NCBI GenBank assembly: GCA_031292175.1 | Contig: JARLHQ010000017.1 | Coordinates: 62,001-126,000 of the forward strand | DNA: 64,000 nucleotides | DNA from: Humidesulfovibrio sp. | GTDB lineage: Bacteria > Desulfobacterota > Desulfovibrionia > Desulfovibrionales > Desulfovibrionaceae | Direction: 5' to 3' | Program-made: the position numbers and the translations under genes | The notes under the pieces: generated by a model | Told to the model about the DNA's origin: nothing | Seen by the model: only the letters and a program-made list of their open reading frames with translations | Databases searched by the model: none | Shown here: positions 1 through 64,000 of the stretch, piece by piece | Numbering within the stretch: the stretch's first letter is position 1 | How the letters are laid out: every line of letters begins with the position of its first letter

Positions 1-207
1 CAGGTCCGGAAGGGCTTCGATGGCCGCGCGGCTGAGCACGGCCTTGTTGGTGAAGAGCACCTGCGCGCCCCGCGCGCGCTCCAAGAGCTGGCCGGGCGCG
101 GTGCGGTCGTAGAGATGCAGCTCGCCCTGGCTGGCGATGGCCTCCCAGGAAACATCCTGGCCCATGGTGAACGCGTCGAGCACCACGATGCGCGGTTTGT
201 CTGTCAT
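1..207 (-). CDS. D-2-hydroxyacid dehydrogenase (glycerate dehydrogenase type), N-terminal part
   Basis: The first 69 codons of a gene that runs off the left edge of the window. The translation opens MTDKPRIVVLDAFTMGQDVS and continues through YDRTAPGQLLERARGAQVLFTNKAVLS. This matches the start of the substrate/cofactor-flanking domain of hydroxypyruvate reductase/glycerate dehydrogenases, where a VLD-F-T opening and a TNK motif are typical. A strong AAGGAGG ribosome binding site precedes the ATG. The NAD-binding Rossmann domain and catalytic Arg/Glu/His lie outside the window, so substrate cannot be decided. Family assignment is from the N-terminal pattern only. Confidence 0.75.
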   Translation of the reverse strand, partial: MTDKPRIVVLDAFTMGQDVSWEAIASQGELHLYDRTAPGQLLERARGAQVLFTNKAVLSRAAIEALPDL

Positions 208-303
208 GTGCGCCTCCTTGGCGGAATCCTGCATGCGAATGGTAGCGCGCCAGCCGCCTGGCTGGCAAGGGCCCTCCCCCTCTCCTCAAGGCCGGAAACC
301 CCC

Positions 304-332
304 TTGACATTTCCGGGCGATCGCGTGAAATA
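304..332 (+). promoter_or_regulatory. Putative sigma-70 promoter for the 47-residue membrane protein
   Basis: A perfect TTGACA at 304-309 is followed, about 16-17 bases on, by TGAAAT/GAAATA (326-332). The start codon is about 50 bases downstream. Both boxes lie in the gap between the divergent dehydrogenase start and the small ORF. The -10 match is only partial. Confidence 0.45.
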
Positions 333-382
333 GAGGCGCTTCGGCTTGCACAAGCCGGAAAGAAAACCTGGAGGATTGATCC

Positions 383-526
383 ATGCTCGGCGAACTTTTG
401 AAAGATATGGCCACCAGCAGCAGTCAGGGAACCGTCGGCGTTTCCCTTATCTTCATCTACTTGGCCTGGATCATCACCGTGGCCTTCATCCGCATCCACC
501 AGGGCAAGAAGGAAGGCCACCACTAG
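383..526 (+). CDS. Small single-span membrane protein, 47 aa
   Basis: A 47-residue ORF starting MLGELLKDMATSSSQGTVGV, with one hydrophobic stretch of about 20 residues (VSLIFIYLAWIITVAFI). It ends in a basic and histidine-containing tail (RIHQGKKEGHH). It has a good GGAGG ribosome binding site (about 370-374), its own promoter-like element and an intrinsic terminator immediately after it, so it looks like a monocistronic gene. The shape resembles small subunits or regulators of membrane complexes, but I do not recognise a named family. Function unknown. Confidence 0.65.
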   Translation: MLGELLKDMATSSSQGTVGVSLIFIYLAWIITVAFIRIHQGKKEGHH

Positions 527-575
527 GCCGTCACGCCGGAGTCCGCTCCGGCCCGCCCACCGTTAAGATGGCTGT

Positions 576-611
576 CCGGGTCGCCGCGCGCGACCCGGGC
601 GGTCTTTTTTT
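576..611 (+). terminator. Intrinsic terminator after the small membrane protein gene
   Basis: Perfect 8-bp stem CCGGGTCG (576-583) with CGACCCGG (591-598), followed by a run of seven T on the plus strand (605-611). Confidence 0.8.
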
Positions 612-640
612 GTTCCCCGCCTCCCTTGCGCCACAACACA

Positions 641-673
641 AAAAAAAGCCCGGAATCGCTTCCGGGCTTTTTT
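641..673. terminator. Bidirectional terminator between small gene and trmH
   Basis: AAGCCCGGAA and TTCCGGGCTT form a 10-bp stem around a short loop, flanked by an A-run on the left and a T-run on the right, so it works for both strands. It lies just past the trmH stop codon on the minus strand. A near copy of the same hairpin core follows the secreted-protein gene at about 20123-20153. Confidence 0.8.
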
Positions 674-712
674 CTCGCACACCGCGCCGCTGGGCGCGGC
701 GGCCTGCCAGGG

Positions 713-1303
713 CTACCTGTCGCTCCAGTCGAGCTCCAGGGCCTCCAGGTCCGCGGGCGGGAGGGCCGGGGTGTCCAGAAGCCCGGCGCGCCGGCGCTGG
801 GAAAACATCTCGTAGAGGATGACCGCCGCGGCCACGGACACGTTCAGGCTCTGCACCATGCCCTGCATGGGGATGTAAAGCTCTTCGGTCACCTGGTCGA
901 TGAGTTCGGGTGAGGCCCCGCGGTGCTCGTTGCTCAGGATCACCGCCGTGGGCTTGGTGAAGTCGAAGTCGAACAACGGCTTGGCCGTGGGCGAAAAGCC
1001 GGTGCGGATGACCTGGACGCCCGCCTTCGCAAAGCCCCCCAGCATGTCCGGGGCGGAGGAGTGCTCCGTGCGCTCCACCCATTTCTTGGCCGAGGCCGAG
1101 GACTTGGTGCCCAGCTCCGGCCACTTCTCGCTGGTGTAGTAGAGGTGCACGCGGAACAGGCCGAAAGCGTCGCAACTGCGCAGGATTGCAGAGACGTTGT
1201 GCGGGTCCCAGATGTTGTCCATGACCAGGGTGACGTCCGTCTGGCGGCGGGAGAGCACGCCGTGGATGCGCGCAGTGCGTTCGGGTGTGATGAAGCCTCG
1301 CAT
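713..1303 (-). CDS. trmH: tRNA (Gm18) 2'-O-methyltransferase family protein (TrmH/SpoU)
   Basis: 196 residues. SPOUT-fold methyltransferase that in the TrmH family uses S-adenosylmethionine to methylate the ribose of G18 in the tRNA D-loop. The three SpoU motifs are present in order: DPHNVSAILRSCDAFG (motif 1, with the conserved Asn and Arg), ILSNEHRGAS (motif 2) and PMQGMVQSLNVSVAAAVILYE (motif 3). The N-terminus MRGFITPERTARIHGVLSRRQ resembles the short TrmH extension rather than the long RNA-binding domain of RlmB. The reading frame stays open further upstream but that stretch has no homology, so the ATG at 1303 is chosen. Substrate specificity is inferred from family resemblance. Confidence 0.85.
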   Translation of the reverse strand: MRGFITPERTARIHGVLSRRQTDVTLVMDNIWDPHNVSAILRSCDAFGLFRVHLYYTSEKWPELGTKSSASAKKWVERTEHSSAPDMLGGFAKAGVQVIRTGFSPTAKPLFDFDFTKPTAVILSNEHRGASPELIDQVTEELYIPMQGMVQSLNVSVAAAVILYEMFSQRRRAGLLDTPALPPADLEALELDWSDR

Positions 1304-1370
1304 GGGCGGCCTTCTACCCGACACGGCCGCCCGGCGCAACCCCGGCGCCAGGAAGGGCCTTTTTCCCCGG

Positions 1371-1407
1371 TTGACTTTTTTTCTCGTTGCGCGAATAAAC
1401 TTTATAT
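1371..1407 (+). promoter_or_regulatory. Putative promoter of the chemotaxis-like cassette
   Basis: TTGACT (1371-1376) is followed at 17 bases by AATAAA (1394-1399), with a further A/T-rich TTATAT at 1402-1407. The segment is AT-rich compared with its surroundings and lies about 30-65 bases before the response regulator start. Exact -10 assignment is uncertain. Confidence 0.45.
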
Positions 1408-1438
1408 CAAGTAGTTTGTCCGCAGCCGGAGGAAATGT

Positions 1439-1834
1439 ATGCGCGCACTTGTCGCCGAGGATGAATTTCTGGGTCGGAAGGTGCTCACGGTCTTTCTGCA
1501 CACGCTGTTCGAGGTGGATGTGGTCGTCAACGGCGCCGAGGCCCTGGAGGCCTTCAAGCTCGCCCACGGCGAGGGACGCCCCTACGATCTGCTGCTCATG
1601 GACATCATGATGCCGGAGATGGACGGAATCGAGGCCCTGCGGCGGATACGCGCGTACGAGCAGAGCCTGCCCGGACGTCCCAACGTGAAGGTGCTCATGA
1701 CCACAGCCCTCGACGACCCGAAGACCGTGATCCGCTCCTTCCACGACGGCGAGGCCTCGGGCTACATCGTGAAGCCCGTGAGCAAGGACAAGCTTTTCGA
1801 GGAACTGAAGAAACTCGGCTTCGTCGTGGCCTGA
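1439..1834 (+). CDS. CheY-like single-domain response regulator
   Basis: 131 residues, a complete receiver domain with no output domain. It shows the acidic pair near the N-terminus (VAEDE), the phospho-acceptor Asp in LLLMDIMMPEMDG (about residue 57), the conserved Thr in MTTALDD and the Lys in GYIVKPVSKDKLFE. RBS GGAGG lies 7 bases before the ATG. It is the first gene of a cassette with an HPt protein and a CheA-like kinase, so it is the likely phosphate acceptor. Whether it acts on a flagellar motor or another target cannot be told; no methyl-accepting receptor, CheR or CheB is nearby. Confidence 0.9.
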   Translation: MRALVAEDEFLGRKVLTVFLHTLFEVDVVVNGAEALEAFKLAHGEGRPYDLLLMDIMMPEMDGIEALRRIRAYEQSLPGRPNVKVLMTTALDDPKTVIRSFHDGEASGYIVKPVSKDKLFEELKKLGFVVA

Positions 1835-1856
1835 GGCCGCGAATAAGGAATCCCCA

Positions 1857-2588
1857 TTGAGCGACGCCCTGTCCGAGGAATTCTTCGCCGAAGTCGGCGA
1901 CAAGTACTACCCTCAGGTGCTGGAAGGCCTGGAGCGCCTCAGTTCGGGCGATGTGGCCGGAGGCATTGAAATCCTGGCCCGCCCCCTGCACACCATCAAG
2001 GGCGTCACCGGGTTCATGCCCGGGTTCGAGGCCGCGAGCGCCTTCACCCACAAGGTGGAAAGCTTCCTCAAGAAGCTCCAGGCCGGAACCCTGGAGCACA
2101 GCGCGGACAACATCTCCCTGGCCGCGCACGGCGTGAATTCCGTCTTCGCCGTCATCGAGCAGATACGCGACCAGGGCGCGCCCGACCAGGCGGAGATCGA
2201 CGCCGTGTGCGAGGTGCTCGCCGCCGCCGCGGGCGAAGGGCAGAAAGCCGCGCAGGCCAGCTCCGACCACTGCGTCGCCGTGGAGCAGGAGCCGGGCGCC
2301 ACGGTGCTGCGCCTGAGCAACCCGCGCATCCACCTGAAATCCCAGTCCGACGAGATCGTGGGGGCCATCCTGGCCCTGCCGCAAACCGCACCGGTGGTCT
2401 TAGACGTCAGCGCCGTGAAGAGCTTTGGCTCCAGCGTGTGGGAGGACGTGGCCGCCCTGGCCGACATGTGGACCATCGGCGTGCGCGGGCTGGGCGGCGC
2501 CTGCCGCGAGAATTTCTACGCCTGGGACTTCGACGCGGCCATCCGCCCCCTGTCCGGCTGTGAACTGCCCGACGGGAGCGTCCAGTGA
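1857..2588 (+). CDS. HPt phosphotransfer protein with C-terminal STAS-like domain
   Basis: 243 residues starting at TTG (1857), preceded by an AAGGAA ribosome binding site. The N-terminal ~110 residues form an HPt four-helix bundle pattern with the canonical phospho-acceptor motif HTIKG (His45). The C-terminal part (about 140-235: VLDVSAVKSFGSSVWEDVAAL and so on) has the strand-Ser-helix pattern of STAS domains. The gene overlaps the following CheA-like kinase by 4 bases (GTGA), implying translational coupling. Because that kinase has no usable His in its own P1 region, this protein probably supplies the phosphorylation site in trans. The HPt call is firm; the STAS call is by pattern. Confidence 0.75.
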   Translation: MSDALSEEFFAEVGDKYYPQVLEGLERLSSGDVAGGIEILARPLHTIKGVTGFMPGFEAASAFTHKVESFLKKLQAGTLEHSADNISLAAHGVNSVFAVIEQIRDQGAPDQAEIDAVCEVLAAAAGEGQKAAQASSDHCVAVEQEPGATVLRLSNPRIHLKSQSDEIVGAILALPQTAPVVLDVSAVKSFGSSVWEDVAALADMWTIGVRGLGGACRENFYAWDFDAAIRPLSGCELPDGSVQ

Positions 2589-4246
2589 GGGACCACATCC
2601 GCCAATGCATCGCCCCCCTGGAGGAGAAGATCCTCGAGCTGGAGAACGGACGGCCCACGGGCAACGACGTGTCCCACGTGCTGGAGGCCCTGGGCCTTTC
2701 GCACCTCAAGCTGGCCTCGACCCAGGTCATCTCGCTTCTGGACATGCTGGCCGACGGCATCACCCCGGTCAACGAGCCCATCGTCACCGCGCTCCTGCGC
2801 CTGTGCGAGGCGCACAAGAAATTTCTCTACGCCCTGGCGGGCGTGCTCGACCAGCCGAGGGCCGCCACTGCGCCACCGAGGCTTGAAGCCCCCGGCGCGG
2901 CCCAGGCCGACGACGCGGCGCCGCCCGCCACAACGCCCGAGCCGTCGATCATGCCGGAGACCATGCCGCCGACCATGCCGATGGCAGGCCAGGCCGGCGC
3001 GGAGCCTCCCGCCGAGGACGCCGAAAAGCACGCCGAAAAAGCGCTGGCCGCCAGCAAACAGAGCATCACCAGCATCCGCGTGCCCACGGAGCGCCTGGAC
3101 AGCCTGATCGAGCTGGTGGGCAAGCTCATGGTGACCTTCGCCGTGCTCTCGCAGAGCGGCATGCGCGGGGCCACCCTTTCCGCCTCCACCCTGGCGGAGC
3201 TGGACACGGTCATCACCGGCCTGCAGACCCAGGTGGACGCCATCCGGCTGGTGCCGCTCAAGCAGATCTTCCTGCCCATGAACCGGCTGGTGCAGAGCCT
3301 TTCCCAGAAGATGCAGAAGAAGGTGCGCTTCACCATCACGGGCGACGAGCTGGCCCTGGACAAGACCATCGTGGAGTGTCTGAACGAGCCCCTGGTGCAC
3401 CTGCTGCGCAACGCCCTGGACCACGGCTTGGAGACGCCGGAGGAACGCGTGGCGGCGGGCAAGGACGAGACCGGCGCCGTGAATCTCACGGCCTTCCGCA
3501 AGGGCGACACGGCCTTTGTCGAGGTCTCCGACGACGGCCGGGGGCTGAATGCCGGGAAGATCCTGAAGAAGGCCCAGGAGCGCGGCCTGGTGGAGCCCGG
3601 CCAGGAGCTCTCCGAGCAGGAGATCATCCAGTTCATCCTCTCCTCGGGCTTCTCCACGGCGGAGAAGGTCACCGACGTCTCCGGCCGGGGCGTGGGCATG
3701 GACGCCGTGGCCAACGCCGTGCGCACAGCGCTGAGCGGCGACATCGCCATCGAGAACCTGAAAGGCGGCGGCTCGCGCTTCACGCTGTCCATCCCGCTCT
3801 CGCGTTCGGTGAACGAGGGCATCGTGGACGCCCTGGTCTGCCGCGTGGGACAAGAGACGCTCATCGTGCCCTCGCGCGACGTGCTGGAGATCTACGCCCC
3901 CCAGGCCGAGGATCTGGTGGCCCTGCCCGACGGCAGCGAAACCGTGAGCGTGCGCGGCCAGATCTTCCATCTGCTGCGCCTGTGCCGCCACCTGGGCCTG
4001 GACGACACCTGCCGGGGCATCGAGCGCGGGCTCATCATCACCGTGCGCATGGGCGAACTCAAAGCGGCCATCCTGGTGGACGAGGTGCTGCGCCAGCAGC
4101 AGGTGGTGGTCACGGGCTTCACCGTGCCCGTGCAGGAGATTTACACCCTGCCCATCCTGGGCTTCGGCATGATGGGCGAAAGCGACGCGCTCGTGCTGGA
4201 CATTGAGAAGCTGCTGGTCGAACTGACCACCCCCGCCCAAGCTTGA
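2585..4246 (+). CDS. CheA-like histidine kinase with degenerate P1 domain
   Basis: 553 residues, GTG start overlapping the HPt gene. Recognisable order: an N-terminal helical region (1-95) resembling P1; a Pro/Ala/Met-rich linker (95-155); P3 dimerisation helices (about 160-235, SIRVPTERLDSLIELVGKL); the HATPase with N box HLLRNALDHGLE (272-283), G1 box DDGRGLNAG (316-324) and G2 box GRGVGMD (367-373); and a CheW-like P5 domain (about 410-545). In P1 the position of the HxxKG motif reads SHVLEALG, so the Lys-Gly is missing. Autophosphorylation of the adjacent HPt protein in trans is therefore inferred. P2 is not obvious. Confidence 0.88.
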   Translation: MRDHIRQCIAPLEEKILELENGRPTGNDVSHVLEALGLSHLKLASTQVISLLDMLADGITPVNEPIVTALLRLCEAHKKFLYALAGVLDQPRAATAPPRLEAPGAAQADDAAPPATTPEPSIMPETMPPTMPMAGQAGAEPPAEDAEKHAEKALAASKQSITSIRVPTERLDSLIELVGKLMVTFAVLSQSGMRGATLSASTLAELDTVITGLQTQVDAIRLVPLKQIFLPMNRLVQSLSQKMQKKVRFTITGDELALDKTIVECLNEPLVHLLRNALDHGLETPEERVAAGKDETGAVNLTAFRKGDTAFVEVSDDGRGLNAGKILKKAQERGLVEPGQELSEQEIIQFILSSGFSTAEKVTDVSGRGVGMDAVANAVRTALSGDIAIENLKGGGSRFTLSIPLSRSVNEGIVDALVCRVGQETLIVPSRDVLEIYAPQAEDLVALPDGSETVSVRGQIFHLLRLCRHLGLDDTCRGIERGLIITVRMGELKAAILVDEVLRQQQVVVTGFTVPVQEIYTLPILGFGMMGESDALVLDIEKLLVELTTPAQA

Positions 4247-4278
4247 CACCCCTTCTCCGACCGACTAACCAGCTCTTT

Positions 4279-4441
4279 GTCCGGTGCCCCGCTCTTCACG
4301 CGGGGTGAAGAGGGAATCCCGTGTAACTCGGGAGCGGACCCGCCGCCGTGAGCCCCGCGAACGATCGGCCCCCAAGCGCGCCACTGGGAGAAACCTCCTG
4401 GGAAGGCCGGGGCCGATGGGGTGAGTCGGAAGACCTGCCGG
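4279..4441 (+). promoter_or_regulatory. Cobalamin (AdoCbl) riboswitch
   Basis: The leader before cbiK carries the conserved blocks of the cobalamin aptamer in order: GGTGCCCCGCTCTTC, AAGAGGGAATCCCGTG, GCGGACCCGCCGCCGTGAG, GCCACTGGGAGAAA, CCTGGGAAGGCC, and GATGGGGTGAGTCGGAAGACCTGCC (B12 box region). In the known family, binding of adenosylcobalamin represses the downstream genes. Here an intrinsic terminator at 4515-4553 supplies a transcriptional expression platform. It would shut off cobalt insertion and B12/precursor transport when the cofactor is plentiful. Confidence 0.93.
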
Positions 4442-4514
4442 ATTCTGTGTCATGGCTTCTCGTCGGCAACGAGGGCTTTTGTCCGACGGGACTATTGAAG
4501 GGGACGAATTCGGG

Positions 4515-4553
4515 AATCCCTTTCCGCATTGGCGTGCGGGAAGGGATTTTTTT
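4515..4553 (+). terminator. Riboswitch-controlled intrinsic terminator
   Basis: AATCCCTT (4515-4522) pairs perfectly with AAGGGATT (4541-4548), extended by a TCCGCA/TGCGGG inner stem, and is followed by T7. It lies between the cobalamin aptamer and the cbiK start, where an OFF-switch terminator is expected. Confidence 0.85.
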
Positions 4554-4593
4554 ATTGTCCTCCACCCCACGCCCTCCACTCCTGGAGGTCTCT

Positions 4594-5496
4594 ATGCGTC
4601 AAACCGCCGCGTCCGCGCTTCTGCGCGCCGTGCTCGCGCTTACCCTCTGCCTGGCGCTGGCCCTGCCCGCGCTCGCGGGCGAGGGTGAGGGCGGAAAGCA
4701 CGCCGCGTCCAAGCACGGCATCCTGCTGGTGGCCTTCGGCACCAGCGTGCCCGAGGCCGTCACCGCCATCGACTCGCTCAAACGGCAGGCCGAGGCCGCC
4801 TTCCCCGGCGTTCCCGTGCGCCTGGCCTATTCGTCCAGCATCATCCGCCACAAGATCGCGGCCGAGGGCACCATCAAGAGCTCCCCGGCCCAGGCCCTGG
4901 CCGACATGGCCGCCGAGGGCTTCACCCATGTGACGGTGCAGTCCCTGCAGACCATCCCCGGCCGCGAGTTCGAGGACGTCAGGGCCACTGCCGAGGCCTT
5001 CCAGGCCATGCCCAAGGGCATCCGGCAGGTCAGCGTCGGCCGTCCCCTGCTCTTTCTCCCCAAGGACATCGACGCAGCGGCGGCGGCCATCCTGCCCACC
5101 CTGCCCGCGCACAAAAAGGGCGAAGCCGTGGTGCTCATGGGGCATGGCACCGAGCATCCGGCCAACGCGGCCTATGCCGCGCTCCAGCTGGCCCTGTGGA
5201 AGCAGGACCCCAGCGTGTTTGTGGCCACGGTGGAAAGCACCCCCAGTCTGGACGACCTCATACCGGTCCTGAAGCGGCAGGGCGTGCGCACCGCGTATCT
5301 CGTGCCCTTCATGAGCGTGGCGGGCGACCACGCCCACAACGACATGGCCGGGGCCGAGCACGGCTCCTGGGCCAACAAGCTCAAAGCCGCGGGCATCACG
5401 CCCAAACCCGTGCTGGTGGGCCTGGGCAGCCGCCCGGCCGTGGCCCAGCTCTGGATCGACCACCTGAAGGACGCGGACAAGGAACTGGGCCTGTAG
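4594..5496 (+). CDS. cbiK: Periplasmic sirohydrochlorin cobaltochelatase (CbiK type)
   Basis: 300 residues. CbiK inserts Co2+ (or Fe2+) into sirohydrochlorin. The ATG follows a GGAGG site; an upstream-extended frame runs through the riboswitch and is discarded. Residues 1-28 form a signal peptide ending ALPALA|GEG, so this is the exported form known from Desulfovibrio. The mature protein starts with HGILLVAFGTS, typical of the family. Metal-binding histidines are in LMGHGTEHP (His184) and VAGDHAHND (His246/248). It leads an operon with an ABC transporter and CobI, and is controlled by the riboswitch. A periplasmic chelatase next to a cobalamin/iron-type importer suggests a tetrapyrrole or metal uptake role rather than only de novo synthesis. 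Confidence 0.93.
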   Translation: MRQTAASALLRAVLALTLCLALALPALAGEGEGGKHAASKHGILLVAFGTSVPEAVTAIDSLKRQAEAAFPGVPVRLAYSSSIIRHKIAAEGTIKSSPAQALADMAAEGFTHVTVQSLQTIPGREFEDVRATAEAFQAMPKGIRQVSVGRPLLFLPKDIDAAAAAILPTLPAHKKGEAVVLMGHGTEHPANAAYAALQLALWKQDPSVFVATVESTPSLDDLIPVLKRQGVRTAYLVPFMSVAGDHAHNDMAGAEHGSWANKLKAAGITPKPVLVGLGSRPAVAQLWIDHLKDADKELGL

Positions 5497-5497
5497 C

Positions 5498-6604
5498 ATG
5501 GCGGCACAGGCCAGGACAGAGCACGACGCCGGGCGTGAAAAGGGACGGGCCGCCGGCGCCGCAACCCTGGCGCTCGCGGTCCTGGCCTGCGCCCTGCTGG
5601 CCTCCGTGGTGCTGGCCTGCGGCCTGGGCAGCTTTCCCGCCACGCCGGGCGAAACCCTGCGCGCGCTGTTGCAGGCCGCCGGCTTGCATGCGGGCGCGCC
5701 CGTGGACCCGAGCCTCGCCGTGGTCGTCGTGGACATCCGCCTGGCGCGCGTGGTGCTGGCCGGAATCACCGGGGCCTCGCTGGCCATTGCCGGGGCGGCC
5801 TTCCAGGGGGTGCTGCGGAACCCGCTGGCCGACGCCTTCACCCTGGGCGTTTCCGGCGGCGCGGCCTTCGGGGCCTCGCTGGCCATCCTGAGCGGCATCG
5901 CCGGAGGCGCGGCCCTGGCGGGCGACGCCCGCGCCCTGCCCGCCTGCGCGCTCGCGGGGGCCCTGGCCGCCCTGGCGCTGGTGCTGGGCCTTTCCCGCGC
6001 CGGGGGCGGGCCGCTCTCCAACCTGCGGCGCGAGACCCTCGTGCTGGCGGGCATCGTGGTGTCCACCTTTCTCTCCGCGCTCATCTCGCTCCTAAAGAGC
6101 CTGGACGAGGAAAGCGTGTCCAGCATCGTCTTCTGGATCATGGGCAGCTTCCAGGGCCGGGGCTTCGAGCACGCGGCGCTGGCCTGGCCGTATATGCTGC
6201 TGGGCGCGGGGATCGTGTTCTGGCGCGCGGGAGAGCTCGACGTGCTCTCCCTGGGCGAAACCCAGGCGCGCATGCTGGGCCTCGACGCCGGGCGCTCGCG
6301 GCTGTGGCTGCTGTTCGGCGCGAGCCTGCTCTCCGGCGCGGCCGTGGCGGTCAGCGGGGTCATCGGCTTCGTGGGCCTGGTGGTGCCGCATCTGGTGCGC
6401 CTGGCGCTGGGCGCGGGACACCGCAGGCTGCTCCCGGCCTCGGCGCTTCTGGGCGCGCTTTTGCTCATCTGGTCCGATGTCCTGGCGCGCAGTGTGCTGC
6501 CGCGCGGGGCCGAACTGCCCGTGGGCGTGGTCACGGCGCTCGTGGGCGGACCGTTCTTCTGTCTGCTGCTGGCGCGCAGAGGATCAGGCGGAGGCCGCGC
6601 ATGA
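5498..6604 (+). CDS. BtuC/FecCD-type ABC transporter permease
   Basis: 368 residues, starting 1 base after the cbiK stop. Polytopic membrane protein with about ten hydrophobic segments. It has the FecCD landmarks: RLARVVLAGITGASLAIAGAAFQGVLRNPLADAFTLGVSGGAAFGA in the N-terminal half and SGVIGFVGLVVPHLVRLALGAGHRRLLPASALLGA in the C-terminal half, the latter near the coupling helix that contacts the ATPase. The first ~20 residues are hydrophilic and extend before TM1. It should form the membrane channel for a cobalamin, corrinoid or iron-chelate importer with the two following genes; which substrate is not decidable from sequence. Confidence 0.92.
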   Translation: MAAQARTEHDAGREKGRAAGAATLALAVLACALLASVVLACGLGSFPATPGETLRALLQAAGLHAGAPVDPSLAVVVVDIRLARVVLAGITGASLAIAGAAFQGVLRNPLADAFTLGVSGGAAFGASLAILSGIAGGAALAGDARALPACALAGALAALALVLGLSRAGGGPLSNLRRETLVLAGIVVSTFLSALISLLKSLDEESVSSIVFWIMGSFQGRGFEHAALAWPYMLLGAGIVFWRAGELDVLSLGETQARMLGLDAGRSRLWLLFGASLLSGAAVAVSGVIGFVGLVVPHLVRLALGAGHRRLLPASALLGALLLIWSDVLARSVLPRGAELPVGVVTALVGGPFFCLLLARRGSGGGRA

Positions 6605-7398
6605 TCCGCGCGCAGGGCCTCAGCTGCGGCTACGGCGGCCGCGCGGTGCTCCACGATGTGGACCTGCGCCTTGGCCCCGGCGAGTTCGCGGCCCTGCTGG
6701 GGCCGAACGGCTCCGGCAAGACCACCCTGCTTTTGGCCCTGGCCGGACTGCTGCCCGCCTTGCGCGGCGGCGTCGAGCTTTCCGGCCGCGCGGTCTCCGG
6801 GCTTCCGGCGCGCGAACGCGCCCGGCTGGTCTCCTGCGTGCCCCAGGGCGCCACGCCGCCGCCGGGCTACAGCGTGCGTGAGCTGGTGCGCATGGGCCGT
6901 TTCGCCAGCTCCGACTTCTGGGGCGGCTATGGCCCGCGGGACGAGGCAGCGGCCGAGGCAGCGCTGGCCGACGCCCGCTGCCTGGATCTGGCCGAGCGCC
7001 AAGCCTCCGAGCTTTCCGGGGGAGAATTTCAGCGCGTGCTGCTGGCCCGCGCCCTGTGCCAGGGCCGGGGCGCGCTGCTGCTCGACGAGGCCACCTCGGC
7101 CCTTGACCTGGCCCGGCGCGTGGAGGCCTTCGACCTCCTGGCCGCGCAGAACCGCCTGGGCAGCACCGTGTTCACGGCCGTGCACGACCTGAACCTGGCC
7201 GCGCTCTATTGCCCGCGCCTGATTTTTCTGAAACAGGGACGCGTCGCCCTCGACGGCCCGACCGCCGAGATTTTCACCGAAGCGAATCTGAAGGACATCT
7301 ATGAGACCGATATCCGCGTGGCCCCGCACCCCGTCACCGGCGCGCCGCAGGCGCATCTGGTGCCTGGCGCTGGGGCTGCTGCTCCTCTTCTCGGCTAA
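6601..7398 (+). CDS. ABC transporter ATP-binding protein (BtuD/FecE type)
   Basis: 265 residues. The ATG overlaps the permease stop by 4 bases (ATGA). Walker A is GPNGSGKTT (about 37-45), the signature is ELSGGEFQRVLLARAL, Walker B is ALLLDEATSALD, and the H-loop is AVHDLN. The C-terminal part matches the short BtuD/FecE subgroup (VRVAPHPVTGAP...). It energises uptake through the adjacent permease. The 3' end overlaps the next gene by 98 bases in another frame, so the last ~32 residues share DNA with the signal peptide of the binding protein. Confidence 0.93.
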   Translation: MIRAQGLSCGYGGRAVLHDVDLRLGPGEFAALLGPNGSGKTTLLLALAGLLPALRGGVELSGRAVSGLPARERARLVSCVPQGATPPPGYSVRELVRMGRFASSDFWGGYGPRDEAAAEAALADARCLDLAERQASELSGGEFQRVLLARALCQGRGALLLDEATSALDLARRVEAFDLLAAQNRLGSTVFTAVHDLNLAALYCPRLIFLKQGRVALDGPTAEIFTEANLKDIYETDIRVAPHPVTGAPQAHLVPGAGAAAPLLG

Positions 7399-8275
7399 AG
7401 CCCAGGCGGGCGTCAGCGTCACCGACGACACGGGGCGGACCATCAGCCTCGAGCGTCCGGCCACGCGCGTCATCGCGCTGTACGGGGCGTTCAACGAGAT
7501 GCTGGAGGGCCTGGGCCGCGCCGACGCCATCGTGGCGCGCACGGACGCGGACAGGCTGCCCGCGCGCATCGCGAAGCTGCCGGTCATCGGCACGCACATG
7601 CGCCCGAACGAGGAGGCCGTGCTGGCGCAGAGGCCGGACCTGGTGCTCCAGATGGCCGGGCGCAAGGAGGCCTCGCTGCCCGTCGAGGCGCTCAGGAAGC
7701 GCGGCGTCCGCGTGGCCGTGTTCCGCGCCGAAAGCTTCGCCGAACTGTTCTCCGTCATCCGCCGCGTGGGCACGCTCACCGGGAGCGCCCCCCAGGCCGA
7801 GGACATGGTGCGCGGCATGGAGGCGCGGCTGGCGGCGCTGGATGCGCGCATGGCCCGCGCCAAGGCCCGTCCGCGCGTCTTCTACGAGGTGCGCTCGCCC
7901 AACCTGCTGGCCGCCGGGCAGGCGGGCCTAGTGGCGGAGATCATCCGCCGCGCCGGAGGCGTCAACTGCGTGGAGGACGCGGCCAAGTTCGCGCACCTGA
8001 GCGAGGAGGAGGTCATCCGCCTGGAGCCGGAGGCCTACATCATCCAGCGCGGGCCCATGAACCCGGCCCCGCTGCCGCTTGGCAAGCGCCCGCGCCTGCG
8101 CACCATCCCCGCCGCCGCCAGCGGCCGGGCCTGGTTCGTGGACGAGCAGAAGTACGCGCGCCCCGGCCCGCAGAGCGTCGACGCCGCCGAGGAGCTGGCC
8201 GGGCTGCTGCACCCGGAACTCAAACCCCAAGAAATCACGCCCGCCAAGGGCGCCAAGCATAAGGACAGAAAATGA
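7301..8275 (+). CDS. Periplasmic cobalamin/iron-type substrate-binding protein
   Basis: 324 residues. A basic N-terminus followed by a hydrophobic core (LALGLLLLFSAKAQA|GVSV) is a signal peptide. The mature part has the class III (TroA/BtuF/FecB) pattern: VTDDTGRTISLERPATRVIALYG, a long helix, and VIGTHMRPNEEAVLAQRPDLVL. The start at 7301 lies 98 bases inside the ATPase gene. No later ATG or GTG keeps the signal peptide, so the long overlap appears real. Encoded with permease and ATPase, it should deliver a corrinoid, haem-like or iron chelate to the importer. It overlaps cobI by 4 bases. Confidence 0.9.
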   Translation: MRPISAWPRTPSPARRRRIWCLALGLLLLFSAKAQAGVSVTDDTGRTISLERPATRVIALYGAFNEMLEGLGRADAIVARTDADRLPARIAKLPVIGTHMRPNEEAVLAQRPDLVLQMAGRKEASLPVEALRKRGVRVAVFRAESFAELFSVIRRVGTLTGSAPQAEDMVRGMEARLAALDARMARAKARPRVFYEVRSPNLLAAGQAGLVAEIIRRAGGVNCVEDAAKFAHLSEEEVIRLEPEAYIIQRGPMNPAPLPLGKRPRLRTIPAAASGRAWFVDEQKYARPGPQSVDAAEELAGLLHPELKPQEITPAKGAKHKDRK

Positions 8276-8979
8276 CCCGTTACGGCACCCTCTACGGCAT
8301 CGGCGTCGGCCCCGGCGACCCGGACCTCATCACACTCAAGGCAGTGAAGACGCTGCAAAAAGTCGACGTGGTGCTGGCTGCGGCCTCCCCGAAGAACGAC
8401 GGCTCCCTCGCGCTCTCCATCGCCGGGCCACACCTGCGCCCGGATGCGGAGATCATACGCCTGAACTTCCCCATGACCCGCGACCAGGCCGTGCTGGACA
8501 AGGCCTGGCGCGAAAACGCGGACACCGTGGCGGCCATCCTGGACGCGGGCAAGAGCGCGGCCTTTTTGACCCTGGGCGACCCGCTGACCTACAGCACCTT
8601 CGGCTACCTGCTGCGCACCCTGGGCCAGCTGGCCGAGACCCCGGTGGAGGTCATCCCCGGCATCACCAGCTACCAGGCCGCGGCGGCCTTCACCGGCCGG
8701 GTGCTGGTGGAGAGCGGCGAGAGCCTAGCCGTGGTTTCCGGCGTGGGGACGGAAGAGGAGCTGACCCGCGTGCTGGAAAGCGCGCAGAGCGCGGTGATCC
8801 TGAAGGCCTACAAGAACATGCCGACCATCCGCCGGGTGCTGGAGCGCCTGGGCCTGAGCGACTCCTGCGTGTTCGTCACCCGCCTGGGGCTTGAGGGCGA
8901 AGAGGTCATCACCGGCCTGGAGAACGTGCCGGACAAGCCGAGCTACTTCTCGCTGGTCCTGCTGCGCAAAAAGGCCTGA
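8272..8979 (+). CDS. cobI: Cobalt-factor II / precorrin-2 C20-methyltransferase
   Basis: 235 residues. SAM-dependent tetrapyrrole methylase that adds the C20 methyl in corrin synthesis, acting on the product of the chelatase. It has the class III methylase fold landmarks GIGVGPGDPDLITLKAVKTL at the N-terminus, AFLTLGDPLTYSTFGYLL in the middle and GITSYQAAAA (SAM pocket). ATG overlaps the binding-protein stop (ATGA). Placement in a riboswitch-controlled operon with CbiK supports the anaerobic (CbiL-like) cobalt-first pathway. The remaining cbi genes are not in this window. Confidence 0.92.
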   Translation: MTRYGTLYGIGVGPGDPDLITLKAVKTLQKVDVVLAAASPKNDGSLALSIAGPHLRPDAEIIRLNFPMTRDQAVLDKAWRENADTVAAILDAGKSAAFLTLGDPLTYSTFGYLLRTLGQLAETPVEVIPGITSYQAAAAFTGRVLVESGESLAVVSGVGTEEELTRVLESAQSAVILKAYKNMPTIRRVLERLGLSDSCVFVTRLGLEGEEVITGLENVPDKPSYFSLVLLRKKA

Positions 8980-9044
8980 TTCCCAAAAGAGACACACGCA
9001 CAACAGACGGACGCGGGGCTGGCACGGGCCTGGTCCCGCCTTTG

Positions 9045-10430
9045 CTACTCCACCAGCAGCAGGTGCAGGTCGCACACGTTGGTGCGCGTCGGCCCGGTCT
9101 TGTACAGACCGCCTATGGCCTCGAAGAAGTGGTACGAGTCGTTGGCCTTGAGGGCCTCGGCGATGGACAGCCCGGCCGCGTGCGCGCGCTTCAGCATGGC
9201 GGCGGAGGCGTAAGCCCCGGCGGCGTCCGTGGGGCCGTCCGTGCCGTCGGTGGAGGCGGACAGGAAGGCGATGTCCCGCCCCCGCTCCGGGTCGCGCTCC
9301 AGCTCCGCCAAGAAGGCCAGGGCCATCTCCTGGTTGCGGCCGCCCTTGCCCCCGCCCGTCAGGGTCACCACCGTCTCCCCGCCCAGGACCACACAGGCCG
9401 GGCGCGCCACCAGCATGCCCGTGCGCCGCACGTCCTGCCCGATGCCGGAAAGAAACCGCGCCACCTCCCGCGCCTCGCCCGTGAGCTGGCAGGTGAGCGG
9501 CGCGACGTTGTAGCCCAGCTCCCGGGCCTTGTCGCAGGCCGCCAGGAGCGCGGCGTGGTTGGTGCCGATAAGCAGGTTCGTGGCCCGGGCCAGCGCCGGG
9601 TCGCCGGGCTTGGGCGTCTCGGCTATCCCGCCCGCGGCGCCCAGCTCCAGGGCCCGCAGGACCTCCGCCGGGATGGCCCGCTCGATGCCGTAGCCGCACA
9701 CGGTGGCGAGCGCCTGGGCATAGGTGCTCTCGTCCGCGCTGGTGATGCCCGAGGCGATGGTGTCCAGATGGTCGCCCACGACGTCCGACAGGATCAGCGA
9801 TACGCTCGTGGCGGGCGCGAGCAGGCGCAAAAACCGCCCGCCCTTGAGTTCGGAAAGATGCTTGCGGACGCAGTTGATCTCGCGGATGTCCGCCCCGCAG
9901 GCCAGGAGCGCGCGGGTGACGGCCTGCTTGTGCTCCAGGGTCAGGACCACCTCGCGGCCGTCGTCCCCGTAGCGCATGGGCGCGGGCAAAAGGGCCGAGC
10001 CCCCGCCGGAGATGAGGTTGATGACCAGCGTGTCCTCATCGGCCTCGCGCGCCAGCTCGGCGATGCGCGCGGCCGCGGCCACGCCCGCCTCGTCGGGCAC
10101 CGGGTGCGCGGCCTCGGCCTGCTCGATGCGCGCGAGGACCTCGGTGTGGCCGTACTTGGTGCACACCAGCCCGCCGAAGGGCAGACGCGTCCCCGCGCCC
10201 AGGATTTCCTCCACGGCCTTGGCCATGCGGGACGCGGCCTTGCCGCACCCCAGCACCAGAATGCGCGAGAAGCGCGCAAGGTCAGCCTCGAAGCGCCCGC
10301 CTTCCAGCTCCACCACGAGCCGAGCGCCCTCCAGGCGCATGCGGTCCTTGATCATGCCATAGGGGTCGATGCGCGCGAGCGCGGCCTCGAAAATGCGCCT
10401 GAGGGTCAGAAACTGCGGTTCGCTCTTCAT
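9045..10430 (-). CDS. Glycerate 2-kinase, MOFRL family
   Basis: 461 residues, full length for the class II glycerate kinase (GckA/TtuD) family, which phosphorylates D-glycerate to 2-phosphoglycerate using ATP. The N-terminal DUF4147 domain shows ILVLGCGKAASRMAKAVEEIL and LVINLISGGGSALLPAP. The C-terminal MOFRL domain contains TGGGKGGRNQEMALAFLAEL and FLSASTDGTDGPTDAAGAYA. The start ATG at 10430 is followed by the family-typical RIFEAALARIDPYGMIK. A glycerate-dehydrogenase-like gene begins at the left edge of the window on the same strand, but 9 kb away. Likely role is serine/glycerate metabolism. Confidence 0.92.
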   Translation of the reverse strand: MKSEPQFLTLRRIFEAALARIDPYGMIKDRMRLEGARLVVELEGGRFEADLARFSRILVLGCGKAASRMAKAVEEILGAGTRLPFGGLVCTKYGHTEVLARIEQAEAAHPVPDEAGVAAAARIAELAREADEDTLVINLISGGGSALLPAPMRYGDDGREVVLTLEHKQAVTRALLACGADIREINCVRKHLSELKGGRFLRLLAPATSVSLILSDVVGDHLDTIASGITSADESTYAQALATVCGYGIERAIPAEVLRALELGAAGGIAETPKPGDPALARATNLLIGTNHAALLAACDKARELGYNVAPLTCQLTGEAREVARFLSGIGQDVRRTGMLVARPACVVLGGETVVTLTGGGKGGRNQEMALAFLAELERDPERGRDIAFLSASTDGTDGPTDAAGAYASAAMLKRAHAAGLSIAEALKANDSYHFFEAIGGLYKTGPTRTNVCDLHLLLVE

Positions 10431-10506
10431 GGGGCCTCCGGGATTGCGCGGTGCCCCAGGCTAGGCGTTTTGGGGCGGGGATTCAAGCGCCCGGCGTTGG
10501 TGTGCT

Positions 10507-11583
10507 TCAGGAATGCTTTGGCCGGGGCAAGGCCTGCGCCATCCAGCGGGCGAAACGCGCGGCCTGGTCCGGAAGGTTGAACCGCGCACGGGCATGCTCC
10601 CAGGCGGCGCGGCGCACGGCCTGGCGCTCTTCCCACGGCAAGGCGAGCAGCAGGCGCAGGGCCTTTTCCAGGCCCTCCGGCCCGTCGGCGGGCGGGGTCA
10701 AATAGGCGCGGCAGGCCTCGGGCCAGATCTCCGGCACACCGCCAGCGGCTCTGGCCACGGGGGCCAGGCCAGCGGCCATGGCCTCCTCCAGCGCGATCCC
10801 CAGGGGCTCCACCAGGGTCGGCAGCACGAACACGTCGCCCCCCCGCAGCACCCCCTGCACATCGACCGTGAACCCGGTCCACTCCAGGCGATCGTCCAGG
10901 CCGAGCGCCGTGGCTTGCGCCTTGAGCTCCGCCGCCAGGCTTCCCGTGCCTGCGATGACCGCCCGGAAGGGCACGCCAGCGGCCTTCAAGCGCGCCAGGG
11001 CCAGGAGCAGGTCCGCGTGGTGCTTGTCCGCGTTCAGCTGGCTGGTGGCGATGACCACCGGCGGGGTATGCGCCGCAAAGGACGGGCTCTCCGGCACGCG
11101 CACGCCGGGGTGCAGGGCGTGGACCTCCTGGCCCCGCATGCTCGGCACGTGGATGAGAATGCGCTCGCGCACGTAGTCGCTGCAGCACAAGAGACGCGGG
11201 CGCAGCAGGCGCTGCACCAGACGCACCATGCGGATGTCGTCGAAATCGCCGCCGCTGCCCACGTGCTGGACGATCTGGCGGCCCAGGAGCCGCGCGGCCA
11301 GGCCCGCGGTGCGCAGGTCCTTGGCCACGTTGACCACCACCACGTCCACGCGCCGGGTGAGAAAGAAATACAGGAAATAAAAGACGCAGAACGGGTTGAA
11401 GTCAAACCCGAACCAGACGCCGCGCGCACGCAGGCCCAGCCGGGACGCCTTGGCCACGAACTCGCCGCGCCGGCCGAAGATCCAGGCCGCGTGCCCCTGC
11501 GCCTCAAGGGCCGAGGCCATGTCCAGGCACCAGGTTTTGACCCCGCCCCATTTCCTTGTGGCGTTCACAAAAGCTATTCTCAT
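10507..11583 (-). CDS. Glycosyltransferase, GT4-like family
   Basis: 358 residues. GT-B fold glycosyltransferase. The N-terminal half begins MRIAFVNATRKWGGVKTW, the glycine-rich opening of GT4 enzymes. The C-terminal half has the donor-binding region: LEWTGFTVDVQGVLRGGDVFVLPTLVEPLGIALEEAMAAGLAPVA, including the E-x7-E pattern. A GTG two codons earlier is possible; the ATG at 11583 is preferred for spacing from AAAGGG. It probably adds a sugar to lipopolysaccharide or another surface glycan. It stands alone among non-glycan genes, so acceptor and donor are unknown. Confidence 0.85.
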   Translation of the reverse strand: MRIAFVNATRKWGGVKTWCLDMASALEAQGHAAWIFGRRGEFVAKASRLGLRARGVWFGFDFNPFCVFYFLYFFLTRRVDVVVVNVAKDLRTAGLAARLLGRQIVQHVGSGGDFDDIRMVRLVQRLLRPRLLCCSDYVRERILIHVPSMRGQEVHALHPGVRVPESPSFAAHTPPVVIATSQLNADKHHADLLLALARLKAAGVPFRAVIAGTGSLAAELKAQATALGLDDRLEWTGFTVDVQGVLRGGDVFVLPTLVEPLGIALEEAMAAGLAPVARAAGGVPEIWPEACRAYLTPPADGPEGLEKALRLLLALPWEERQAVRRAAWEHARARFNLPDQAARFARWMAQALPRPKHS

Positions 11584-11668
11584 GGGCACCCTTTCCCGCG
11601 TCGGTCTGCGCGCGGCATACCATGCGCCCCCAATACGCGTCCAGGCCGCAAAAGTCCGCGCGCCCCCC

Positions 11669-11697
11669 TTGACGTAATGAGCATATGCTCATAATTA
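11669..11697 (+). promoter_or_regulatory. Promoter with embedded 16-bp palindromic operator
   Basis: A TTGACG -35 box (11669-11674) and a CATAAT/TAATTA -10 region (11690-11697) enclose a perfect 16-bp palindrome, ATGAGCATATGCTCAT (11677-11692). The palindrome fills almost the whole spacer and touches the -10 box. It lies 25 bases before the DUF134 gene, whose product has a helix-turn-helix. It is a likely operator for that protein, with repression or a MerR-like spacer mechanism both possible. Confidence 0.7.
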
Positions 11698-11717
11698 AGC
11701 GTTCACGGAGGACCGAC

Positions 11718-12203
11718 ATGCCAAGACCACGCTGTTGCCGGCACATCGCGGGCGCGCCCGCCTGCAAGGTGTTCAAGCCCGCCGGGCGGCCCACCGCGAC
11801 GCTTGAGGAAGTGGCGCTGAGCCTGGAGGAGTACGAGGCCATCCGCCTGGCGGACTTCGAGGCCCTGTACCAGGAGGAGGCCGCGCAGCGCATGGGCGTG
11901 TCGCGCCAGACCTTCGGCCGGACCATCGCCCGGGCCAGGGCCAAGGTGGCCCGCGCGCTGGTGCTGGGCGGCGTCCTGCGCATCGAGGTCTCCGAGGCCG
12001 AGGCGGCCGCCCTGACGGCCCCCTTGCCCGCCCTGGCGCGGGATCAACGGGCTTTCTCCTGTCAGTCCTGCGGGCACGCCTGGCAGGAGCCCTTCGGCAC
12101 CGGCAGGCCCAAGGCCTGCCCCGCCTGCGGCGCCGGCGCCTTTCACCGCGAGGGCTGCGCCGGGACCGGTTCCCCTTGCGGCCACACCAGCACCCACCCC
12201 TAA
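11718..12203 (+). CDS. DUF134 helix-turn-helix protein with C-terminal zinc ribbon
   Basis: 161 residues. N-terminus MPRPRCCRHIAGAPACKVFKP and the segment LEEYEAIRLADFEALYQEEAAQRMGVSRQTFGRTIARARAKVARAL are the hallmark DUF134 sequence; the latter is a sigma-70 region 4-like HTH. The C-terminal 45 residues add a zinc-ribbon-like pair, CQSCGHAW and CPACGAGAF, beyond the usual DUF134 domain. The ATG at 11718 follows GGAGGA; an earlier in-frame ATG falls in the palindrome and is rejected. The next gene is a NifX-like protein, the standard partner of DUF134 in anaerobes. A DNA-binding regulator of the pair is inferred; the ligand is unknown. Confidence 0.88.
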   Translation: MPRPRCCRHIAGAPACKVFKPAGRPTATLEEVALSLEEYEAIRLADFEALYQEEAAQRMGVSRQTFGRTIARARAKVARALVLGGVLRIEVSEAEAAALTAPLPALARDQRAFSCQSCGHAWQEPFGTGRPKACPACGAGAFHREGCAGTGSPCGHTSTHP

Positions 12204-12221
12204 TCCCCCACGGAGAGAACC

Positions 12222-12596
12222 ATGCTCAAAATCGCCATTCCCACGCGCGCCGGACAGGTGGACGAACACTTCGGCCACTGCGAGTCCTTCACCATCTACA
12301 GCATCGACGACGCCAAGGCCGTGATCGGCCAGGAGCGCTTCACGCCGCCCCCGACCTGCGGCTGCAAATCGAATCTCATCGGCACCCTTGTGGAGATCGG
12401 CGTTTCCGTGCTCATCGCCGGGAACATGGGCGAGGGCGCAGCCCAGCGGCTGAACCAGGCGGGCATCAAGGTGTTTCGGGGCGTCACGGGCGACGTGGGC
12501 GAGGCCGTGCAGGCCTGGCTTGACGGCAAGATCAAGGACAGCAACATCCTCTGCGCGGCCCACGAGCACGGGCACGAGTGCTCCCACGGGCACTAG
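12222..12596 (+). CDS. NifX/NifB-type dinitrogenase iron-molybdenum cofactor-like protein
   Basis: 124 residues. RNase H-like fold domain of the family that includes NifX, NafY and the C-terminus of NifB, which bind Fe-S or Mo-Fe-S clusters. Landmarks are MLKIAIPTRAGQVDEHFGHCESF at the N-terminus, the CGCKSNLI segment in the middle and VLIAGNMGEGAAQRL. The tail EHGHECSHGH is His-rich and may bind metal. It lies 18 bases after the DUF134 gene in the same transcript and is followed by an intrinsic terminator. No nif genes are nearby, so it is one of the widespread stand-alone homologues of unknown role. Confidence 0.88.
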   Translation: MLKIAIPTRAGQVDEHFGHCESFTIYSIDDAKAVIGQERFTPPPTCGCKSNLIGTLVEIGVSVLIAGNMGEGAAQRLNQAGIKVFRGVTGDVGEAVQAWLDGKIKDSNILCAAHEHGHECSHGH

Positions 12597-12615
12597 GGGC
12601 GAGCGCCACAGACGA

Positions 12616-12652
12616 GAAAAGGCCGGGAGCGACGAGCGCCCGGTCTTTTCGT
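12616..12652 (+). terminator. Intrinsic terminator of the DUF134 operon
   Basis: GAAAAGGCCGGG (12616-12627) pairs with CCCGGTCTTTTC (12639-12650), giving a 12-bp stem with one G-T pair, ending in the T-rich side of the stem. Confidence 0.75.
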
Positions 12653-12730
12653 TAAGGTTCCTGATTTTTTCAGGGGAATTGCCGATAAACCCGGCCAACC
12701 CCCCGCCGCTTGCCCATCCCTGGCCCTTCG

Positions 12731-12759
12731 TTGACAGCCCAGGCCAAAGGCCGTAGTTC
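12731..12759 (+). promoter_or_regulatory. Putative sigma-70 promoter for the NifU-like gene and gltX
   Basis: A perfect TTGACA (12731-12736) is followed at 17 bases by TAGTTC (12754-12759). It lies after the upstream terminator and about 55 bases before the next start codon. Confidence 0.5.
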
Positions 12760-12771
12760 TGCGCCAGATTT

Positions 12772-12797
12772 TCCCGCCGTTTTGGCGGGACATTTTT
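12772..12797 (+). terminator. Leader hairpin with T-run (possible attenuator)
   Basis: TCCCGCC (12772-12778) and GGCGGGA (12784-12790) form a perfect 7-bp stem with a GTTTT loop, followed by CATTTTTCTTTT. It sits downstream of the promoter-like element and immediately upstream of the ribosome binding site, so it could reduce read-through into the NifU-like gene and gltX. No ligand domain is evident. Confidence 0.5.
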
Positions 12798-12814
12798 CTT
12801 TTGGAGGCACGACC

Positions 12815-13036
12815 ATGCGCGAGAAGGTAGAGGCCGCTCTGGCCAAGGTGCGGCCCATGTTGCAGGCCGATGGCGGCGATGTGGAGCTGGTTGATGTGAC
12901 GCCAAGCGGCATCGTCAAGGTGCGGCTCACGGGCCGCTGCCAGGGCTGCCCCATGTCCAAGGCGACGCTCAAGAACGGCGTGGAGCGCATCGTGCTCAAG
13001 GAAGTGCCGCAGGCCAAAGGCGTCGAGGAGGCGTAG
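12815..13036 (+). CDS. NifU-like C-terminal domain protein (Fe-S scaffold, Nfu type)
   Basis: 73 residues, consisting only of the NifU C-terminal domain. It has the family motifs MLQADGGDVELVDV and the cluster-ligating GRCQGCPMS (CxxC). In known Nfu proteins two such chains bridge a [4Fe-4S] cluster and pass it to apo-proteins. GGAGG precedes the ATG. Three bases separate it from gltX, so the two are co-transcribed. The short stand-alone form is common in anaerobes. Confidence 0.9.
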   Translation: MREKVEAALAKVRPMLQADGGDVELVDVTPSGIVKVRLTGRCQGCPMSKATLKNGVERIVLKEVPQAKGVEEA

Positions 13037-13039
13037 GCC

Positions 13040-14434
13040 ATGAGCATCACCACCCGCTTCGCCCCCTCGCCCACGGGCTACCTGCACATCGGCGGCGCGC
13101 GCACGGCGCTCTTCAGCTGGCTTTTGGCCAAGAACAAGGGCGGGCATTTCCTGCTGCGCGTGGAGGACACCGACCGCGAGCGCAGCACCAAGGAGGCCAC
13201 CGACGCCATCATCCAGGCCATGGCCTGGCTCGATCTGGCCGCCGAGGGCACCGCCGTGTTCCAGAGCGAGCGCTTCGACATTTACAACAGCCACATCGAC
13301 AAGCTGCTGGAGAACGGCCACGCCTACTGGTGCGAGTGCACGCCGGAGCAGGTGGAGGCCATGCGCGAGAAGGCGCGGGCCGAGGGCAAAAAGCCCAAGT
13401 ACGACGGCCGCTGCCGCGAGCGCGGCCTCGGCCCCGGCGCGGGCCGCGTGGTGCGTTTCAAGACCCCGCAGGACGGCGTCACCGCCTTCCACGACATGGT
13501 GAAGGGCCCCACCGCCGTGCAGAACGCCGAGATGGACGACATGATCCTGCGCCGCGGCGACGGCTCGCCCACGTACAACCTCGCCGTGGTGGTGGACGAC
13601 CACGAGATGGGCGTGACCCACGTGCTGCGCGGCGATGACCACGTGGCCAACACCCCGCGCCAGATCCTGCTGTACCAGGCCTTCGGCTGGGACGTGCCCG
13701 ATTTCGGCCACGTGCCCATGATCCTGGGCCCGGACAAGGCCAAGCTTTCCAAGCGCCACGGCGCGCTCTCGGTCATGGAATACAAAAACATGGGCTACCT
13801 GCCCGAGGCGCTGGTCAACTACCTGGCCCGGCTCGGCTGGAGCCACGGCGACCAGGAGATCTTCAGCCGTGCGGAGCTCGTCGAACTCTTCAGCACCGGG
13901 CATCTGGGCAACTCGCCGTCCGTGTTCGACATCAAGAAGCTGGAATGGCTGAACGCCCACTACATCAAGGAAGCCGCGCCGGAGCGCCTGGCCGCGCTGC
14001 TGCCGGAGTTCATCACCGAGCCCGAGGGCCTGAAGCTCGACCCGGCGTACCTGGCGTCCATCGTGCCGCTTTTGCAGCAGCGCGCCAAAACCCTGGTGGA
14101 GATGGCCGAGATGGCGCGCTTCTTCCTGCTGCCCACGGACAGGCTCGTCTACGACGAGAAGGCCGTGGCCGACCAGTTGAAGCCCGAGGCGCGCCAGCTT
14201 CTGACCGAACTGCTGCCCCTTTACGAGGCCGCCGGGGACGACTCGGACCACAAGGCCCTGGAGGCCGCCACCCAGGCCTTCCTGGACGAGCGGGACCTCA
14301 AGTTCAAGGCCGTGGCCCAGCCCCTGCGCGTGGCGCTGACCGGCAAGACCGCCAGCCCCGGCCTTTTTGAGACCATGTGCGTGCTCGGCAAAGGCGAATC
14401 CCTCGCGCGCATCAAGCGGGCCCTCGCGCTTTGA
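13040..14434 (+). CDS. gltX: Glutamyl-tRNA synthetase
   Basis: 464 residues, normal for bacterial GluRS. Class I synthetase that charges tRNA-Glu; it also feeds the C5 route to tetrapyrroles through Glu-tRNA. The HIGH-type motif is APSPTGYLHIGGARTAL near residue 7-23 and the KMSKS-type motif is KLSKRHG (about 238). The anticodon-binding helical domain fills the C-terminus (ALTGKTASPGLFETMCVLGK). GAGGAGG at the end of the previous gene serves as RBS. The stop codon overlaps the next start (TGATG). Confidence 0.96.
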   Translation: MSITTRFAPSPTGYLHIGGARTALFSWLLAKNKGGHFLLRVEDTDRERSTKEATDAIIQAMAWLDLAAEGTAVFQSERFDIYNSHIDKLLENGHAYWCECTPEQVEAMREKARAEGKKPKYDGRCRERGLGPGAGRVVRFKTPQDGVTAFHDMVKGPTAVQNAEMDDMILRRGDGSPTYNLAVVVDDHEMGVTHVLRGDDHVANTPRQILLYQAFGWDVPDFGHVPMILGPDKAKLSKRHGALSVMEYKNMGYLPEALVNYLARLGWSHGDQEIFSRAELVELFSTGHLGNSPSVFDIKKLEWLNAHYIKEAAPERLAALLPEFITEPEGLKLDPAYLASIVPLLQQRAKTLVEMAEMARFFLLPTDRLVYDEKAVADQLKPEARQLLTELLPLYEAAGDDSDHKALEAATQAFLDERDLKFKAVAQPLRVALTGKTASPGLFETMCVLGKGESLARIKRALAL

Positions 14435-15471
14435 TGTCCCACGCGCCGTGCTTCGCCAGCGACAACTACGCGGGCGTGCATCCGCTGGTCATGGCCGCGC
14501 TGGCCCGGGCGAATGACGGCCCGGCCAGGGCCTACGGCGCGGACGCGCTCACCGAGGCCGCCCGCGCGCGCATCAAGGAGGAGCTGGGTGAAAACGCCGA
14601 GCCCTTCTTCGTGTTCCTGGGCACGGCGGCCAACGTGCTGGCGCTTTCGGCCATGACCCGGCCGCACCACGCCGTGCTCTGCGCCGAAACCGCCCACATC
14701 AACGTGGACGAGTGCGGCGCGCCGGAACGGCATCTCGGGGCCAAGCTCATGAGCGTGCCCACCCCGGACGGCAAGCTGACGCCCGCGCTGCTGCGCCCGC
14801 TGCTCATGCACCTGGGCAACGAGCACCACAACCAGCCGCGCGTCGTCTCCATCGCCCAGGCCACGGAACTCGGCACCCTTTACGCCCCGGAGGAGGTCCG
14901 CGCCCTGGCGGACTTCGCGCACGAAAACGGCATGTTCCTGCACATGGACGGCGCACGCCTGGGCAACGCGGCCGCGGCCCTGGGCCTCAGCCTGCGCGGG
15001 GCCTCCGCCGACCTCGGCATCGACGCGCTCTCGTTTGGCGGCACGAAAAACGGCCTCATGTTCGGTGAGGCCGTGGTCTTCTTCCGCGCGGAGCTGGCGC
15101 GGGACTTCCCGTACCTCCGCAAGCAGGGCCTGCAGCTCTGCTCCAAGATGCGCTTCATCGCCGCGCAATTTCTGGCTTTGCTGGAAAACGGCCTGTGGCG
15201 GGAAAACGCGGCCAACGCCAACGCCATGGCCCAGCTCCTGGCCGAAAAGCTCTCCGGCGCACCCGGCGTGGAGATCGCCCAGAAGCCGCAGACCAACGCG
15301 GTGTTCGCGCGTCTCGCCCCGGCGGTCATCGAACGCCTGCAGGCGCGCTTCGCCTTCTACACCTGGGATTACGAGCAGAATCTCGTGCGCTTCATGACGT
15401 CCTTCGCCACCACGCAGGCCGAGGTGGAGGCCTTTGCCAGCGCCGTGCGCGCGGAAGCCCTGGCGGGCTAA
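14434..15471 (+). CDS. ltaE: Low-specificity L-threonine aldolase
   Basis: 345 residues. PLP-dependent fold-type I enzyme that splits L-threonine/allo-threonine to glycine and acetaldehyde. Landmarks are FASDNYAGVHPLVMAAL at the N-terminus, FLGTAANVLAL, HMDGARLGNAAAAL (PLP-binding Asp) and the Schiff-base lysine in SFGGTKNGLMFGE. The ATG shares one base with the gltX stop, which sets the start and indicates coupling; the frame is open upstream but only within gltX. Related beta-eliminating lyases share the fold, so stereospecificity is uncertain. Confidence 0.9.
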   Translation: MSHAPCFASDNYAGVHPLVMAALARANDGPARAYGADALTEAARARIKEELGENAEPFFVFLGTAANVLALSAMTRPHHAVLCAETAHINVDECGAPERHLGAKLMSVPTPDGKLTPALLRPLLMHLGNEHHNQPRVVSIAQATELGTLYAPEEVRALADFAHENGMFLHMDGARLGNAAAALGLSLRGASADLGIDALSFGGTKNGLMFGEAVVFFRAELARDFPYLRKQGLQLCSKMRFIAAQFLALLENGLWRENAANANAMAQLLAEKLSGAPGVEIAQKPQTNAVFARLAPAVIERLQARFAFYTWDYEQNLVRFMTSFATTQAEVEAFASAVRAEALAG

Positions 15472-15526
15472 AATGGCGGGGTCTGGCCAGGGAAGGCCCC
15501 GGGGCCTCCCCTGACAGCAAGCGATT

Positions 15527-16015
15527 CTAGTCGCTGTCCATCATGCCGCCGTGGTAGCCCATGCCACCGCCGTAGCCGTTCATCATGCCACCACCGTAGC
15601 CCATGCCGCCGTAGCCCATGCCATGGCCCATGCCGCCGACAGGCACGCCCGCCTTGATCAGTTCCTGGCGCAGCTTCACATGATCCGTGAAGAGCTTGGC
15701 GCTGAGATCGGTGATCTCCTTGGTCAGGCTTTGAATCTTCCGTTCATCGGCGGATCCGCCATACAGCAGGGCGTCCAGCTCGGCATGCTTGACGAAAAGC
15801 TGCTGCCGCAGCTGCGCCGTGGCGTTTTCGTGCTGGCTGTGGATCTTCTGCGCGGCAGCCTGCTTTTCCGGGCTAAGCGCGTAGCCGCCCGCCCCCCATC
15901 CGCCGCCACCCATCATCCCATACCCGTTGCCCATCTGGGCGTTCGCCGGACCGCTTACGCAGACGACAGACGCCAGAGCCAGAGCCAGACATGTGAGACG
16001 CAGAGAAGTTTTCAT
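15527..16015 (-). CDS. Periplasmic ZraP/CpxP/Spy-like protein with Gly/Met/Tyr-rich ends
   Basis: 162 residues. Signal peptide MKTSLRLTCLALALASVVCV...ANA|QMG. The core (about residues 46-125) is a long helical hairpin of the Spy/CpxP/ZraP type: LSPEKQAAAQKIHSQHENATAQLRQQLFVKHAELDALLYG and KIQSLTKEITDLSAKLFTDHVKLRQELIKAG. Low-complexity Gly-Met-Tyr-His segments flank it on both sides (NGYGMMGGGGWGAGG; C-terminal repeats of GMGYGG). In known relatives this fold is a periplasmic chaperone or zinc-linked repressor. The Met/His richness suggests metal binding (inference). Monocistronic on the minus strand. Confidence 0.82.
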   Translation of the reverse strand: MKTSLRLTCLALALASVVCVSGPANAQMGNGYGMMGGGGWGAGGYALSPEKQAAAQKIHSQHENATAQLRQQLFVKHAELDALLYGGSADERKIQSLTKEITDLSAKLFTDHVKLRQELIKAGVPVGGMGHGMGYGGMGYGGGMMNGYGGGMGYHGGMMDSD

Positions 16016-16319
16016 GAGCTTGCTCCTTGTTCAAAGATGCGTTGCACATAAAATCACCAGACTACGCGAACCATACCACAGAGGGATTTTTATTTCCAGT
16101 GCGGGTGCGGTTTTTCGCTTTTTCGCCAGCCTCTGACGCTTGCGGCCCGCAGCTCTCCGAGGATCTGGCGCTGGGCCCCCGACCTGGGCGGACCTGAGAT
16201 GCCCTCCCAGGCCGCAAAAACGCGGCAAGGCCCGCCGGGACGCATCCCGACGGGCCTTGGCATCTCTTGGCGCACACGCGCCGCCGGGGAACCGGCAGCA
16301 GCGTTTGCCAGCGCCCGCG
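16016..16319. other. Intergenic stretch between zraP-like gene and hemL
   Basis: 304 bases without a protein gene. The left ~120 bases hold the ribosome binding site (AAGGAGCAAGCTC on the minus strand) and the presumed promoter of the ZraP-like gene in an AT-richer patch. The right half holds the hemL terminator described separately. I see no convincing sigma-54 or operator motif. Confidence 0.6.
16216..16259 (-). terminator. Intrinsic terminator of hemL
   Basis: CAAGGCCCG-C-CGGGA (16226-16240) and TCCCG-A-CGGGCCTTG (16245-16259) form a 14-bp stem with one mismatch and a CGCA loop. On the minus strand it is followed within a few bases by five T (16216-16220). Confidence 0.7.
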
Positions 16320-17591
16320 CTACAGCTGGACCTTCCGCGCGGCGGCCAGCGCCAGCTCCAGGTCGGCCTCGGTGTGGGCGAAGGACGTGAACGCGCACTC
16401 GTAGCCCGAGGGCGCGAGGTTCACGCCGAACTCCCGCATCTGGCGGTAGAAGGAGCCGTACTTGGCGCTGTCCTGGGTCTTCGACGTGGCGTAGTCCGTC
16501 ACCGGGGTCTTGGTGAAGAAGAGCGTGAACAGCGAGGCCGTCTGGTTCAGCACGATGTCCTGGCCCTTGGCGCGCAGGATGCCCGCCAGCTCTTCGGCAA
16601 AGGCCTTGGTGCGCGCCTCAAGCCCGGCGTAGTCGCACTTGGCGAGCTGCCCCAAGGTCTCCAACCCGGCGGCCATGGCCACGGGATTGCCCGAGAGCGT
16701 GCCCGCCTGATACACCGGCCCGCTGGGCGCGATGTGGGCCATGATCTCCCGCTTGCCGCCGTAGCAGCCCACGGGGAACCCGCCGCCGATGATCTTGCCC
16801 AGCGTGGTCAAATCCGGCGTGACGCCGTAGCGCGCCTGCGCGCCGCCCAGGGCCGCGCGGAAGCCGCTGATGACCTCGTCGAAGATCAAAAGCGCGCCGT
16901 ATTGCGTGCACAGGGCGCGCAAGCCCGCGAGGAAGCCCGCCGCGGGCTCGATGAGCCCCACGTTGCCCGCCACGGGCTCAATGATGACGCAGGCGATGTC
17001 CGCGCCGTGCGCCTTGAACTGGGCCTCCACGGCCGCAAGGTCGTTGTACGGGGCGAGCAGGGTCAGATTCGCGATGGGGTCGGGCACGCCGGGCGTGCCG
17101 GGGATGGAGAGCGTGGCCACGCCGGAGCCGGCGGCGACCAGGAAGCCGTCGCTGTGGCCGTGGTAGCAGCCGTCGAACTTGAGGATCTTGGCCCGGTTGG
17201 TGTAGCCGCGCGCCAGGCGCACCGCGCTCATGGTGGCCTCCGTGCCGGAGCTGACCATGCGCACCATCTCCATGCCCGGCATGATCGTGCGGATCAGTTC
17301 GCCCAGCTCCACCTCGGCCGGGCAGGGCGCGCCGAAGCTGGCGCCGTGTTTAAGCGCCGCCACGGCCGCGGCCTCCACCGCCGGATCGGCGTGGCCAAGC
17401 AGCATCGGCCCCCAGCTCATGACGAAATCGAGGAGCTCCTGGCCGTCAACGGTCCACATGCGGCTGCCGCGCGCACGCTCAATGAACACGGGCTCGCAGC
17501 CCACGCTCTTGCAGGCGCGCACCGGGCTGTTGACCCCGCCGGGCAGGATGTTCTGGGCGCGCGCGAAAAGGGCTTCGGATTTGCTGGGCAT
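16320..17591 (-). CDS. hemL: Glutamate-1-semialdehyde 2,1-aminomutase
   Basis: 423 residues. PLP enzyme making 5-aminolevulinate from glutamate-1-semialdehyde, the C5 entry to haem, sirohaem and cobalamin. Landmarks are [16 protein letters not shown] at the N-terminus, [72 protein letters not shown] and the Schiff-base lysine in [19 protein letters not shown]. It is followed by its own terminator. Upstream and in the same direction is a sirohaem decarboxylase subunit gene, so supply and use of tetrapyrrole precursors are linked. Confidence 0.96.
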
Positions 17592-17613
17592 GGGATTGGC
17601 TCTCCTTAAGGAT

Positions 17614-18105
17614 TTAGAAATAGCGCATGGAGGTTTTCTTGAGCTCGCGCAGGGACGCCAGGGTCTGGTGGTCCGTCACGCCCGTCTCGCGCTCAAGCTC
17701 CTCCACCACCCGGCTGGTGTCGCCGGGATTCTTGCCGTGGATCATGGTATAGAGGTTGTACTTCCACTGCGGGTAGGTGCGGCGCACGTAGCAATGGCTG
17801 ATCTCCGGCCGCTCTGCCATGATGGCGCCCAGGCGCAGGGCCTCGTCCGGATCGTCCACGCGCCAGGCCACCATGGCGTTGTGGCTGTAGCCCGCCTTCT
17901 GGTGGCGCAGGGTGGCCCCGAAGCGGCGGATGATCCGGCCTTCCTTCAGCCGGGTGATGAGCCCCAGAACCTCGGCCTCGGTGCAGCCGGCCTGGGCGGC
18001 GATGTCCGCAAACGGCGTGGGGCTGTCGGGCAGGTCGGTCCCGACCTGGGCCAGGATGCGTTTTTCCGTCTCGGTGAACACGGGCGGGTCGGCTTTCTTG
18101 TGCAT
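17614..18105 (-). CDS. ahbB: Siroheme decarboxylase subunit (Lrp/AsnC-like, AhbB type)
   Basis: 163 residues. An AsnC-type helix-turn-helix ([30 protein letters not shown]) is followed by a RAM-like domain with [42 protein letters not shown]. These segments are characteristic of the AhbA/AhbB/NirDLGH group, which decarboxylates sirohaem to 12,18-didecarboxysirohaem in the alternative haem pathway of sulfate reducers and methanogens, rather than of true transcription factors. The conserved His of SHCYVR is present. Start ATG at 18105; the frame is open far upstream but against gpsA. Choice of AhbB over AhbA is by resemblance of the YPQWKYNLY block and is less certain. Confidence 0.75.
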
Positions 18106-18339
18106 GGGGCTCCCGTTTGGTTGCGATAAACTGGCGCGGCCGGTCCGGCGGGAGCGGAGCCACGCCAAACCGGGACGCGTTCTTGTATCCGAGGCCGCGC
18201 CCGCTGGCAACATGGCCCGCGCCGCGCGCCGCCGGCAGGCTTTGGGGCGGGGCTTGCCTCGGCAAACGCCTCGGCGTATGAAGGGACACGCCGGGTGCCT
18301 TCCGCGCCGGCGGCAACCCCCCGCAAAGGAGTGCAGTTC

Positions 18340-19332
18340 ATGAAGATCGCCGTCATCGGCGCGGGCAGCTGGGGCACGACCCTGGCCGACCTCCTGGCCC
18401 GCAAGGGCGTTCCCACCACCCTCTGGGTCCGCGAACCCGAACTCTTGGCCGAGATCAAGGAAAAGGGACGCAACACCTGGTTCATGCCCGAACTGGAGCT
18501 TTCCCCCGATCTGCAGCTGCACTCCAACCCCGCCCGGGCCTTTGCCGGAGCCAAGGTGTTTCTGCTGGTGGTGCCCAGCCAGTTCATGCGCGCCAGCCTG
18601 GAAAGCTTCCGCGACATCCTGCCCAAAAAGCCCATCATGGTCTGCGCCAGTAAGGGCATCGAGAACGGCACCCTGGCCCCCATGTCGCAGGTGGTGGCCG
18701 AGGCGCTGGAAAAGCTCGGCCCGCGCTACGCCGCGCTCTCCGGCCCCAGCTTCGCCAAGGAAGTCAGCCTGGGCATGCCCACCACGGTGAGCCTGGGCTG
18801 CGCGGACAAGAAGCTCGGCCGCGAGCTGCAGGCGCTTTTTTCCACCGACAGCTTCCGCGTGTACACCAACGAGGACTTCCTCGGCGTGGAGCTGGGCGGC
18901 GCGCTCAAGAACGTCATGGCCATCGGCGCGGGCATCGCCGACGGTCTGGGCTTCGGCCACGACGCCCGCGCGGCGCTCATCACCCGGGGTCTGGCCGAGA
19001 TGAGCCGCCTGGGCAAGGTCATGGGCGCCAAGCCCAAGACCTTCATGGGCCTCTCCGGCATGGGCGACCTCGTGCTCACCTGCACGGGCGACCTCTCCCG
19101 CAACCGCACCGTGGGCATGAAGCTCGGCCGAGGCCAGAAGCTCGCCGACATCCTCTCCGAGACCAAGACCGTCGCCGAGGGCGTGCGCACCACGCAGAGC
19201 GTCTACCAGTTGGCCCACAAGCTGGGCGTGGAGCTGCCGCTCACCGAGCAGGTCTACCACATTCTCTATGAGGACAAGGACGCGGCCCAGGCCGTGCGCG
19301 ACCTCATGACCCGCGAACTCAAGGGCGAATAG
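18340..19332 (+). CDS. gpsA: NAD(P)H-dependent glycerol-3-phosphate dehydrogenase
   Basis: 330 residues, the normal length. Reduces dihydroxyacetone phosphate to sn-glycerol-3-phosphate for phospholipid synthesis. Landmarks are the dinucleotide-binding MKIAVIGAGSWGTTLADLLA, ALSGPSFAKEVSLGMPT, the catalytic Lys in ELGGALKNVMAIGAGIADGL and the helical C-terminal domain with LSGMGDLVLTCTGDLSRNR. AAAGGAG lies 8 bases before the ATG; earlier in-frame codons lack support. Divergent from ahbB. plsY, the next step in glycerolipid synthesis, is elsewhere in the window. Confidence 0.96.
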   Translation: MKIAVIGAGSWGTTLADLLARKGVPTTLWVREPELLAEIKEKGRNTWFMPELELSPDLQLHSNPARAFAGAKVFLLVVPSQFMRASLESFRDILPKKPIMVCASKGIENGTLAPMSQVVAEALEKLGPRYAALSGPSFAKEVSLGMPTTVSLGCADKKLGRELQALFSTDSFRVYTNEDFLGVELGGALKNVMAIGAGIADGLGFGHDARAALITRGLAEMSRLGKVMGAKPKTFMGLSGMGDLVLTCTGDLSRNRTVGMKLGRGQKLADILSETKTVAEGVRTTQSVYQLAHKLGVELPLTEQVYHILYEDKDAAQAVRDLMTRELKGE

Positions 19333-19665
19333 CCGCCCCCACAGGCGCGCAAGAGCCTCCGGCAGGACCGGGGGCTCTTGCGTGGGCCAACAAGCGGACG
19401 GTCCATCTCCCCTCCCCCACTGTTCCAGAAAGATCTGCGTGCGCTGTCCTGCGTCTGGCGCGGCGTCCATTTTTGTACGCCCCTGCGCATATTTTGCACG
19501 CCCCCGATTTTGTTTTGTTTTTTAACATGCAATTTCAGCATATTGACTTTGGCACAGCTTCTGCTACTCGGAGAATGGCACAGCTGCGGCGACCCCAGGA
19601 CGCCCGGCTCGAGGAAGATGAACCCAACCGCCCCCGCCGCGCACCGGCGGGCAAGGAGACCGAGC
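19333..19665. other. Intergenic stretch with gpsA hairpin and sigma-54 promoter
   Basis: 333 bases. A strong hairpin CGCAAGAGCC/GGCTCTTGCG at 19348-19382 follows gpsA but lacks a T-run on the plus strand. An AT-rich segment (about 19495-19545) precedes the sigma-54 promoter at 19550-19565. The remaining 100 bases would be the 5' untranslated leader of the secreted-protein gene. No protein gene is evident. Confidence 0.6.
19550..19565 (+). promoter_or_regulatory. Sigma-54 (RpoN) promoter
   Basis: TGGCACA-GCTT-CTGCT matches the -24/-12 consensus TGGCACG-N4-TTGCW at the invariant GG and GC with correct 10-base spacing. It lies about 100 bases upstream of the signal-peptide-bearing gene at 19666. 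Confidence 0.7.
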
Positions 19666-20094
19666 ATGAACCGCAAGAAGCTCAAGATCATTTTCGCCAC
19701 TGTGTTGTGCCTGGGCGCGCTGGCCTCACCCGCCATGGCGCAGATCAACATCAGCATCGACCTGGGCGTCCCGCCGCCGCCGGACCGCGTGGAGGTGGTG
19801 CATGAAGGCCGCCCCGGCTTTTTCTGGATTCCCGGCTTCTGGTTCTGGGACGGCCACCGGCACGCCTGGTCCGAGGGCCGCTGGGAACACGAGCGCCCGG
19901 GCCACCGCTGGGTGCCCGCGCGCTGGGAGGACCGTGGCGGCAGGCACCACTATGAGCCGGGCCGCTGGGAAGCGGAGGGCGGCCCCGGCAAACATGGCCG
20001 CGGCAACGCCTACGGCCATGATCGCGGCGAAGACCGCGGCGGCGATCGCGGCGGCGACCACCGCGACGAGGGGCACGGCCGAGGACGCGAATAG
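19666..20094 (+). CDS. Secreted YXWGXW/WXPGXW-repeat protein
   Basis: 142 residues. A cleavable signal peptide (MNRKKLKIIFATVLCLGALASPAMA|QIN) is followed by repeated aromatic motifs, GFFWIPGFWFWDGHRHAW, EGRWEHERPGHRWVPARWED and HHYEPGRWE, as in YXWGXW repeat proteins. The C-terminal 40 residues are Gly/Asp/Arg/His-rich (HDRGEDRGGDRGGDH). RBS AAGGAG lies 9 bases before the ATG. A sigma-54 promoter precedes it and an intrinsic terminator follows. The function of this family is not established; surface or periplasmic location is inferred. Confidence 0.82.
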   Translation: MNRKKLKIIFATVLCLGALASPAMAQINISIDLGVPPPPDRVEVVHEGRPGFFWIPGFWFWDGHRHAWSEGRWEHERPGHRWVPARWEDRGGRHHYEPGRWEAEGGPGKHGRGNAYGHDRGEDRGGDRGGDHRDEGHGRGRE

Positions 20095-20122
20095 CTCCGG
20101 CGCAAGCACCGCATGAAACGAC

Positions 20123-20153
20123 AAGGCCCGGAAGCGATTCCGGGCCTTTTTTT
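20123..20153 (+). terminator. Intrinsic terminator of the YXWGXW protein gene
   Basis: AAGGCCCGGAA and TTCCGGGCCTT form an 11-bp stem with a short loop (GCGA), then T7. Confidence 0.88.
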
Positions 20154-20276
20154 GCGTCGAGCGCTGCGTAAGCGTCCGCCCCCACCCTTCATTCGTCATG
20201 GCGCGCGGTTGGCTCCAGGGCTTTGTCCCAAGCTTCGCGCCTGGACTTCCGTGAGCGCCACTGCTACACGCTGCGC

Positions 20277-20477
20277 ATGAAAACAATCACTGGTTCCTTG
20301 GTCCCCGGCAAAAATGGCATGTTGCACCCCATCTTCACCTGTGCCTGCAAGCACGTAATGGCGGACTACCAAATGGCGCCGACGATCGCTGTGGCGTGCC
20401 CGAAATGCCAGGCCACAAAGACCTTCCGCATCGTCGAGTTCGCCCCCAGGCAGTGGCGCATCAAGCCTATCGGCTAA
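20277..20477 (+). CDS. Small cysteine-containing hypothetical protein
   Basis: 66 residues from the ATG at 20277 (84 if begun at 20223). Two Cys pairs, CAC in FTCACKHVM and CPKC in VACPKCQATKTF, suggest a compact zinc-ribbon-like fold, with basic C-terminus. No good ribosome binding site is visible before either start and no family is recognised. The amino-acid pattern looks protein-like, but expression is unproven. Confidence 0.45.
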   Translation: MKTITGSLVPGKNGMLHPIFTCACKHVMADYQMAPTIAVACPKCQATKTFRIVEFAPRQWRIKPIG

Positions 20478-20555
20478 CCTTAGCGCCCTTGCCGGTCCCA
20501 GCGCCCCCCATGCTTTCCAGGCGCGTGGAGCCGGGGCCAAGCGCAGGCCGCAGCC

Positions 20556-20879
20556 TCAATAGTTCAAAATCCGGTCGGCCTTCTTCACCAGCCCATAGAG
20601 CGTCTTCATGTTCGACATTGGGGCCGGGCAATGTTCCGCATCCACGCCGTGGATGCCAAGACACTTGCCTCAAGCGGCAAGATTGCCCTCGCTCAAGCCA
20701 AAGAGTTTGGCCTGCTCCAACAACGGATACTGGAGGCTGTCACCCTTGGCGAAGGCCACGGCTGGGCCGTTGAGAAAAATGGACACCTCGTCGCCTTCCT
20801 CAAGCGCCAGGTTTCCAAACCGAAAAGCGTTCCACTGGACCTCTGGGTTATCGGTGGAGATGATGATAAGTATCTGCAT
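20556..20879 (-). CDS. DsrE-like selenoprotein (in-frame UGA read as selenocysteine)
   Basis: 107 residues if the in-frame UGA at 20670-20672 is decoded. Residues 1-69 (MQILIIISTDNPEVQWNAFRF, GDEVSIFLNGPAVAFAKGDS) are a DsrE/DsrF-family N-terminus. After UGA the same frame continues GKCLGIHGVDAEHCPAPMS and NMKTLYGLVKKADRILNY, the family's C-terminus, then stops. The UGA falls where relatives have the first Cys of a C-x-x-C motif, giving U-G-K-C. A hairpin starts immediately after UGA. DsrE-like proteins take part in sulfur transfer, and selenocysteine versions are known in deltaproteobacteria. A promoter-like TTGCGT-N17-TATCCG lies upstream. The alternative is a nonsense-broken gene, but the intact downstream frame and hairpin argue against that. 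Confidence 0.85.
20627..20669 (-). promoter_or_regulatory. Candidate bacterial SECIS hairpin
   Basis: In the mRNA the 43 bases right after UGA fold into one extended hairpin: outer stem GGCAA/UUGCC, then UGU/ACA and two G-U pairs, then an 8-bp apical stem GCAUCCAC/GUGGAUGC with loop GGC. The loop lies 22-24 bases after UGA, within the range seen for SelB-binding elements, and has G at the loop as expected. Confidence 0.75.
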
Positions 20880-20917
20880 TGCCTATTGCAACCTCCTGTG
20901 CTGATTCATCTTTTTTA

Positions 20918-20946
20918 CGGATACGCTTTCTGGCGGACAGACGCAA
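20918..20946 (-). promoter_or_regulatory. Putative promoter of the DsrE-like gene
   Basis: On the minus strand TTGCGT (20946-20941) and TATCCG (20923-20918) are separated by 17 bases, about 40 bases before the start codon. AGGAGG follows at about 20888-20893. Confidence 0.45.
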
Positions 20947-21135
20947 GGCAAAGGCCGGGCCTCGCGCCACAACGCCGTTCCCACCCTGCCGTGGAAGGCA
21001 GGCGGGACACCATGGCGAACGCATTTGTCTGTGGATCTGGCTGGGGAATAGCGAACGGCTCTAGAGAACAAGCCGTGTTCGTTTAAAAAGTCATACAGAA
21101 AATCAGGCGGACCTGGGCGGCCCTGGAGAGCGGCA

Positions 21136-22527
21136 TCACTTCCCGATGCAGAATTTGGAGAAGATGGCTTCCAGCACCTCATCCGGGGCGATCTCGCCGG
21201 TGATCTCCGCAAGGGCCCGGCAGGCGGCGTCCAGGCGCAGGCCCAGAATGTCATAGGGCAGCCCGGCCTCGGTCTCCCCGGCCAGGGCCAGCAGCTCCTC
21301 GCGGGCCTGGCGGACGTTCGCGGCCTGGCGGGCGTTGGGCGCGGCCTCGTCCGGGTCCGGCTCGCCCGCGCCGCGCAGCAGGCGCTCACGCAGGCAGGCG
21401 CACAGTTCCTCCAGACCCAGCCCGGTCTTTGCCGAGATGCGCACGCAGGCCAACCCCATCCCGGCGGCGAACACGGCCGCCTCGTCCGGCGCGGCGGGCA
21501 GGTCGCACTTATTGAGCACCACCAGGGCCCGCGCGGCGTCGAGGCCGGAGAGCGCCTCGCGGTCCCCGGCCCGCAGGGGGCGGCTGGCGTCGAGCACATA
21601 GAGCACGGCCTCGGCCCGGGCCATGAACTCCCGGCTCAGGTCCTGCCCCGCCGCCTCCACCGCGTCCAAGCCGGCGGCGTGGCGCAGGCCGGCGGTGTCC
21701 ACCAGGCGCACCAGGAGGCCGGAAAGGTCCAGCTGCTCCTCCAGATAGTCGCGCGTGGTGCCCGGGGCATCGGACACGAGCGCCCGCGCCCGGCCCACCA
21801 GGGCGTTCATGAGGCTTGACTTGCCCGCGTTGACCCGCCCCGCCAGCACGGCAACGAGCCCTTCGCGCCAGGCGCGCGCGCGCTCCACCCCGGCCAGAAG
21901 CGCGGCCAGGGCCTCGGCCACGGCCAGGGCCTCGGCGCGCAGGGCGTCCAGGGGCAGGCACTCCACATCCTCGTCCGGAAAATCGACCGCCAGGCAGAGC
22001 TGGGCGCGCAGGGCCTCCAAGCGTCCGCGCAGGACGCCGATGCGTTCGGAGAGCGCGCCGGAAAGCTTCATCTGCGCCAGATGCAGGGCCGCGCGGCTGG
22101 GCGCGGCGATGGTTTCGGCGATGGCCTCGGCCTGGGCCAGGTCGAGCTTGCCGTTTTTGAAGGCGCGCAGGGAGAATTCGCCGGGCCGGGCCAGGCGCGC
22201 GCCGCGCGCCAGAAGCTCCTCCAGCACGGCGCGCAGCACCGCCGGGCCGCCGTGGCAGAACAGCTCGGCCACGTCCTCGCCGGTGAAGGAGCCGGGGCCG
22301 GGCATGAAGGCGGCCAGGACCTCGTCCAGCACGCGCCCGCGCGCGTCCAGGAGCTGGCCGTGGTGCAGGCGGTAGGGCTTGAGTCCCGCGAAGCCGGGCC
22401 GGGAGGAATGGAACAGGTCTGTCGCCAGGGCGCGGGCGCGCGGGCCGCTCAAGCGGATGATGCCCACGGCGCCGGGTCCGCTGGCCGTGGCGATGGCGGC
22501 GATGGTGTCCGTGCCCGCGTTGCCCAT
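21136..22527 (-). CDS. mnmE: tRNA modification GTPase MnmE (TrmE)
   Basis: 463 residues, full length. With MnmG it installs the carboxymethylaminomethyl group on wobble U34 of some tRNAs. The N-terminal folate-binding domain begins DTIAAIATASGPGAVGIIRLSG. The G domain sits inside a helical domain: G1 GRVNAGKSS, G2/G3 DAPGTTRDY and DTAGLRH, G4 NKCD. The C-terminal FCIGK motif, with the essential Cys, is intact. It is the last gene of the rpmH-rnpA-yidD-yidC-jag-mnmE cluster, the conserved order in many bacteria. Confidence 0.96.
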   Translation of the reverse strand: MGNAGTDTIAAIATASGPGAVGIIRLSGPRARALATDLFHSSRPGFAGLKPYRLHHGQLLDARGRVLDEVLAAFMPGPGSFTGEDVAELFCHGGPAVLRAVLEELLARGARLARPGEFSLRAFKNGKLDLAQAEAIAETIAAPSRAALHLAQMKLSGALSERIGVLRGRLEALRAQLCLAVDFPDEDVECLPLDALRAEALAVAEALAALLAGVERARAWREGLVAVLAGRVNAGKSSLMNALVGRARALVSDAPGTTRDYLEEQLDLSGLLVRLVDTAGLRHAAGLDAVEAAGQDLSREFMARAEAVLYVLDASRPLRAGDREALSGLDAARALVVLNKCDLPAAPDEAAVFAAGMGLACVRISAKTGLGLEELCACLRERLLRGAGEPDPDEAAPNARQAANVRQAREELLALAGETEAGLPYDILGLRLDAACRALAEITGEIAPDEVLEAIFSKFCIGK

Positions 22528-22612
22528 GGCTGTCTCTCCTGAAAAACAGCGCCGCCGGGGCGGGAACGTGTGCTCCCGGGCCCCGGCGGCGGCGGCTGTG
22601 GCGAGCCGGGGC

Positions 22613-23914
22613 TTATTCCCCGGCGGTTTCGTCGAAGTCCTGACCGGCTTCCGCGAGCACGGCGTTGTCCGCGCCTTCGAGCGGTTCGCCGTCCTTGCCC
22701 TTGCGCTTGGGCATGATGAGCACGCGCTTCATGGAGCCCTCGCCCTTGCTGCGGGTGAAGACGAACTCGTCCTCCTGCAGGGTCAGGTGCACCACGCGGC
22801 GGTGGTAGCTGCTCATGGGCCGGGTGCTCTGGGTGCGGCCGGTGTTCATGGCCTTGTCCGCCAGGTGGCGGGCGATCTGGCGCAGGCGCTCGTCCTGGTT
22901 TTCCCGGTAGTCGCCGGCGTCGATCTGCACGCGCACGGAGGCGTCCATGCGCTTGCTGACCAGCCGGTTCACCAAATACTGGATGGAGGCCAGGGTCTGG
23001 CCCTCGCGGCCGATAAGCAGGCCCGTGTTGTCCGGGTCCTCGATCTTCACGCACACGCGGTCGGGCAAAAGCTCAACGCTGACCTGGGCGTTCTCCACCA
23101 AGGGCAAAAGGAGCTTCTGCGTCACCTCGCGGGCGACCTCCTCAAGCTGGGCCTGGTCCAGATGGCCGATGCCCTGCGGCGCGCCGCTGTCTTCGTCCTC
23201 GCCAGCGGCGGGGGCGGGGGCGGAAGCCTCGCGGCGGGGCGGGCGCTGCTGATCGGCGTCGCGGCGCGAACGCTCGCGGCGGCGGGGCTGCGGGGCGCGG
23301 TTGCCAGCGCGGTCGGCCTCGCCGGAGCGCTCGCTGTTGCGGTCGGAAGGACGGTCGACAGGCTTATCACCACGCTCAGCGGGCTTATCACCACGCTCGG
23401 CGGGCTTATCATCACCACGTTCGCCGCTGCGTTCGCCACGGCCACGGCCACGGCCGCGACGGTTGCGGTCGGAACGCCGGGCCTCGCCCTGCTCCTGTCC
23501 GTCCGCCGGGGCGCTGGACTGCGGGGCGGCGTCAGCCGAAGCCTCGGCGGCCGGGGCGGGCTCGGCCTCGCGGCGCGGGCGCTCCTGGCGCTCAGGCCGC
23601 TCCTGGCGCTCAGGCCGTTCCTGACGCTCAGGCCGTTCCTGACGTTCGGAACGCTCCTGGCGTTCGGGCCGCTCCTGACGTTCGGAGCGGTCATGGCGTT
23701 CGGGGGCCGACGCGGGTTCGCCCGCGGCCTTGAAGCTGCCGCGGGGCTTGGCGCGCACAGCGGCCTTTTTCACGCCAACCAGGCCAAATATGCCGGACGA
23801 ACCGCCGGAGATGATCTCAATCTCCAGCTTGTCGCGTTTCAGGTCAAAGTGCTTGCATGCGGCCTCAATGGCCTCGTCCAGGTTTTTTCCCTGGAATTCT
23901 TTGCTATCGCTCAC
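22613..23914 (-). CDS. jag: Jag/KhpB family RNA-binding protein (Jag-N, KH, R3H)
   Basis: 433 residues, much longer than typical Jag (about 200-250). The Jag-N domain is at 1-50 (EFQGKNLDEAIEAACKHFDL, SGIFGLVGVKKA). A highly charged low-complexity linker follows (about 60-270), including tandem ERQERP repeats and AERGDKP repeats. Then comes a KH domain (NTGLLIGREGQTLASIQYLVNRLV) and an R3H domain (ENQDERLRQIARHLADKA, MSSYHRRVVHLTL). It probably binds RNA near the membrane insertion machinery; it lies between yidC and mnmE. The linker is the source of a long antisense open frame. Confidence 0.92.
   Translation of the reverse strand: MSDSKEFQGKNLDEAIEAACKHFDLKRDKLEIEIISGGSSGIFGLVGVKKAAVRAKPRGSFKAAGEPASAPERHDRSERQERPERQERSERQERPERQERPERQERPERQERPRREAEPAPAAEASADAAPQSSAPADGQEQGEARRSDRNRRGRGRGRGERSGERGDDKPAERGDKPAERGDKPVDRPSDRNSERSGEADRAGNRAPQPRRRERSRRDADQQRPPRREASAPAPAAGEDEDSGAPQGIGHLDQAQLEEVAREVTQKLLLPLVENAQVSVELLPDRVCVKIEDPDNTGLLIGREGQTLASIQYLVNRLVSKRMDASVRVQIDAGDYRENQDERLRQIARHLADKAMNTGRTQSTRPMSSYHRRVVHLTLQEDEFVFTRSKGEGSMKRVLIMPKRKGKDGEPLEGADNAVLAEAGQDFDETAGE
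23576..23701 (-). repeat. Tandem ERQERP-coding repeat inside jag
   Basis: About seven near-identical 18-base units encode ERQERP (with ERQERS and RHDRS variants) at residues 72-113 of Jag. Repeat number could vary between strains. Confidence 0.8.
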
Positions 23915-23953
23915 GAGTATCCTCCCAGCAGCTGTTTCACCACCATGCGTCCC

Positions 23954-25567
23954 TTACGCGGCCTTGCGGTTGCCGCGCATCATCCACCACTGCTGGGTGA
24001 TGGAGAGGACGTTGTTCACCAGCCAGTAGACCACGAGCCCGGCGGGGAAGTGCAGGAACAGGAAGGTGAACACCACAGGCATGAGCAGCATGATCTTGGC
24101 CTGGGTGGGGTCGCCTCCGGTCGGGGTCATCTTCTGCTGGACGAACATGGTGGCCCCCATGATGAGGGGGGTGATGTAGTAGGGATCCTTGGCCGAGAGG
24201 TCGGCCAGCCAAATGAAGTGAGTGAACGGCAGGTGGGTGATGAACGTGGCGTGACGGAGCTCAATGCTGCCCAGGAGCGCCTTGTACAGGCCGAAGAACA
24301 CGGGAATCTGCACGACCATGGGCAGGCAGCCGCCAGCCGGGTTCACCTTGTACGTCTTGTAGAGCGCCATGATCTCCTTGTTCATGGTCTCTTTGTCGTC
24401 GGCGTGCTTCTCGCGCAGCTTCTGGATCATGGGCTGGATGCGCTTCATCTGGTCCATGCTCTTGTAGCTCTTGTGCGAAAGCGGCCAGAAGATGAGCTTG
24501 ATGAGCATGGTGAGCAGGATGATGGCCACGCCGTAGTTGTGCACGTACGCGTAGAACCAGTTCAGGACGGACAGCATCGGCACGGCGATCAGGTGGAACC
24601 AGCCGAAGTCGACGGCCTGGCTCAGCTTGTTCGGCATGTTCGCCAGGATGGCGCGGTCGGCCGGGCCCATGAAGTAGGAGGTCTTCAGGGTCTTGGCCTG
24701 ACCGGGCTCGAAGGTGGCCGGAATGCTGGCGGCCACGTGGAACACGCCGTCCTTCAGAAGGCCCGTGCCCAGGGTGCTGGTGGACTCGGGCATGACCGCG
24801 AAGAGGAAGTAGTTGCTCTCAACGGCGGCCCAGTTGACCATGCCCTCGGAGGCGGCGCCCTTCTTCTCCAGGTCGCTGTGGTTCGTGTGGTCCTCAAACC
24901 CGCCCTTGACGCGGCCAAAGGCCACGCGGGTGGGGTTGTACTTGTCCTCGCCCTTGGGGGAGAGGCCAGAGCTGGCGATGTTGTAGGCCACGCGGCCGGA
25001 CACCGGCGTCGCGCCCTCGTTGGTGAAGGTGGTCTCCTCGGTGACGAGGTAGGAGTCGGCGCTCACGGTGAGGCGGCGCACGATCTTCAGCCCGGCGGCC
25101 TCGCCCGTGAACACAAGGGTCTTCTTCTCGTTGCCGGTGAGCGTGGCGTCGGCCGCGTCGCTGGTCCAGCCCGGAGTGTTCCAGCTGTGCACCTCGGCGC
25201 CTTCGGGCAGGATCATCAGGCCCAGGGCGGCCTTGTCGCGGGCGCTCTGGCCGATGACGTCGATCTTCTCGGAATCCGGCTCGATGGTTTCGTGGAAATT
25301 CTGCAGCACAAAGCTTTCCAGCACGCCGCCCTGGGTGTTGAACCGGGCGTTAAAGAGCGGGGTGCTGATGGTCACGGCGTGGCCCGGCATGGCGGCGGAG
25401 GCGGAGGCGGCCGTCGCCGGAGCGACGGACGCGGCGCTCTGCTGCTCGGTCTTGGCGGCGGGTTGCGCCGCCGTGGGCGCAGGCTTGGGTCCCGGGAAGA
25501 GGTAGGTCCAGCCGAAAAGCACGACCAGGGAAAGGGCCAGGGCAGCGATGAGGCGTTTGGTGTCCAT
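23954..25567 (-). CDS. yidC: Membrane protein insertase YidC
   Basis: 537 residues, Gram-negative type. Inserts and folds inner-membrane proteins alone or with SecYEG. TM1 is at about 6-20, followed by an Ala/Pro-rich linker and a large periplasmic domain (about 60-330; VTISTPLFNARFNTQGGVLESFVL). The conserved five-helix core follows, with FGWFHLIAVPMLSVLNWFYAYVHNYGVAIILLTML, the cytoplasmic hairpin SYKSMDQMKRIQPMIQKLREK and PAGGCLPMVVQIPVFFGLYKAL. It begins 3 bases after yidD. Confidence 0.96.
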   Translation of the reverse strand: MDTKRLIAALALSLVVLFGWTYLFPGPKPAPTAAQPAAKTEQQSAASVAPATAASASAAMPGHAVTISTPLFNARFNTQGGVLESFVLQNFHETIEPDSEKIDVIGQSARDKAALGLMILPEGAEVHSWNTPGWTSDAADATLTGNEKKTLVFTGEAAGLKIVRRLTVSADSYLVTEETTFTNEGATPVSGRVAYNIASSGLSPKGEDKYNPTRVAFGRVKGGFEDHTNHSDLEKKGAASEGMVNWAAVESNYFLFAVMPESTSTLGTGLLKDGVFHVAASIPATFEPGQAKTLKTSYFMGPADRAILANMPNKLSQAVDFGWFHLIAVPMLSVLNWFYAYVHNYGVAIILLTMLIKLIFWPLSHKSYKSMDQMKRIQPMIQKLREKHADDKETMNKEIMALYKTYKVNPAGGCLPMVVQIPVFFGLYKALLGSIELRHATFITHLPFTHFIWLADLSAKDPYYITPLIMGATMFVQQKMTPTGGDPTQAKIMLLMPVVFTFLFLHFPAGLVVYWLVNNVLSITQQWWMMRGNRKAA

Positions 25568-25570
25568 GGA

Positions 25571-25855
25571 TCAGCTCGCGTGTGTGTCTGGGATGTTGGG
25601 GGAGAAGCTGATGGGGACGGGATCGAACCCGCCCCGGCACAGTGGCTGGCAGCGCAGAACGCGCCACAGGGCCAAGAAGCTGCCGCGCAAAGGGCCGTGG
25701 AGAATCACGGCCTGCCGGGCGTACTCTGAACAAGAAGGCTCAAAGCGGCAGGAGCCCACGAAGATGGGGGACAGGAGTCTCTGGTAGAGCCAGATAAGCG
25801 CCAGCAGAACGGACTGCGCGCCTGTGCGTTCCGCCCCGCGCGTGCCTTTCAGCAT
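25571..25855 (-). CDS. yidD: Membrane protein insertion efficiency factor YidD
   Basis: 94 residues. Landmarks of the family are LLALIWLYQRLLSPIFVGSCRFEPSCSEYARQAV and FLALWRVLRCQPLCRGGFDPVP, with the conserved Cys and RF-PSCS motif. It is a small inner-membrane-associated helper of the YidC/Sec pathway. The start codon overlaps the 3' end of rnpA by 7 bases, and yidC follows directly. Confidence 0.95.
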   Translation of the reverse strand: MLKGTRGAERTGAQSVLLALIWLYQRLLSPIFVGSCRFEPSCSEYARQAVILHGPLRGSFLALWRVLRCQPLCRGGFDPVPISFSPNIPDTHAS

Positions 25856-26244
25856 GCGGACCTCGTCTCGTTGCCCCCGTCCCCAGGCTCCCGGAGCAGC
25901 CGGGAAAGCGCGGGGAGGAACTCCTGTTCCACCAGGGCCATGTCAATGCTCTTCGGGTCCAGGTTCCGTTTCGGAACAACGACAATGTCCAGGGGCCTGT
26001 CGAGCATGGCCTGATGCAGCCTGAAAAATTCGCGCACCACGCGCCGCACGCGGTTGCGCCACACCGCACGCCCGACCTTTCGGCTCACCGTGAGACCGAG
26101 CCGGAATCCCTCCGCCACGTCCTCCCGTCCGAGGACGAAGAGGACGAAGTGGCGGGTGAAGATCTTGCGGCCCTGGTCGTAGCAGACGCCGAAGCGTTTG
26201 CTCTGGAGCAGGCGGCGGCTCTTGGGCCAGTCTAGACGGCTAAT
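25849..26244 (-). CDS. rnpA: Ribonuclease P protein component (non-canonical start)
   Basis: 131 residues if begun at the ATT at 26242-26244. The protein binds RNase P RNA for 5' tRNA maturation. Family landmarks are [43 protein letters not shown] (the RNR motif) and [11 protein letters not shown]. The frame is open upstream through rpmH but has no ATG or GTG before the homologous region. The only TTG codons lie in the promoter or the leader, with no ribosome binding site. ATT with AAAGGG 8 bases before it, overlapping the rpmH stop by 13 bases, is the best start, as in infC. A Thermus-like long form overlapping rpmH is the alternative. Confidence 0.85.
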
Positions 26245-26369
26245 CTCTTGCGCCCTTTCTGACGGCGGCGGCGCAGAACGGCCTGGCCGTTCTTGGTGCG
26301 GGAGCGCACGAGGAAACCGTTGGTGCGCTTGCGCCGGATCTTGCTGGGCTGGTAAGTACGTTTGCTCAT
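26232..26369 (-). CDS. rpmH: Ribosomal protein L34
   Basis: 45 residues: begins [19 protein letters not shown] and ends with an Arg/Lys-rich helix, the standard bL34 sequence. AGGAG lies 8 bases before the ATG. It is first in the transcript that continues through rnpA, yidD, yidC, jag and mnmE, with a good promoter immediately upstream. Its stop overlaps the probable rnpA start. No dnaA gene or DnaA-box cluster lies on the other side. Confidence 0.97.
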
Positions 26370-26419
26370 ATGTTCTCTCCTGAAAGGATGATTTCTTTTC
26401 CGACAATGCGGAACCACGC

Positions 26420-26448
26420 CGTATAGCCGCAAGCAAGACGTCCGTCAA
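26420..26448 (-). promoter_or_regulatory. Sigma-70 promoter of the rpmH operon
   Basis: On the minus strand TTGACG (26448-26443), 17 bases, then TATACG (26425-26420). About 50 bases before the rpmH ATG, in the divergent gap with the UPF0280 gene. Confidence 0.7.
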
Positions 26449-26518
26449 GCTTCGGTTTACCGCCCGGCCCGCAATCCGGCCCTTTTCGCTTCTGCTTTGT
26501 TCTGGTACGCCCTAACGC

Positions 26519-27274
26519 ATGACGAAGCAAGTATTCCTTTCACCCCACCGGGCCTACCGCGAGGCCATCCGGCCGCAGGCGGGCGAGACCACCTTCCAGG
26601 TGGTGCTGGAGCAGACGGACCTCTTCGTCACCGCGGAGCAGGATTTGGCGCAGCCCATGCTCGACCTGGTGCGCGGGCTGCGCGGCGCGCTCAAAAGCTT
26701 CATGCTGCTCACCCCGGGCTTTCGCGAGAGCCTCGTGCCCGTGCCCGCCCCGGAAAGCGCCCCGCGGATCGCCCGCGAGATGGCAAAAGCCGCCCAGGCC
26801 GCGAACGTCGGCCCCATGGCCGCCGTGGCCGGAACCTTCGCCCAGCTGGTGGCCGACCACTTTGCGCCGCAAAGCCCCAACATCATCGTGGAGAACGGCG
26901 GCGACATCTACATGCACTCCACCAAGGACCGCGTGGTCGCGCTTTTGGGCGATCCCGCCAGCGGCGCGCGCCTGGGCCTGAAGCTTGGCCGGCGCGACTT
27001 TCCCTTGAGCCTCTGCGCCTCCTCCGCCACCATCGGGCCCTCCTTGAGCCTGGGCCAGGGCGAGCTGGTGGTGGTGCGCTCCAAAAGCGGCGCCTTCGCC
27101 GACGCCGCGGCCACGGCGCTGGCCAACCTCATCGACACCGGCGACGACCTGGACCTGCTGCTGGCCCGCGCGCGCAAGCTGGCCCCCCTGGGGCTGGAGG
27201 GCGTGTTCGCCCAGGCGGGCGGCAAGCTCGCGGTATGGGGCAAGATGGAGCTGGTGGCGCTGGAGGAAGGCTAG
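26519..27274 (+). CDS. UPF0280 family protein (ApbE-like fold)
   Basis: 251 residues. Family landmarks are FQVVLEQTDLFVTAEQDL at the N-terminus, GPMAAVAGTFAQLVADHF, NIIVENGGDIYMHS and LSLCASSATIGPSLSLGQGE. The GPMAAVAG and ENGGDIY blocks resemble ApbE flavin transferases, with which the family shares a fold. UPF0280 proteins occur in methanogens and sulfate reducers; their reaction is not established. The gene is divergent from rpmH and convergent with a TPR lipoprotein gene. The start ATG at 26519 lies about 70 bases from the divergent promoter. Confidence 0.85.
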   Translation: MTKQVFLSPHRAYREAIRPQAGETTFQVVLEQTDLFVTAEQDLAQPMLDLVRGLRGALKSFMLLTPGFRESLVPVPAPESAPRIAREMAKAAQAANVGPMAAVAGTFAQLVADHFAPQSPNIIVENGGDIYMHSTKDRVVALLGDPASGARLGLKLGRRDFPLSLCASSATIGPSLSLGQGELVVVRSKSGAFADAAATALANLIDTGDDLDLLLARARKLAPLGLEGVFAQAGGKLAVWGKMELVALEEG

Positions 27275-27283
27275 GCGCGCGCC

Positions 27284-27757
27284 CTAGCGCCCCGACCCGA
27301 TGGAGGCGCGCCGGGCGCGGATGGCCGCCAGGGTGTCCTGGAAGGCGCGGCGGTCCGGCTCCAGCCGCACGGCGCGGGCGGCCAGGGACTCGGCCTCCTC
27401 AAGAGGCTTCTCGCGCGTGTACAGCAGCCAAGCCAGGTTGTTCAGCGCCTCCGCGTTGCCCGGCAGCAGCCGCACCGCTGCGCGGTACTCGTCCTCGGCG
27501 TCGGCGTAGCGCTCCAACCCGAAATAGGTGTTGCCCAGATAGAGGTGGGCCAGGGGCAGCTTGCGCGCGGCGTGGCGGTACTCCTCGGCGGCGCGCTCCG
27601 GCTCCTTGCCCGCCTCGTAGGCCATGCCGAGCTTCAGGTGCTCCTCGGCCGTGAGGGGGTCGTCGTAGATGGCGATCTTCGGCAAGGCGCAGCCCGCGCA
27701 GAGGGCGGCCACAAGCAGGCCCGCCAGAAGCACCGCCAGACGCGGTCTCCCGTTCAT
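27284..27757 (-). CDS. TPR-repeat lipoprotein
   Basis: 157 residues. Lipoprotein signal with lipobox LCAGC (Cys at about 21). The rest is about three tetratricopeptide repeats: HLKLGMAYEAGKEPERAAEEYRHA, AHLYLGNTYFGLERYADAEDEYRAA and AEALNNLAWLLYTREKPLEEAESLA. The ATG overlaps the stop of the C39-like gene (ATGA). In Pseudomonas PA2778 a C39 domain and TPRs are joined in one polypeptide; here they are two coupled genes. Probably acts with the peptidase-like partner at the outer membrane or in the periplasm. Confidence 0.85.
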   Translation of the reverse strand: MNGRPRLAVLLAGLLVAALCAGCALPKIAIYDDPLTAEEHLKLGMAYEAGKEPERAAEEYRHAARKLPLAHLYLGNTYFGLERYADAEDEYRAAVRLLPGNAEALNNLAWLLYTREKPLEEAESLAARAVRLEPDRRAFQDTLAAIRARRASIGSGR

Positions 27758-28344
27758 TCGGCCCGCTTCCGCGCCGGGCCGCCGGGCTCGACCAGCAGGG
27801 TCCAGCGGTCCGCGCCGTCCCAGTCGGAGAAGAACCGCCGCCAGGGGATCCACTGCGCCCGCAGGCGGCCGGAATTCACGCGCACGCCCTGCGGCCCGTA
27901 GCCGGTGATGACCATGTAGTGGAATTTGTGCATGCCGCCGAAGCCGTAGTCGGCCATGACAAGCACAGGCCGACCCGCGTCCACAGCGGCGGCGATGTCC
28001 GCGGCGGAGCCCCGGAAGAACCGGGTGCGGAAGCCGCGCCCGCGCGGGTAGAGCGCCAGGTCCAGGCTCACCGCGCCGCGCAGGTCCGGGCGGAAGACCT
28101 CGGCGGCGACGTCCTCCGGGGACACCGGGTCGCCGTAGTAGCCAAGCACCGTGGCCAGGGAGGACGGCCCGCACTGGTACGCCTCCTGCGGGTGGAAGGG
28201 CACATGGTCCAAAACCCTTTCGATGGCCGGGGGGCTGAAGTCGGGCGGGAGCTGCGCGGCGCAGGCCGCGAGGCTCAGCGCCAGCAGAAGGAAAAAGACC
28301 GCCCGGGCCGCAATGCCCGGGACCGGGCGGTCAGTTTGTTTCAT
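27754..28344 (-). CDS. C39-family cysteine peptidase-like lipoprotein (PA2778 family)
   Basis: 196 residues. Signal sequence with lipobox-like LSLAAC. The C39-like core begins VPFHPQEAYQCGPSSLATVLGYYG, with the catalytic Gln-x5-Cys arrangement. It continues with PVLVMADY and KFHYMVITGYGPQGVRVNSG, where the catalytic His lies. It sits between a PA2779-family gene and a TPR lipoprotein, the known neighbourhood. No leader-peptide substrate or ABC transporter is nearby, so bacteriocin maturation is unlikely; envelope proteolysis is inferred. A GTG five codons upstream is an alternative start; neither has a clear RBS. Confidence 0.83.
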   Translation of the reverse strand: MKQTDRPVPGIAARAVFFLLLALSLAACAAQLPPDFSPPAIERVLDHVPFHPQEAYQCGPSSLATVLGYYGDPVSPEDVAAEVFRPDLRGAVSLDLALYPRGRGFRTRFFRGSAADIAAAVDAGRPVLVMADYGFGGMHKFHYMVITGYGPQGVRVNSGRLRAQWIPWRRFFSDWDGADRWTLLVEPGGPARKRAE

Positions 28345-28371
28345 GCGCGCTGCGTGCACCAGTGTGCGACG

Positions 28372-28773
28372 CTAGCGTATGGTTATGGTCTTGTCGGCCA
28401 CCTTGACGATAACCACCACCAGCAGCACGATGACGAGCAGGCCGATGACAAGGCCGAGGCCGTCGCCGCCGGCGTCCAGAGAGTTCATCTGGGTGGACAG
28501 CTTGTGCAGCTCGGCGTCGGAAAGCATGGACAGCCTGGACGAGATCTCGGCGTCGCTGTAGCCCAGGGCCACAAGCTTGGCCTTCACCTCTTTGTTCTCC
28601 AGCACCTTCTGCACCGCGCCAAGGTCCTGGGCGCGCCCCTCGGAAACCATGCTGAGCGAGGTGGGCACCAGGGCCGCCTCGGCCCGGGGGGTGAAGGTCA
28701 CCAGGGTGGACATGGTCAGAATCAGGCACAGGGCGGTGATCCGCAAGATGGGTGCGCCAAAGAGCGATTGCAT
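28372..28773 (-). CDS. PA2779 family membrane protein
   Basis: 133 residues. N-terminal signal-like helix (ALCLILTMSTLVTFTPRAEA|AL). A helical middle follows with VQKVLENKEVKAKLVALGYSDAEISSRLSMLSDAELHKL. A Gly-rich turn (DAGGDG) leads to a C-terminal transmembrane segment (LVIGLLVIVLLVVVIVKV). This is the layout of PA2779 family proteins, always found beside PA2778-like C39 proteins. The anchor would hold it in the inner membrane with the helical part in the periplasm. Role unknown; a helper or substrate of the peptidase-like neighbour is inferred. Confidence 0.82.
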   Translation of the reverse strand: MQSLFGAPILRITALCLILTMSTLVTFTPRAEAALVPTSLSMVSEGRAQDLGAVQKVLENKEVKAKLVALGYSDAEISSRLSMLSDAELHKLSTQMNSLDAGGDGLGLVIGLLVIVLLVVVIVKVADKTITIR

Positions 28774-29041
28774 GGTGGCCTCCTGTCGCTGTCGGGTCGT
28801 TAGAGTGGTTGGCGTGCCTGCGCGCTGCTCCGGGGAGGGTTCAAAAGGCCACGCGCCCGCGTGTCCCTGCGAAAGCTTCCCTCAAACAACCATGGCGCAT
28901 GCGCTCGTGTCGGCCGCGCGGCATTTTTACAGACCTGGAAGACGCCGTGTCAAGCATTGCCGCTTGCCGGCAATCCGACCCGTCCAGATGCTTGAAGGGG
29001 TCCGGGGGGGAATCGCGCCCCGGGAAACTCTTCCTCCGGCC

Positions 29042-29737
29042 TCACTCCTCCTGCTTTTCCACCTTGCCGTTTTGCAGGACGGCCTGGAGCAGGTGCGGGG
29101 TCTTGATGCGCAGCACGCGCCGACCGGTCGCGGCGGGGCCGCTGGCGCCATCGGAGTCGATGGCGAGGCGCCCCTGCGTGGCCAAGTCCTGCAGATAGCC
29201 TTCGATGGTGGCGGGGCTGCACACGAAGATCTCGGCCAGGTGCCTCACGGCGGAGTCGTAAAGGATTTCTGTCTTGCCATTGGTCTCGAAGAGATCGAGC
29301 ACGCGCACGATGCCCAAGGGCACGTTGGGCGTGCGCAGGGACTTCTGGGTGGTGGTCTTGAGCCGCGCCACGAGGACGTTCAGCATGGCCTGGATGGCGG
29401 GCGGGGCCGTGCCGATGTAGCCTTCCAGGTCGTCGCGGTGCAGCACCACGACCTTGGCGTCCTCCAGGGCGATGGCCGTGGCGGTGCGGGCATGGCTTTC
29501 GAGGAACAGGGCCATCTCGCCGAACATGGAGATGGGCTGCAGCACGGCAAAGACCTTCTTGCGGCCGGCCACGGAGCCGGAGATCTCCATTTTGCCTTCG
29601 GTGAGGATGTAGGCCTCGTCGCCCTTGCTGCCTTCCGTGAAGAGCACGTTGTGCTTAAGCACGGTGCGCTGCAGAAAGGAGCCCTGGCTCACGCGCTTCA
29701 TGACCACGGAGCTGTCTCGGCTTCCGGGCAGGGGCAT
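29042..29737 (-). CDS. Crp/Fnr-family cyclic nucleotide-binding regulator
   Basis: 231 residues. A cNMP-binding beta-roll (about 25-130) has LFTEGSKGDEAYILTEGKMEISG and the phosphate-binding cassette FGEMALFLESHARTATAIA. The long dimerisation helix follows, then a C-terminal winged-helix region (YDSAVRHLAEIFVCSPATIEGYLQDLATQGRL). The recognition helix departs from classic Crp, so DNA binding is probable, not certain. GAGGTGA lies before the ATG. It sits 3 bases after the stop of the preceding lipoprotein gene, in the same direction. Confidence 0.85.
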   Translation of the reverse strand: MPLPGSRDSSVVMKRVSQGSFLQRTVLKHNVLFTEGSKGDEAYILTEGKMEISGSVAGRKKVFAVLQPISMFGEMALFLESHARTATAIALEDAKVVVLHRDDLEGYIGTAPPAIQAMLNVLVARLKTTTQKSLRTPNVPLGIVRVLDLFETNGKTEILYDSAVRHLAEIFVCSPATIEGYLQDLATQGRLAIDSDGASGPAATGRRVLRIKTPHLLQAVLQNGKVEKQEE

Positions 29738-29740
29738 AGC

Positions 29741-30247
29741 TCACCTCGTGATGGCGTCTTCGCTGGCGAAAAACGGCCCCTTGCCGCCCTTGATGTCCCG
29801 GCCCTCGGTGAGGACCAGCCGGTAGCCGAAGGTGATGAACAGGGGCTGCGCGCCCCACTCTTCCGGCCGCAAGGTGAACTCGAAGCCGATGCCTTCGTCC
29901 GCGCGCACCTCGCGCGGGAGGAAGGTGCGCGTGTCCTGGGCCACCACGTGGCCCTCCGGGGTGCAGAGATAGGCGGTGAAGCGCAGGGACTCGATCCACT
30001 GGGCCCATTCCGGGAGCTTCCGCGTGTCGAGATAGGCCCAGCCCTTGATGCCGGCCGCATCGCCCACGGGCAGCACCTGGTAGTCGAAGCGCATGAACTT
30101 GGCCTGCAGCGAGTGCGGCTCCTCCAGGGACCAGGCGTCGCGCTTCATGTGGCCCACGCTCATGGGGGTCTGGGCGCAACTCCACAAAAGAGCCGTCGCG
30201 GCCAGAAGCACAAGGCGCAGGGCGGTGAGACTCTTCTTTTTCTCCAT
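29741..30247 (-). CDS. Hypothetical lipoprotein
   Basis: 168 residues. A lipoprotein signal (LVLLAATALLWSC|AQ) is followed by a soluble domain with no family I recognise (SLQAKFMRFDYQVLPVGDA, GIKGWAYLDTRKLPEWAQW, FEFTLRPEEWGAQPLFITFGYRLVL). The pattern is beta-rich. It precedes the Crp-like regulator and follows a glycosyltransferase gene by 50 bases, all on the minus strand. The ATG at 30247 is chosen to give an ordinary signal peptide; the frame is open a little further upstream. Confidence 0.7.
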   Translation of the reverse strand: MEKKKSLTALRLVLLAATALLWSCAQTPMSVGHMKRDAWSLEEPHSLQAKFMRFDYQVLPVGDAAGIKGWAYLDTRKLPEWAQWIESLRFTAYLCTPEGHVVAQDTRTFLPREVRADEGIGFEFTLRPEEWGAQPLFITFGYRLVLTEGRDIKGGKGPFFASEDAITR

Positions 30248-30297
30248 GATTATGCAATTAGCACAATCGCCAAAGGATGCAAATGATTCCTGCGGCG

Positions 30298-32007
30298 CTA
30301 CCCCCGCCCGGCCCCGCCGGAGAGGACGCGCCACTTGCCGTCCAGATCCCGCCAGAGGGCCGCGAGTCCGGCGCGGAAGGCCGCGTCCATCTGCGCCTGC
30401 GTGTGCTTGCCCTCCAGCTTGATCTTGTTGCCCAGCACCTGGCCCGTGGCCGCCGGGCCCTTGGCCTTGGCCAAGCTGGAGTGCTGCACGTGGGCGATGG
30501 CCACATCCCCGGCATAGGCGGCCGGATGGCCCGCCACGGCGCTGCGCAGGTCTCGGTCAAGGTCGTCGAACTGCGTGGGGCTGAAGCGGATGTCGAACCC
30601 GCCGAGCTCGCGCAGCACGGCCACGCGCAAGGCGTGGCAGCAGCCGGAGACGTGCGTGGCGGGCCGGGCGTAGGTGAACAGGCCGAAGTCCAGCGCGCCC
30701 GCGCAGTTGTCGAACACGTTGACGTTCTCCGGCAGCTCGCGGAAGGTCCGGGCCTCGTTCAGCGGCGCGAAGAGCTGGTAGTCCGCCGATTGCAGGCAGG
30801 GCGGCGGCGTGGCGGAGACGACGCGGCAGCCCGCCGCGCCGACCTCGGGCCGGGCCAGCGCCGCGCCCAGGAGGCGGCCAAGCCAGCGCCCGGGCAGAAG
30901 CACGTCGTCGTCCAGGAACACGGCGAACTCGGCCTGCTGGACCTCCGGCTGGCTGATGAGCCAGTTGCGCGCGGCGGGCGCGCCCACGTTCACGGGCAGG
31001 CGGATGACGCGCAGGCGTCCCGCCGGGAACAGTCCGGCGCAGTCCCGCATGACCGCGCCCGTGCCATCCGTCGAACCGTTGTCCAGGGCCAGGATGCGCG
31101 CGTCGCCGTAGTCCGTGCGCGCCAGGCTCTCCAGCGTCTGGCGGGTGAGCCCGGCCTTGTTCCAGGAGTACATGAGGATCGTGGCGCGCGCGCTGTCCTC
31201 CGGCCGCGCCACGGGCGGCGGAACCAGCAGGTCGTGGAGCTTGAGGCCCAGGTGCGTGTGCCAGGGCATGGCGGAAAAGAGCGCGGCCAGGCTTTCGCGC
31301 CCCGCCCGCGCCTCGCCCAGGCGCAACAGGAGCTCGCCGCGCAGGTACGCGCTGAAGGCCGCGAACAGGCCCGCGCCGTCGCAGGCCGCAAGCTCGTCCA
31401 GCGCGGCCAGGGCGGCCTCCGGAGGGGCGTACAAAAAACTGGCCTCCGCCGCCAGGCGCGCGCGCAGGGGCGCGAACACCTGGGGCCACGCGCAGGCGGC
31501 GAGCGCGGCCTCGGCCAGATCGGCGCTGCCCAGGCGCAGCAGGCCGTCCCAGGCCGCGGCCAGCCAGGCCAGGCCCGTCGCGGGATCGCGCAGGCGCGGC
31601 AGAAGCGCGCGCACCAGGAAGGCTGTTTCGCCCGTGGCCAAAAGCTCCGCGATCTCTACGGCCAGCCCGGCCGCCAATCCGGCTGTCAGTCCAGCCGCTT
31701 CCGGCTGCAGCGACAAGTGGCGGGCCAGCGCGGCGGCGAAGTCCGCCACCGGGGTCTCGGGCAGGGCGTGGGCCAGCGTTTCCGCCCGCGCGGCGTCGAG
31801 CGGCGCGCGCTGCCAGGACCAGCAGGCCAGGCCCGCGCCGCTGGCGGCCAGGTCCGCGTCGCCGGAGCCGAGCGCCGTCAGGGCCAGATAACGCGCCAGA
31901 GCAGGCTCCTCAAGGCCCATGGCCCACTGGGGCAACACCGGGCGCAGCTTGTCAGCCAGGGCCGGGGGCGCTATGGACAGGGCCGGGAAGCCAGGAACAT
32001 GCGGCAT
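30298..32007 (-). CDS. Family 2 glycosyltransferase with long N-terminal helical region
   Basis: 569 residues. The C-terminal part (about 285-560) is a GT-A domain: ATILMYSWNKAGLTRQTLESL, ILALDNGSTDGTGAVM, the DDD metal motif in FAVFLDDDVLLPGRWLGRLL and later CCHALRVAVLRELGGFD. The first ~280 residues are Ala/Leu-rich helices resembling a tetratricopeptide-like scaffold seen in other Desulfovibrio glycosyltransferases. The ATG at 32007 has GAGGAAGG directly upstream; the open frame beyond is low-complexity shadow. Probably acts in surface polysaccharide or protein glycosylation; donor unknown. Confidence 0.82.
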   Translation of the reverse strand: MPHVPGFPALSIAPPALADKLRPVLPQWAMGLEEPALARYLALTALGSGDADLAASGAGLACWSWQRAPLDAARAETLAHALPETPVADFAAALARHLSLQPEAAGLTAGLAAGLAVEIAELLATGETAFLVRALLPRLRDPATGLAWLAAAWDGLLRLGSADLAEAALAACAWPQVFAPLRARLAAEASFLYAPPEAALAALDELAACDGAGLFAAFSAYLRGELLLRLGEARAGRESLAALFSAMPWHTHLGLKLHDLLVPPPVARPEDSARATILMYSWNKAGLTRQTLESLARTDYGDARILALDNGSTDGTGAVMRDCAGLFPAGRLRVIRLPVNVGAPAARNWLISQPEVQQAEFAVFLDDDVLLPGRWLGRLLGAALARPEVGAAGCRVVSATPPPCLQSADYQLFAPLNEARTFRELPENVNVFDNCAGALDFGLFTYARPATHVSGCCHALRVAVLRELGGFDIRFSPTQFDDLDRDLRSAVAGHPAAYAGDVAIAHVQHSSLAKAKGPAATGQVLGNKIKLEGKHTQAQMDAAFRAGLAALWRDLDGKWRVLSGGAGRG

Positions 32008-32105
32008 CCTTCCTCGCTTGGTCGAAGGGGTGGAGACGGTTGCGCGCGTGGCGCAGGGCCTTACTATAGGGCATGTGGCGGCGGATGAAAAGCACGGGGG
32101 GCACG

Positions 32106-32723
32106 ATGCAGGGCAGCGATCTGGACGCCACGGCGGCGGCGCTTCTGCGCGGCGGGGTGGCCATCTACCCCACGGAAACGTTGTACGCCCTGGGCTGCGC
32201 GGCCCACGAGGCGGCCGCCTGCGCACGCATCGCCGCGCTCAAGGGCCGACCCGAGGCCAAGCCCTTTCCGCTCCTGGTGGCGGACATGGACGGCCTGGCC
32301 GCCATCGCGGCGGAGCTGCCGCCGGACCTGTTGCTTCTGGCCGAGCATTTCTGGCCCGGCCCGCTCTCCGTGCTCGTGCGCACCAAGGCGCACCTGCCGC
32401 GCCAGGTGCGCGACGCCGAGGGCTTCTCCTCCGTGCGCGTCAGCCCGCACGAGACCGCGCGCCTGCTCTGCCGCCGCGCCGGACCGGCGCTGGTGGCCAC
32501 CAGCGCCAACAGGAGCGGGCTGCCCGCCACGGCCGATCCGGACCAACTTGACCCGGCGCTGCTGGCCGGGGCCGACGCGGCGCTTATTTCCGCGCCCTGG
32601 CCCACGGGCGGCGCGCCCTCCACGCTCATCCGCCTCCTGGGCGGGGGCCGCGCGGCCATCCTGCGCGCCGGGGCCGTGCCCGCCGGGGCGTTGGTCGAAA
32701 TATTCACCCTGACCGAGCCGTGA
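32106..32723 (+). CDS. Sua5/YciO/YrdC family L-threonylcarbamoyladenylate synthase
   Basis: 205 residues. Makes threonylcarbamoyl-AMP from threonine, bicarbonate and ATP for the t6A modification of tRNA. Landmarks are VAIYPTETLYALGCAAHEAA, IAALKGRPEAKPFPLLV, the ATP-binding region HFWPGPLSVLVRT, VRVSPHETARLLC and LVATSANRSGLPA. Length fits the TsaC-type single domain without the Sua5 C-terminal domain. The ATG at 32106 gives the usual short N-terminus; ATGs at 32073 and 32085 are alternatives. YciO-like paralogues share the fold. Confidence 0.88.
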   Translation: MQGSDLDATAAALLRGGVAIYPTETLYALGCAAHEAAACARIAALKGRPEAKPFPLLVADMDGLAAIAAELPPDLLLLAEHFWPGPLSVLVRTKAHLPRQVRDAEGFSSVRVSPHETARLLCRRAGPALVATSANRSGLPATADPDQLDPALLAGADAALISAPWPTGGAPSTLIRLLGGGRAAILRAGAVPAGALVEIFTLTEP

Positions 32724-32889
32724 GCGCTCCGACACCCCAGGGAACGGGACCGCCGGTGTATAAATCCTTGAACCCCCCAAGGGCCGCGGGGCTGGATATC
32801 CGGGAACCGGGTAAAATTTCTTGAACCGTTTTGGGGCCGCCGCGCCCGTAAAAGGCCCCCTCAACGGCAACCCACTTAAGCGCAATATA

Positions 32890-32927
32890 CTGTTTTAGTT
32901 AATATAAAATTTTATTTTTCAAAACAG
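32890..32927. repeat. AT-rich inverted repeat upstream of the sigma-54 promoter
   Basis: CTGTTTT (32890-32896) and AAAACAG (32921-32927) are perfect inverted arms around 24 bases of almost pure A/T. This could be an activator or IHF-type bending site. It ends 8 bases before the -24 element, unusually close for an enhancer. Confidence 0.55.
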
Positions 32928-32935
32928 GCCAACTT

Positions 32936-32951
32936 TGGCCCGGCTCTTGCT
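32936..32951 (+). promoter_or_regulatory. Sigma-54 (RpoN) promoter
   Basis: TGGCCCG-GCTC-TTGCT matches the consensus TGGCACG-N4-TTGCW at all but one position, with exact spacing. Expected start site is about 32962. Confidence 0.75.
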
Positions 32952-32961
32952 CTACTCTGTG

Positions 32962-33028
32962 CATCCTTCCTTCTTTTGTTGAAACCGGCTTCCCTGGGGT
33001 GGTCCCACGGGAAGCCGATTTCGTTTTA
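32962..33028 (+). ncRNA. Candidate sigma-54-dependent small RNA (about 66 nt)
   Basis: The segment runs from the expected start, 11 bases past the -12 box, to an intrinsic terminator. The 5' part is a pyrimidine-rich single strand (CATCCTTCCTTCTTTTGTTG). The 3' part is a 14-bp stem with one mismatch (32981-32994 with 33009-33022; TCGGCTTCCC-type arms), closed by a 14-base loop and followed by GTTTTA. The CCUUCCUUC run is complementary to Shine-Dalgarno-like GGAAGG and could act as a seed. No ORF of useful size lies inside it. No homology to a known RNA family is recognised. Confidence 0.55.
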
Positions 33029-33212
33029 CGCCCCGGCATTGTTTCCCCCCTTCCCCGAGCCCTCCTTAGTCCTCCACGAATCCATGCGCGCGAAAAGCTG
33101 ACAAACCGCGCATGCTTTTGTGCTTGTATCCTGCGCGCAAATGTCCTATTTCAGAAAAGCTGAGTGCATCCACCACCTGGGTTCTCCATGCGTTTATCAA
33201 AGGAAAACACCG

Positions 33213-33638
33213 ATGAGCACAGTCTCCCACCCGCGCAATCCCGCCCCCACCGTGGACATCGTGATCCACGCGGCTGGCCGGGGCATCGTGCTGGTGGAGC
33301 GCAGGAACCCGCCTCCGGGCTGGGCGCTTCCGGGAGGCTTCGTGGACTATGGCGAGACCTGCGAGGCCGCCGCCGTGCGCGAGGCCCGGGAGGAAACCGG
33401 GCTTGACGTGGTGCTCACGGGACTGTTGGGCGTCTACTCCGATCCCAAGCGCGACCCGCGTGGCCACACCATGAGTGTGGTCTACACGGCCCAGGCGCTG
33501 GACCTGGACCGGCTCGCCGCGGGCGACGACGCGGGCAAGGCCGTGTTCCACCCCCTGGACGCCCTGCCGCCCCTGGCCTTTGACCATGGACGCATCGTGC
33601 AAGACTTCATCGCCGGGCTCACACGATTGCGTCCGTAA
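33213..33638 (+). CDS. Nudix hydrolase
   Basis: 141 residues. The Nudix box is complete: [23 protein letters not shown] (Gx5Ex7REUxEExGU; residues about 45-67), which binds divalent metal and hydrolyses a nucleoside diphosphate linked to another moiety. The flanking PPGWALPGG and [22 protein letters not shown] resemble ADP-ribose pyrophosphatase/8-oxo-dGTPase-like members common in Desulfovibrio. RBS AAAGGAAA lies 10 bases before the ATG. It starts the run towards glgA. An ADP-sugar substrate would suit the neighbours, but this is speculative. Confidence 0.9.
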
Positions 33639-33705
33639 GGGACGCGCAAAAAGAGCTTCGCTGACCCGCGCCGGATCCATCCGGGCGGTATGTTCGAGGG
33701 AACGC

Positions 33706-35166
33706 ATGGGCATCAAGCCGCTCGTTCTGTTCATGACCTCGGAGATGTACCCCTTCTCCAAGACCGGCGGTCTTGCCGATGTCCTGGGCGCATTGCCGCT
33801 CACCCTCTTCCGCATGGGCGTGAACACCGCCGTGGTCACGCCGCTCTATGGCCGCATCAATACCGCGGGCTTCGGCCTGCGCCTACTCACGGAGCGCTGC
33901 CCCGTGGGCTATCCCTGGGCGCCCATCACGGCGGAGATCTACCAGGCCGACTACTACGGCATGCCCATCTACTTTGTGGGCCGGGGCGAGTACTTCGACC
34001 GCCGGAACCTGTACAACACCCACTCCGGCGACTACTTCGACAACTGCGAGCGCTTCAATTTTTTTTGCCGCGCCACGCTCGAATGGGCGCGGCGGCTCGA
34101 CTGGGCGCCCGCGGTCATCCACGCCCACGACTGGCAGAGCGCGCTCGTGCCCGCCTACCTGCAATTCTGGCGGCGCACCGACCCCTTCTGGAAAGACACC
34201 AAGACCGTCCTCACCATCCACAACCTGGCCTTCCAGGGCCGCTTCGCCTCGCGCCTGTTCTTCGACTCCGGCCTGCCGCCGGAGGCCTGGAACATGGACG
34301 GGGCCGAGTTCTATGGCGACTTCAACCTGCTCAAGACCGGCATCGCCTACGCCGACTCCGTGACCACGGTGAGCCCCTCCTACGCCGAGGAGATCCTGAC
34401 GCCGGAGTTCGGCTGCGGGCTGGAGGGCATGCTGACCAAGCGCCGGGGCGTGCTGCGCGGCATCCTGAACGGAGCGGACTACTCCGTGTGGGATCCGCAG
34501 GACGACAAGTACCTGCCCTGCATCTACAAGCCCGGCTGCGCCGAGGGCAAGCTGGACTGCAAGAGCGCGCTTTTGAAGGAGATGCACCTGCCCGACCAGC
34601 TGGAGGACAAGCCGGTCCTGAGCTTCATCGGCCGCTTCCGGGGCCAGAAAGGCGTCGACCTCTTGATCGACATCATCCCACGGCTCATGGAGCAGGAGGT
34701 GGGGCTCATCGTGCTGGGCGAGGGCAAGCTGGAGCACGAGGCCGAGCTGCAGGCGCTGGCCGAGGAGCACCACGACCGCCTGCGCGTGCTGGTGGGCTAC
34801 TCCGAGGACCTGGCCCACCGCATCCAGGCGGGCTCGGACATCTTCCTCATGCCCTCGCGCTACGAGCCCTGCGGGCTGACGCAGATGTACGCGCTGCGCT
34901 TCGGCACCCCGCCGGTGGCCACGGCCGTGGGCGGTCTCAAGGACACCATCGTGCCCTATCCGGACCCCCGCGCCACGGGCTTCACCTTCACCCAGACGGA
35001 TGCCGAGGGCTTTTACGCCGCCATCTGCCAGGCGCTTGATTTGTGGAGGAGCGACAAGACCTACTGGAAGGGCATGGTGGACCGGGCCATGTCGCAGAAT
35101 TTCAGCTGGGAGCAGTCGGCCGCGCAGTACATCGAACTTTACCGGTCTCTGGGAGCGCGCGTCTAG
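33706..35166 (+). CDS. glgA: Glycogen/starch synthase
   Basis: 486 residues, standard GT5 length. Transfers glucose from ADP-glucose to the growing alpha-1,4-glucan. N-terminal [14 protein letters not shown] holds the ADP-glucose-binding Lys19. [14 protein letters not shown] and [12 protein letters not shown] are conserved acceptor-side blocks. The C-terminal donor site is [32 protein letters not shown], with the catalytic Glu. The ATG at 33706 follows GAGGGAA. It is followed by a CBM48-type glycan-binding protein and, further on, malQ, forming a glycogen cluster without glgB, glgC or glgP. Confidence 0.95.
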
Positions 35167-35225
35167 CTCCAGGCCCAGTGTCACGTCGCAGGCCGCATGA
35201 ACCGAAACCAAAAGGGGATGCCAAA

Positions 35226-35525
35226 ATGCCGCTGACCAAGAAGCTTTCCAAGGACAAGACCGTGTGCAAGGTGGCTTTCTCGCTGCCCGTGGAGATCACC
35301 GGCGGGGCCAAGAAGCTTTTGCTGGCCGGAGAATTCAACGCCTGGAAGCCCACGCCCATGCGCAAGGCCAATGGCAGCTTCAGCCTGAGCGTCGAGCTGC
35401 CCACCGGGGCGAACTACCAGTACCGCTTCGTCACCGACACCGGAATGTGGATCAACGACACCGACGCGGACTGCTACGTGTACAGTCCCCATGCGGAGGC
35501 GGACAACTCCGTGGTGGTGCTGTAG
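35226..35525 (+). CDS. Stand-alone CBM48-like glycogen-binding protein
   Basis: 99 residues. One immunoglobulin-like carbohydrate-binding module of the CBM48/AMPK-beta type: VAFSLPVEITGGAKKLLLAGEFNAWK, then MRKANGSFSLSVELPTGANYQYRFVTDTGMWINDTDAD. The Trp in FNAWK and the Trp/Asn in MWIND are the expected sugar contacts. No enzymatic domain is attached. It lies 59 bases downstream of glgA with a GGGGA ribosome site, so it is likely co-expressed and may tether glycogen or modulate the synthase. Confidence 0.85.
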   Translation: MPLTKKLSKDKTVCKVAFSLPVEITGGAKKLLLAGEFNAWKPTPMRKANGSFSLSVELPTGANYQYRFVTDTGMWINDTDADCYVYSPHAEADNSVVVL

Positions 35526-35529
35526 CGGC

Positions 35530-35907
35530 CTACTGGGTCCGGCCCGAACGTGTCTTCATCCCCCACAGCCCGTGGGGGATGGACAGGCAGTAGCTGCGCT
35601 CCGGGAACTCCGCGCAGAGGATGAGCCCGCCTGTTTTCGCGTCCCAGAACACGTGGTCCAGGAACAAGGCCAGGGCGCGCGCGAGGGGCACCCCGCCCTC
35701 CTCCACGCTGGAGAACCGGCGCAGCACCGTCAGGGCGGCCCGGCTCACAAGCCGCATGCCCGCCGTTGTGAGCGCCAGATCCTCGTAATCCAGCGGATGC
35801 AGGCTCGCGCCCCCGGTTCCCAGCGCCTCGCCGACACGGCGGCGGGGGTCCGGCCCCGGCCGGTAGTTGCTTTCCAATTCCATGAACGGATTGCTCTGGC
35901 TGCGCAT
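35530..35907 (-). CDS. Conserved hypothetical protein, 125 aa
   Basis: 125 residues from ATG 35907 with AAGGAGA just upstream. It begins MRSQSNPFMELESNYRPGPD, and continues LHPLDYEDLALTTAGMRLVSRAALTVLRRFSSVEEGG and HVFWDAKTGGLILCAEFPERSYCLSIP. No signal peptide, membrane helix or recognised family. It is convergent with the CBM48 gene (4-base gap) and divergent from malQ, so a link to glycogen metabolism is possible but unsupported by its sequence. Confidence 0.7.
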   Translation of the reverse strand: MRSQSNPFMELESNYRPGPDPRRRVGEALGTGGASLHPLDYEDLALTTAGMRLVSRAALTVLRRFSSVEEGGVPLARALALFLDHVFWDAKTGGLILCAEFPERSYCLSIPHGLWGMKTRSGRTQ

Positions 35908-36098
35908 GGCTGTCTCCTTGGCTTCCCGCCAATGCGGCGGGCCTGTGCCGCCATGAATGGATGCACCATGCGTGCCAGCGGCGTCCGCCGCCGCCCGTGC
36001 CCGGGGTCTTCCGCCGCGCGGAAAAGACGGGTATGCTTGGGGGAGCACCCGCGGGCCAAGAAATCCAGCCAGCCACGCCCGCAAGAAGGAGACCCTCC

Positions 36099-37760
36099 AT
36101 GCCCGAGAAGCGGCGCACCAGCGGCGTGCTCCTGCACATCACCTCCCTGCCCTCGGGCTTCGGCATCGGCGACCTGGGGCCGGAGGCCCTGCGCTTCGCC
36201 GAATTCCTGGCCCTGGCCGGGCAGCGCCGGTGGCAGATCCTGCCCTTGGGCCCCACGGCCGCGAGCCTCGGCAGCTCGCCCTACTCCAGCTTTTCCGCCT
36301 TCGCGGGCAACACGCTGTGCATCAGCCCGGAGCGGCTCTGCGAGGACGGGCTGCTTTCGCGCCAGGAGCTTTCCGCCTTCGCCCTGCCCGTGCTGGAGCA
36401 GGTGGACTTTCCAGCCGTGGAACGCGCCCGCGCCGCGCTTCTGCGTCAAATCTTCGACCGCCTGCTGCCCGAGGGACAGATTACAGGGCAGGCTACCGGA
36501 CAGGCTACCGGCGGCGCGCTCCTGGACGACCCGGGCTTCGCCGCCTTCCGGGGCGACAACGCCGCCTGGCTGCCGGACTTCTCCCTGTTCATGGCGCTCA
36601 AGGACCACTTCGGCGGCGCGGCCTGGAGCGTCTGGCCCGAGGACATCCGCGACCGCCGGGAGGAAGCCCTGCGCGGCTACGGCACCCAGCTGCGCCGCGA
36701 AATCGTGTTCCACCAGTTCTGCCAGTGGCTGTTCTTCCGCCAGTGGGGTCGGCTCAAGGCCGAACTGGCCAAGCTCGACCTGGAGTTGGTGGGCGACGTG
36801 CCCATCTACGTGACCCACGACTCCGCCGACGTCTGGACCAACCGGGCCCTGTTCAAGCTGGACCAGGCCGGGCAGCCGCTCTTCGTGGCCGGCGTGCCGC
36901 CGGACTACTTCAGCAAGACCGGCCAGCGCTGGGGCAACCCGGTGTTCGACTGGCGGGCCGTGGAGGCCAGCGGCTTCGCCTGGTGGATCAGCCGCCTCCG
37001 GCACAATTTCGGGCTGTTCGACGTGGTGCGCCTCGACCACTTCCGGGGCTTCGCCGCGTACTGGGAGATCGACGCGCTTGAAAAGACCGCGGTGAAGGGC
37101 CGCTGGGTTCCGGCCCCGGGCGGGGCGCTGCTCTCGGCCGTGCGGGACGCGCACGGCTCGCTGCCGCTCATCGCCGAGGACCTGGGCCTCATCACCGACG
37201 ACGTGGTGGCCCTGAAGGAGCGCTTCGATCTTCCGGGCATGAAGATTTTGCAGTTCGCCTTCGGGACGCATACCCCGACCAGCCCGGACGCGCCCCACAA
37301 CCACGAGCGCAACTGCGTGGTCTACACCGGCACCCACGACAACAACACCACGCGCGGCTGGTTCGCCGGGGAGGCCGACGCCGCTCTGCGCCGGGTCCTG
37401 AACCGCTACCTGGGCCGCCGCGTCACGGAGGAGAACGTCGTGCGCGAGCTGACGCGCCTTGCGCTTGCAAGCCCGGCGCAACACGCCGTGCTGCCGGCGC
37501 AGGACCTGCTGGAATTGGGGGCGCAGGCGCGCATGAACACCCCGTCGCAGGGCAAGGGCAACTGGACCTGGCGCGCGCCGCAGGACGGCCTGTGCCTGTG
37601 CGGGACTGGCCGGGCCCTGGCGGAGAGCCTGCGCGGCCAGTGCGAGCTTTACGGCCGCACGCCGCTGAACGGGGCGGATGCGGCGAAAAAGACGGACGAG
37701 ACGAAAGAGACGGAAGAGGCGCGGGACGCCGATGGCGCGCAACCTCCGGCCAAGAAGTGA
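36099..37760 (+). CDS. malQ: 4-alpha-glucanotransferase
   Basis: 553 residues. GH77 amylomaltase that transfers maltodextrin segments and releases glucose. Landmarks are SGVLLHITSLPSGFGIGDLG, WQILPLGPTAASLGSSPYSSFSAFAGN, VGDVPIYVTHDSADVWTN, the nucleophile Asp in FDVVRLDHFRGF, the acid/base Glu in LPLIAEDLGLITDDV and VYTGTHDNNTTRGW. A small GQATGQATGG insertion sits near residues 127-140, coded by a short tandem DNA repeat (about 36475-36512). The C-terminal 25 residues are a charged Lys/Glu/Asp tail (AAKKTDETKETEEARD). RBS AAGGAGA before the ATG. Confidence 0.95.
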   Translation: MPEKRRTSGVLLHITSLPSGFGIGDLGPEALRFAEFLALAGQRRWQILPLGPTAASLGSSPYSSFSAFAGNTLCISPERLCEDGLLSRQELSAFALPVLEQVDFPAVERARAALLRQIFDRLLPEGQITGQATGQATGGALLDDPGFAAFRGDNAAWLPDFSLFMALKDHFGGAAWSVWPEDIRDRREEALRGYGTQLRREIVFHQFCQWLFFRQWGRLKAELAKLDLELVGDVPIYVTHDSADVWTNRALFKLDQAGQPLFVAGVPPDYFSKTGQRWGNPVFDWRAVEASGFAWWISRLRHNFGLFDVVRLDHFRGFAAYWEIDALEKTAVKGRWVPAPGGALLSAVRDAHGSLPLIAEDLGLITDDVVALKERFDLPGMKILQFAFGTHTPTSPDAPHNHERNCVVYTGTHDNNTTRGWFAGEADAALRRVLNRYLGRRVTEENVVRELTRLALASPAQHAVLPAQDLLELGAQARMNTPSQGKGNWTWRAPQDGLCLCGTGRALAESLRGQCELYGRTPLNGADAAKKTDETKETEEARDADGAQPPAKK

Positions 37761-37789
37761 ATCCTTTCCTTTTTTTGCCCCCGCCCATG

Positions 37790-37817
37790 TTGACACAGAC
37801 CCGTTTATGTTTATGTA
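37790..37817 (+). promoter_or_regulatory. Promoter of groES-groEL
   Basis: A perfect TTGACA (37790-37795) is followed at 16 bases by TATGTA (37812-37817) in an AT-rich patch. About 150 bases separate it from groES. I see no CIRCE inverted repeat and no clear sigma-32 motif here. Confidence 0.55.
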
Positions 37818-37962
37818 AGCGGTGCAGCAACCACCCCGCCTCTGCCGCGGGGCCTTTCAAGCAAACGAGGCAGCGGCCCCTCCCTCGCGGGCTCCCGTTT
37901 TGGGATGTCGGCGCGGGCCGCGGCCTGGAAAACACACACAACACCTGTGGAGGACGACCAAG

Positions 37963-38253
37963 ATGAAGTTGAAGCCCCTCAATGACCGTGTTCTGGTGAA
38001 ACGCCTGGAGTCCGAGGAAGTGACCGCCGGCGGCATCATCATCCCCGACAGCGCCAAAGAGAAGCCCCAGAAGGGCAAAGTTGTCGCCGCCGGCCCCGGC
38101 AAGCTGGACGAGTCCGGCAAGCTGGTCAAGATGGCCGTCAAGGCTGGCGACGTGGTGCTGTTCACCAAGTACGCGGGCACCGAGATCAAGATCGAAGGCG
38201 ACGAGCACTTGGTCCTGCGCGAGGAAGACATCCTCGCCATTGTCGAGAAATAA
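37963..38253 (+). CDS. groES: Co-chaperonin GroES
   Basis: 96 residues, normal length. Heptameric lid of the GroEL chamber. Landmarks are [19 protein letters not shown], the mobile loop [26 protein letters not shown] and the C-terminal [15 protein letters not shown] lies before the ATG. It is followed after 130 bases by groEL, the standard operon. Confidence 0.98.
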
Positions 38254-38263
38254 GCGCGGATGA

Positions 38264-40027
<1,764 letters not shown>

Positions 40028-40056
40028 CCCAAGCCCCACATTCCCCGCTTCAAACG

Positions 40057-40089
40057 AGGCCGGAGTCCGCAAGGGCTCCGGCCTTTTTC
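40057..40089 (+). terminator. Intrinsic terminator of groESL
   Basis: AGGCCGGAG (40057-40065) pairs perfectly with CTCCGGCCT (40076-40084), followed by T4-5. Confidence 0.88.
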
Positions 40090-40242
40090 GTTTCCGAGAG
40101 CACCATGGAGCAGGCCCCCGGGCGGCCCGCGTGGCCTTCGAGAAGGACCCCGCCTTCCGGTGCTGGAACTCCCTGCGCCCAGGTCCAGACGGCGGATTTT
40201 TCGGCGAACTAGGCCCGTCGGACTAGGCCCGGCGGGGCGGGC

Positions 40243-41130
40243 TCAGCGCGCGGGCAGGCCGATGCGGTCCGCGAAGAACTCGCCCTTGCCGCTGATGGAG
40301 GCGATGATGTAGAGCGGCGTGGCCAGCATCCGCGCCCGGTTCACCGGGCCGAAGCTGCGCGAGTCGAAGGAGGCGTGGCGGTTGTCGCCCATGACGTAAT
40401 ACTCGTCCGGAGCCAGGCGCGCGGGCGGCATGTCCAGGCTCTTGTACCCCGGCTCGCGCGCGGCGTAGTAGCCTTCCTCGATGGGATCGCCGTTGACGTA
40501 GACCAGCCCGTCCGACACCTCCACCACCTCGCCCGGCAGGCCGACCACGCGCTTGACGAAGATGAGCGAATGCCTGGAGGGGTACTCGAACACCACAAGC
40601 TGCCCCCGGCGGATGATGTCGCGCGGGCCGAGCGCCTCACAGCGCAGGTAGTCGCCGGAGCGCAGGGTGGGCCGCATGGAGGTCTGGGACACGGTGTAGA
40701 TGGGGAAGGCCTTGTGTTCCGCCAGCCCCGCCACGGCCGAGATCGTGGCCATGGCCACGATGAGCCCGAGGTACACCGGCAGGGTGTTGTTCACCCCCGG
40801 GCGGAACTCCGCAAGCCCGCGCGCCATGCGCTGGGCCTGCCACGCGGCATACACCGAGAAGAGCAGGTACCCCGCCAGGGACGAGAGCCACCAGCGGAAG
40901 GTCTCCGCGGCGCCGATGCCGAGGAGCTGCCAGGCCGCCGCCACGCCCAGAAGCGACAGCCCCTTGCGGAAGCGGCCATTGTACACCTGGCCCAGGCCGG
41001 GCCAGAGCAGGGACAGCAGAACGGCCAGCCAGGGCTTGCGCGGGCTGGGGGGAGGACTTGCGGGAAGCCCGGCGGCCTCGCCGGGCCTTCGGGGCAGGAC
41101 AGTCAGGTGCATGCTCGCGCCTCTCCTCAT
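40243..41130 (-). CDS. lepB: Signal peptidase I with extra N-terminal membrane domain
   Basis: 295 residues from ATG 41130 (289 from ATG 41112; both have ribosome sites, GGAGG being better placed for the first). The C-terminal ~165 residues are type I signal peptidase: box B QTSMRPTLRSGDYL with nucleophile Ser151, box D FVKRVVGLPGE with base Lys193, and box E VMGDNRHASFDSRSFGPV. The N-terminal part (about 32-105) is different from LepB anchors. RKPWLAVLLSLLWPGLGQVYNGRFRKGLSLL resembles the small two-helix membrane modules (TM2/DUF5683-like), followed by more hydrophobic helices. Cleaves signal peptides of exported proteins. Confidence 0.9.
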   Translation of the reverse strand: MRRGASMHLTVLPRRPGEAAGLPASPPPSPRKPWLAVLLSLLWPGLGQVYNGRFRKGLSLLGVAAAWQLLGIGAAETFRWWLSSLAGYLLFSVYAAWQAQRMARGLAEFRPGVNNTLPVYLGLIVAMATISAVAGLAEHKAFPIYTVSQTSMRPTLRSGDYLRCEALGPRDIIRRGQLVVFEYPSRHSLIFVKRVVGLPGEVVEVSDGLVYVNGDPIEEGYYAAREPGYKSLDMPPARLAPDEYYVMGDNRHASFDSRSFGPVNRARMLATPLYIIASISGKGEFFADRIGLPAR

Positions 41131-41307
41131 TTTCTCCTCCGACCCTAGCAGATGACGCCCCGGCTGGCAAAGGGTCGCGACCGGGTGCGGCCAGGCGCGG
41201 CCGGAAGCCTTCTCCACCCTTGACACCGGCCCGGCCTTTGGCCCACACTCCGCCCGCTCCGCTCTGGGCGGCCTTCGGGCGCGCCGCGCGGGCAAAAGGA
41301 CACCACC

Positions 41308-41721
41308 ATGCGCGTGCTTGGCATCGATTACGGTCAGGTGCGGATCGGCCTGGCCATGACGGACCCCGAGGGGCGCATGGCCTTTGCGCGTCCCGCCCTC
41401 AAGCGCACCACCCGCGACGCGTTGTTCGCGGCGCTTGCGGCGCTCGTCGAGGCCGAGGGCGTCGAGGCCGTGGTGGTTGGCCTGCCCCTGACACTGGACG
41501 GCGAGGACTCCCTCACCACCCGCCAGGCCCGGAATTTTGCCGAGAGCCTGGCCAGGCGCATCACCGCGCCCGTGCATCTCATGGACGAGCGGCTCAGTTC
41601 CGCCGCGGCGCAAGCCCAACTCAAGGAGGCCGGTCTGTGCAGCCGGAAGATGAAAAGCCGACTGGACAGCCAGGCGGCGGTGCAGATCCTGGAGACCTGG
41701 ATCGGCCAAAATCCCGCGTGA
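41308..41721 (+). CDS. ruvX: Putative pre-16S rRNA nuclease / Holliday junction resolvase-like (YqgF)
   Basis: 137 residues. RNase H-fold protein of the YqgF/RuvX family that takes part in 16S rRNA 5' maturation. Landmarks are RVLGIDYGQVRIGLAMTDPEG with the first catalytic Asp, VVVGLPLTLDGEDSLTTRQARNFA and PVHLMDERLSSAAAQAQL with later acidic residues, ending in DSQAAVQILETW. Its stop overlaps the GTG start of mltG (GTGA), the common gene pairing. Confidence 0.93.
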   Translation: MRVLGIDYGQVRIGLAMTDPEGRMAFARPALKRTTRDALFAALAALVEAEGVEAVVVGLPLTLDGEDSLTTRQARNFAESLARRITAPVHLMDERLSSAAAQAQLKEAGLCSRKMKSRLDSQAAVQILETWIGQNPA

Positions 41722-42920
41722 GAACCTTTTTTTGGGTTCTGGCCGGCCTTGTCGCCACGGCGGCGGCCTGTGCCGGTGCGCTCGTGTTCCTCCTCGGCCC
41801 GCTGGAAACGCCCGGCCGTGACATCGTCGTGCTCATCCGCCCCGGCCTGGCCATGCCCGCCATCGCCCGCGAACTGGAGGCCGACGGACTCATCAGAAAC
41901 GCCCAGGCCTTCACCCTGCTCGCCAGGCTGCGCGGCCACACGGCCCTGGCCAAGGCGGGCGAATTTCAGCTCAACTCCGGCTGGACCCCGCGGGAGATCC
42001 TGCGCGTCATCACCACCACGAACGGCATCCAGCACCACGTGGTGGTGCGCGAAGGCCTGTCCTGGTGGGCCGCGGCCAAACTTTTCGAGACCGAGCGCCT
42101 GGCCACCCGGGCCGAGTTCGAACAGGCCATGACGAACGCCACCCTGCTTGAGAAATACGGCGTGCCCACCGCCAGCGCCGAGGGCTTCCTCTTCCCCGAG
42201 ACCTACCAGCTGCCGCGCACCCTGTCCGGAGGCGGCGTCACCGTGGTGGAGGCCATGCTGCGCGAGTTCGACCACGTGGCGAAGAAGCTGTGGCCGCAGG
42301 GGCCGCCGCCCGGCCCGGAGCTGCTGCGCATCGTCACCCTGGCCTCCCTGGTGGAGCGGGAGACCGGCACCCCCGAGGAGCGCCCGCGCATCGCCGGGGT
42401 CTTCATGAACCGCCTGCGCCTGGGCATGCGCCTGCAGTGCGACCCCACCACCATCTACGGCCTCGGCCCGGACTTCGACGGCAACCTCAAGCGCGCCGAC
42501 CTGGAAGACGCGGCCAACCCCTACAACACCTATGCCCACGCGGGCCTGCCGCCCGGCCCCATCTGCTCGCCGGGCCTGGCCTCCCTCCTGGCCGCCATGA
42601 CCCCGGAGGAGAACGACTACATCTTCTTCGTGGCCAAGGGCGACGGCACCCACGCGTTCAGCCGCACGCTGGAGGAGCACAACCGCGCCGTGAACCTCTA
42701 CCAGCGCCACATCGACCCGGGCACCTACCACTCCGCGCCCAGGGGCACAAAAACCGCCGTGGCCCAAGCGCCGGAAGCCAAAACGCCGCCCGCCAAGACC
42801 CCGGCCAAGCCCGCCGCCAAGAAGACCACGGCCAAGAAGCCCGCCCCCAAAAAGGCGGGCAAGGGCAAGCCCGCGGCCAAGGCGAAAAGCAAGGTCAAGG
42901 AGCGTTCCAAGAGCTCATAA
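41718..42920 (+). CDS. mltG: Endolytic murein transglycosylase MltG with Lys/Ala/Pro-rich tail
   Basis: 400 residues from GTG 41718. N-terminal signal anchor (TFFWVLAGLVATAAACAGALVFLL), a LysM-like region, then the YceG catalytic domain with EGFLFPETYQLP, LLRIVTLASLVERETGTPEERPRIAGVFMNRL (catalytic Glu in ASLVERE) and LQCDPTTIYGLG, NPYNTYAHAGLPPGPICSPG. It cleaves nascent glycan strands in the periplasm and helps to end chains. The last ~60 residues are an unusual tail of Lys, Ala and Pro (TPAKPAAKKTTAKKPAPKK) resembling histone H1/AlgP tails, absent from ordinary MltG. Confidence 0.93.
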   Translation: MRTFFWVLAGLVATAAACAGALVFLLGPLETPGRDIVVLIRPGLAMPAIARELEADGLIRNAQAFTLLARLRGHTALAKAGEFQLNSGWTPREILRVITTTNGIQHHVVVREGLSWWAAAKLFETERLATRAEFEQAMTNATLLEKYGVPTASAEGFLFPETYQLPRTLSGGGVTVVEAMLREFDHVAKKLWPQGPPPGPELLRIVTLASLVERETGTPEERPRIAGVFMNRLRLGMRLQCDPTTIYGLGPDFDGNLKRADLEDAANPYNTYAHAGLPPGPICSPGLASLLAAMTPEENDYIFFVAKGDGTHAFSRTLEEHNRAVNLYQRHIDPGTYHSAPRGTKTAVAQAPEAKTPPAKTPAKPAAKKTTAKKPAPKKAGKGKPAAKAKSKVKERSKSS

Positions 42921-42997
42921 CCGTTGGGCGGCCTTGACACCTCCCCCCCTCTGGAGCATTTTTGTGTTTACTGTGATATAGTCCACCCGGAGGAATC

Positions 42998-44956
42998 ATG
43001 GCCGAGCGCAACATCTTTCTCTCCACCATAGAGCCGGCGGAGGCCGTGCGCCTCGCCAAGGCCGCCCTGGAACGCGCCAGCCTCATCAAGCCCGAGACCG
43101 TCGCCGCGCATGAGGCCCTGGGCCGCGTCACCAGCGCGCCCATCTTCGCGCGCTGCTCCTCGCCCACCTACCACACCGCGGCCATGGACGGCATCGCCGT
43201 CGCCTCCGCCACCACCTTCGCCGCACACGAGAGCAACCCGCTGCGGCTGGTCAAAGGCCAGAACTATGTGCCCGTGAACACCGGGCATCCCCTGCCCGAC
43301 GGCCTGGACGCCGTGGTCATGATCGAGCACGTGCATACCCAGAGCGACACGGTGGTGTGCATCGAGGCTCCGGCCTTCCCCTGGCAGAACGTGCGCCGCA
43401 TCGGCGAGGACATCGTGGCCTCGGAGCTTTTGCTGCCGCAGAACCACACCCTCACCGCCTACGACCTGGGCGCGCTGCTCTCCGCGGGCATCTTCGAGGT
43501 GAGTGTCTGGGAGCGCGTGCGCCTGACCTTCATCCCCACCGGCGACGAGGTGCTGGACTTTCTCGACCGCCCCACCCCGGCCCCCGGCCAGATCATCGAA
43601 TCCAATTCCCAGGTGTTCCGCGCCATCGCCTCCTCCTGGGGCGCCGCGCCCACCTGGACGGCCCCCGTGCCCGACCGGCCCGAGGCCCTCAAGGCCGCGG
43701 TGGCCAGCGCCCTGGCCGAAGGCGCGCACGTGGTCGTGGTGGGCGCGGGCTCCTCGGCTGGCAGCAAGGACTTCACGCACACCGTCTTCGAGAGCCTCGG
43801 CGAGATCCTCTGCCACGGCATCTCCGTCATGCCCGGCAAACCCACGCTCCTTGGCGTCACGCGCGGGCTGTTCGAGGGCCGCCTGCTGGTGGGTGCGCCG
43901 GGCTATCCGGTCAGCGCCGTGGTCTGCCTTGAGGATGTGCTGGCGCCCATCGCGCGCTGGCTTACGCGCCAGATGCCGCAGGAGCGGCAGCGCATCACCG
44001 CCCGGCTGGCGCGCAAGATCCCGAGCCGGCCCGGGCTGGAGGAGATCGTCCGCCTGGCCGTGGGCAAGGTGGGCGAGGGCTTCGTGGCCGCGCCCCTGGC
44101 GCGCGGGGCCGGGCTCATCACGAGCCTCACCAAGGCCCAGGCCGTCACGCGCATCCCGGCCCAGAGCGAGGGCCTGGCCCAGGACGCCCGGATCGAGGCC
44201 GAGCTGTTCGTGCCCCTGGCCGCGCTGGAAAGCGTGCTCATGCACATCGGCAGCCACGACAACATCCTGGACCTGCTGGCGAACGAGTTCATGGGCCTGG
44301 GCGAGCCGCTGTCGCTCGTCTCCAGCCACGTGGGCAGCATGGGCGGCCTCACGGCGCTCAAGCACGGCGCGGCGCTGTTTGCGGGCTGCCACCTCTTCGA
44401 CCCCGTGAGCGGCGACTTCAACTTTCCGTTTTTGCAGCGGCACCTGCCGGGTCTGGACCTCACGGTCATCAACCTGGCCATCCGCCACCAGGGGCTCATC
44501 GTGCGCAAGGGCAACCCCAAGAACATCGCGGGCGTGGCCGATCTGGCGCGCCCGGACGTCCGCTTCATCAACCGCCAGCGCGGCGCGGGCACGCGCATCC
44601 TGCTGGACCACCATCTGGCCCAGGCGGGCATAGCGCCCGCCGACGTGCAGGGCTACGACCGGGACGAGTTCACGCACATGGCCGTGGCCGTGAACGTGCT
44701 CACCGGCGCGGCGGATTGCGGCCTGGGGATTTTCGCGGCGGCCAAGGCCATGGGGCTCGACTTCGTGCCCCTGGCGCGCGAGCGCTACGACCTCATCCTG
44801 CCCACGGCCTTCCTTGCCGACCCGCGCATCAAGACCCTGCGCGAGATCATCGGCCAGGAGGGCTTCCAGGAGCGCATGCGCAAGCTTGGCGGCTACGACA
44901 CCCCGCTCACCGGGCAGGTCATGCAGCCAGGCCTGGGCCTGGGGCTGGGGGAATAG
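42998..44956 (+). CDS. MoeA-like molybdopterin molybdotransferase fused to periplasmic-binding-like domain
   Basis: 652 residues. Residues 1-410 match MoeA, which inserts molybdate or tungstate into adenylylated molybdopterin: ALGRVTSAPIFARCSSPTYHTAAMDGIAV, NTGHPLPDGLDAVVMIEHV, FIPTGDEVL, IIESNSQVFRA and GISVMPGKPTLLGVTRG, GAPGYPVSAVVCLED. Residues about 430-650 form a substrate-binding-protein-like domain (IGSHDNILDLLANEF, SHVGSMGGLTALKHGAALFAGCHLFD, RGAGTRILLDHHL, GAADCGLGIFAAAKAMGLDFVPL). It has no signal peptide, so it is cytoplasmic and probably senses or channels oxyanion. This fusion is known in anaerobes rich in Mo/W enzymes. Confidence 0.92.
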   Translation: MAERNIFLSTIEPAEAVRLAKAALERASLIKPETVAAHEALGRVTSAPIFARCSSPTYHTAAMDGIAVASATTFAAHESNPLRLVKGQNYVPVNTGHPLPDGLDAVVMIEHVHTQSDTVVCIEAPAFPWQNVRRIGEDIVASELLLPQNHTLTAYDLGALLSAGIFEVSVWERVRLTFIPTGDEVLDFLDRPTPAPGQIIESNSQVFRAIASSWGAAPTWTAPVPDRPEALKAAVASALAEGAHVVVVGAGSSAGSKDFTHTVFESLGEILCHGISVMPGKPTLLGVTRGLFEGRLLVGAPGYPVSAVVCLEDVLAPIARWLTRQMPQERQRITARLARKIPSRPGLEEIVRLAVGKVGEGFVAAPLARGAGLITSLTKAQAVTRIPAQSEGLAQDARIEAELFVPLAALESVLMHIGSHDNILDLLANEFMGLGEPLSLVSSHVGSMGGLTALKHGAALFAGCHLFDPVSGDFNFPFLQRHLPGLDLTVINLAIRHQGLIVRKGNPKNIAGVADLARPDVRFINRQRGAGTRILLDHHLAQAGIAPADVQGYDRDEFTHMAVAVNVLTGAADCGLGIFAAAKAMGLDFVPLARERYDLILPTAFLADPRIKTLREIIGQEGFQERMRKLGGYDTPLTGQVMQPGLGLGLGE

Positions 44957-44993
44957 GCCGGGCGGGCAGCGCCCCTTGGACCAAGGCTGGCGC

Positions 44994-45031
44994 AAAAAAA
45001 CGCCGGGCTGCGCGATGCGGCCCGGCGTTTT
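44994..45031. terminator. Bidirectional terminator between moeA fusion and argC
   Basis: AAAACGCCGGGC (44997-45008) and GCCCGGCGTTTT (45020-45031) form a perfect 12-bp stem with A-run and T-run on opposite sides, serving the two convergent genes. Confidence 0.88.
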
Positions 45032-45059
45032 GCATTCCGTGAGTGCGGCGCGCGGCGGC

Positions 45060-46127
45060 CTACGGCATGAGCGGAGCCAGCGGCAGGCCCCCGGTCTCCG
45101 GCAGGCCGAGCATGAGGTTCGCGCCCAGCACCGCCTGGCCCGAAGCGCCCCGGCAGAGGTTGTCGATGGCCGTGACGATGATGAGCCGGCCGATGCGCTC
45201 GTCCACGGCGAGCCCCACGTCGCAGAACATGGTGCCGCGCACGAAGCGCGTCTCCGGCAGGGTGCCCAGGGGCAGCACGCGCACGAGCGGCTCGTCTTTG
45301 TAGCGCGCGGCGTACAGCGCGTGCGCCTCGACCAGGCTCAGGGGCTTCACCAGCCGCGTGTAGATGGTGGACAGGATGCCCCGGTTGATGGGCAAGAGGT
45401 GCGTGTTGAAAGACAGCGCCACGCTCTCCCCGGCCAGGAGCGAAACCTCCTGCTCGATCTCCGGCGTGTGGCGGTGCCGCGTCAGGTTGTAGGCCTTGAA
45501 GGTGTCCTGCACCTCGCAGAAGAGCGTGCCCACGGTGGCTTTTCTGCCCGCGCCCGTGGCGCCGCTCTTGGAGTCGACGACGAGGTCGTCCGTGTGCACG
45601 AGGCCCGCCTCCAGCGCGGGCAGCAGGCCCAGGATCGCCGAGGTGGGGTAGCAGCCGGGGTTGGCGATGAGCCGGGCCCCGCGCATCTTGTCGCGATAGA
45701 TCTCCGGCAGGCCGTACACGGCCTCGGCCAGGAGCTTCGGCTGGGTGTGCGGCGTGGCGTACCACTTCTCGTACGTGGCCTTGTCGCGCAGGCGGAAGTC
45801 CGCCGAGAGGTCCACCACCTTCACGCCCTTCTCGATGAGCGCGGCCGCGATCTCCTGGGCGGTCTTGTGCGGCACGGCCAGAAACACCAGCTTGCACGCC
45901 GCCGCCAGGTCCACGGGATCGGGCATGGTCACGGTGAGCGCGCCCATTTTGCCCAGGTCGCCGGGACCGGCCAGGAAGGGATAGAGCGCGGCCAGGGGCT
46001 TGCCCGCCTCGGAGCGCGAGGTGGCGCGCACCAGCTCAAGGCCGGGATGCCCGGCCAAGACGCGCGTGAGCTCCATGCCCGTGTAGCCGGTGACGCCGAC
46101 GAGGCCGACAGGGATTCTCTGCGCCAT
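45060..46127 (-). CDS. argC: N-acetyl-gamma-glutamyl-phosphate reductase
   Basis: 355 residues. NADPH-dependent third step of arginine synthesis. Landmarks are IPVGLVGVTGYTGMELTRVLAGHP, DLSADFRLRD, the catalytic Cys in LIANPGCYPTSAILGLLPAL, DSKSGATGAGR and NFHLLPINRG-type segment NTHLLPINRGI. It begins 3 bases after the DUF1844 gene, so the two are co-transcribed; this pairing has no obvious metabolic reason. Confidence 0.96.
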   Translation of the reverse strand: MAQRIPVGLVGVTGYTGMELTRVLAGHPGLELVRATSRSEAGKPLAALYPFLAGPGDLGKMGALTVTMPDPVDLAAACKLVFLAVPHKTAQEIAAALIEKGVKVVDLSADFRLRDKATYEKWYATPHTQPKLLAEAVYGLPEIYRDKMRGARLIANPGCYPTSAILGLLPALEAGLVHTDDLVVDSKSGATGAGRKATVGTLFCEVQDTFKAYNLTRHRHTPEIEQEVSLLAGESVALSFNTHLLPINRGILSTIYTRLVKPLSLVEAHALYAARYKDEPLVRVLPLGTLPETRFVRGTMFCDVGLAVDERIGRLIIVTAIDNLCRGASGQAVLGANLMLGLPETGGLPLAPLMP

Positions 46128-46130
46128 GGC

Positions 46131-46421
46131 CTACTCGACCTTGTCGACGTATTTCATGCGCAGGGTGTAGAGCATCTCGCACAAAAGCTTCTGCTCTTCC
46201 TCGTCCAGGCCGTTCTTGGTCTTTTGCTGGAGCATGGACAGAATGTCGATGACCTGCTTGGCCAGATGGGGCTGGAAATCCACCCGGCCGGTGCTGGGGT
46301 CCGGGGCCTCGCCCAGGTTCACCATGGCCGAGGAGGACAAGGACAGCACGAAGGTGGAAAAATCTATGTCCGGCAAGCCCATAAGGTGCTCGCCGCAGCC
46401 GCAGGTTTTGTTCTCGGCCAT
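46131..46421 (-). CDS. DUF1844 domain protein
   Basis: 96 residues from ATG 46421 with GGAGG upstream. The family pattern is clear: DIDFSTFVLSLSSSAMVNLGEAPDPSTGRVDFQPHLAKQVIDILSMLQQKTKNGLDEEEQKLLCEMLYTLR in consecutive blocks. A short Cys/His-containing N-terminus (ENKTCGCGEHLMG) precedes it. DUF1844 proteins are small, soluble and of unknown function in many deltaproteobacteria. The frame extends upstream without support. Confidence 0.85.
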   Translation of the reverse strand: MAENKTCGCGEHLMGLPDIDFSTFVLSLSSSAMVNLGEAPDPSTGRVDFQPHLAKQVIDILSMLQQKTKNGLDEEEQKLLCEMLYTLRMKYVDKVE

Positions 46422-46591
46422 GATCGCCTCCATCTCAAACAGGATTGCTGGAGCATACACCTTCCCCGCGCGCCGCACAAGGCCGGAGCCCCCGCGAAAC
46501 CCTGGGAATTGCCCGCCCATCGGGGCTTTGCATCACGGCGTGAAGGATGTACAAGGACGGCACCCGCGCACCCGCGCGGCAAGGAGCGTTC

Positions 46592-47200
46592 ATGATCGCG
46601 TTTGCGCTTTTTCTGATGGCTTTCGGCCTGGGCATGGTGCCCTTCGGCCTCTATGTGGCGCGCCTCGTCAAGGGCATCGACCCGCGCAAGGCGGGCAGCA
46701 AGAACGTGGGCGCGACCAACGTGGCCCGGCTGTGCGGCGCGCCCTGGGGCGTGCTGACCCTGGTGCTTGACCTCTTCAAGGGCTTCGTCCCCGTGCTGCT
46801 GGCCCCGGCGGATACCGGCTGGTTGGCGCTCTCGCTCATCGGCGCGGCGGCCATTTTGGGGCACGCCTACTCGCCGCTTCTGAACTTTCGCGGCGGCAAG
46901 GCCGTGGCCACCACGGTGGGGGTATTTTTGGCCCTGGCCCCGGTGGCGCTCATCCTCGCCGCCACTTGCTGCCTCTTGATGATCTGGCTGTCCGGCTACG
47001 TGAGCATGGGCTCGCTGACGCTGGCCCTGGCGCTGCCCGTGTTCTGCCTGCTCACCGGCAACTGGGGCCTGGTCCCGCTGGCGCTCGGCGTGATGCTCTT
47101 TCTGTTCTGGCGGCACCGCGAGAACATCCTGCGCCTGGACCGTGGGGAAGAGATGCCCTGGCTGAAGGGCAAGAAGTGCAAGGGTGCGGCAGGGGCGTAG
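46592..47200 (+). CDS. plsY: Acyl-phosphate:glycerol-3-phosphate acyltransferase
   Basis: 202 residues. Membrane enzyme that uses acyl-phosphate to make lysophosphatidate. Landmarks are IDPRKAGSKNVGATNVARL (catalytic SKNVGATN loop) and LGHAYSPLLNFRGGKAVATT (GHxFSPxxxFxGGKAVAT), with about five hydrophobic helices. AAGGAG lies before the ATG at 46592. It uses the glycerol-3-phosphate made by GpsA. It is the last core gene before the AT-rich accessory patch. Confidence 0.95.
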   Translation: MIAFALFLMAFGLGMVPFGLYVARLVKGIDPRKAGSKNVGATNVARLCGAPWGVLTLVLDLFKGFVPVLLAPADTGWLALSLIGAAAILGHAYSPLLNFRGGKAVATTVGVFLALAPVALILAATCCLLMIWLSGYVSMGSLTLALALPVFCLLTGNWGLVPLALGVMLFLFWRHRENILRLDRGEEMPWLKGKKCKGAAGA

Positions 47201-47310
47201 AGGCACGCTACTAATATCCAAACCGTACATATCGACTTTAAGCTTCGAGGATGATACCAGCGCCCTATATACAGTCATAATTCACCCATAAAATTGCTTG
47301 AGGTGGAGAA

Positions 47311-48900
47311 ATGGTGAAATCTAGGGCTTACTCAATTTTCTTGCTCAAAACAGGTTTTGATTCCCAGAACGCAATTAAGGACCCAAGCAAGCTGAAAGAA
47401 GAAAATGGCTTTAAGCTGCCTACTGAAGCGACCTTATTTTTACTAACCCCTCACTCCAGCCAGCCGTGGTGGAAAGAACACTTTGGAATTCAGGCAAACC
47501 TTAAGCAAAGTCTTCAGGGTGCACTGATATTTTTGCCATGCGACAATCGCATTTTTGTACTTTCATTTGGCCCAGGGTTCCATCATCTTAAAGAAGAAAG
47601 CTATGAATATGATTTTGGGTTGCTTGCTACGCTGAACAGTGTAGATTCAAAAATGCTAAAAAGCACAGACACCATTGACCCAAGTGGTGCACGTCGCAAG
47701 CGTACTCAATTACCAATAGCATCAGACTTAACTGCGTTTGATATTGATCGTGATATCTCGATACTTAAAAATTTAACGGGGAAAACAAAAACAGAATTCA
47801 AATCAAAATTTACACAAGTAACCGGCTCTAGCAGCCTTAGAATTTCTTCATCTCTACCACCAAGTGACTTACCTGAACTATGTCATCTGTGCTTAAAATT
47901 ATACCATTTAAAAGATTATCTTAGCTCATTTCCAGACATTCAAAACATCGTTCCCCTTCGCGATCCCAAAACAATACAAGATTTGAATGACAAACTATTG
48001 ATCGCGCTCCGCTCAAGGAGTCAAGACGTTGCCTTAACAATCCCAGATATTATAGAGTACAGAGACCACACAGAGGTGTCATTTTCTGGCTATGGCAAAA
48101 GTAAAAATACCCCAGATGCAGATATTTCGAATTATTACGCCTATATCGAGCAGCACAAAAAACAAGTAGCCGACATCGCCTTAAGCTGCTTGAAATCCCA
48201 TTGTCTCAATCTAATTGACAACAACGGGAATGCAAAGAAGGCGTATAGTATATACAATTCTATAATATTTGAAACAACGCTACATGAAGACACAAGAACT
48301 TACCACCTTATCGAGGGGAGCTGGTATGCTGTTGAAGGCAGCTACACCGCAAAGCTAAAAAGCTATCTCGATCCACTCTGCGAAGCCTTGCCCTTGCCAG
48401 ACTATAAGCACAGCAGCGAAGGAGACTACAACAAAGCAGTTCCCGCGCTAGACAACAGCATCGTAAACCTAGACAAAACGTCAATACATCCAGCAAAGCA
48501 AACCCAGGTAGAACCATGCGACCTTTACGGCATTAAAGGAGAAAATTCGTGTTTTTACCATGTTAAGATTTCGACACGATCCGCACAGCTAAGTCACCTA
48601 TTCAATCAAGGGATAAATGCAATAGAACTACTCAGAACAGAAGATAAATCCAGAGAAAAACTTAAATCGCTTATCCTCGATAGGGTAGGCTGTTGTTTAC
48701 ATGGAAAGTACACCGACCAACTAAATAATGGAAAATATAAAGTAATATTTTCTATAGTGACGCAAAAAGATGCCGGGAAAAAGTCTGACAACTTGCCACT
48801 ATTTTCGCGTATAAGTTTGTACCGCACGTTGAGAGCGTTGCAATTGATGGACGTAGAACGCAGCTTTGGTTTTATTACAGACAAAACTAGCATTACGTAA
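47311..48900 (+). CDS. TIGR04141/DUF6119 family protein (sporadically distributed)
   Basis: 529 residues. Strong family pattern: an opening SIFLLKTGF block, SQPWWKEHFGI, GALIFLPCDNRIFVLSFGPGFHHL, YDFGLLATLNSVD, TGSSSLRISS, LEG-type core HLIEGSWYAVEGSY, and near the end CDLYGIKGENSCFYHVKISTR followed by QLSHLFNQGINA. The function is not established; members appear erratically in genomes, often in accessory or defence-type islands. The gene is strikingly AT-rich compared with every neighbour (AAA/AAT/ATA codons abundant), indicating recent transfer. It has GGTGGAG before the ATG. It abuts a duplicated hflX fragment. Confidence 0.88.
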   Translation: MVKSRAYSIFLLKTGFDSQNAIKDPSKLKEENGFKLPTEATLFLLTPHSSQPWWKEHFGIQANLKQSLQGALIFLPCDNRIFVLSFGPGFHHLKEESYEYDFGLLATLNSVDSKMLKSTDTIDPSGARRKRTQLPIASDLTAFDIDRDISILKNLTGKTKTEFKSKFTQVTGSSSLRISSSLPPSDLPELCHLCLKLYHLKDYLSSFPDIQNIVPLRDPKTIQDLNDKLLIALRSRSQDVALTIPDIIEYRDHTEVSFSGYGKSKNTPDADISNYYAYIEQHKKQVADIALSCLKSHCLNLIDNNGNAKKAYSIYNSIIFETTLHEDTRTYHLIEGSWYAVEGSYTAKLKSYLDPLCEALPLPDYKHSSEGDYNKAVPALDNSIVNLDKTSIHPAKQTQVEPCDLYGIKGENSCFYHVKISTRSAQLSHLFNQGINAIELLRTEDKSREKLKSLILDRVGCCLHGKYTDQLNNGKYKVIFSIVTQKDAGKKSDNLPLFSRISLYRTLRALQLMDVERSFGFITDKTSIT

Positions 48901-48905
48901 GTGCA

Positions 48906-49035
48906 TCACTGCACCACGTCGCTGCCCATATCCACGTCCCAATAGCTCGCGATGTCCTCGCTCGAGTCCGGTTCAGGCTGGCCGCTTAGTTCGCGGCCCG
49001 GCAGACAGGCCCGGTCAGCGGGGCGGTAGGCACGA
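48906..49035 (-). pseudogene. Duplicate 3'-end fragment of hflX
   Basis: 48908-49035 aligns with 50042-50170, the last ~43 codons of hflX, with about six substitutions and one single-base deletion (GCAGACAGG here, GCATGACAGG in hflX), roughly 95% identical. The fragment has no 5' part or start, and the deletion shifts its frame. It retains a stop codon at the corresponding place (TGA instead of TAA). Confidence 0.92.
48908..49035. repeat. Direct repeat, left copy (hflX 3' end)
   Basis: Left copy of a 128/129-bp direct repeat; the right copy is 50042-50170. The repeats bracket the toxin-antitoxin segment. This arrangement is typical when an element integrates at the 3' end of a gene and brings a replacement end. 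Confidence 0.88.
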
Positions 49036-49306
49036 ATCTAGGCCATTGCTATGACGGGGACAGCGTGCCGGTGGATTCCGGTGATATCGTCCGTGTCGAA
49101 TTTGTCGCACCGTGAACGAAGCTCCGGCGGGATGATGAAGGAGTCGTTAGACAGACGCTCGTGCGCGTCCCTGGTGCGGCCAGAGACGCGCAACGGCGCT
49201 CGCAAAAATTGTGGTGGGCTTGACGAATTCGATGTTCAAGGAGTCCGAAACAAGAGGTTCACGGCATGGCGCAGGGCAAAGAGACAACCGCCCGCCGCCG
49301 CTGAGC

Positions 49307-49654
49307 TTACAGGAACACCTTGTAGCCGATGTTCAGCACCTTCCCCAAGCGCTTGGCCATTTCCTTGCTGATGGGGCGCTTGCCATGCTCCATCTCGGAA
49401 ATGTGATGCTGCGAAATCCCCAGGAGCTTCGCAAGCTCGACCTGGGTCAAGTCTTCCTTGTAGCGCGCGCCACGGAGCGCGACGCCGGGGATTTCGTCAT
49501 CATCCAGGCCCATCGCTTCGCGCCACGGGATAGACGTTTCCTCAACAATGAACTCCGCCAGGGCGCTGCGGGCAGCGTCGGCCTTGTCGGCACGCACGCG
49601 GACACGGAGTTCAACCGTTCCGTCAGTATGGGGCGTTCTCGCGCGTCCCAGCAT
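49307..49654 (-). CDS. XRE-family antitoxin (HTH)
   Basis: 115 residues. The C-terminal half is a Cro/XRE helix-turn-helix: EDLTQVELAKLLGISQHHISEMEHGKRPISKEMAKRLGKVLN. The N-terminal half (VELRVRVRADKADAARSALAEFIVEETSIPW) is probably the toxin-binding part. It is second in a two-gene operon, overlapping the toxin gene by 32 bases, the toxin-first order of HigBA-type systems. It should neutralise the toxin and bind the palindromic operator upstream of the pair. Confidence 0.88.
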   Translation of the reverse strand: MLGRARTPHTDGTVELRVRVRADKADAARSALAEFIVEETSIPWREAMGLDDDEIPGVALRGARYKEDLTQVELAKLLGISQHHISEMEHGKRPISKEMAKRLGKVLNIGYKVFL

Positions 49655-49967
49655 ACGTCACCTCCACAAGCCTGACGGTGTTGCCGCGCACTTCCCAGAC
49701 CGCGACGTAGGTCGGCTTGCTCTTCTTCTTTAAATGGCAGTGGTGCCGGTCCTGGCCGAGTTTGCTGTAATTTGGCCAGTTGCCCCGCACCGGGCCCATC
49801 TTCTCAATCTCCAACACCAGCGCGGTCAGTATCGCGCGGAATTTCTCCGGCAAGTTCTCGGCCCCGGCCTGCGCGCTTTCCGTGTACTTCACGGTCCATG
49901 TGGCGCGGGGCCGGGCAGCGGCTTCCATCGAGGCTGCGGCCTTCGCTGGTTTCTTTGCCTTGACCAT
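49623..49967 (-). CDS. RelE/HigB-like toxin
   Basis: 114 residues. After a basic Ala/Lys-rich N-terminus (MVKAKKPAKAAASMEAAA) comes a RelE-superfamily core: WTVKYTESAQAGAENLPEKFRAILTALVLEIE, then KLGQDRHHCHLKKKSKPTYVAVWEV and LVEVTYAGTRENAPY. The conserved LG-DRHHCHL...PTYVAVW pattern identifies a group annotated as cytotoxic translational repressors. mRNA cleavage on the ribosome is the family activity, inferred here. Paired with the downstream XRE antitoxin; located inside the hflX-flanked insertion. Confidence 0.85.
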   Translation of the reverse strand: MVKAKKPAKAAASMEAAARPRATWTVKYTESAQAGAENLPEKFRAILTALVLEIEKMGPVRGNWPNYSKLGQDRHHCHLKKKSKPTYVAVWEVRGNTVRLVEVTYAGTRENAPY

Positions 49968-49973
49968 GAAGAA

Positions 49974-50005
49974 GAAATATCCCTACCCTTGGTATATGTC
50001 AAGGG
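49974..50005 (-). promoter_or_regulatory. Promoter and operator of the toxin-antitoxin operon
   Basis: On the minus strand TTGACA (50002-49997), 17 bases, then TATTTC (49979-49974). The -35 box is embedded in an inverted repeat CCCTTG-N8-CAAGGG (49986-50005), a likely binding site for the XRE antitoxin. The toxin ATG is only about 7 bases past the -10 box, so the transcript may be leaderless. Confidence 0.65.
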
Positions 50006-50039
50006 CGCGAACGCGTGGTGGCAAACAAACATCCGCCCC

Positions 50040-51800
50040 TTACTGCACCACGTCGCTCCCCATATCCACGTCCCAATAGCTCGCGATGTCCTCGATCGAG
50101 TCCGGTTCGGGCTGGCCGCTTGGTTCGCGGCCCGGCATGACAGGCCCGGTCAGCGGGGCGGTGGGCATGAGCCCGAGGATGGCCGCCACGAGCGGCACCA
50201 GCCCGGCGCGCTTCAGCGCCGTCACCGGAATGGCCGCGGGGTGAAGCCGCCGCATGACCTCGCGCTGGTCTTCCTCAAGCAGCTCCCACTTGTTGAGCGC
50301 CAGGATGCGCGGCGTCTCGGCAAGCTCCATCTCCCGCAAAATCGACTCCACGGCCTCGATCTGCTCCTCGGCCTCCGGGTGCGAGGCGTCGGCCACGTGC
50401 ACCAGCACGTCGGCGGACTCCAGCTCCTCCAGGGTGGCGCGGAAGGCCTCCTTCAGGTCCGGCGGCAGGCGGCGGATGAAGCCGACCGTGTCGGTCAGGA
50501 TGACCTCGCGTTCGCGCGGGAAGCGGATGCGCCGACTGGTGGGGTCCAGGGTGGCGAAGAGCTTGTTCTCGGCCAGCACCCGGCTTCCGGTGAGGGTGTT
50601 CAAAAGCGTGGACTTGCCCGCGTTGGTGTAGCCCACAAGCGCGATGACCGGAGCGCCCGCCTTGGCGCGGCGGTCGCGCGTGCCGCTGCGCTGTCGGCGC
50701 ACCTCCTCCAGGTCCTTGCGGACCCTGGTGATGCGCTCGCGCACGCGGCGGCGGTCGATCTCCAGCTTGGTCTCGCCGGGCCCGCGCCCGCCGATGCCGC
50801 CCATGAGGCGCGACATGGCCGGGGTTTTGCCCACGAGCCGGGGCAGCGTGTACTTGAGCTGGGCCAGCTCCACCTGCAGCTTGCCCGCGCGGCTGGTGGC
50901 CCGGTGGGCGAAGATGTCCAGGATGAGCTGGGTGCGGTCGAGCACGCGGCGCTCCGTGGTCTCGGCCAGGTTGCGCAGCTGCGAGGGCGAAAGGTCCTGG
51001 TCGAAAATGACGATCTGCGCGCCCGTCTGCAGGCAGAGAACCTCCAGCTCCTGCAATTTGCCCTTGCCAAGAATGTGCCGGGAGTCGCCCTTGGGCACGC
51101 GCTGGATCATGCGCGCGGGCGCGGCCAGACCGGCGGTGCGCGCAAGCTCCGTCAGCTCGTCCAGGCTCCGCTCCTGCACGATCCTGGGCGCGGAGGACAC
51201 GCTGACCAAGAGGGCGCGCTCGCGGCCCTCGTCGGCCTTGGTGGCGCGCTCCTGCCGGGCGAACTCGTCCTCCAGGGCCTGCACCAGCGCGGCGTGGTCC
51301 ACCGCGCTTTTGTCCCAGCGCACGGGCGGCAAAACGTCGTAGGGCTTGGCGTCCGACCCGGCCAGCTCGCTCACGGGCACCACGTGGGCCAGATGCATCC
51401 GCTCCGGCTCGCCGAAGTCGCCCACGGTGAGCGCGCAAACGCTGTCCAGGCGCAGGGCCACCATGTCCGTCAGGTCCTCCTGGGTCAGAGGCTCGCCGGA
51501 AAGGTGTGTGTGCAGCAGGCGCAGGCCGCGCAGGCGCTTTTCGCCCAGGCGCGCGCGCGGCAGCTCCGGGATGTAGATGGCCGAGGGGTCGCCCACGATG
51601 AGCATTTCCACGCGGCCCTGGCGGTCGATGAGCAGGCCGAGCTGGCGGCCCACGTCGCGGGAGAGCAGGGCGAGCTCGCGCGCCTGGTCCGTGGTGTAGC
51701 CGCCACCCGCCGGGGGGAACCGGCGGGTGGTCAGGCGGGAGAGACGCTGAATCTGGTTGGGCTTGAGGCCCTGGATGTTGCCTTGCGGTTTCTGGGCGAT
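50040..51800 (-). CDS. hflX: GTPase HflX (non-canonical start)
   Basis: 586 residues if begun at ATC 51798-51800. Ribosome-associated GTPase that splits or rescues stalled ribosomes. The HflX N-terminal region is followed by the G domain: G1 GYTNAGKSTLLN, G3 DTVGFI, G4 NKWE, with GGIGGRGPGETKLEIDRRRVRERI just before it. The conserved start GNIQGLKPNQIQRLSRL lies upstream of the first GTG (51653), which has no RBS. Above that segment there are only TAA stops and an ATC codon with GGGAGG 9 bases before it. The 3' end is duplicated at 48906-49035. Confidence 0.93.
   Translation of the reverse strand: MAQKPQGNIQGLKPNQIQRLSRLTTRRFPPAGGGYTTDQARELALLSRDVGRQLGLLIDRQGRVEMLIVGDPSAIYIPELPRARLGEKRLRGLRLLHTHLSGEPLTQEDLTDMVALRLDSVCALTVGDFGEPERMHLAHVVPVSELAGSDAKPYDVLPPVRWDKSAVDHAALVQALEDEFARQERATKADEGRERALLVSVSSAPRIVQERSLDELTELARTAGLAAPARMIQRVPKGDSRHILGKGKLQELEVLCLQTGAQIVIFDQDLSPSQLRNLAETTERRVLDRTQLILDIFAHRATSRAGKLQVELAQLKYTLPRLVGKTPAMSRLMGGIGGRGPGETKLEIDRRRVRERITRVRKDLEEVRRQRSGTRDRRAKAGAPVIALVGYTNAGKSTLLNTLTGSRVLAENKLFATLDPTSRRIRFPREREVILTDTVGFIRRLPPDLKEAFRATLEELESADVLVHVADASHPEAEEQIEAVESILREMELAETPRILALNKWELLEEDQREVMRRLHPAAIPVTALKRAGLVPLVAAILGLMPTAPLTGPVMPGREPSGQPEPDSIEDIASYWDVDMGSDVVQ
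50042..50170. repeat. Direct repeat, right copy (3' end of intact hflX)
   Basis: Right copy of the repeat described at 48908-49035; this copy is in frame as the C-terminus of HflX (SYWDVDMGSDVVQ). Confidence 0.88.
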
Positions 51801-51821
51801 GGTGGAAAGCCTCCCGGCTTA

Positions 51822-52421
51822 TTACAGGGGCGCGCTCGCCAGATATTTGGCGATCATGTCGTCGTAGGCGGAAACGCGGCGGAAGGTCTCCGCCGCCAGC
51901 TCGCGCCGCAGGGCCAGGGAAACGCCCTCGGGATGGGCGGAGAGGTCGGCCTCGATGCGCGGGTAGTAGCTGGGATCGGGCACCACGAGCATGGTGTGGA
52001 AGTTCTTGGCCGCGGCGCGCAGCATGCACGGCCCGCCGATGTCGATTTCTTCCACGGCGGCGCGCAGGTCCAGGCCCTTGGCCGCGGCGTCCGCAAAATT
52101 GTACAGGTTCACGCAGACCATGTCGAAGGGCTGGATGCGCAGCTCCTCCAGCGTCAGCATGTGGCCCGCGTTGTCCTTGTCGGCCAGGATGCCCGCGTGG
52201 ATGCGCGGATGCAGCGTTTTGACCCGGCCGCCCATGATCTCGGGAAAGCCGGTGACGTCGCTCACGCTCAAGACCTTGAGCCCAGCGGCCACAAGCTTCT
52301 TGTGGGTGCCGCCGGTGGAGACGAGCTCCACGCCGCGAGCGGTAAGGAAGGAAGCGAAATCAGCCAGGCCCGACTTGTCGGTAACGGACAGGATTGCCCG
52401 CCGGATAGGAAGAAAGTCCAT
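51822..52421 (-). CDS. IMP cyclohydrolase (PurH N-terminal domain only)
   Basis: 199 residues. MGS-like domain of bifunctional PurH: RRAILSVTDKSGLADFASFLTARGVELVSTGGT, DVTGFPEIMGGRVKTLHPRIHAGIL, VNLYNF and EEIDIGGPCMLRAAAKN. These residues close FAICAR to IMP. The AICAR formyltransferase domain (about 320 residues) that normally follows is absent; the gene stops and hflX comes next. A separate formyltransferase must exist elsewhere, as in some deltaproteobacteria. The ATG at 52421 is preferred over GTG two codons upstream. Confidence 0.9.
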   Translation of the reverse strand: MDFLPIRRAILSVTDKSGLADFASFLTARGVELVSTGGTHKKLVAAGLKVLSVSDVTGFPEIMGGRVKTLHPRIHAGILADKDNAGHMLTLEELRIQPFDMVCVNLYNFADAAAKGLDLRAAVEEIDIGGPCMLRAAAKNFHTMLVVPDPSYYPRIEADLSAHPEGVSLALRRELAAETFRRVSAYDDMIAKYLASAPL

Positions 52422-52584
52422 GCACACCCTCTCTCTGTTTTAAGAGGTTGTGCCAGAAGACGCGCCGCAAGGCAAGCCGGGCCGGTGTTCACCAGTCCCG
52501 CGCGGGCCCCGCGTATGCGGATCCCTGTCCCCGCCCGACCGACCGGGCAGAGACAGGGAGCCATTGGGGAGGGGAGACCGTCGG

Positions 52585-53145
52585 TTAGTCGTCGAGCTGG
52601 GCCAGCAGCTCGCTCGCGGGCGCGAAGGCGGGATCGTTGGCCACGATCTGCTCCAGCTGGGCCTGGGCCTCTTCCTTGCGGTCGAGACAGACCATGCAGC
52701 CGGCCAGGGAGTAGCGGACCTCGCTCTTGCCCGGATTGATGGAAAGGTAGTTCTCCAGGGCCGGCATGATGCGCGGAAGCTGTTCCAGCTCGTGCCCGAG
52801 ACGGATGACGCTCAACAGCGCGACCATGTTTTCCGGGTTCTTGGCCAAGGCGGCGAGGAACAGCTCAAGGGCTTCCGCCTTCGCGCCCTGCTCCATCTTG
52901 ACCAGGCCGATGCCGGCGAAAGTTTTGTCGGTGGCGTCGATGTCGTGGGCCTGGGAATACAGCGCCAGCGCGCCGTCCAGGTCGCCGCGCTGCACGGCGA
53001 TGGTGGCCAGGCCCAGATACGGGTCCGGGTGGATGCCGTTCGAGGACGCGGCCTTCTTGTAGTAGTCCTCGGCCTTGTCGAGCTCACCCATGAACAGGTA
53101 GCACTCGCCCAGTTCCTTGTTGATCTCGTAATCCAGATGACTCAT
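52585..53145 (-). CDS. Tetratricopeptide-repeat protein
   Basis: 186 residues, no signal peptide. About five TPR units: KELGECYLFMGELDKAEDYYKKA, DPYLGLATIAVQRGDLDGALALYSQA, TFAGIGLVKMEQGAKAEALELFLAA, a middle helical pair, and VRYSLAGCMVCLDRKEEAQAQLEQI. GGAGG-like site before the ATG. It is divergent from the flagellar operon, whose promoter is 230 bases away. A scaffolding role is likely; partner unknown. Confidence 0.85.
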   Translation of the reverse strand: MSHLDYEINKELGECYLFMGELDKAEDYYKKAASSNGIHPDPYLGLATIAVQRGDLDGALALYSQAHDIDATDKTFAGIGLVKMEQGAKAEALELFLAALAKNPENMVALLSVIRLGHELEQLPRIMPALENYLSINPGKSEVRYSLAGCMVCLDRKEEAQAQLEQIVANDPAFAPASELLAQLDD

Positions 53146-53471
53146 GGTTCCCCTCCGTTTTTCCCTGGCGTGCCCGCGTTTCTCCGTGCGGGCGGCAAAA
53201 GTTGCGTGGCTCCTGGGAGCCTGTCCGCACTTTGCATCATGCGTGCCAAGGGAAATTTGGCCCCCTTTCGCCGCACGTCCGCCCTCCCCCTTCGCCCCGC
53301 GCCATTTTTTGGCTCCCGACGCCTCCTGCGCTCGGCGGATAAAATTTTATTATTATATTTTAGTGTATTGCATAGTTGGAACAGCCTTTGCTTAGACCCC
53401 GCAAAGCCGAAGGGCCGCCCACCAGGCGGAGCACCAGGGCGAACAGGGCGGAAGCCCAGGAGGATCAAGGC
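53146..53471. other. Divergent intergenic region upstream of flgB
   Basis: 326 bases. Contains the TPR gene's leader on the left, an almost pure A/T block (53338-53365), the sigma-54 promoter (53378-53393) and the flgB leader with GGAGG. The AT block upstream of the -24 element is a plausible IHF or enhancer region. No protein gene. Confidence 0.65.
53378..53393 (+). promoter_or_regulatory. Sigma-54 (RpoN) promoter of the flagellar operon
   Basis: TGGAACA-GCCT-TTGCT matches the -24/-12 consensus with GG and GC at exact spacing, about 80 bases before flgB. Middle flagellar genes are commonly RpoN-controlled in proteobacteria. Confidence 0.78.
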
Positions 53472-53882
53472 ATGAGAGGGCTTTTCGAAGAGCATCTCAA
53501 CGTCGTGGCAAAGGTCTTGGACCTGCGTCTGCAACGTCAAAATGTCGTCATGGCCAATATCGCCAACATCAGCACGCCCAACTACAAGGCGCGCAGTCTA
53601 GCCTTCGAGGACGAGCTCCAGGACGCCATGAACCAGGACGGAAAGGGCCAGATGGCCCGCACGGACCCGCGCCACCTGCCCACGACCTTCGACGTCGACG
53701 GCTTCCAGGGCAAAGGGGCGACGGAGTTCAAGCCGCGCATGATCTATGGCAACGACTCCGTGGACCTGGACAAGGAAATGTCGACCATGGCCAAGAACAC
53801 ATTGATGTACAACGCTCTGTCCGACATCGAGGCCAAAGACTTCGCCGGACTGCAGACCGTTATTCAGGAAGGAGGCAAGTAA
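53472..53882 (+). CDS. flgB: Flagellar basal-body rod protein FlgB
   Basis: 136 residues. Proximal rod protein. Landmarks are LDLRLQRQNVVMANIANISTPNYKA (the rod/hook N-terminal helix with NIANxxTPxYKA) and the C-terminal coiled helix MSTMAKNTLMYNALSDIEAKDFAGL. The ATG follows GGAGG; the open frame upstream overlaps the promoter. First gene of flgB-flgC-fliE-fliF-fliG-fliH-fliI. Its stop overlaps the flgC start (TAATG). Confidence 0.95.
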   Translation: MRGLFEEHLNVVAKVLDLRLQRQNVVMANIANISTPNYKARSLAFEDELQDAMNQDGKGQMARTDPRHLPTTFDVDGFQGKGATEFKPRMIYGNDSVDLDKEMSTMAKNTLMYNALSDIEAKDFAGLQTVIQEGGK

Positions 53883-54319
53883 TGGACTTCATGAGCGCGC
53901 TGGACATAAGCGCCAGCGGATTGAAGGCGCAGCGGACGTACATGAACGTCATCTCCATGAACCTGGCCAACGTGAAGACGACCAGGACCGCGGAGGGCGG
54001 GCCCTACCACCGCAAGAGCGTGGCCTTTGCCGCCACGCCGGTGTTCAACCCCTTCGACAAGGCCATGCAGAACGCGGAGGACCGCGAACTCGCAGGCGTG
54101 ACGGTGCGCGGCATCGTCAACGACAAGCGCCCCATGAAGCGCGTGTTCGAGCCTGGGCACCCCGACGCGGACAAGGACGGCTACGTCTCCTACCCGGACA
54201 TCAACGTGGTCGAGGAGATGGCCAACATGATCACCACGATGCGGTCCTACGAGGCCAACGTCCAGGCCATCCAGGACACCAAGGCCATGTTCAACAAGGC
54301 CATCCAGATCGCCCGCTAA
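53882..54319 (+). CDS. flgC: Flagellar basal-body rod protein FlgC
   Basis: 145 residues. Proximal rod subunit. N-terminal helix ALDISASGLKAQRTYMNVISMNLANVKTTRT, the FlgC signature YVSYPDINVVEEMANMITTMRSYEANVQ and terminal helix. One base overlaps flgB, so translation is coupled. Confidence 0.96.
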   Translation: MDFMSALDISASGLKAQRTYMNVISMNLANVKTTRTAEGGPYHRKSVAFAATPVFNPFDKAMQNAEDRELAGVTVRGIVNDKRPMKRVFEPGHPDADKDGYVSYPDINVVEEMANMITTMRSYEANVQAIQDTKAMFNKAIQIAR

Positions 54320-54343
54320 CGGCGCAACGCCAGGAGATTCGCC

Positions 54344-54667
54344 ATGATTGTCAAGTCCGTCGCCATGCAGGCCTACCAGAACGCGCTGAAGGCCCAGCAG
54401 GGCCTCCAGAAGAACATGGGCAGCTTCAAGCCGGAAGGGGCGCCCACCCAGAGCTTCACCTCCACCCTCGAGAACAGCCTGCAGAAGGTCGACGACCTGC
54501 AAAACCAGCGGGCGAGCATGGTCGAGTCCTTCGCCACCGGCAAGGACACCAACGTCCACGAGCTCATGATCACCCTGCAGAAGGCCGGGCTCACCATGAG
54601 CATGACCAGCGCCGTGCGCAGCAAGATCCTGGCGGGCTACCAGGAACTTACCAAGATGCAGTTCTAG
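54344..54667 (+). CDS. fliE: Flagellar hook-basal body complex protein FliE
   Basis: 107 residues. Adapter between the MS ring and the rod. The C-terminal region (ATGKDTNVHELMITLQKAGLTMSMTSAVRSKILAGYQELTKMQF, in blocks) is the FliE signature; the N-terminal ~30 residues are variable. AGGAGA lies before the ATG; 24 bases after flgC. Confidence 0.95.
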   Translation: MIVKSVAMQAYQNALKAQQGLQKNMGSFKPEGAPTQSFTSTLENSLQKVDDLQNQRASMVESFATGKDTNVHELMITLQKAGLTMSMTSAVRSKILAGYQELTKMQF

Positions 54668-54699
54668 GCCCGGCCGCATAAGAGCACAGGAGAAAGAGC

Positions 54700-56301
54700 A
54701 TGCCTCCACAAATCGCCGAATTTCTCAACAAGGCCAAGGCCCTCTGGGGCGCGCGCAGCATCTCGCAGCAGATGCTCATCGGTGGCCTGGCCGCCCTTTT
54801 GACGGCGGTGTTCGTAGCGGGCATCATCTACATGAACAAGCCCGAGTACCGGGTGCTCTACACCAAGCTCTCCACCGAGGACGAAGCCAAGGTCGTCAAC
54901 ATGCTGAAGGCCAGTAAGGAGCCCTTCCAGCTGGCGGACAACGGCCAGACGATCCTGGTGCGCGCGGACAAGGTGTACGAGCTGCGCCTGAAGGTCGCGA
55001 GCGAAGGCAACCTCCACGGCCAGGGCATCGGCTTTGAAATTTTCGACGAGGTCAAGATCGGCCAGACCGACTTCGTACAGCACATCAACTACCAGCGCGC
55101 GCTGCAGGGCGAACTGGCCCGCACCATCTCGGAGTTCCCGAAGATCGAGAGCGCGCGCGTGCACCTGGTGGTGCCCAAGAAGAGCCTGTTCATCGAGGAG
55201 CAGACCCAGCCCTCCGCCGCCGTCGTCATCCAGATGAAGGAGAAGGACGCCAAGCTGAGCCCCAAGGAGGTCCAGGGCATCGTCAATTTGGTGACCATGG
55301 CCGTCGAGGGCCTGGACAAGAAGCGCATCACCGTCACCGACCAGAACGGCCAGCCGCTCTACCAGCCCGCGGACGAGGACACCGAGGGCATGAACACCAC
55401 GGAGCTTGAGTTCAAGTCCCAGATGGAGCGCAAGGTCGAGCGCCGCATCGAGGAGCTGCTCGCCCCGATCGTCGGCGCGCAGAAGATCATCGCCCGGGTC
55501 AACACCGACCTCGACTTCAGCCACAAGACCATCAAGAAGGAGCTGTACAATCCCGACAGCCAGGTGGTCCGCAGCGAGACCAGAAGCGAGGAGACGGTCA
55601 AGGGCCGCGCCGCCCTTGACGGCGCCGTGCCCGAGGCCAACTTCCGCGGCGACGGCTTCCAGGGCACGCAGAGCACCCAGGACTCCAGCCGGGAGACGCG
55701 CACCACCAACTACGAAATCAACAAGGAAGAACAGCAGATCGTCTCCCCGGTGGGGGAATTGAAGCGGCTGGGTGTTGCGGTTATCGTGGATGGCACGTAC
55801 ACAAAGGACGCCAAGACCGGCAATATGGTCTATGTGCCGCGCACCGCGGAGGAGATGGCCCGCATCAAGAGCCTGGTCTCCAGCGCGGTCGGTTTTGACC
55901 AGACCCGCGGCGACAGCATTGAGGTCTCCTCCATCGCCTTCGGCACCTCGGAGATGAGCGAAGCCCCGTCGCTGGTGAAGAACTTTATCGATCTGGGCGG
56001 CAAGCTCGGCAAGCCGCTTTTGACCGGATTCCTCATCTTCCTCTTCCTGGTTCTGGTGGTCCGTCCCGTGGTCATGGCCCTTATCCGGCCCAAGGTTGCC
56101 GAGCAGGAGGTTGAGGAAGTGGCGAGTTTACCGGGCACAGAGGAACGCTTGGCCATCGAGGAGGCCATCGAGATCCCCGAAGAGGCGCTGGACACGGCGC
56201 GCCGCATGGAGCTCACCAAAGCCCAGGCCATGCAGCTCACGGAACAGAACATGGACCAAGCCATCCGACTGCTCAAGTCGTGGGCCAGACAGGAGGCATA
56301 A
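54700..56301 (+). CDS. fliF: Flagellar MS-ring protein FliF
   Basis: 533 residues, normal length. Forms the inner-membrane MS ring. N-terminal TM helix (MLIGGLAALLTAVFVAGIIYM), then ring-building motifs (EYRVLYTKLSTEDEAKVVNML, VKIGQTDFVQHINYQRALQGELARTI, the SecA/PrgK-like fold) and a long periplasmic part with NYEINKEEQQIVSPVGELKRLGVAVIVDG. C-terminal TM (LLTGFLIFLFLVLVVRPVVMALI) and cytoplasmic tail (RRMELTKAQAMQLTEQN) that binds FliG, the next gene. Confidence 0.97.
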   Translation: MPPQIAEFLNKAKALWGARSISQQMLIGGLAALLTAVFVAGIIYMNKPEYRVLYTKLSTEDEAKVVNMLKASKEPFQLADNGQTILVRADKVYELRLKVASEGNLHGQGIGFEIFDEVKIGQTDFVQHINYQRALQGELARTISEFPKIESARVHLVVPKKSLFIEEQTQPSAAVVIQMKEKDAKLSPKEVQGIVNLVTMAVEGLDKKRITVTDQNGQPLYQPADEDTEGMNTTELEFKSQMERKVERRIEELLAPIVGAQKIIARVNTDLDFSHKTIKKELYNPDSQVVRSETRSEETVKGRAALDGAVPEANFRGDGFQGTQSTQDSSRETRTTNYEINKEEQQIVSPVGELKRLGVAVIVDGTYTKDAKTGNMVYVPRTAEEMARIKSLVSSAVGFDQTRGDSIEVSSIAFGTSEMSEAPSLVKNFIDLGGKLGKPLLTGFLIFLFLVLVVRPVVMALIRPKVAEQEVEEVASLPGTEERLAIEEAIEIPEEALDTARRMELTKAQAMQLTEQNMDQAIRLLKSWARQEA

Positions 56302-56304
56302 CAC

Positions 56305-57303
56305 GTGGCCAGCTTCACCGGTCCTCAGAAAACCGCCATCATCATGCTCGCCCTGGGCGAGAAGTTTACGAGCGAAGCCTTCAAGCGCATGGAGCGGCAG
56401 GAAATCGCCGCCGTGTCCAAGGCCATGCTGGACATGGAATCCGTGACCCGCGAGGAAGTGCTTGACGTGCTCAAGGAGTTCAACGACGCCATAACCTACG
56501 GCGTGGAGACTCTCACCGGCGGCGCGGAACAGGTGAAGCGCATGTTGACCAAGGCGCTCGACAGCGAAACCGCCAAGTACATCCTGGACACGCTGGAAAT
56601 CGACACCGGCCCCACGCCCTTCCAGGAGCTTTCGAACGTCAGCCCGCGCATCCTGGCCCAGATCCTGCGCAACGAACACCCGCAGACCCTGGCCCTCATC
56701 CTGGGCCACCTGCACCCGGACCAGGCCGCGGAGCTTCTGTCCAACCTGCCTTCCGGCGTGCGCGCCGAGGTGCTCATGCGCCTGGCCAAGCTGGAGGCCG
56801 TGGCCGAGGAGATGCTCCACGAGGTGGACAAGGTGCTCCAGAGCCAGCTCATCGCCATGGGCGGCAAGGAAGGCAAGAAGGTCGGCGGCATCAACTCCGT
56901 GGCCGAGATCCTGAACGCGGTCGACCGCGCCACCGAGGAGGAGGTCCTCTCCGAGATCGAAGAGGAATCCCAGCAGATGGCCGACGACATCCGCAACCTC
57001 ATGTTCGTGTTCGAGGACATCAAGGCCCTGGACGACCGCAGCATCCGCGAACTTTTGAAGGACATCTCCAACGAGGAGCTGACCAAGGCGCTCAAGGGCG
57101 CCAGCGACGACCTGAAGGACAAGTTCCTGAAGAACCTGTCCGAGCGCGCCGCGAACATGATCCGCGAGGATCTGGAGATCATGGGCCCGGTGAAGCTCTC
57201 CGAGGTGGAGGGCGCCCAGCAGAATATCGTCAAGACGGTCCGCCGCCTCGAAGGCGAGGGCCGCATAGCCATCAGCAGAGGCGGCGGCGATGAATTCATC
57301 TGA
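56305..57303 (+). CDS. fliG: Flagellar motor switch protein FliG
   Basis: 332 residues, GTG start 3 bases after fliF with AGGAGG upstream. Rotor protein of the C ring. N-terminal FliF-binding domain (FTGPQKTAIIMLALGEKFTSEAFKRM), the middle EHPQT motif in ILAQILRNEHPQTLALILGHLHPDQAAELL and the C-terminal torque domain (MFVFEDIKALDDRSIRELLKDIS, IREDLEIMGPVKLSEVEGAQQNI). The charged residues of the torque helix are present. Overlaps fliH by 14 bases. Confidence 0.97.
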   Translation: MASFTGPQKTAIIMLALGEKFTSEAFKRMERQEIAAVSKAMLDMESVTREEVLDVLKEFNDAITYGVETLTGGAEQVKRMLTKALDSETAKYILDTLEIDTGPTPFQELSNVSPRILAQILRNEHPQTLALILGHLHPDQAAELLSNLPSGVRAEVLMRLAKLEAVAEEMLHEVDKVLQSQLIAMGGKEGKKVGGINSVAEILNAVDRATEEEVLSEIEEESQQMADDIRNLMFVFEDIKALDDRSIRELLKDISNEELTKALKGASDDLKDKFLKNLSERAANMIREDLEIMGPVKLSEVEGAQQNIVKTVRRLEGEGRIAISRGGGDEFI

Positions 57304-58099
57304 CGCCAACACCTGCACGCCGCGCTATTCCGGCCGCGTGCTCATGGGCTGCGACACGCCCGGCGCGGGCTTCGTCACCATCCAGGAGATCGAGGGCAAG
57401 CGCCACAAGCCCGTGTGGGACGAAGCCACCCAGGCCGAGTACCTCACCCGCTGCAAGCGGAAGGCGGAGGACCTGGCCAAGGAGATCGTCACCCAGGCCA
57501 TCGCCAAGGCTTCTGTGGAGGCCCAGGCCATCCGCGACCAGGCGAAAGCCGAGGTGGCGCAGGCCGTGGCCGAGGCCAGGGCCGAAGCCGAGGCCGAGGC
57601 CCAGGTCCGTCTGGACGGCGAGGTGACGGCCCACGTGCAGGGCATGGCCACGCTTTTGACGGACATCCAGGGCCTGGGGCGCGAGGTCTGGCAGGCGCGC
57701 CGCCACGATTTCGCCACCCTGGCCAAGACCTTCATCCGCAAGGCCCTGAGCGTGGAGCTGGACGCCCGGCGCGCCGAGATCCTGGGGCGGCTCATGGACG
57801 AGGCCTGCGGCCAGCTCGACAGCCACCGCGAGTTCACCCTCAAGGTTGCGCCACAGGATTTTGAGCTGGCGAAGACCCTTTTGGACCAGATCCAGATCGA
57901 GCGCCCGGACCTGGGCCAGTGGAAGCTCAGCGCCGAGGCCGCCCTCGCCCAGGGCGGCGTGGTGCTGGAGACCCCGGAGATGCTGGCGGACAACGCCATC
58001 GGCAACCGCCTGGCCCTGCTCGACCCGTACCTGGAGCAGCTGAGCCTGCCCGAGGACTTGAGCGAAGCGAGCGAGGAGCGCAGTGGCGATAGGACCTGA
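57290..58099 (+). CDS. fliH: Flagellar assembly protein FliH
   Basis: 269 residues. Negative regulator and peripheral stalk of the export ATPase. The N-terminal ~60 residues are specific to this lineage. The middle (about 60-125) is a long Ala/Glu-rich coiled coil (KAEVAQAVAEARAEAEAEAQV). The C-terminal FliH/HrpE domain contains TLAKTFIRKALSVEL, FTLKVAPQDFELAKTLL and AALAQGGVVLETPEM. It overlaps fliG by 14 and fliI by 17 bases, tight coupling. Confidence 0.92.
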   Translation: MNSSDANTCTPRYSGRVLMGCDTPGAGFVTIQEIEGKRHKPVWDEATQAEYLTRCKRKAEDLAKEIVTQAIAKASVEAQAIRDQAKAEVAQAVAEARAEAEAEAQVRLDGEVTAHVQGMATLLTDIQGLGREVWQARRHDFATLAKTFIRKALSVELDARRAEILGRLMDEACGQLDSHREFTLKVAPQDFELAKTLLDQIQIERPDLGQWKLSAEAALAQGGVVLETPEMLADNAIGNRLALLDPYLEQLSLPEDLSEASEERSGDRT

Positions 58100-59405
58100 G
58101 GGACTTGCCCGGGCCATTGACGACCTGAGCCTCTGTCAAACCTTTGGCAAGGTCACCCGGGTCGTGGGCCTCATCGCCGAGGGCCAGGGCATCCGCCCGC
58201 CCCTGGGCTCCGTGTGCCACCTGCTGCCCGTGGACCGCGACTCCACGCCCATCCCGGCCGAGGTGGTCGGCTTCAAGGAAGGCTCCTGCCTGTTCATGCC
58301 CTATGGCGACATGCGCGGCATCCGGCCCGGCAGCCTCATCAAGAACTCCTCCTCGCCACCGAATTTTCCCGTCGGACCGGGCCTTTTGGGCCGCACGCTG
58401 GACTCCTTCGGCCAGCCCATCGACGGCAAGGGCATGATCGCGCCCGAATCCCATGTCCCGCTCTACCGCACCCCGCCGAACCCCATGGAGCGCCCGCGCA
58501 TCGACCAGCCGCTGGATGTCGGCGTGCGCGCCATCAACGGCCTGCTCACCCTGGCCAAGGGCCAGCGCGTGGGCATCATGGCCGGCTCCGGCGTGGGCAA
58601 GAGCACGCTCATGGGCATGATCGCGCGCTACACCAAGGCCGACATCAACGTCATCGGCCTGGTGGGCGAGCGCGGCCGCGAGGTGGTGGAATTCATTGAA
58701 CGCGACCTGGGGCCGGAGGGCATGGCCCGCAGCGTGGTCATCGTGGAGACCAGCGACAAGAGCCCGCTCATGCGCATGCGCGCGGCCTTCGCCGCCACGG
58801 CCGTGGCCGAGTACTACCGCGACCAGGGCCTCGACGTGCTGCTCATGATGGACTCCGTGACGCGCTTCGCCATGGCCGGGCGCGAGGTGGGCCTCGCCGC
58901 GGGCGAGCCGCCCACGCGCGGCGGCTACACGCCGAGCGTCTTCGCGCTGCTGCCGCAGCTCCTGGAGCGCGCGGGCAAAAGCGCAACGGGCTCCATCACC
59001 GGCATCTACACGGTCCTGGTGGACGGCGACGACTTCACCGAGCCCATCGCCGACGCGGTGCGCTCCATCCTGGACGGGCACATCGTGCTCACGCGCGAGC
59101 TGGCGGACCAGGCGCATTTCCCGGCCATCGACGTGCTGAAGAGCATCAGCCGTCTGCGCAGCGAGGTCGTCGCGCGACCGGACATCGAAGCCGGGCGCAC
59201 GGTGCTGCGGCTCATGAGCACGTACAAGCGCGTGGAGGACATGGTGAACATCGGCGCGTACCAGAAGGGCGCCAGCGCCGACGTGGACCGCGCCATCGCC
59301 ATGGTCGGGCCCATCAACGCCTTCCTGCAGCAGTACGTGGGCGACAACGAATCCCTGGAGACCTGCTTCGCCAAGCTCGGCGAGCTGGCCAAGGCGGGAA
59401 GCTAG
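58083..59405 (+). CDS. fliI: Flagellum-specific ATPase FliI
   Basis: 440 residues, GTG start within fliH. F1-beta-like ATPase that drives type III flagellar export. Walker A is GIMAGSGVGKSTLMG (about 168-182), Walker B is DVLLMMDSVTRFAMA, with GERGREVVEFIE and the export-ATPase DDFTEPIADAVRSILDGHIVL. Last gene of the operon. fliJ, the usual next gene, is not found; the following gene is on the opposite strand. Confidence 0.97.
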   Translation: MAIGPEGLARAIDDLSLCQTFGKVTRVVGLIAEGQGIRPPLGSVCHLLPVDRDSTPIPAEVVGFKEGSCLFMPYGDMRGIRPGSLIKNSSSPPNFPVGPGLLGRTLDSFGQPIDGKGMIAPESHVPLYRTPPNPMERPRIDQPLDVGVRAINGLLTLAKGQRVGIMAGSGVGKSTLMGMIARYTKADINVIGLVGERGREVVEFIERDLGPEGMARSVVIVETSDKSPLMRMRAAFAATAVAEYYRDQGLDVLLMMDSVTRFAMAGREVGLAAGEPPTRGGYTPSVFALLPQLLERAGKSATGSITGIYTVLVDGDDFTEPIADAVRSILDGHIVLTRELADQAHFPAIDVLKSISRLRSEVVARPDIEAGRTVLRLMSTYKRVEDMVNIGAYQKGASADVDRAIAMVGPINAFLQQYVGDNESLETCFAKLGELAKAGS

Positions 59406-59452
59406 AGCCCGCCTGTCCACAAGGCGCGCTTACGGCGCGCGGGCAAAAGCCC

Positions 59453-60733
59453 CTACGCCCCCTCAGCCTCGTCTTCGGCCTCGTCTTTCGTTTCGCCCAA
59501 CACCCCGCCCAGCGTCTGGGCCCCGCGCGCCATCTCCGGCACGGCGATGACCACCCGGTTGCGGCCGGACTGCTTGGACTCGTAAAGGGCCGCGTCCGCG
59601 CTCTTGAGCAGCTCCGCCAGGGTGGCGCTGCGCGAGCCGGCCACCCCGAAACTCGCCGTCACCCGCGCCCCGTTCATGGAGGGGAACCGCGCGCCCTCGA
59701 TGGACGCGCGCATGCGCTGGGCCAGGAGCCCGGCCTCGCGCACGCCCGTCTGCGGCGCGATGACCACGAACTCCTCCCCGCCGAACCGCGCGAACACGTC
59801 CTCCCGGCGCAGGGAGCTCACGCACAGCGCCGCCACGGAGCGCAGAAGCTCGTCGCCCGCCGCGTGGCCCAGGTTGTCGTTCACCTGCTTGAACCAGTCC
59901 AGGTCGAGCATGATCACCGCGGCGGGCATTCCCAGCGCATAGGACCGCCGCAGGGCCTCCATGCCGAGCAGCTCCATGCCGCGCCGGTTGAGGATGCCCG
60001 TCAGGGCGTCGGTCTGGGCCATGCGCTCCACCTGCGACGTCGCCACCTGCAGGTCGTTCTCCAGCATGGCCGAGTTCATGGCGAACACCACGTACAGCTC
60101 CAGCACGGTTTGCAGGATGCGGAAGAAGATCGCGTAGGTCCCGATGAGATCCTGTTGCAGCAGGGTCTCGAAGCGGTACTCGGGCAGGCCGAGGACGCTG
60201 ACAAAACGCAGGACGTGGAAGGAGGCGGTGATGAGGTAGCTGAAGCACAAAAAGCGCATGCCGGGCAGCCGCCTGCGGCTTGCCCAAGGCAGCTCCAGGC
60301 CGATGCGCAGGGCCAAAAGCGCCGCGGCCACGGAAAAAACCAGCACCCGGCGTGACATGCTCGGGTCGAACAGCACGTCGGCCAGCTGGAGCAGGCAGAT
60401 GAACGCGACAAAGGCGATGTTCTGCCGGTTGCGCCTGCGCAGGTGCGGCACGCGGCAGTACTCGCCCACGCCCAGATACACCAGGACCGGGTGCCCCAGC
60501 ACGGTGGCGTTGGCCAAAAACACCAACGGCAGCAGCTCGCCCGCCCAGACCCGCAGCATGAACACGCCCATGCCGAAGAACACCAGCAGCTCCGCTGCCA
60601 GCAGGGTGCGGAAGCCGGGATACACCCGCCGGTGCAGGGCGTAATGGCCCATGACGAGCACCCGCACCAGGGTGACGCCGATGAGCGCGGGCACCACGGT
60701 GCCGAGATGGAGCGTCGCCGTCGCCAGAATCAC
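59453..60733 (-). CDS. Membrane-bound diguanylate cyclase (GGDEF family)
   Basis: 426 residues, GTG start. The N-terminal ~215 residues hold about six to seven hydrophobic helices with no known sensor motif, forming an integral membrane sensor. A short coiled linker leads to a GGDEF domain: MAQTDALTGILNRRGMELL, MLDLDWFKQVNDNLGHAAGDELL and active-site RFGGEEFVVIAPQT, so catalysis of c-di-GMP from two GTP is expected. No RxxD inhibitory site is obvious before GGEEF. The Asp/Glu-rich tail (ETKDEAEDEAEGA) is short. Convergent with fliI, fitting a motility/surface switch. Confidence 0.9.
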   Translation of the reverse strand: MILATATLHLGTVVPALIGVTLVRVLVMGHYALHRRVYPGFRTLLAAELLVFFGMGVFMLRVWAGELLPLVFLANATVLGHPVLVYLGVGEYCRVPHLRRRNRQNIAFVAFICLLQLADVLFDPSMSRRVLVFSVAAALLALRIGLELPWASRRRLPGMRFLCFSYLITASFHVLRFVSVLGLPEYRFETLLQQDLIGTYAIFFRILQTVLELYVVFAMNSAMLENDLQVATSQVERMAQTDALTGILNRRGMELLGMEALRRSYALGMPAAVIMLDLDWFKQVNDNLGHAAGDELLRSVAALCVSSLRREDVFARFGGEEFVVIAPQTGVREAGLLAQRMRASIEGARFPSMNGARVTASFGVAGSRSATLAELLKSADAALYESKQSGRNRVVIAVPEMARGAQTLGGVLGETKDEAEDEAEGA

Positions 60734-60781
60734 TAGCCCCCGCCTATGCCGCGCGCCGCCGCAGGACGGCGCCTTTGCGCC

Positions 60782-61573
60782 CTACCCGTTCAGATTTCTG
60801 TTGCGGTGGTCCAGGTGCAGGATGTCGTTCTCGTGGATGCGCAGCACGAAGTCCGCGTGGATCTTGAGACGCGAGGAGAAGGCCCGGCCGCGCGTGTCCG
60901 TGGCCGAACCGCCCACGAACTCCACCGCGCCGATGTGCTTGCCGCGCTCCTTCAAGTGGCGGATGGACGGGATGGCGTCGGCGTCGCCGGAGACGACGAC
61001 GGCCACGTCGTAGTTGTCTTGCAGGGCCACCATGTCCACGGCCAGCGCGGTGTCCAGGCCCTTTTCCTCCACCCAGCGGTGCAGAAAGTTCACCTTCCAG
61101 TGCCCGGCCTCGCGGATGTCGATCAGGTCCGAGGACGAACGCACCCCGGCGTAGAACCGGCGCATGCCGTCGAGGGCGCGCATCTTCTGCCCGTACCAGT
61201 CGCGGAAATCCGAGGCGCAGGCCTGCCAGGCGGCCTCCTCCAGCTCATCCTCGGGCATGTTCGGATTGTTGGCCGAAACGCGCGTCATCCACAGGGCGCG
61301 GATCTCCGCGTCGCGCACGAAAGCCCCGCGCAGGGCCGAGCGCGACTGGGGGGACGAGAGGTCCCACTCGTCCACGCTGCCCACGGCGTACCAGTACACG
61401 CGCTGGAGAATGGCGGACTCGTGGCTGGTCTGCAGGGTCGCCTCCTGCCAGACACGGACAGCTTCGCGATAGATGTGGCCGTACAACAGGCCGTAATTTC
61501 CGATTTCAAGATTCATTGTCCGAAGCGAACCATACAGATTTGAGCCGTCAACAAAGAATGCAAAGCGTCGCAT
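60782..61573 (-). CDS. NYN-domain (LabA/DUF88-like) putative ribonuclease
   Basis: 263 residues. PIN-like NYN domain: MRRFAFFVDGSNLYGSLRTM with the first catalytic Asp, KVNFLHRWVEEKGLDTALAVDMV with central acidic residues, and VAVVVSGDADAIPSIRHLKERGKHIGAVEF with the SGDxD motif. The middle has an insertion (about 60-150) not typical of the short LabA proteins. Family members bind or cut RNA; the target is unknown. ATG at 61573 has GGAG upstream. Lies between the GGDEF and AsmA genes on the same strand. Confidence 0.88.
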   Translation of the reverse strand: MRRFAFFVDGSNLYGSLRTMNLEIGNYGLLYGHIYREAVRVWQEATLQTSHESAILQRVYWYAVGSVDEWDLSSPQSRSALRGAFVRDAEIRALWMTRVSANNPNMPEDELEEAAWQACASDFRDWYGQKMRALDGMRRFYAGVRSSSDLIDIREAGHWKVNFLHRWVEEKGLDTALAVDMVALQDNYDVAVVVSGDADAIPSIRHLKERGKHIGAVEFVGGSATDTRGRAFSSRLKIHADFVLRIHENDILHLDHRNRNLNG

Positions 61574-61600
61574 GGGAGACTCCTGTAATATATTTCGATG

Positions 61601-63763
61601 CTAGAACAGCTTTTTGACTCCTTCGAGCAGCCCTCCGGACTTCTTCGCGGGCGTGCCGCCCTCGTGCGCGGACTTCCCGCCGCCCGTCAGAACATTCCCA
61701 ATGCCCTGCACCACGCCGCCCACTGCGTCAAGCGCGCCCTTGCCAAGCGCGCGCAGGTAGTCCGTGCCGAAGTTCAGGTTGTCATAGGGGCCGGTGATGC
61801 GCAGCGGCACCATCAGGCCGAGCAGCCCGGAGCTGCCGCCCTGGCCCTCGCTGCTGGGCACCACGCGCAGGCGCAGGGTGTAGTCCGTCTGCTTGGTCGC
61901 AATATCGATGGTGCCGTGGCCGTCGGCGCGCAAAAACGGCGCCTTGAAGTCCAGGTCGTTGATGCTCGCCACGCCGCTTACGATGGCCGCGGTGCCGTCG
62001 ATGCTGCCGAAGTGCGTGGACTTCTCCGTGCCGGCCTGGGCGTTTCCCAGGGCATCCTTGGCCTTCTTGGAGCTTTGCACCACGCTCAGCATGTTCACGC
62101 CGGGGAACACGCCGTCGCGCACGGCGAAGCGCACCCGGCCGCCCAGGCTGCGCTTCAGCGCGGGCATGGTGTTGCCCTGGCACACCAGGGGCGACACCGT
62201 GTCCAGGTTCATGACGCCCGCGTACTGGCTGGGCTTGCCGCTGAAGTCGCTGAACAGGGGCTGCTGCTGCACGCCGCTCAACTGGGCGATGAGCGTCACC
62301 GCCGGGCGGTCGCCCTGCACGTCCACGCGCAGGGAGCCCTTCAGGCCGCCGTCGTACAGCCGCGCCTCCACCGGGCCCACGTCCAGCACGCCGCCCTGGG
62401 CCGTCATGGGCACCTTGAGGTAGGCGAAGCGCAGCCCCTTGTACCGGACGCGCTCCGCCGTGATCTGGCCGTCGAGGCGCATGGCGCGCAGCTTCCGCAC
62501 CGGGAACACGTCGTCCTTGCGCGGGGCGTCCGGCCCAACATCGCCCGGGGCCGGAACAGGTTCCGGGGCGCTGTCCCCGGCCTTTTTCGCGGGCAGGAAG
62601 CGGTCCGCGTCCAGCCCGGAGACGCGCACGTTGAAATTATAGGCCTTCGTGTCCAGGCCCGTGGAGCGGAAGCGGCCCTCCACGCGGGCGTCGTCCAGGC
62701 TGGCGGCGAAATTCGGAATCTCCAGGTAGCCTCGACCGGTCTTGAACTCCACCGTGGCCGTGATGTGCTGGTAGGCCGAGGCGTCGGACGTGTCCGGGGC
62801 CTTGCCCGTGAGCGCGGCGGAAAGCTCCCGGCCGTTGAAGTCCGGGATGTTCAGCCAGCCCTTGATGTCCGGCACGTCCAGGATGTTGGTGGCCTGGAGC
62901 TGGCCCGTGCCCTTGGCCCCGTAGGCGGCGACGCTCAGCCCTTCGCCTGAGGCGGTCTGCTTTTGCGTGTCCAGCTTAAGTTCCGACAGGCCGAAGGCGA
63001 AGTCGCCCTTGCCGCCCGGCACGGACTTGCCCGCCGCCGCGACCTTGAGGTTCAGGTTGGAGAAGATGTGCCGGCCGTCGCCCACGTTGAGCGTGGCCGT
63101 TCCGGTGAGCCGGGTCTGCGCGCTCAGCTGCGGCTTGGCGCTCTGGAACAGGAAGGCGGCCTCAAAGTCGAAGGGCTGGCCGGGCCGGATGGCCTTCACG
63201 TCCACGCTCGCGCCGGAAATCGCGTAGCTGTCGCCCAAAACCCGGTCCTCGTAGGTGATCAAGGCGTCCTTCAACTGCACGCCGTCCAGGCTCAGGCCCT
63301 CCAGGCCCAGGGACGGGGCCGCGTCCGGCTGCTGGGTCGCGTTCTGCGCGCCCGTCGCGTTCTGTTCCGGGGACGAGGTGAAGTCCGCCCAGCTGTCGCG
63401 GCCTTCCTCATTCTTGACCAGATGCAGCTCCAGGCCCTCCAGGGCGATGCGCCCCACCTCCACCTTGCGGGACAAAAGCGGCAGGAGCTTAATGCTGACG
63501 CGCGCGGCCTGCACGCGCGAGAACGGCTTGTCGTCGAAGCCCGGCGGGTTGCTCAGGCGCACGCCGCCGGTCTCCACGCCCAGGCGGGGAAAGAAGGTCA
63601 GCTTCACGTCGCCCTCGAAGACCAGCTCGCGGCCGGTCTTCTCCTTCACGAAGCTCGTGATTTCGCTTTTGTATTTGTTGGGGTCCACCATGACCGCGAG
63701 CAGAATCGCGCCCAGGACGAAGACCGCGGCGATGGCGCCGCCGATGAGCACCAGGATGCGCAT
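61601..63763 (-). CDS. AsmA family protein
   Basis: 720 residues. N-terminal TM helix (ILVLIGGAIAAVFVLGAILLAVMV), then the AsmA signature DPNKYKSEITSFVKEKTGRELVFEGDVKLTFFPRLGVETGGVRLSNPPGF in consecutive blocks, and a long beta-rich periplasmic body. The C-terminal AsmA_2-like region contains LGGRVRFAVRDGVFPGVNMLSV and DLDFKAPFLRADGHGTIDIATKQTDYTLRLRV, followed by a glycine-rich tail. AsmA-like proteins bridge the envelope and move phospholipid to the outer membrane. It lies 26 bases from the downstream partial gene. Confidence 0.92.
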   Translation of the reverse strand: MRILVLIGGAIAAVFVLGAILLAVMVDPNKYKSEITSFVKEKTGRELVFEGDVKLTFFPRLGVETGGVRLSNPPGFDDKPFSRVQAARVSIKLLPLLSRKVEVGRIALEGLELHLVKNEEGRDSWADFTSSPEQNATGAQNATQQPDAAPSLGLEGLSLDGVQLKDALITYEDRVLGDSYAISGASVDVKAIRPGQPFDFEAAFLFQSAKPQLSAQTRLTGTATLNVGDGRHIFSNLNLKVAAAGKSVPGGKGDFAFGLSELKLDTQKQTASGEGLSVAAYGAKGTGQLQATNILDVPDIKGWLNIPDFNGRELSAALTGKAPDTSDASAYQHITATVEFKTGRGYLEIPNFAASLDDARVEGRFRSTGLDTKAYNFNVRVSGLDADRFLPAKKAGDSAPEPVPAPGDVGPDAPRKDDVFPVRKLRAMRLDGQITAERVRYKGLRFAYLKVPMTAQGGVLDVGPVEARLYDGGLKGSLRVDVQGDRPAVTLIAQLSGVQQQPLFSDFSGKPSQYAGVMNLDTVSPLVCQGNTMPALKRSLGGRVRFAVRDGVFPGVNMLSVVQSSKKAKDALGNAQAGTEKSTHFGSIDGTAAIVSGVASINDLDFKAPFLRADGHGTIDIATKQTDYTLRLRVVPSSEGQGGSSGLLGLMVPLRITGPYDNLNFGTDYLRALGKGALDAVGGVVQGIGNVLTGGGKSAHEGGTPAKKSGGLLEGVKKLF

Positions 63764-63789
63764 GCGCCCTCCTTGGGGTTGGCGCGGCC

Positions 63790-64000
63790 TTACGTCAGCA
63801 GGTCGCGGATGGCTGTAAGCTCGCGGGCCGCCTCACGCAGCGTGGCGGCGAGCGTTTCGGAAAGTTGGACGGCGCGGGCGGCGTCGGCCTGGGCCTCGGC
63901 CCGGGCGGACTCGGCGCGCGCCAGGGCGGGTTCAGCGGCGGACGGAGCGGACGGCGCGGACGGCGCGGCCAGAAGCGGCAAGGGGTCGGACGGCGCGGCG
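63790..64000 (-). CDS. C-terminal part of an unidentified protein
   Basis: The frame is open to the right edge of the window. The visible ~70 residues begin with an Ala/Pro/Ser-rich linker (AAPSAPSAPSAAEPALA) and continue as a predicted amphipathic helix (ESARAEAQADAARAVQLSE, LREAARELTAIRDLLT) to the TAA. Such endings are common in MerR-like or coiled-coil regulators of this lineage, but the identity needs the missing N-terminus. Same strand as the AsmA gene. Confidence 0.5.
   Translation of the reverse strand, partial: AAPSDPLPLLAAPSAPSAPSAAEPALARAESARAEAQADAARAVQLSETLAATLREAARELTAIRDLLT

Follow-up and report, generated by a model that had tools for sequence, protein, structure and literature searches.

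A short DsrE-like reading frame of Humidesulfovibrio sp. is interrupted by one in-frame UGA codon, which raises the questions of whether this codon ends the protein or encodes selenocysteine (Sec), and of what such a protein, if made at full length, would do. The gene lies on the minus strand at positions 20556..20879 of the window, the whole 64,000-nucleotide stretch of DNA that was analysed. It runs from an ATG at 20879-20877 to a TGA stop at 20558-20556 and is preceded by a likely ribosome-binding site, AGGAGG (20892..20897, minus strand), read by eye from the sequence 12 nt before the ATG. Under the standard code this gene would stop at codon 70 (UGA, 20670..20672, minus strand) and give a stub of 69 residues; its product is very probably a complete selenoprotein of 107 residues, and with the TGA read through the motif around codon 70 translates as U-G-K-C. 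The original prediction had described a DsrE frame with a single UGA at codon 70 followed by 37 open codons, and both the translation and a Pfam match agree with it, the read-through protein matching DsrE (PF02635) over residues 1-106 (E 9.8e-10, 39.1 bits, cut-off 22.7). At this composition, 37 open codons would follow a stop by chance in about 54% of cases, and the hairpin that lies behind the UGA is equalled in folding by 7 of 200 shuffles (z -1.99), so frame and hairpin of the window gene alone make a weak case. It is the comparison with relatives that takes the recoding of UGA 70 beyond chance. A promoter scan returned a single match, which overlaps the gene start and which we do not believe.

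UGA and cysteine codons among relatives

We compared codon 70 across loci named from GTDB genomes, keeping 80 of 93 relatives, and found TGA in 61 and a Cys codon in the other 19. In a closer alignment 26 orthologues were compared, and the wider family alignment includes 28 extra regions chosen from 94 match rows of a phylum sample and four from a search of 99 genomes. Sec or Cys, and no unrelated residue, occupies position 70 in all 115 rows kept, a set that does not cover DsrE proteins as a whole and has the weakest matches outside it. The closest named relative, L094 from a Humidesulfovibrio MAG, is 65% identical to the window protein. A sequence profile aligns the Sec column of the family with the first Cys of the C-x-x-C of E. 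coli YchN (1jx7), so that the UGA replaces the first Cys of such a motif, as had been proposed from the window sequence, both YchN and the 19 Cys relatives having Cys there. These alignments show UGA 70 standing where the homologues have their active-site Cys.

The search of 99 genomes, that of the window included, gave a match in 35. One TGA was present in 39 of the 44 match rows, its place being verified in the translated rows, with the weakest rows outside that check, and the remaining five comprised two full-length Cys proteins and three fragments or weak matches without TGA. In the phylum sample of 395 genomes, 80 had a match, and TGA was found in 28 of the best 29 match rows, two of the 28 also carrying TAG. 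Over 16 chosen pairs of relatives pN/pS was 0.175 before the UGA and 0.202 after it, pairs with unequal lengths or positions adding nothing to the part concerned; judged by this ratio, the codons downstream of UGA 70 are under purifying selection.

UxxC selenoproteins of the DsrE-like kind have been reported from the Sargasso Sea (Zhang et al. 2005, PMC1088965) and, in 2006, from Desulfovibrio vulgaris (PMC1794560), the latter bearing out the statement in the original prediction that they are known in some deltaproteobacteria. 'DsrE 1' and 'DsrE 2' selenoproteins are listed for GOS (PMC2398784), and the group is treated in reviews of 2022 (PMC9312934) and 2026 (PMC13188914), the more recent of which calls its functions largely uncharacterized. 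Wherever these five sources, in the text covered, state the motif of DsrE-like selenoproteins, it is UxxC. As described there, the published proteins share with the window gene membership of PF02635, Sec in U-x-x-C and a SECIS after the UGA, and there is no essential difference. D. vulgaris is now Nitratidesulfovibrio vulgaris; members from two further Nitratidesulfovibrio species, L103 and L113, share 58% and 56% identity with the query. The window gene belongs to this already known selenoprotein family, and the moderately new part is the pattern of the family and not the gene. The wider family seen here has U-x-x-L, U-x-x-S and U-x-x-A types in addition to the published form; in the passages covered of the open-access literature on DsrE-like selenoproteins, supplements aside, we found no mention of DsrE proteins of these types.

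Some loci hold more than one copy of the gene or an irregular one. In the same-genus genome G010 the gene was matched in two frames (L044:1442-1758, residues 1-35 and 21-107), owing to a frameshift or an assembly error. Genome G029 has two copies on opposite strands (L062 and L063), which do not differ at all over about 1.4 kb around the Sec codon. Two DsrE-like genes stand close to each other at L243, L245, L247 and L265; three of these four pairs consist of one Cys and one Sec form, and the pair at L265 of two Sec forms (ULTC and UGAC).

The stem-loop behind the UGA

A 43-nt hairpin, put forward in the original prediction together with its 8-bp apical stem, lies directly after the UGA (20627..20669, minus strand). 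It is present in the predicted minimum-energy structure (-23.5 kcal/mol) with the 8-bp apical stem and a GGC triloop, and is recovered in relatives, among which its basal part varies. The conserved element, drawn from covariation over 55 Sec genes, is an apical stem of 7 bp (20639..20655, minus strand) with a GGN triloop at 20648-20646. All 61 Sec genes have the GGN apical loop 21 nt after the UGA. The full set of seven stem pairs is formed in 53 of the 61 Sec genes, compared with none of the 19 Cys genes, among which is L170 (CQKS). The 61 include L132, which has a TAG in frame and is absent from alignments A2 and A4 and from the family tree. Random synonymous recoding of 60 Sec genes gave all seven pairs in 3.1%.

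Over 55 distinct Sec sequences, 98.4% of the 385 cells of the apical stem are paired, and four of the seven pairs show changes on both sides (51 cells); the same columns in 18 Cys genes, the control alignment A3 from which L170 is absent, are paired in 21.4% of cells. The covariation score of the stem was 0.441, against 0.172 in shuffles, none of 500 of which reached it, and slid versions of the stem scored 0.048 to 0.151. The count of pairs changed on both sides and the count of pair types were not above shuffles (230/500 and 133/500). Bacterial SECIS elements are described as having a guanosine in a small apical loop (PMC1088965), a feature that the window stem-loop, following the UGA with G in such a loop, also has. 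The comparison across Sec and Cys genes shows that the stem-loop behind UGA 70 is, by its sequence record, a bacterial SECIS element under selection.

The element also appears to leave its mark on the protein. His77, Gly78 and Val79 are invariant in the 26 nearest Sec proteins and are not kept in Cys forms, and their codons (CAC GGN GTG) fall on the stem-loop, from which we infer that the RNA and not catalysis fixes these residues. The stem is retained in a clade in which the protein reads S-R-G-L in place of I/L-H-G-V. Because their codons pair, the flanking residues vary in step, in most cases Ile with Asp and Leu with Glu (L098, L100 and L101 are exceptions). An RNA element within a gene would in this way shape the protein sequence, and invariant residues near Sec need not be catalytic.

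Selenocysteine genes in the genome and genus

A search of the genome for selA, selB, selC and selD, proposed in the original prediction as a check, was answered for selD and not for the other three. The selD gene itself contains an in-frame TGA, at residue 11 of its match, and we also identified three formate dehydrogenase (FdhA) genes with one TGA each in R-I/V-U-H context. In the same assembly, which is 81% complete, selA had no match, and the best match to the selB model was below the cut-off, covered positions 1-267 of 581 only and was rejected as selB, its sequence reading as EF-Tu. The tRNA-Sec gene (selC) was not found among the 150 of 527 candidates scored; five of the seven tRNA-Sec matches were assigned by ARAGORN to tRNA-Trp, tRNA-Ser (two), tRNA-Gly and tRNA-Tyr, and the other two were weaker. 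Nominally this outcome speaks against recoding, and the undetected selA, selB and selC are the strongest point against the selenoprotein reading.

Within the genus selA was matched in 12 of 15 genomes, including all eight that are near-complete, and tRNA-Sec scored above 80 bits in 13 of the 15, the genome studied here being among the two without it. The selA regions of the genus have neighbour genes common to all eight that were fetched, one region being resolved by models as folC, selA, an aminopeptidase gene, selB and murA. We compared a 15-kb sel block with the genome of the window and obtained GGDEF-type paralogues, pieces over a neighbour of another kind, EF-Tu-like pieces of selB, tRNA pieces and a single 47-base piece in the folC stretch, with nothing over selA, the aminopeptidase gene or murA (40 of 373 candidates scored). 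Orthologues of the block should have shown, since paralogues at 64-68% identity did. Likewise, a block of 20 kb surrounding the selC gene in a relative gave pieces of 38 to 72 bases only (40 of 271 candidates scored). Given the incompleteness of the assembly, the surrounding blocks that are also unseen and the presence of sel genes in the genus, an assembly gap is the best explanation, and it is likely, if not proven, that selA, selB and selC are missing through such a gap.

The undetected genes would suit a reading in which UGA 70 is a true stop that leaves a 69-residue truncated protein or a decaying gene. Against this, the TGA is kept in different orders and is followed there by a covarying stem, purifying selection acts on the codons after it, SelD and three FdhA genes that contain an in-frame TGA belong to the same genome, and the sel blocks seemingly lie in assembly gaps; we consider a true stop highly improbable. 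Cys in the homologues, a covarying stem in Sec and not in Cys forms, selection downstream and other Sec genes in the genome together argue for TGA 70 as a Sec codon. The gene at 20879-20556 would accordingly be read as a DsrE/YchN-fold selenoprotein with Sec70, the recoding itself being, on this comparative evidence, close to certain. From what is known of bacterial Sec insertion, SelB with Sec-tRNA would bind the hairpin and insert Sec at UGA 70, and without selenium the product would be the 69-residue fragment.

Fold, partner cysteine and candidate functions

In the predicted structure of the window protein (mean pLDDT 95.8) Sec70 ends strand 66-70, before helix 71-76. Foldseek at E up to 0.001 returned eight matches, namely 3pnx (two chains), YchN, 3mc3, BT1422, 2qs7 and two DsrEFH chains (2hy5). 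Among the best solved relatives are 3pnx, a putative DsrE sulfurtransferase, and E. coli YchN (1jx7), which has a TM-score of 0.82 by query length to the model and which, in a sequence-profile search of PDB chains with E up to 10, was the sole match (E 1.7e-6). DsrE/DsrF-like proteins and DsrEFH complete this group. The model places the window protein in the DsrE/YchN alpha/beta fold. YchN differs from it in having Cys and not Sec and 117 residues. DsrE of DsrEFH and TusD of TusBCD share the fold (2hy5_B, 2hy5_C) and carry sulfur on a single Cys, in place of which the window protein has Sec; searched against NCBIfam models at E up to 1 it had no match, including to TIGR03012 (TusD) and TIGR03527 (YedF). 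YedF is described as a SirA-DsrE fusion with a DsrE-like domain and a CGxC motif, linked to selenium metabolism (PMC5322559), whereas by Pfam the window protein is a DsrE domain only. For DsrEFH of Allochromatium it is reported that sulfur was bound to Cys78 of DsrE and not to DsrF or DsrH, that this residue and also Cys20 of DsrH are essential in vivo, and that DsrEFH does not occur in sulfate reducers (PMC3397948).

The residue three positions after Sec or Cys varies over the 115 family rows (Cys 85, Leu 21, Ser 6, Ala 3). Cys is absent there from 28 of the 87 Sec rows, which include the window, compared with 2 of the 28 Cys rows, L147 being counted as Sec in these numbers and carried as Cys in the clade group table. 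Seven of those 28 Sec rows (L124, L125, L127, L138, L141, L243_b and L247) contain no further Cys anywhere in the frame, making an intramolecular Se-S bond impossible in them. L127 belongs to the 29-row clade of the window, in which the +3 Cys is kept (UGKC) in 28 rows. Cys occurs at aligned residue 8 in 16 of the 21 Leu-type Sec rows (L126, L128-L131, L133-L137, L139, L140 and L142-L145, not L132, L138 or L141) and in 2 of the 94 other rows, and could be a relocated partner Cys. A family tree built without the active-site columns, which has 92 columns and many weak forks, requires at least five Sec/Cys changes and also five between Cys and another residue at +3. Left out of it were the partial or repeated rows L247b, L255 (frame shifted at the active site), L266a and L267 and the loci L174-L200. 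From these sequences the partner Cys at +3 appears dispensable in the family, and what evolution preserves would be the Sec residue itself and not the textbook pair.

The gene stands in differing settings. In the window mnmE (21136..22527, minus strand; TIGR00450, 307.8 bits) lies upstream on the same strand and is a neighbour only. The window is alone in this arrangement among 107 stretches, several of them one place twice, and we rejected a link through mnmE to tRNA thiolation or selenation. Across 25 further loci of the order, ORFs other than those at the place of the gene itself have counterparts in four others at most. Three same-genus genomes (L060/L094, L070/L104 and L077/L118) place the gene after an ETF-QO-like gene and before EtfB-like and EtfA-like genes, all on one strand, and at three further same-genus loci (L076/L119, L079 and L123) it is flanked by trmD-rplS and by rnhB, trmD being upstream. 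Such differences within one genus indicate that the selenoprotein gene moves; the ETF cluster suggests redox work, and the neighbours point to no steady partner. With mnmE and jag scanned among the genes near it in the window, we found no sulfur-relay neighbour, and the open-access literature returned no biochemical data on any family member.

Many relatives lack the +3 Cys, so the chemistry of the family can do without Cys73. A single selenol at residue 70 may bind sulfane sulfur (or selenium) in an Se-S or Se-Se adduct and hand it to a partner protein, as Cys78 of DsrE does with its persulfide, and Cys73 of the window member could help to release it. The main competitor is a Sec-x-x-Cys redox enzyme, in which Sec70 would attack an oxidised substrate and Cys73 would resolve the intermediate through an intramolecular Se-S bond, with electrons perhaps coming from a flavoprotein chain. 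Such an enzyme is implied by the UxxC label as used in the literature covered and would fit the near-constant UGKC of the window's clade, the Cys8 of many Leu-type members and the ETF-QO-like and two ETF genes around the gene in three genomes of the genus. Even within the genus, however, these flavoprotein neighbours are not constant, three loci having rplS/rnhB and the window gene lying behind mnmE. An obligatory Sec-x-x-Cys couple is also hard to square with the 28 Sec rows without +3 Cys and above all with the seven single-Sec proteins, which fit a carrier that relies on a partner protein to resolve its adduct. We regard the enzyme as rather unlikely. The family evidence favours the single-selenol carrier over it, a preference we hold tentatively, the flavoprotein neighbours having moved our estimate from evenly balanced to slightly below that. 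The persulfide or selenosulfide carrier of the original prediction survives to this extent, a single selenol being favoured by the Sec rows without +3 Cys, while the ETF neighbours and the Cys kept in the window's own clade weigh against it.

A role in metal or metalloid response, in which Sec70 would bind a soft metal or metalloid and the gene be under ArsR-type control, is suggested by genes for ArsR-like HTH proteins, frequently accompanied by another small winged-helix gene and in some cases by a methyltransferase gene, near L147, L149, L151, L158, L160, L167, L242, L243, L247, L248, L250, L251 and L252. By type, and within the DNA available for each locus, an ArsR-like gene is near 9 of 18 CGTC, 6 of 20 UGKL, 7 of 20 UGVC and 4 of 8 UGSC/UGTC loci. 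These neighbours stand by distant Sec and Cys members, outside the clade of the window, whose own UGKC type has one at only 1 of 27 loci. A palindrome, ATAGA-N5-TCTAT, points the same way: it lies 38 or 39 bp before the ATG at seven named UGKC-type loci (L100:2962, L101:2962, L102:2962, L106:2962, L110:2962, L111:2963 and L113:2962) and at L031/L072 (L072:8545), and 66 bp before it in L120 (L120:2935). The pattern ATAGA-N(3-7)-TCTAT had 16 matches in 1.68 Mb of fetched DNA, 12 of which are the N5 form before a family gene, at nine places when repeats are set aside, and the palindrome is probably the operator of a regulator. It has no match in the window or its assembly, however, and the window protein has the fold and the active-site placement of sulfur carriers. 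Nor do 24 aligned rows of neighbouring ArsR-like proteins have a conserved Cys pair; we find the metal-response reading improbable. SqrR is a persulfide-sensing ArsR-type regulator, and we rejected the neighbours as SqrR-like on the same alignment. The palindrome was also rejected as the mark of a shared regulon: in 11 of 15 genomes it was no more frequent than its reversed control, and a common target did not emerge.

The account that best covers the window gene, a DsrE/YchN-fold selenoprotein with a SECIS element whose Sec70 selenol carries sulfane sulfur or selenium, is on balance a probable one. For the family we put forward, as a possibility that we judge a little short of even, that DsrE-like selenoproteins are a broad set of single-selenol carriers and not one UxxC redox family, the partner Cys having been lost more than once, Sec and Cys having been interchanged at least five times, and the SECIS stem fixing His-Gly-Val and the co-changes that flank it. 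If this is true, some members keep Sec as the sole redox residue of the protein. A Sec protein with no other redox residue must act through a partner, and the selenol itself would then be the function, which makes a survey of the family a test case for why selenium is kept.

Other features of the window lie apart from the selenoprotein gene. A WXXGXW-repeat protein is encoded at 19378-20094 (plus strand), and its gene is adjoined by an 84-residue ORF (20223-20477, plus strand) with a zinc-ribbon match below cut-off. A heavy-metal resistance domain protein is encoded at 15527-16015 (minus strand), the ZraP model also matching it, below its cut-off, and a cobalamin riboswitch was identified at 4265-4456 on the plus strand (108.5 bits).
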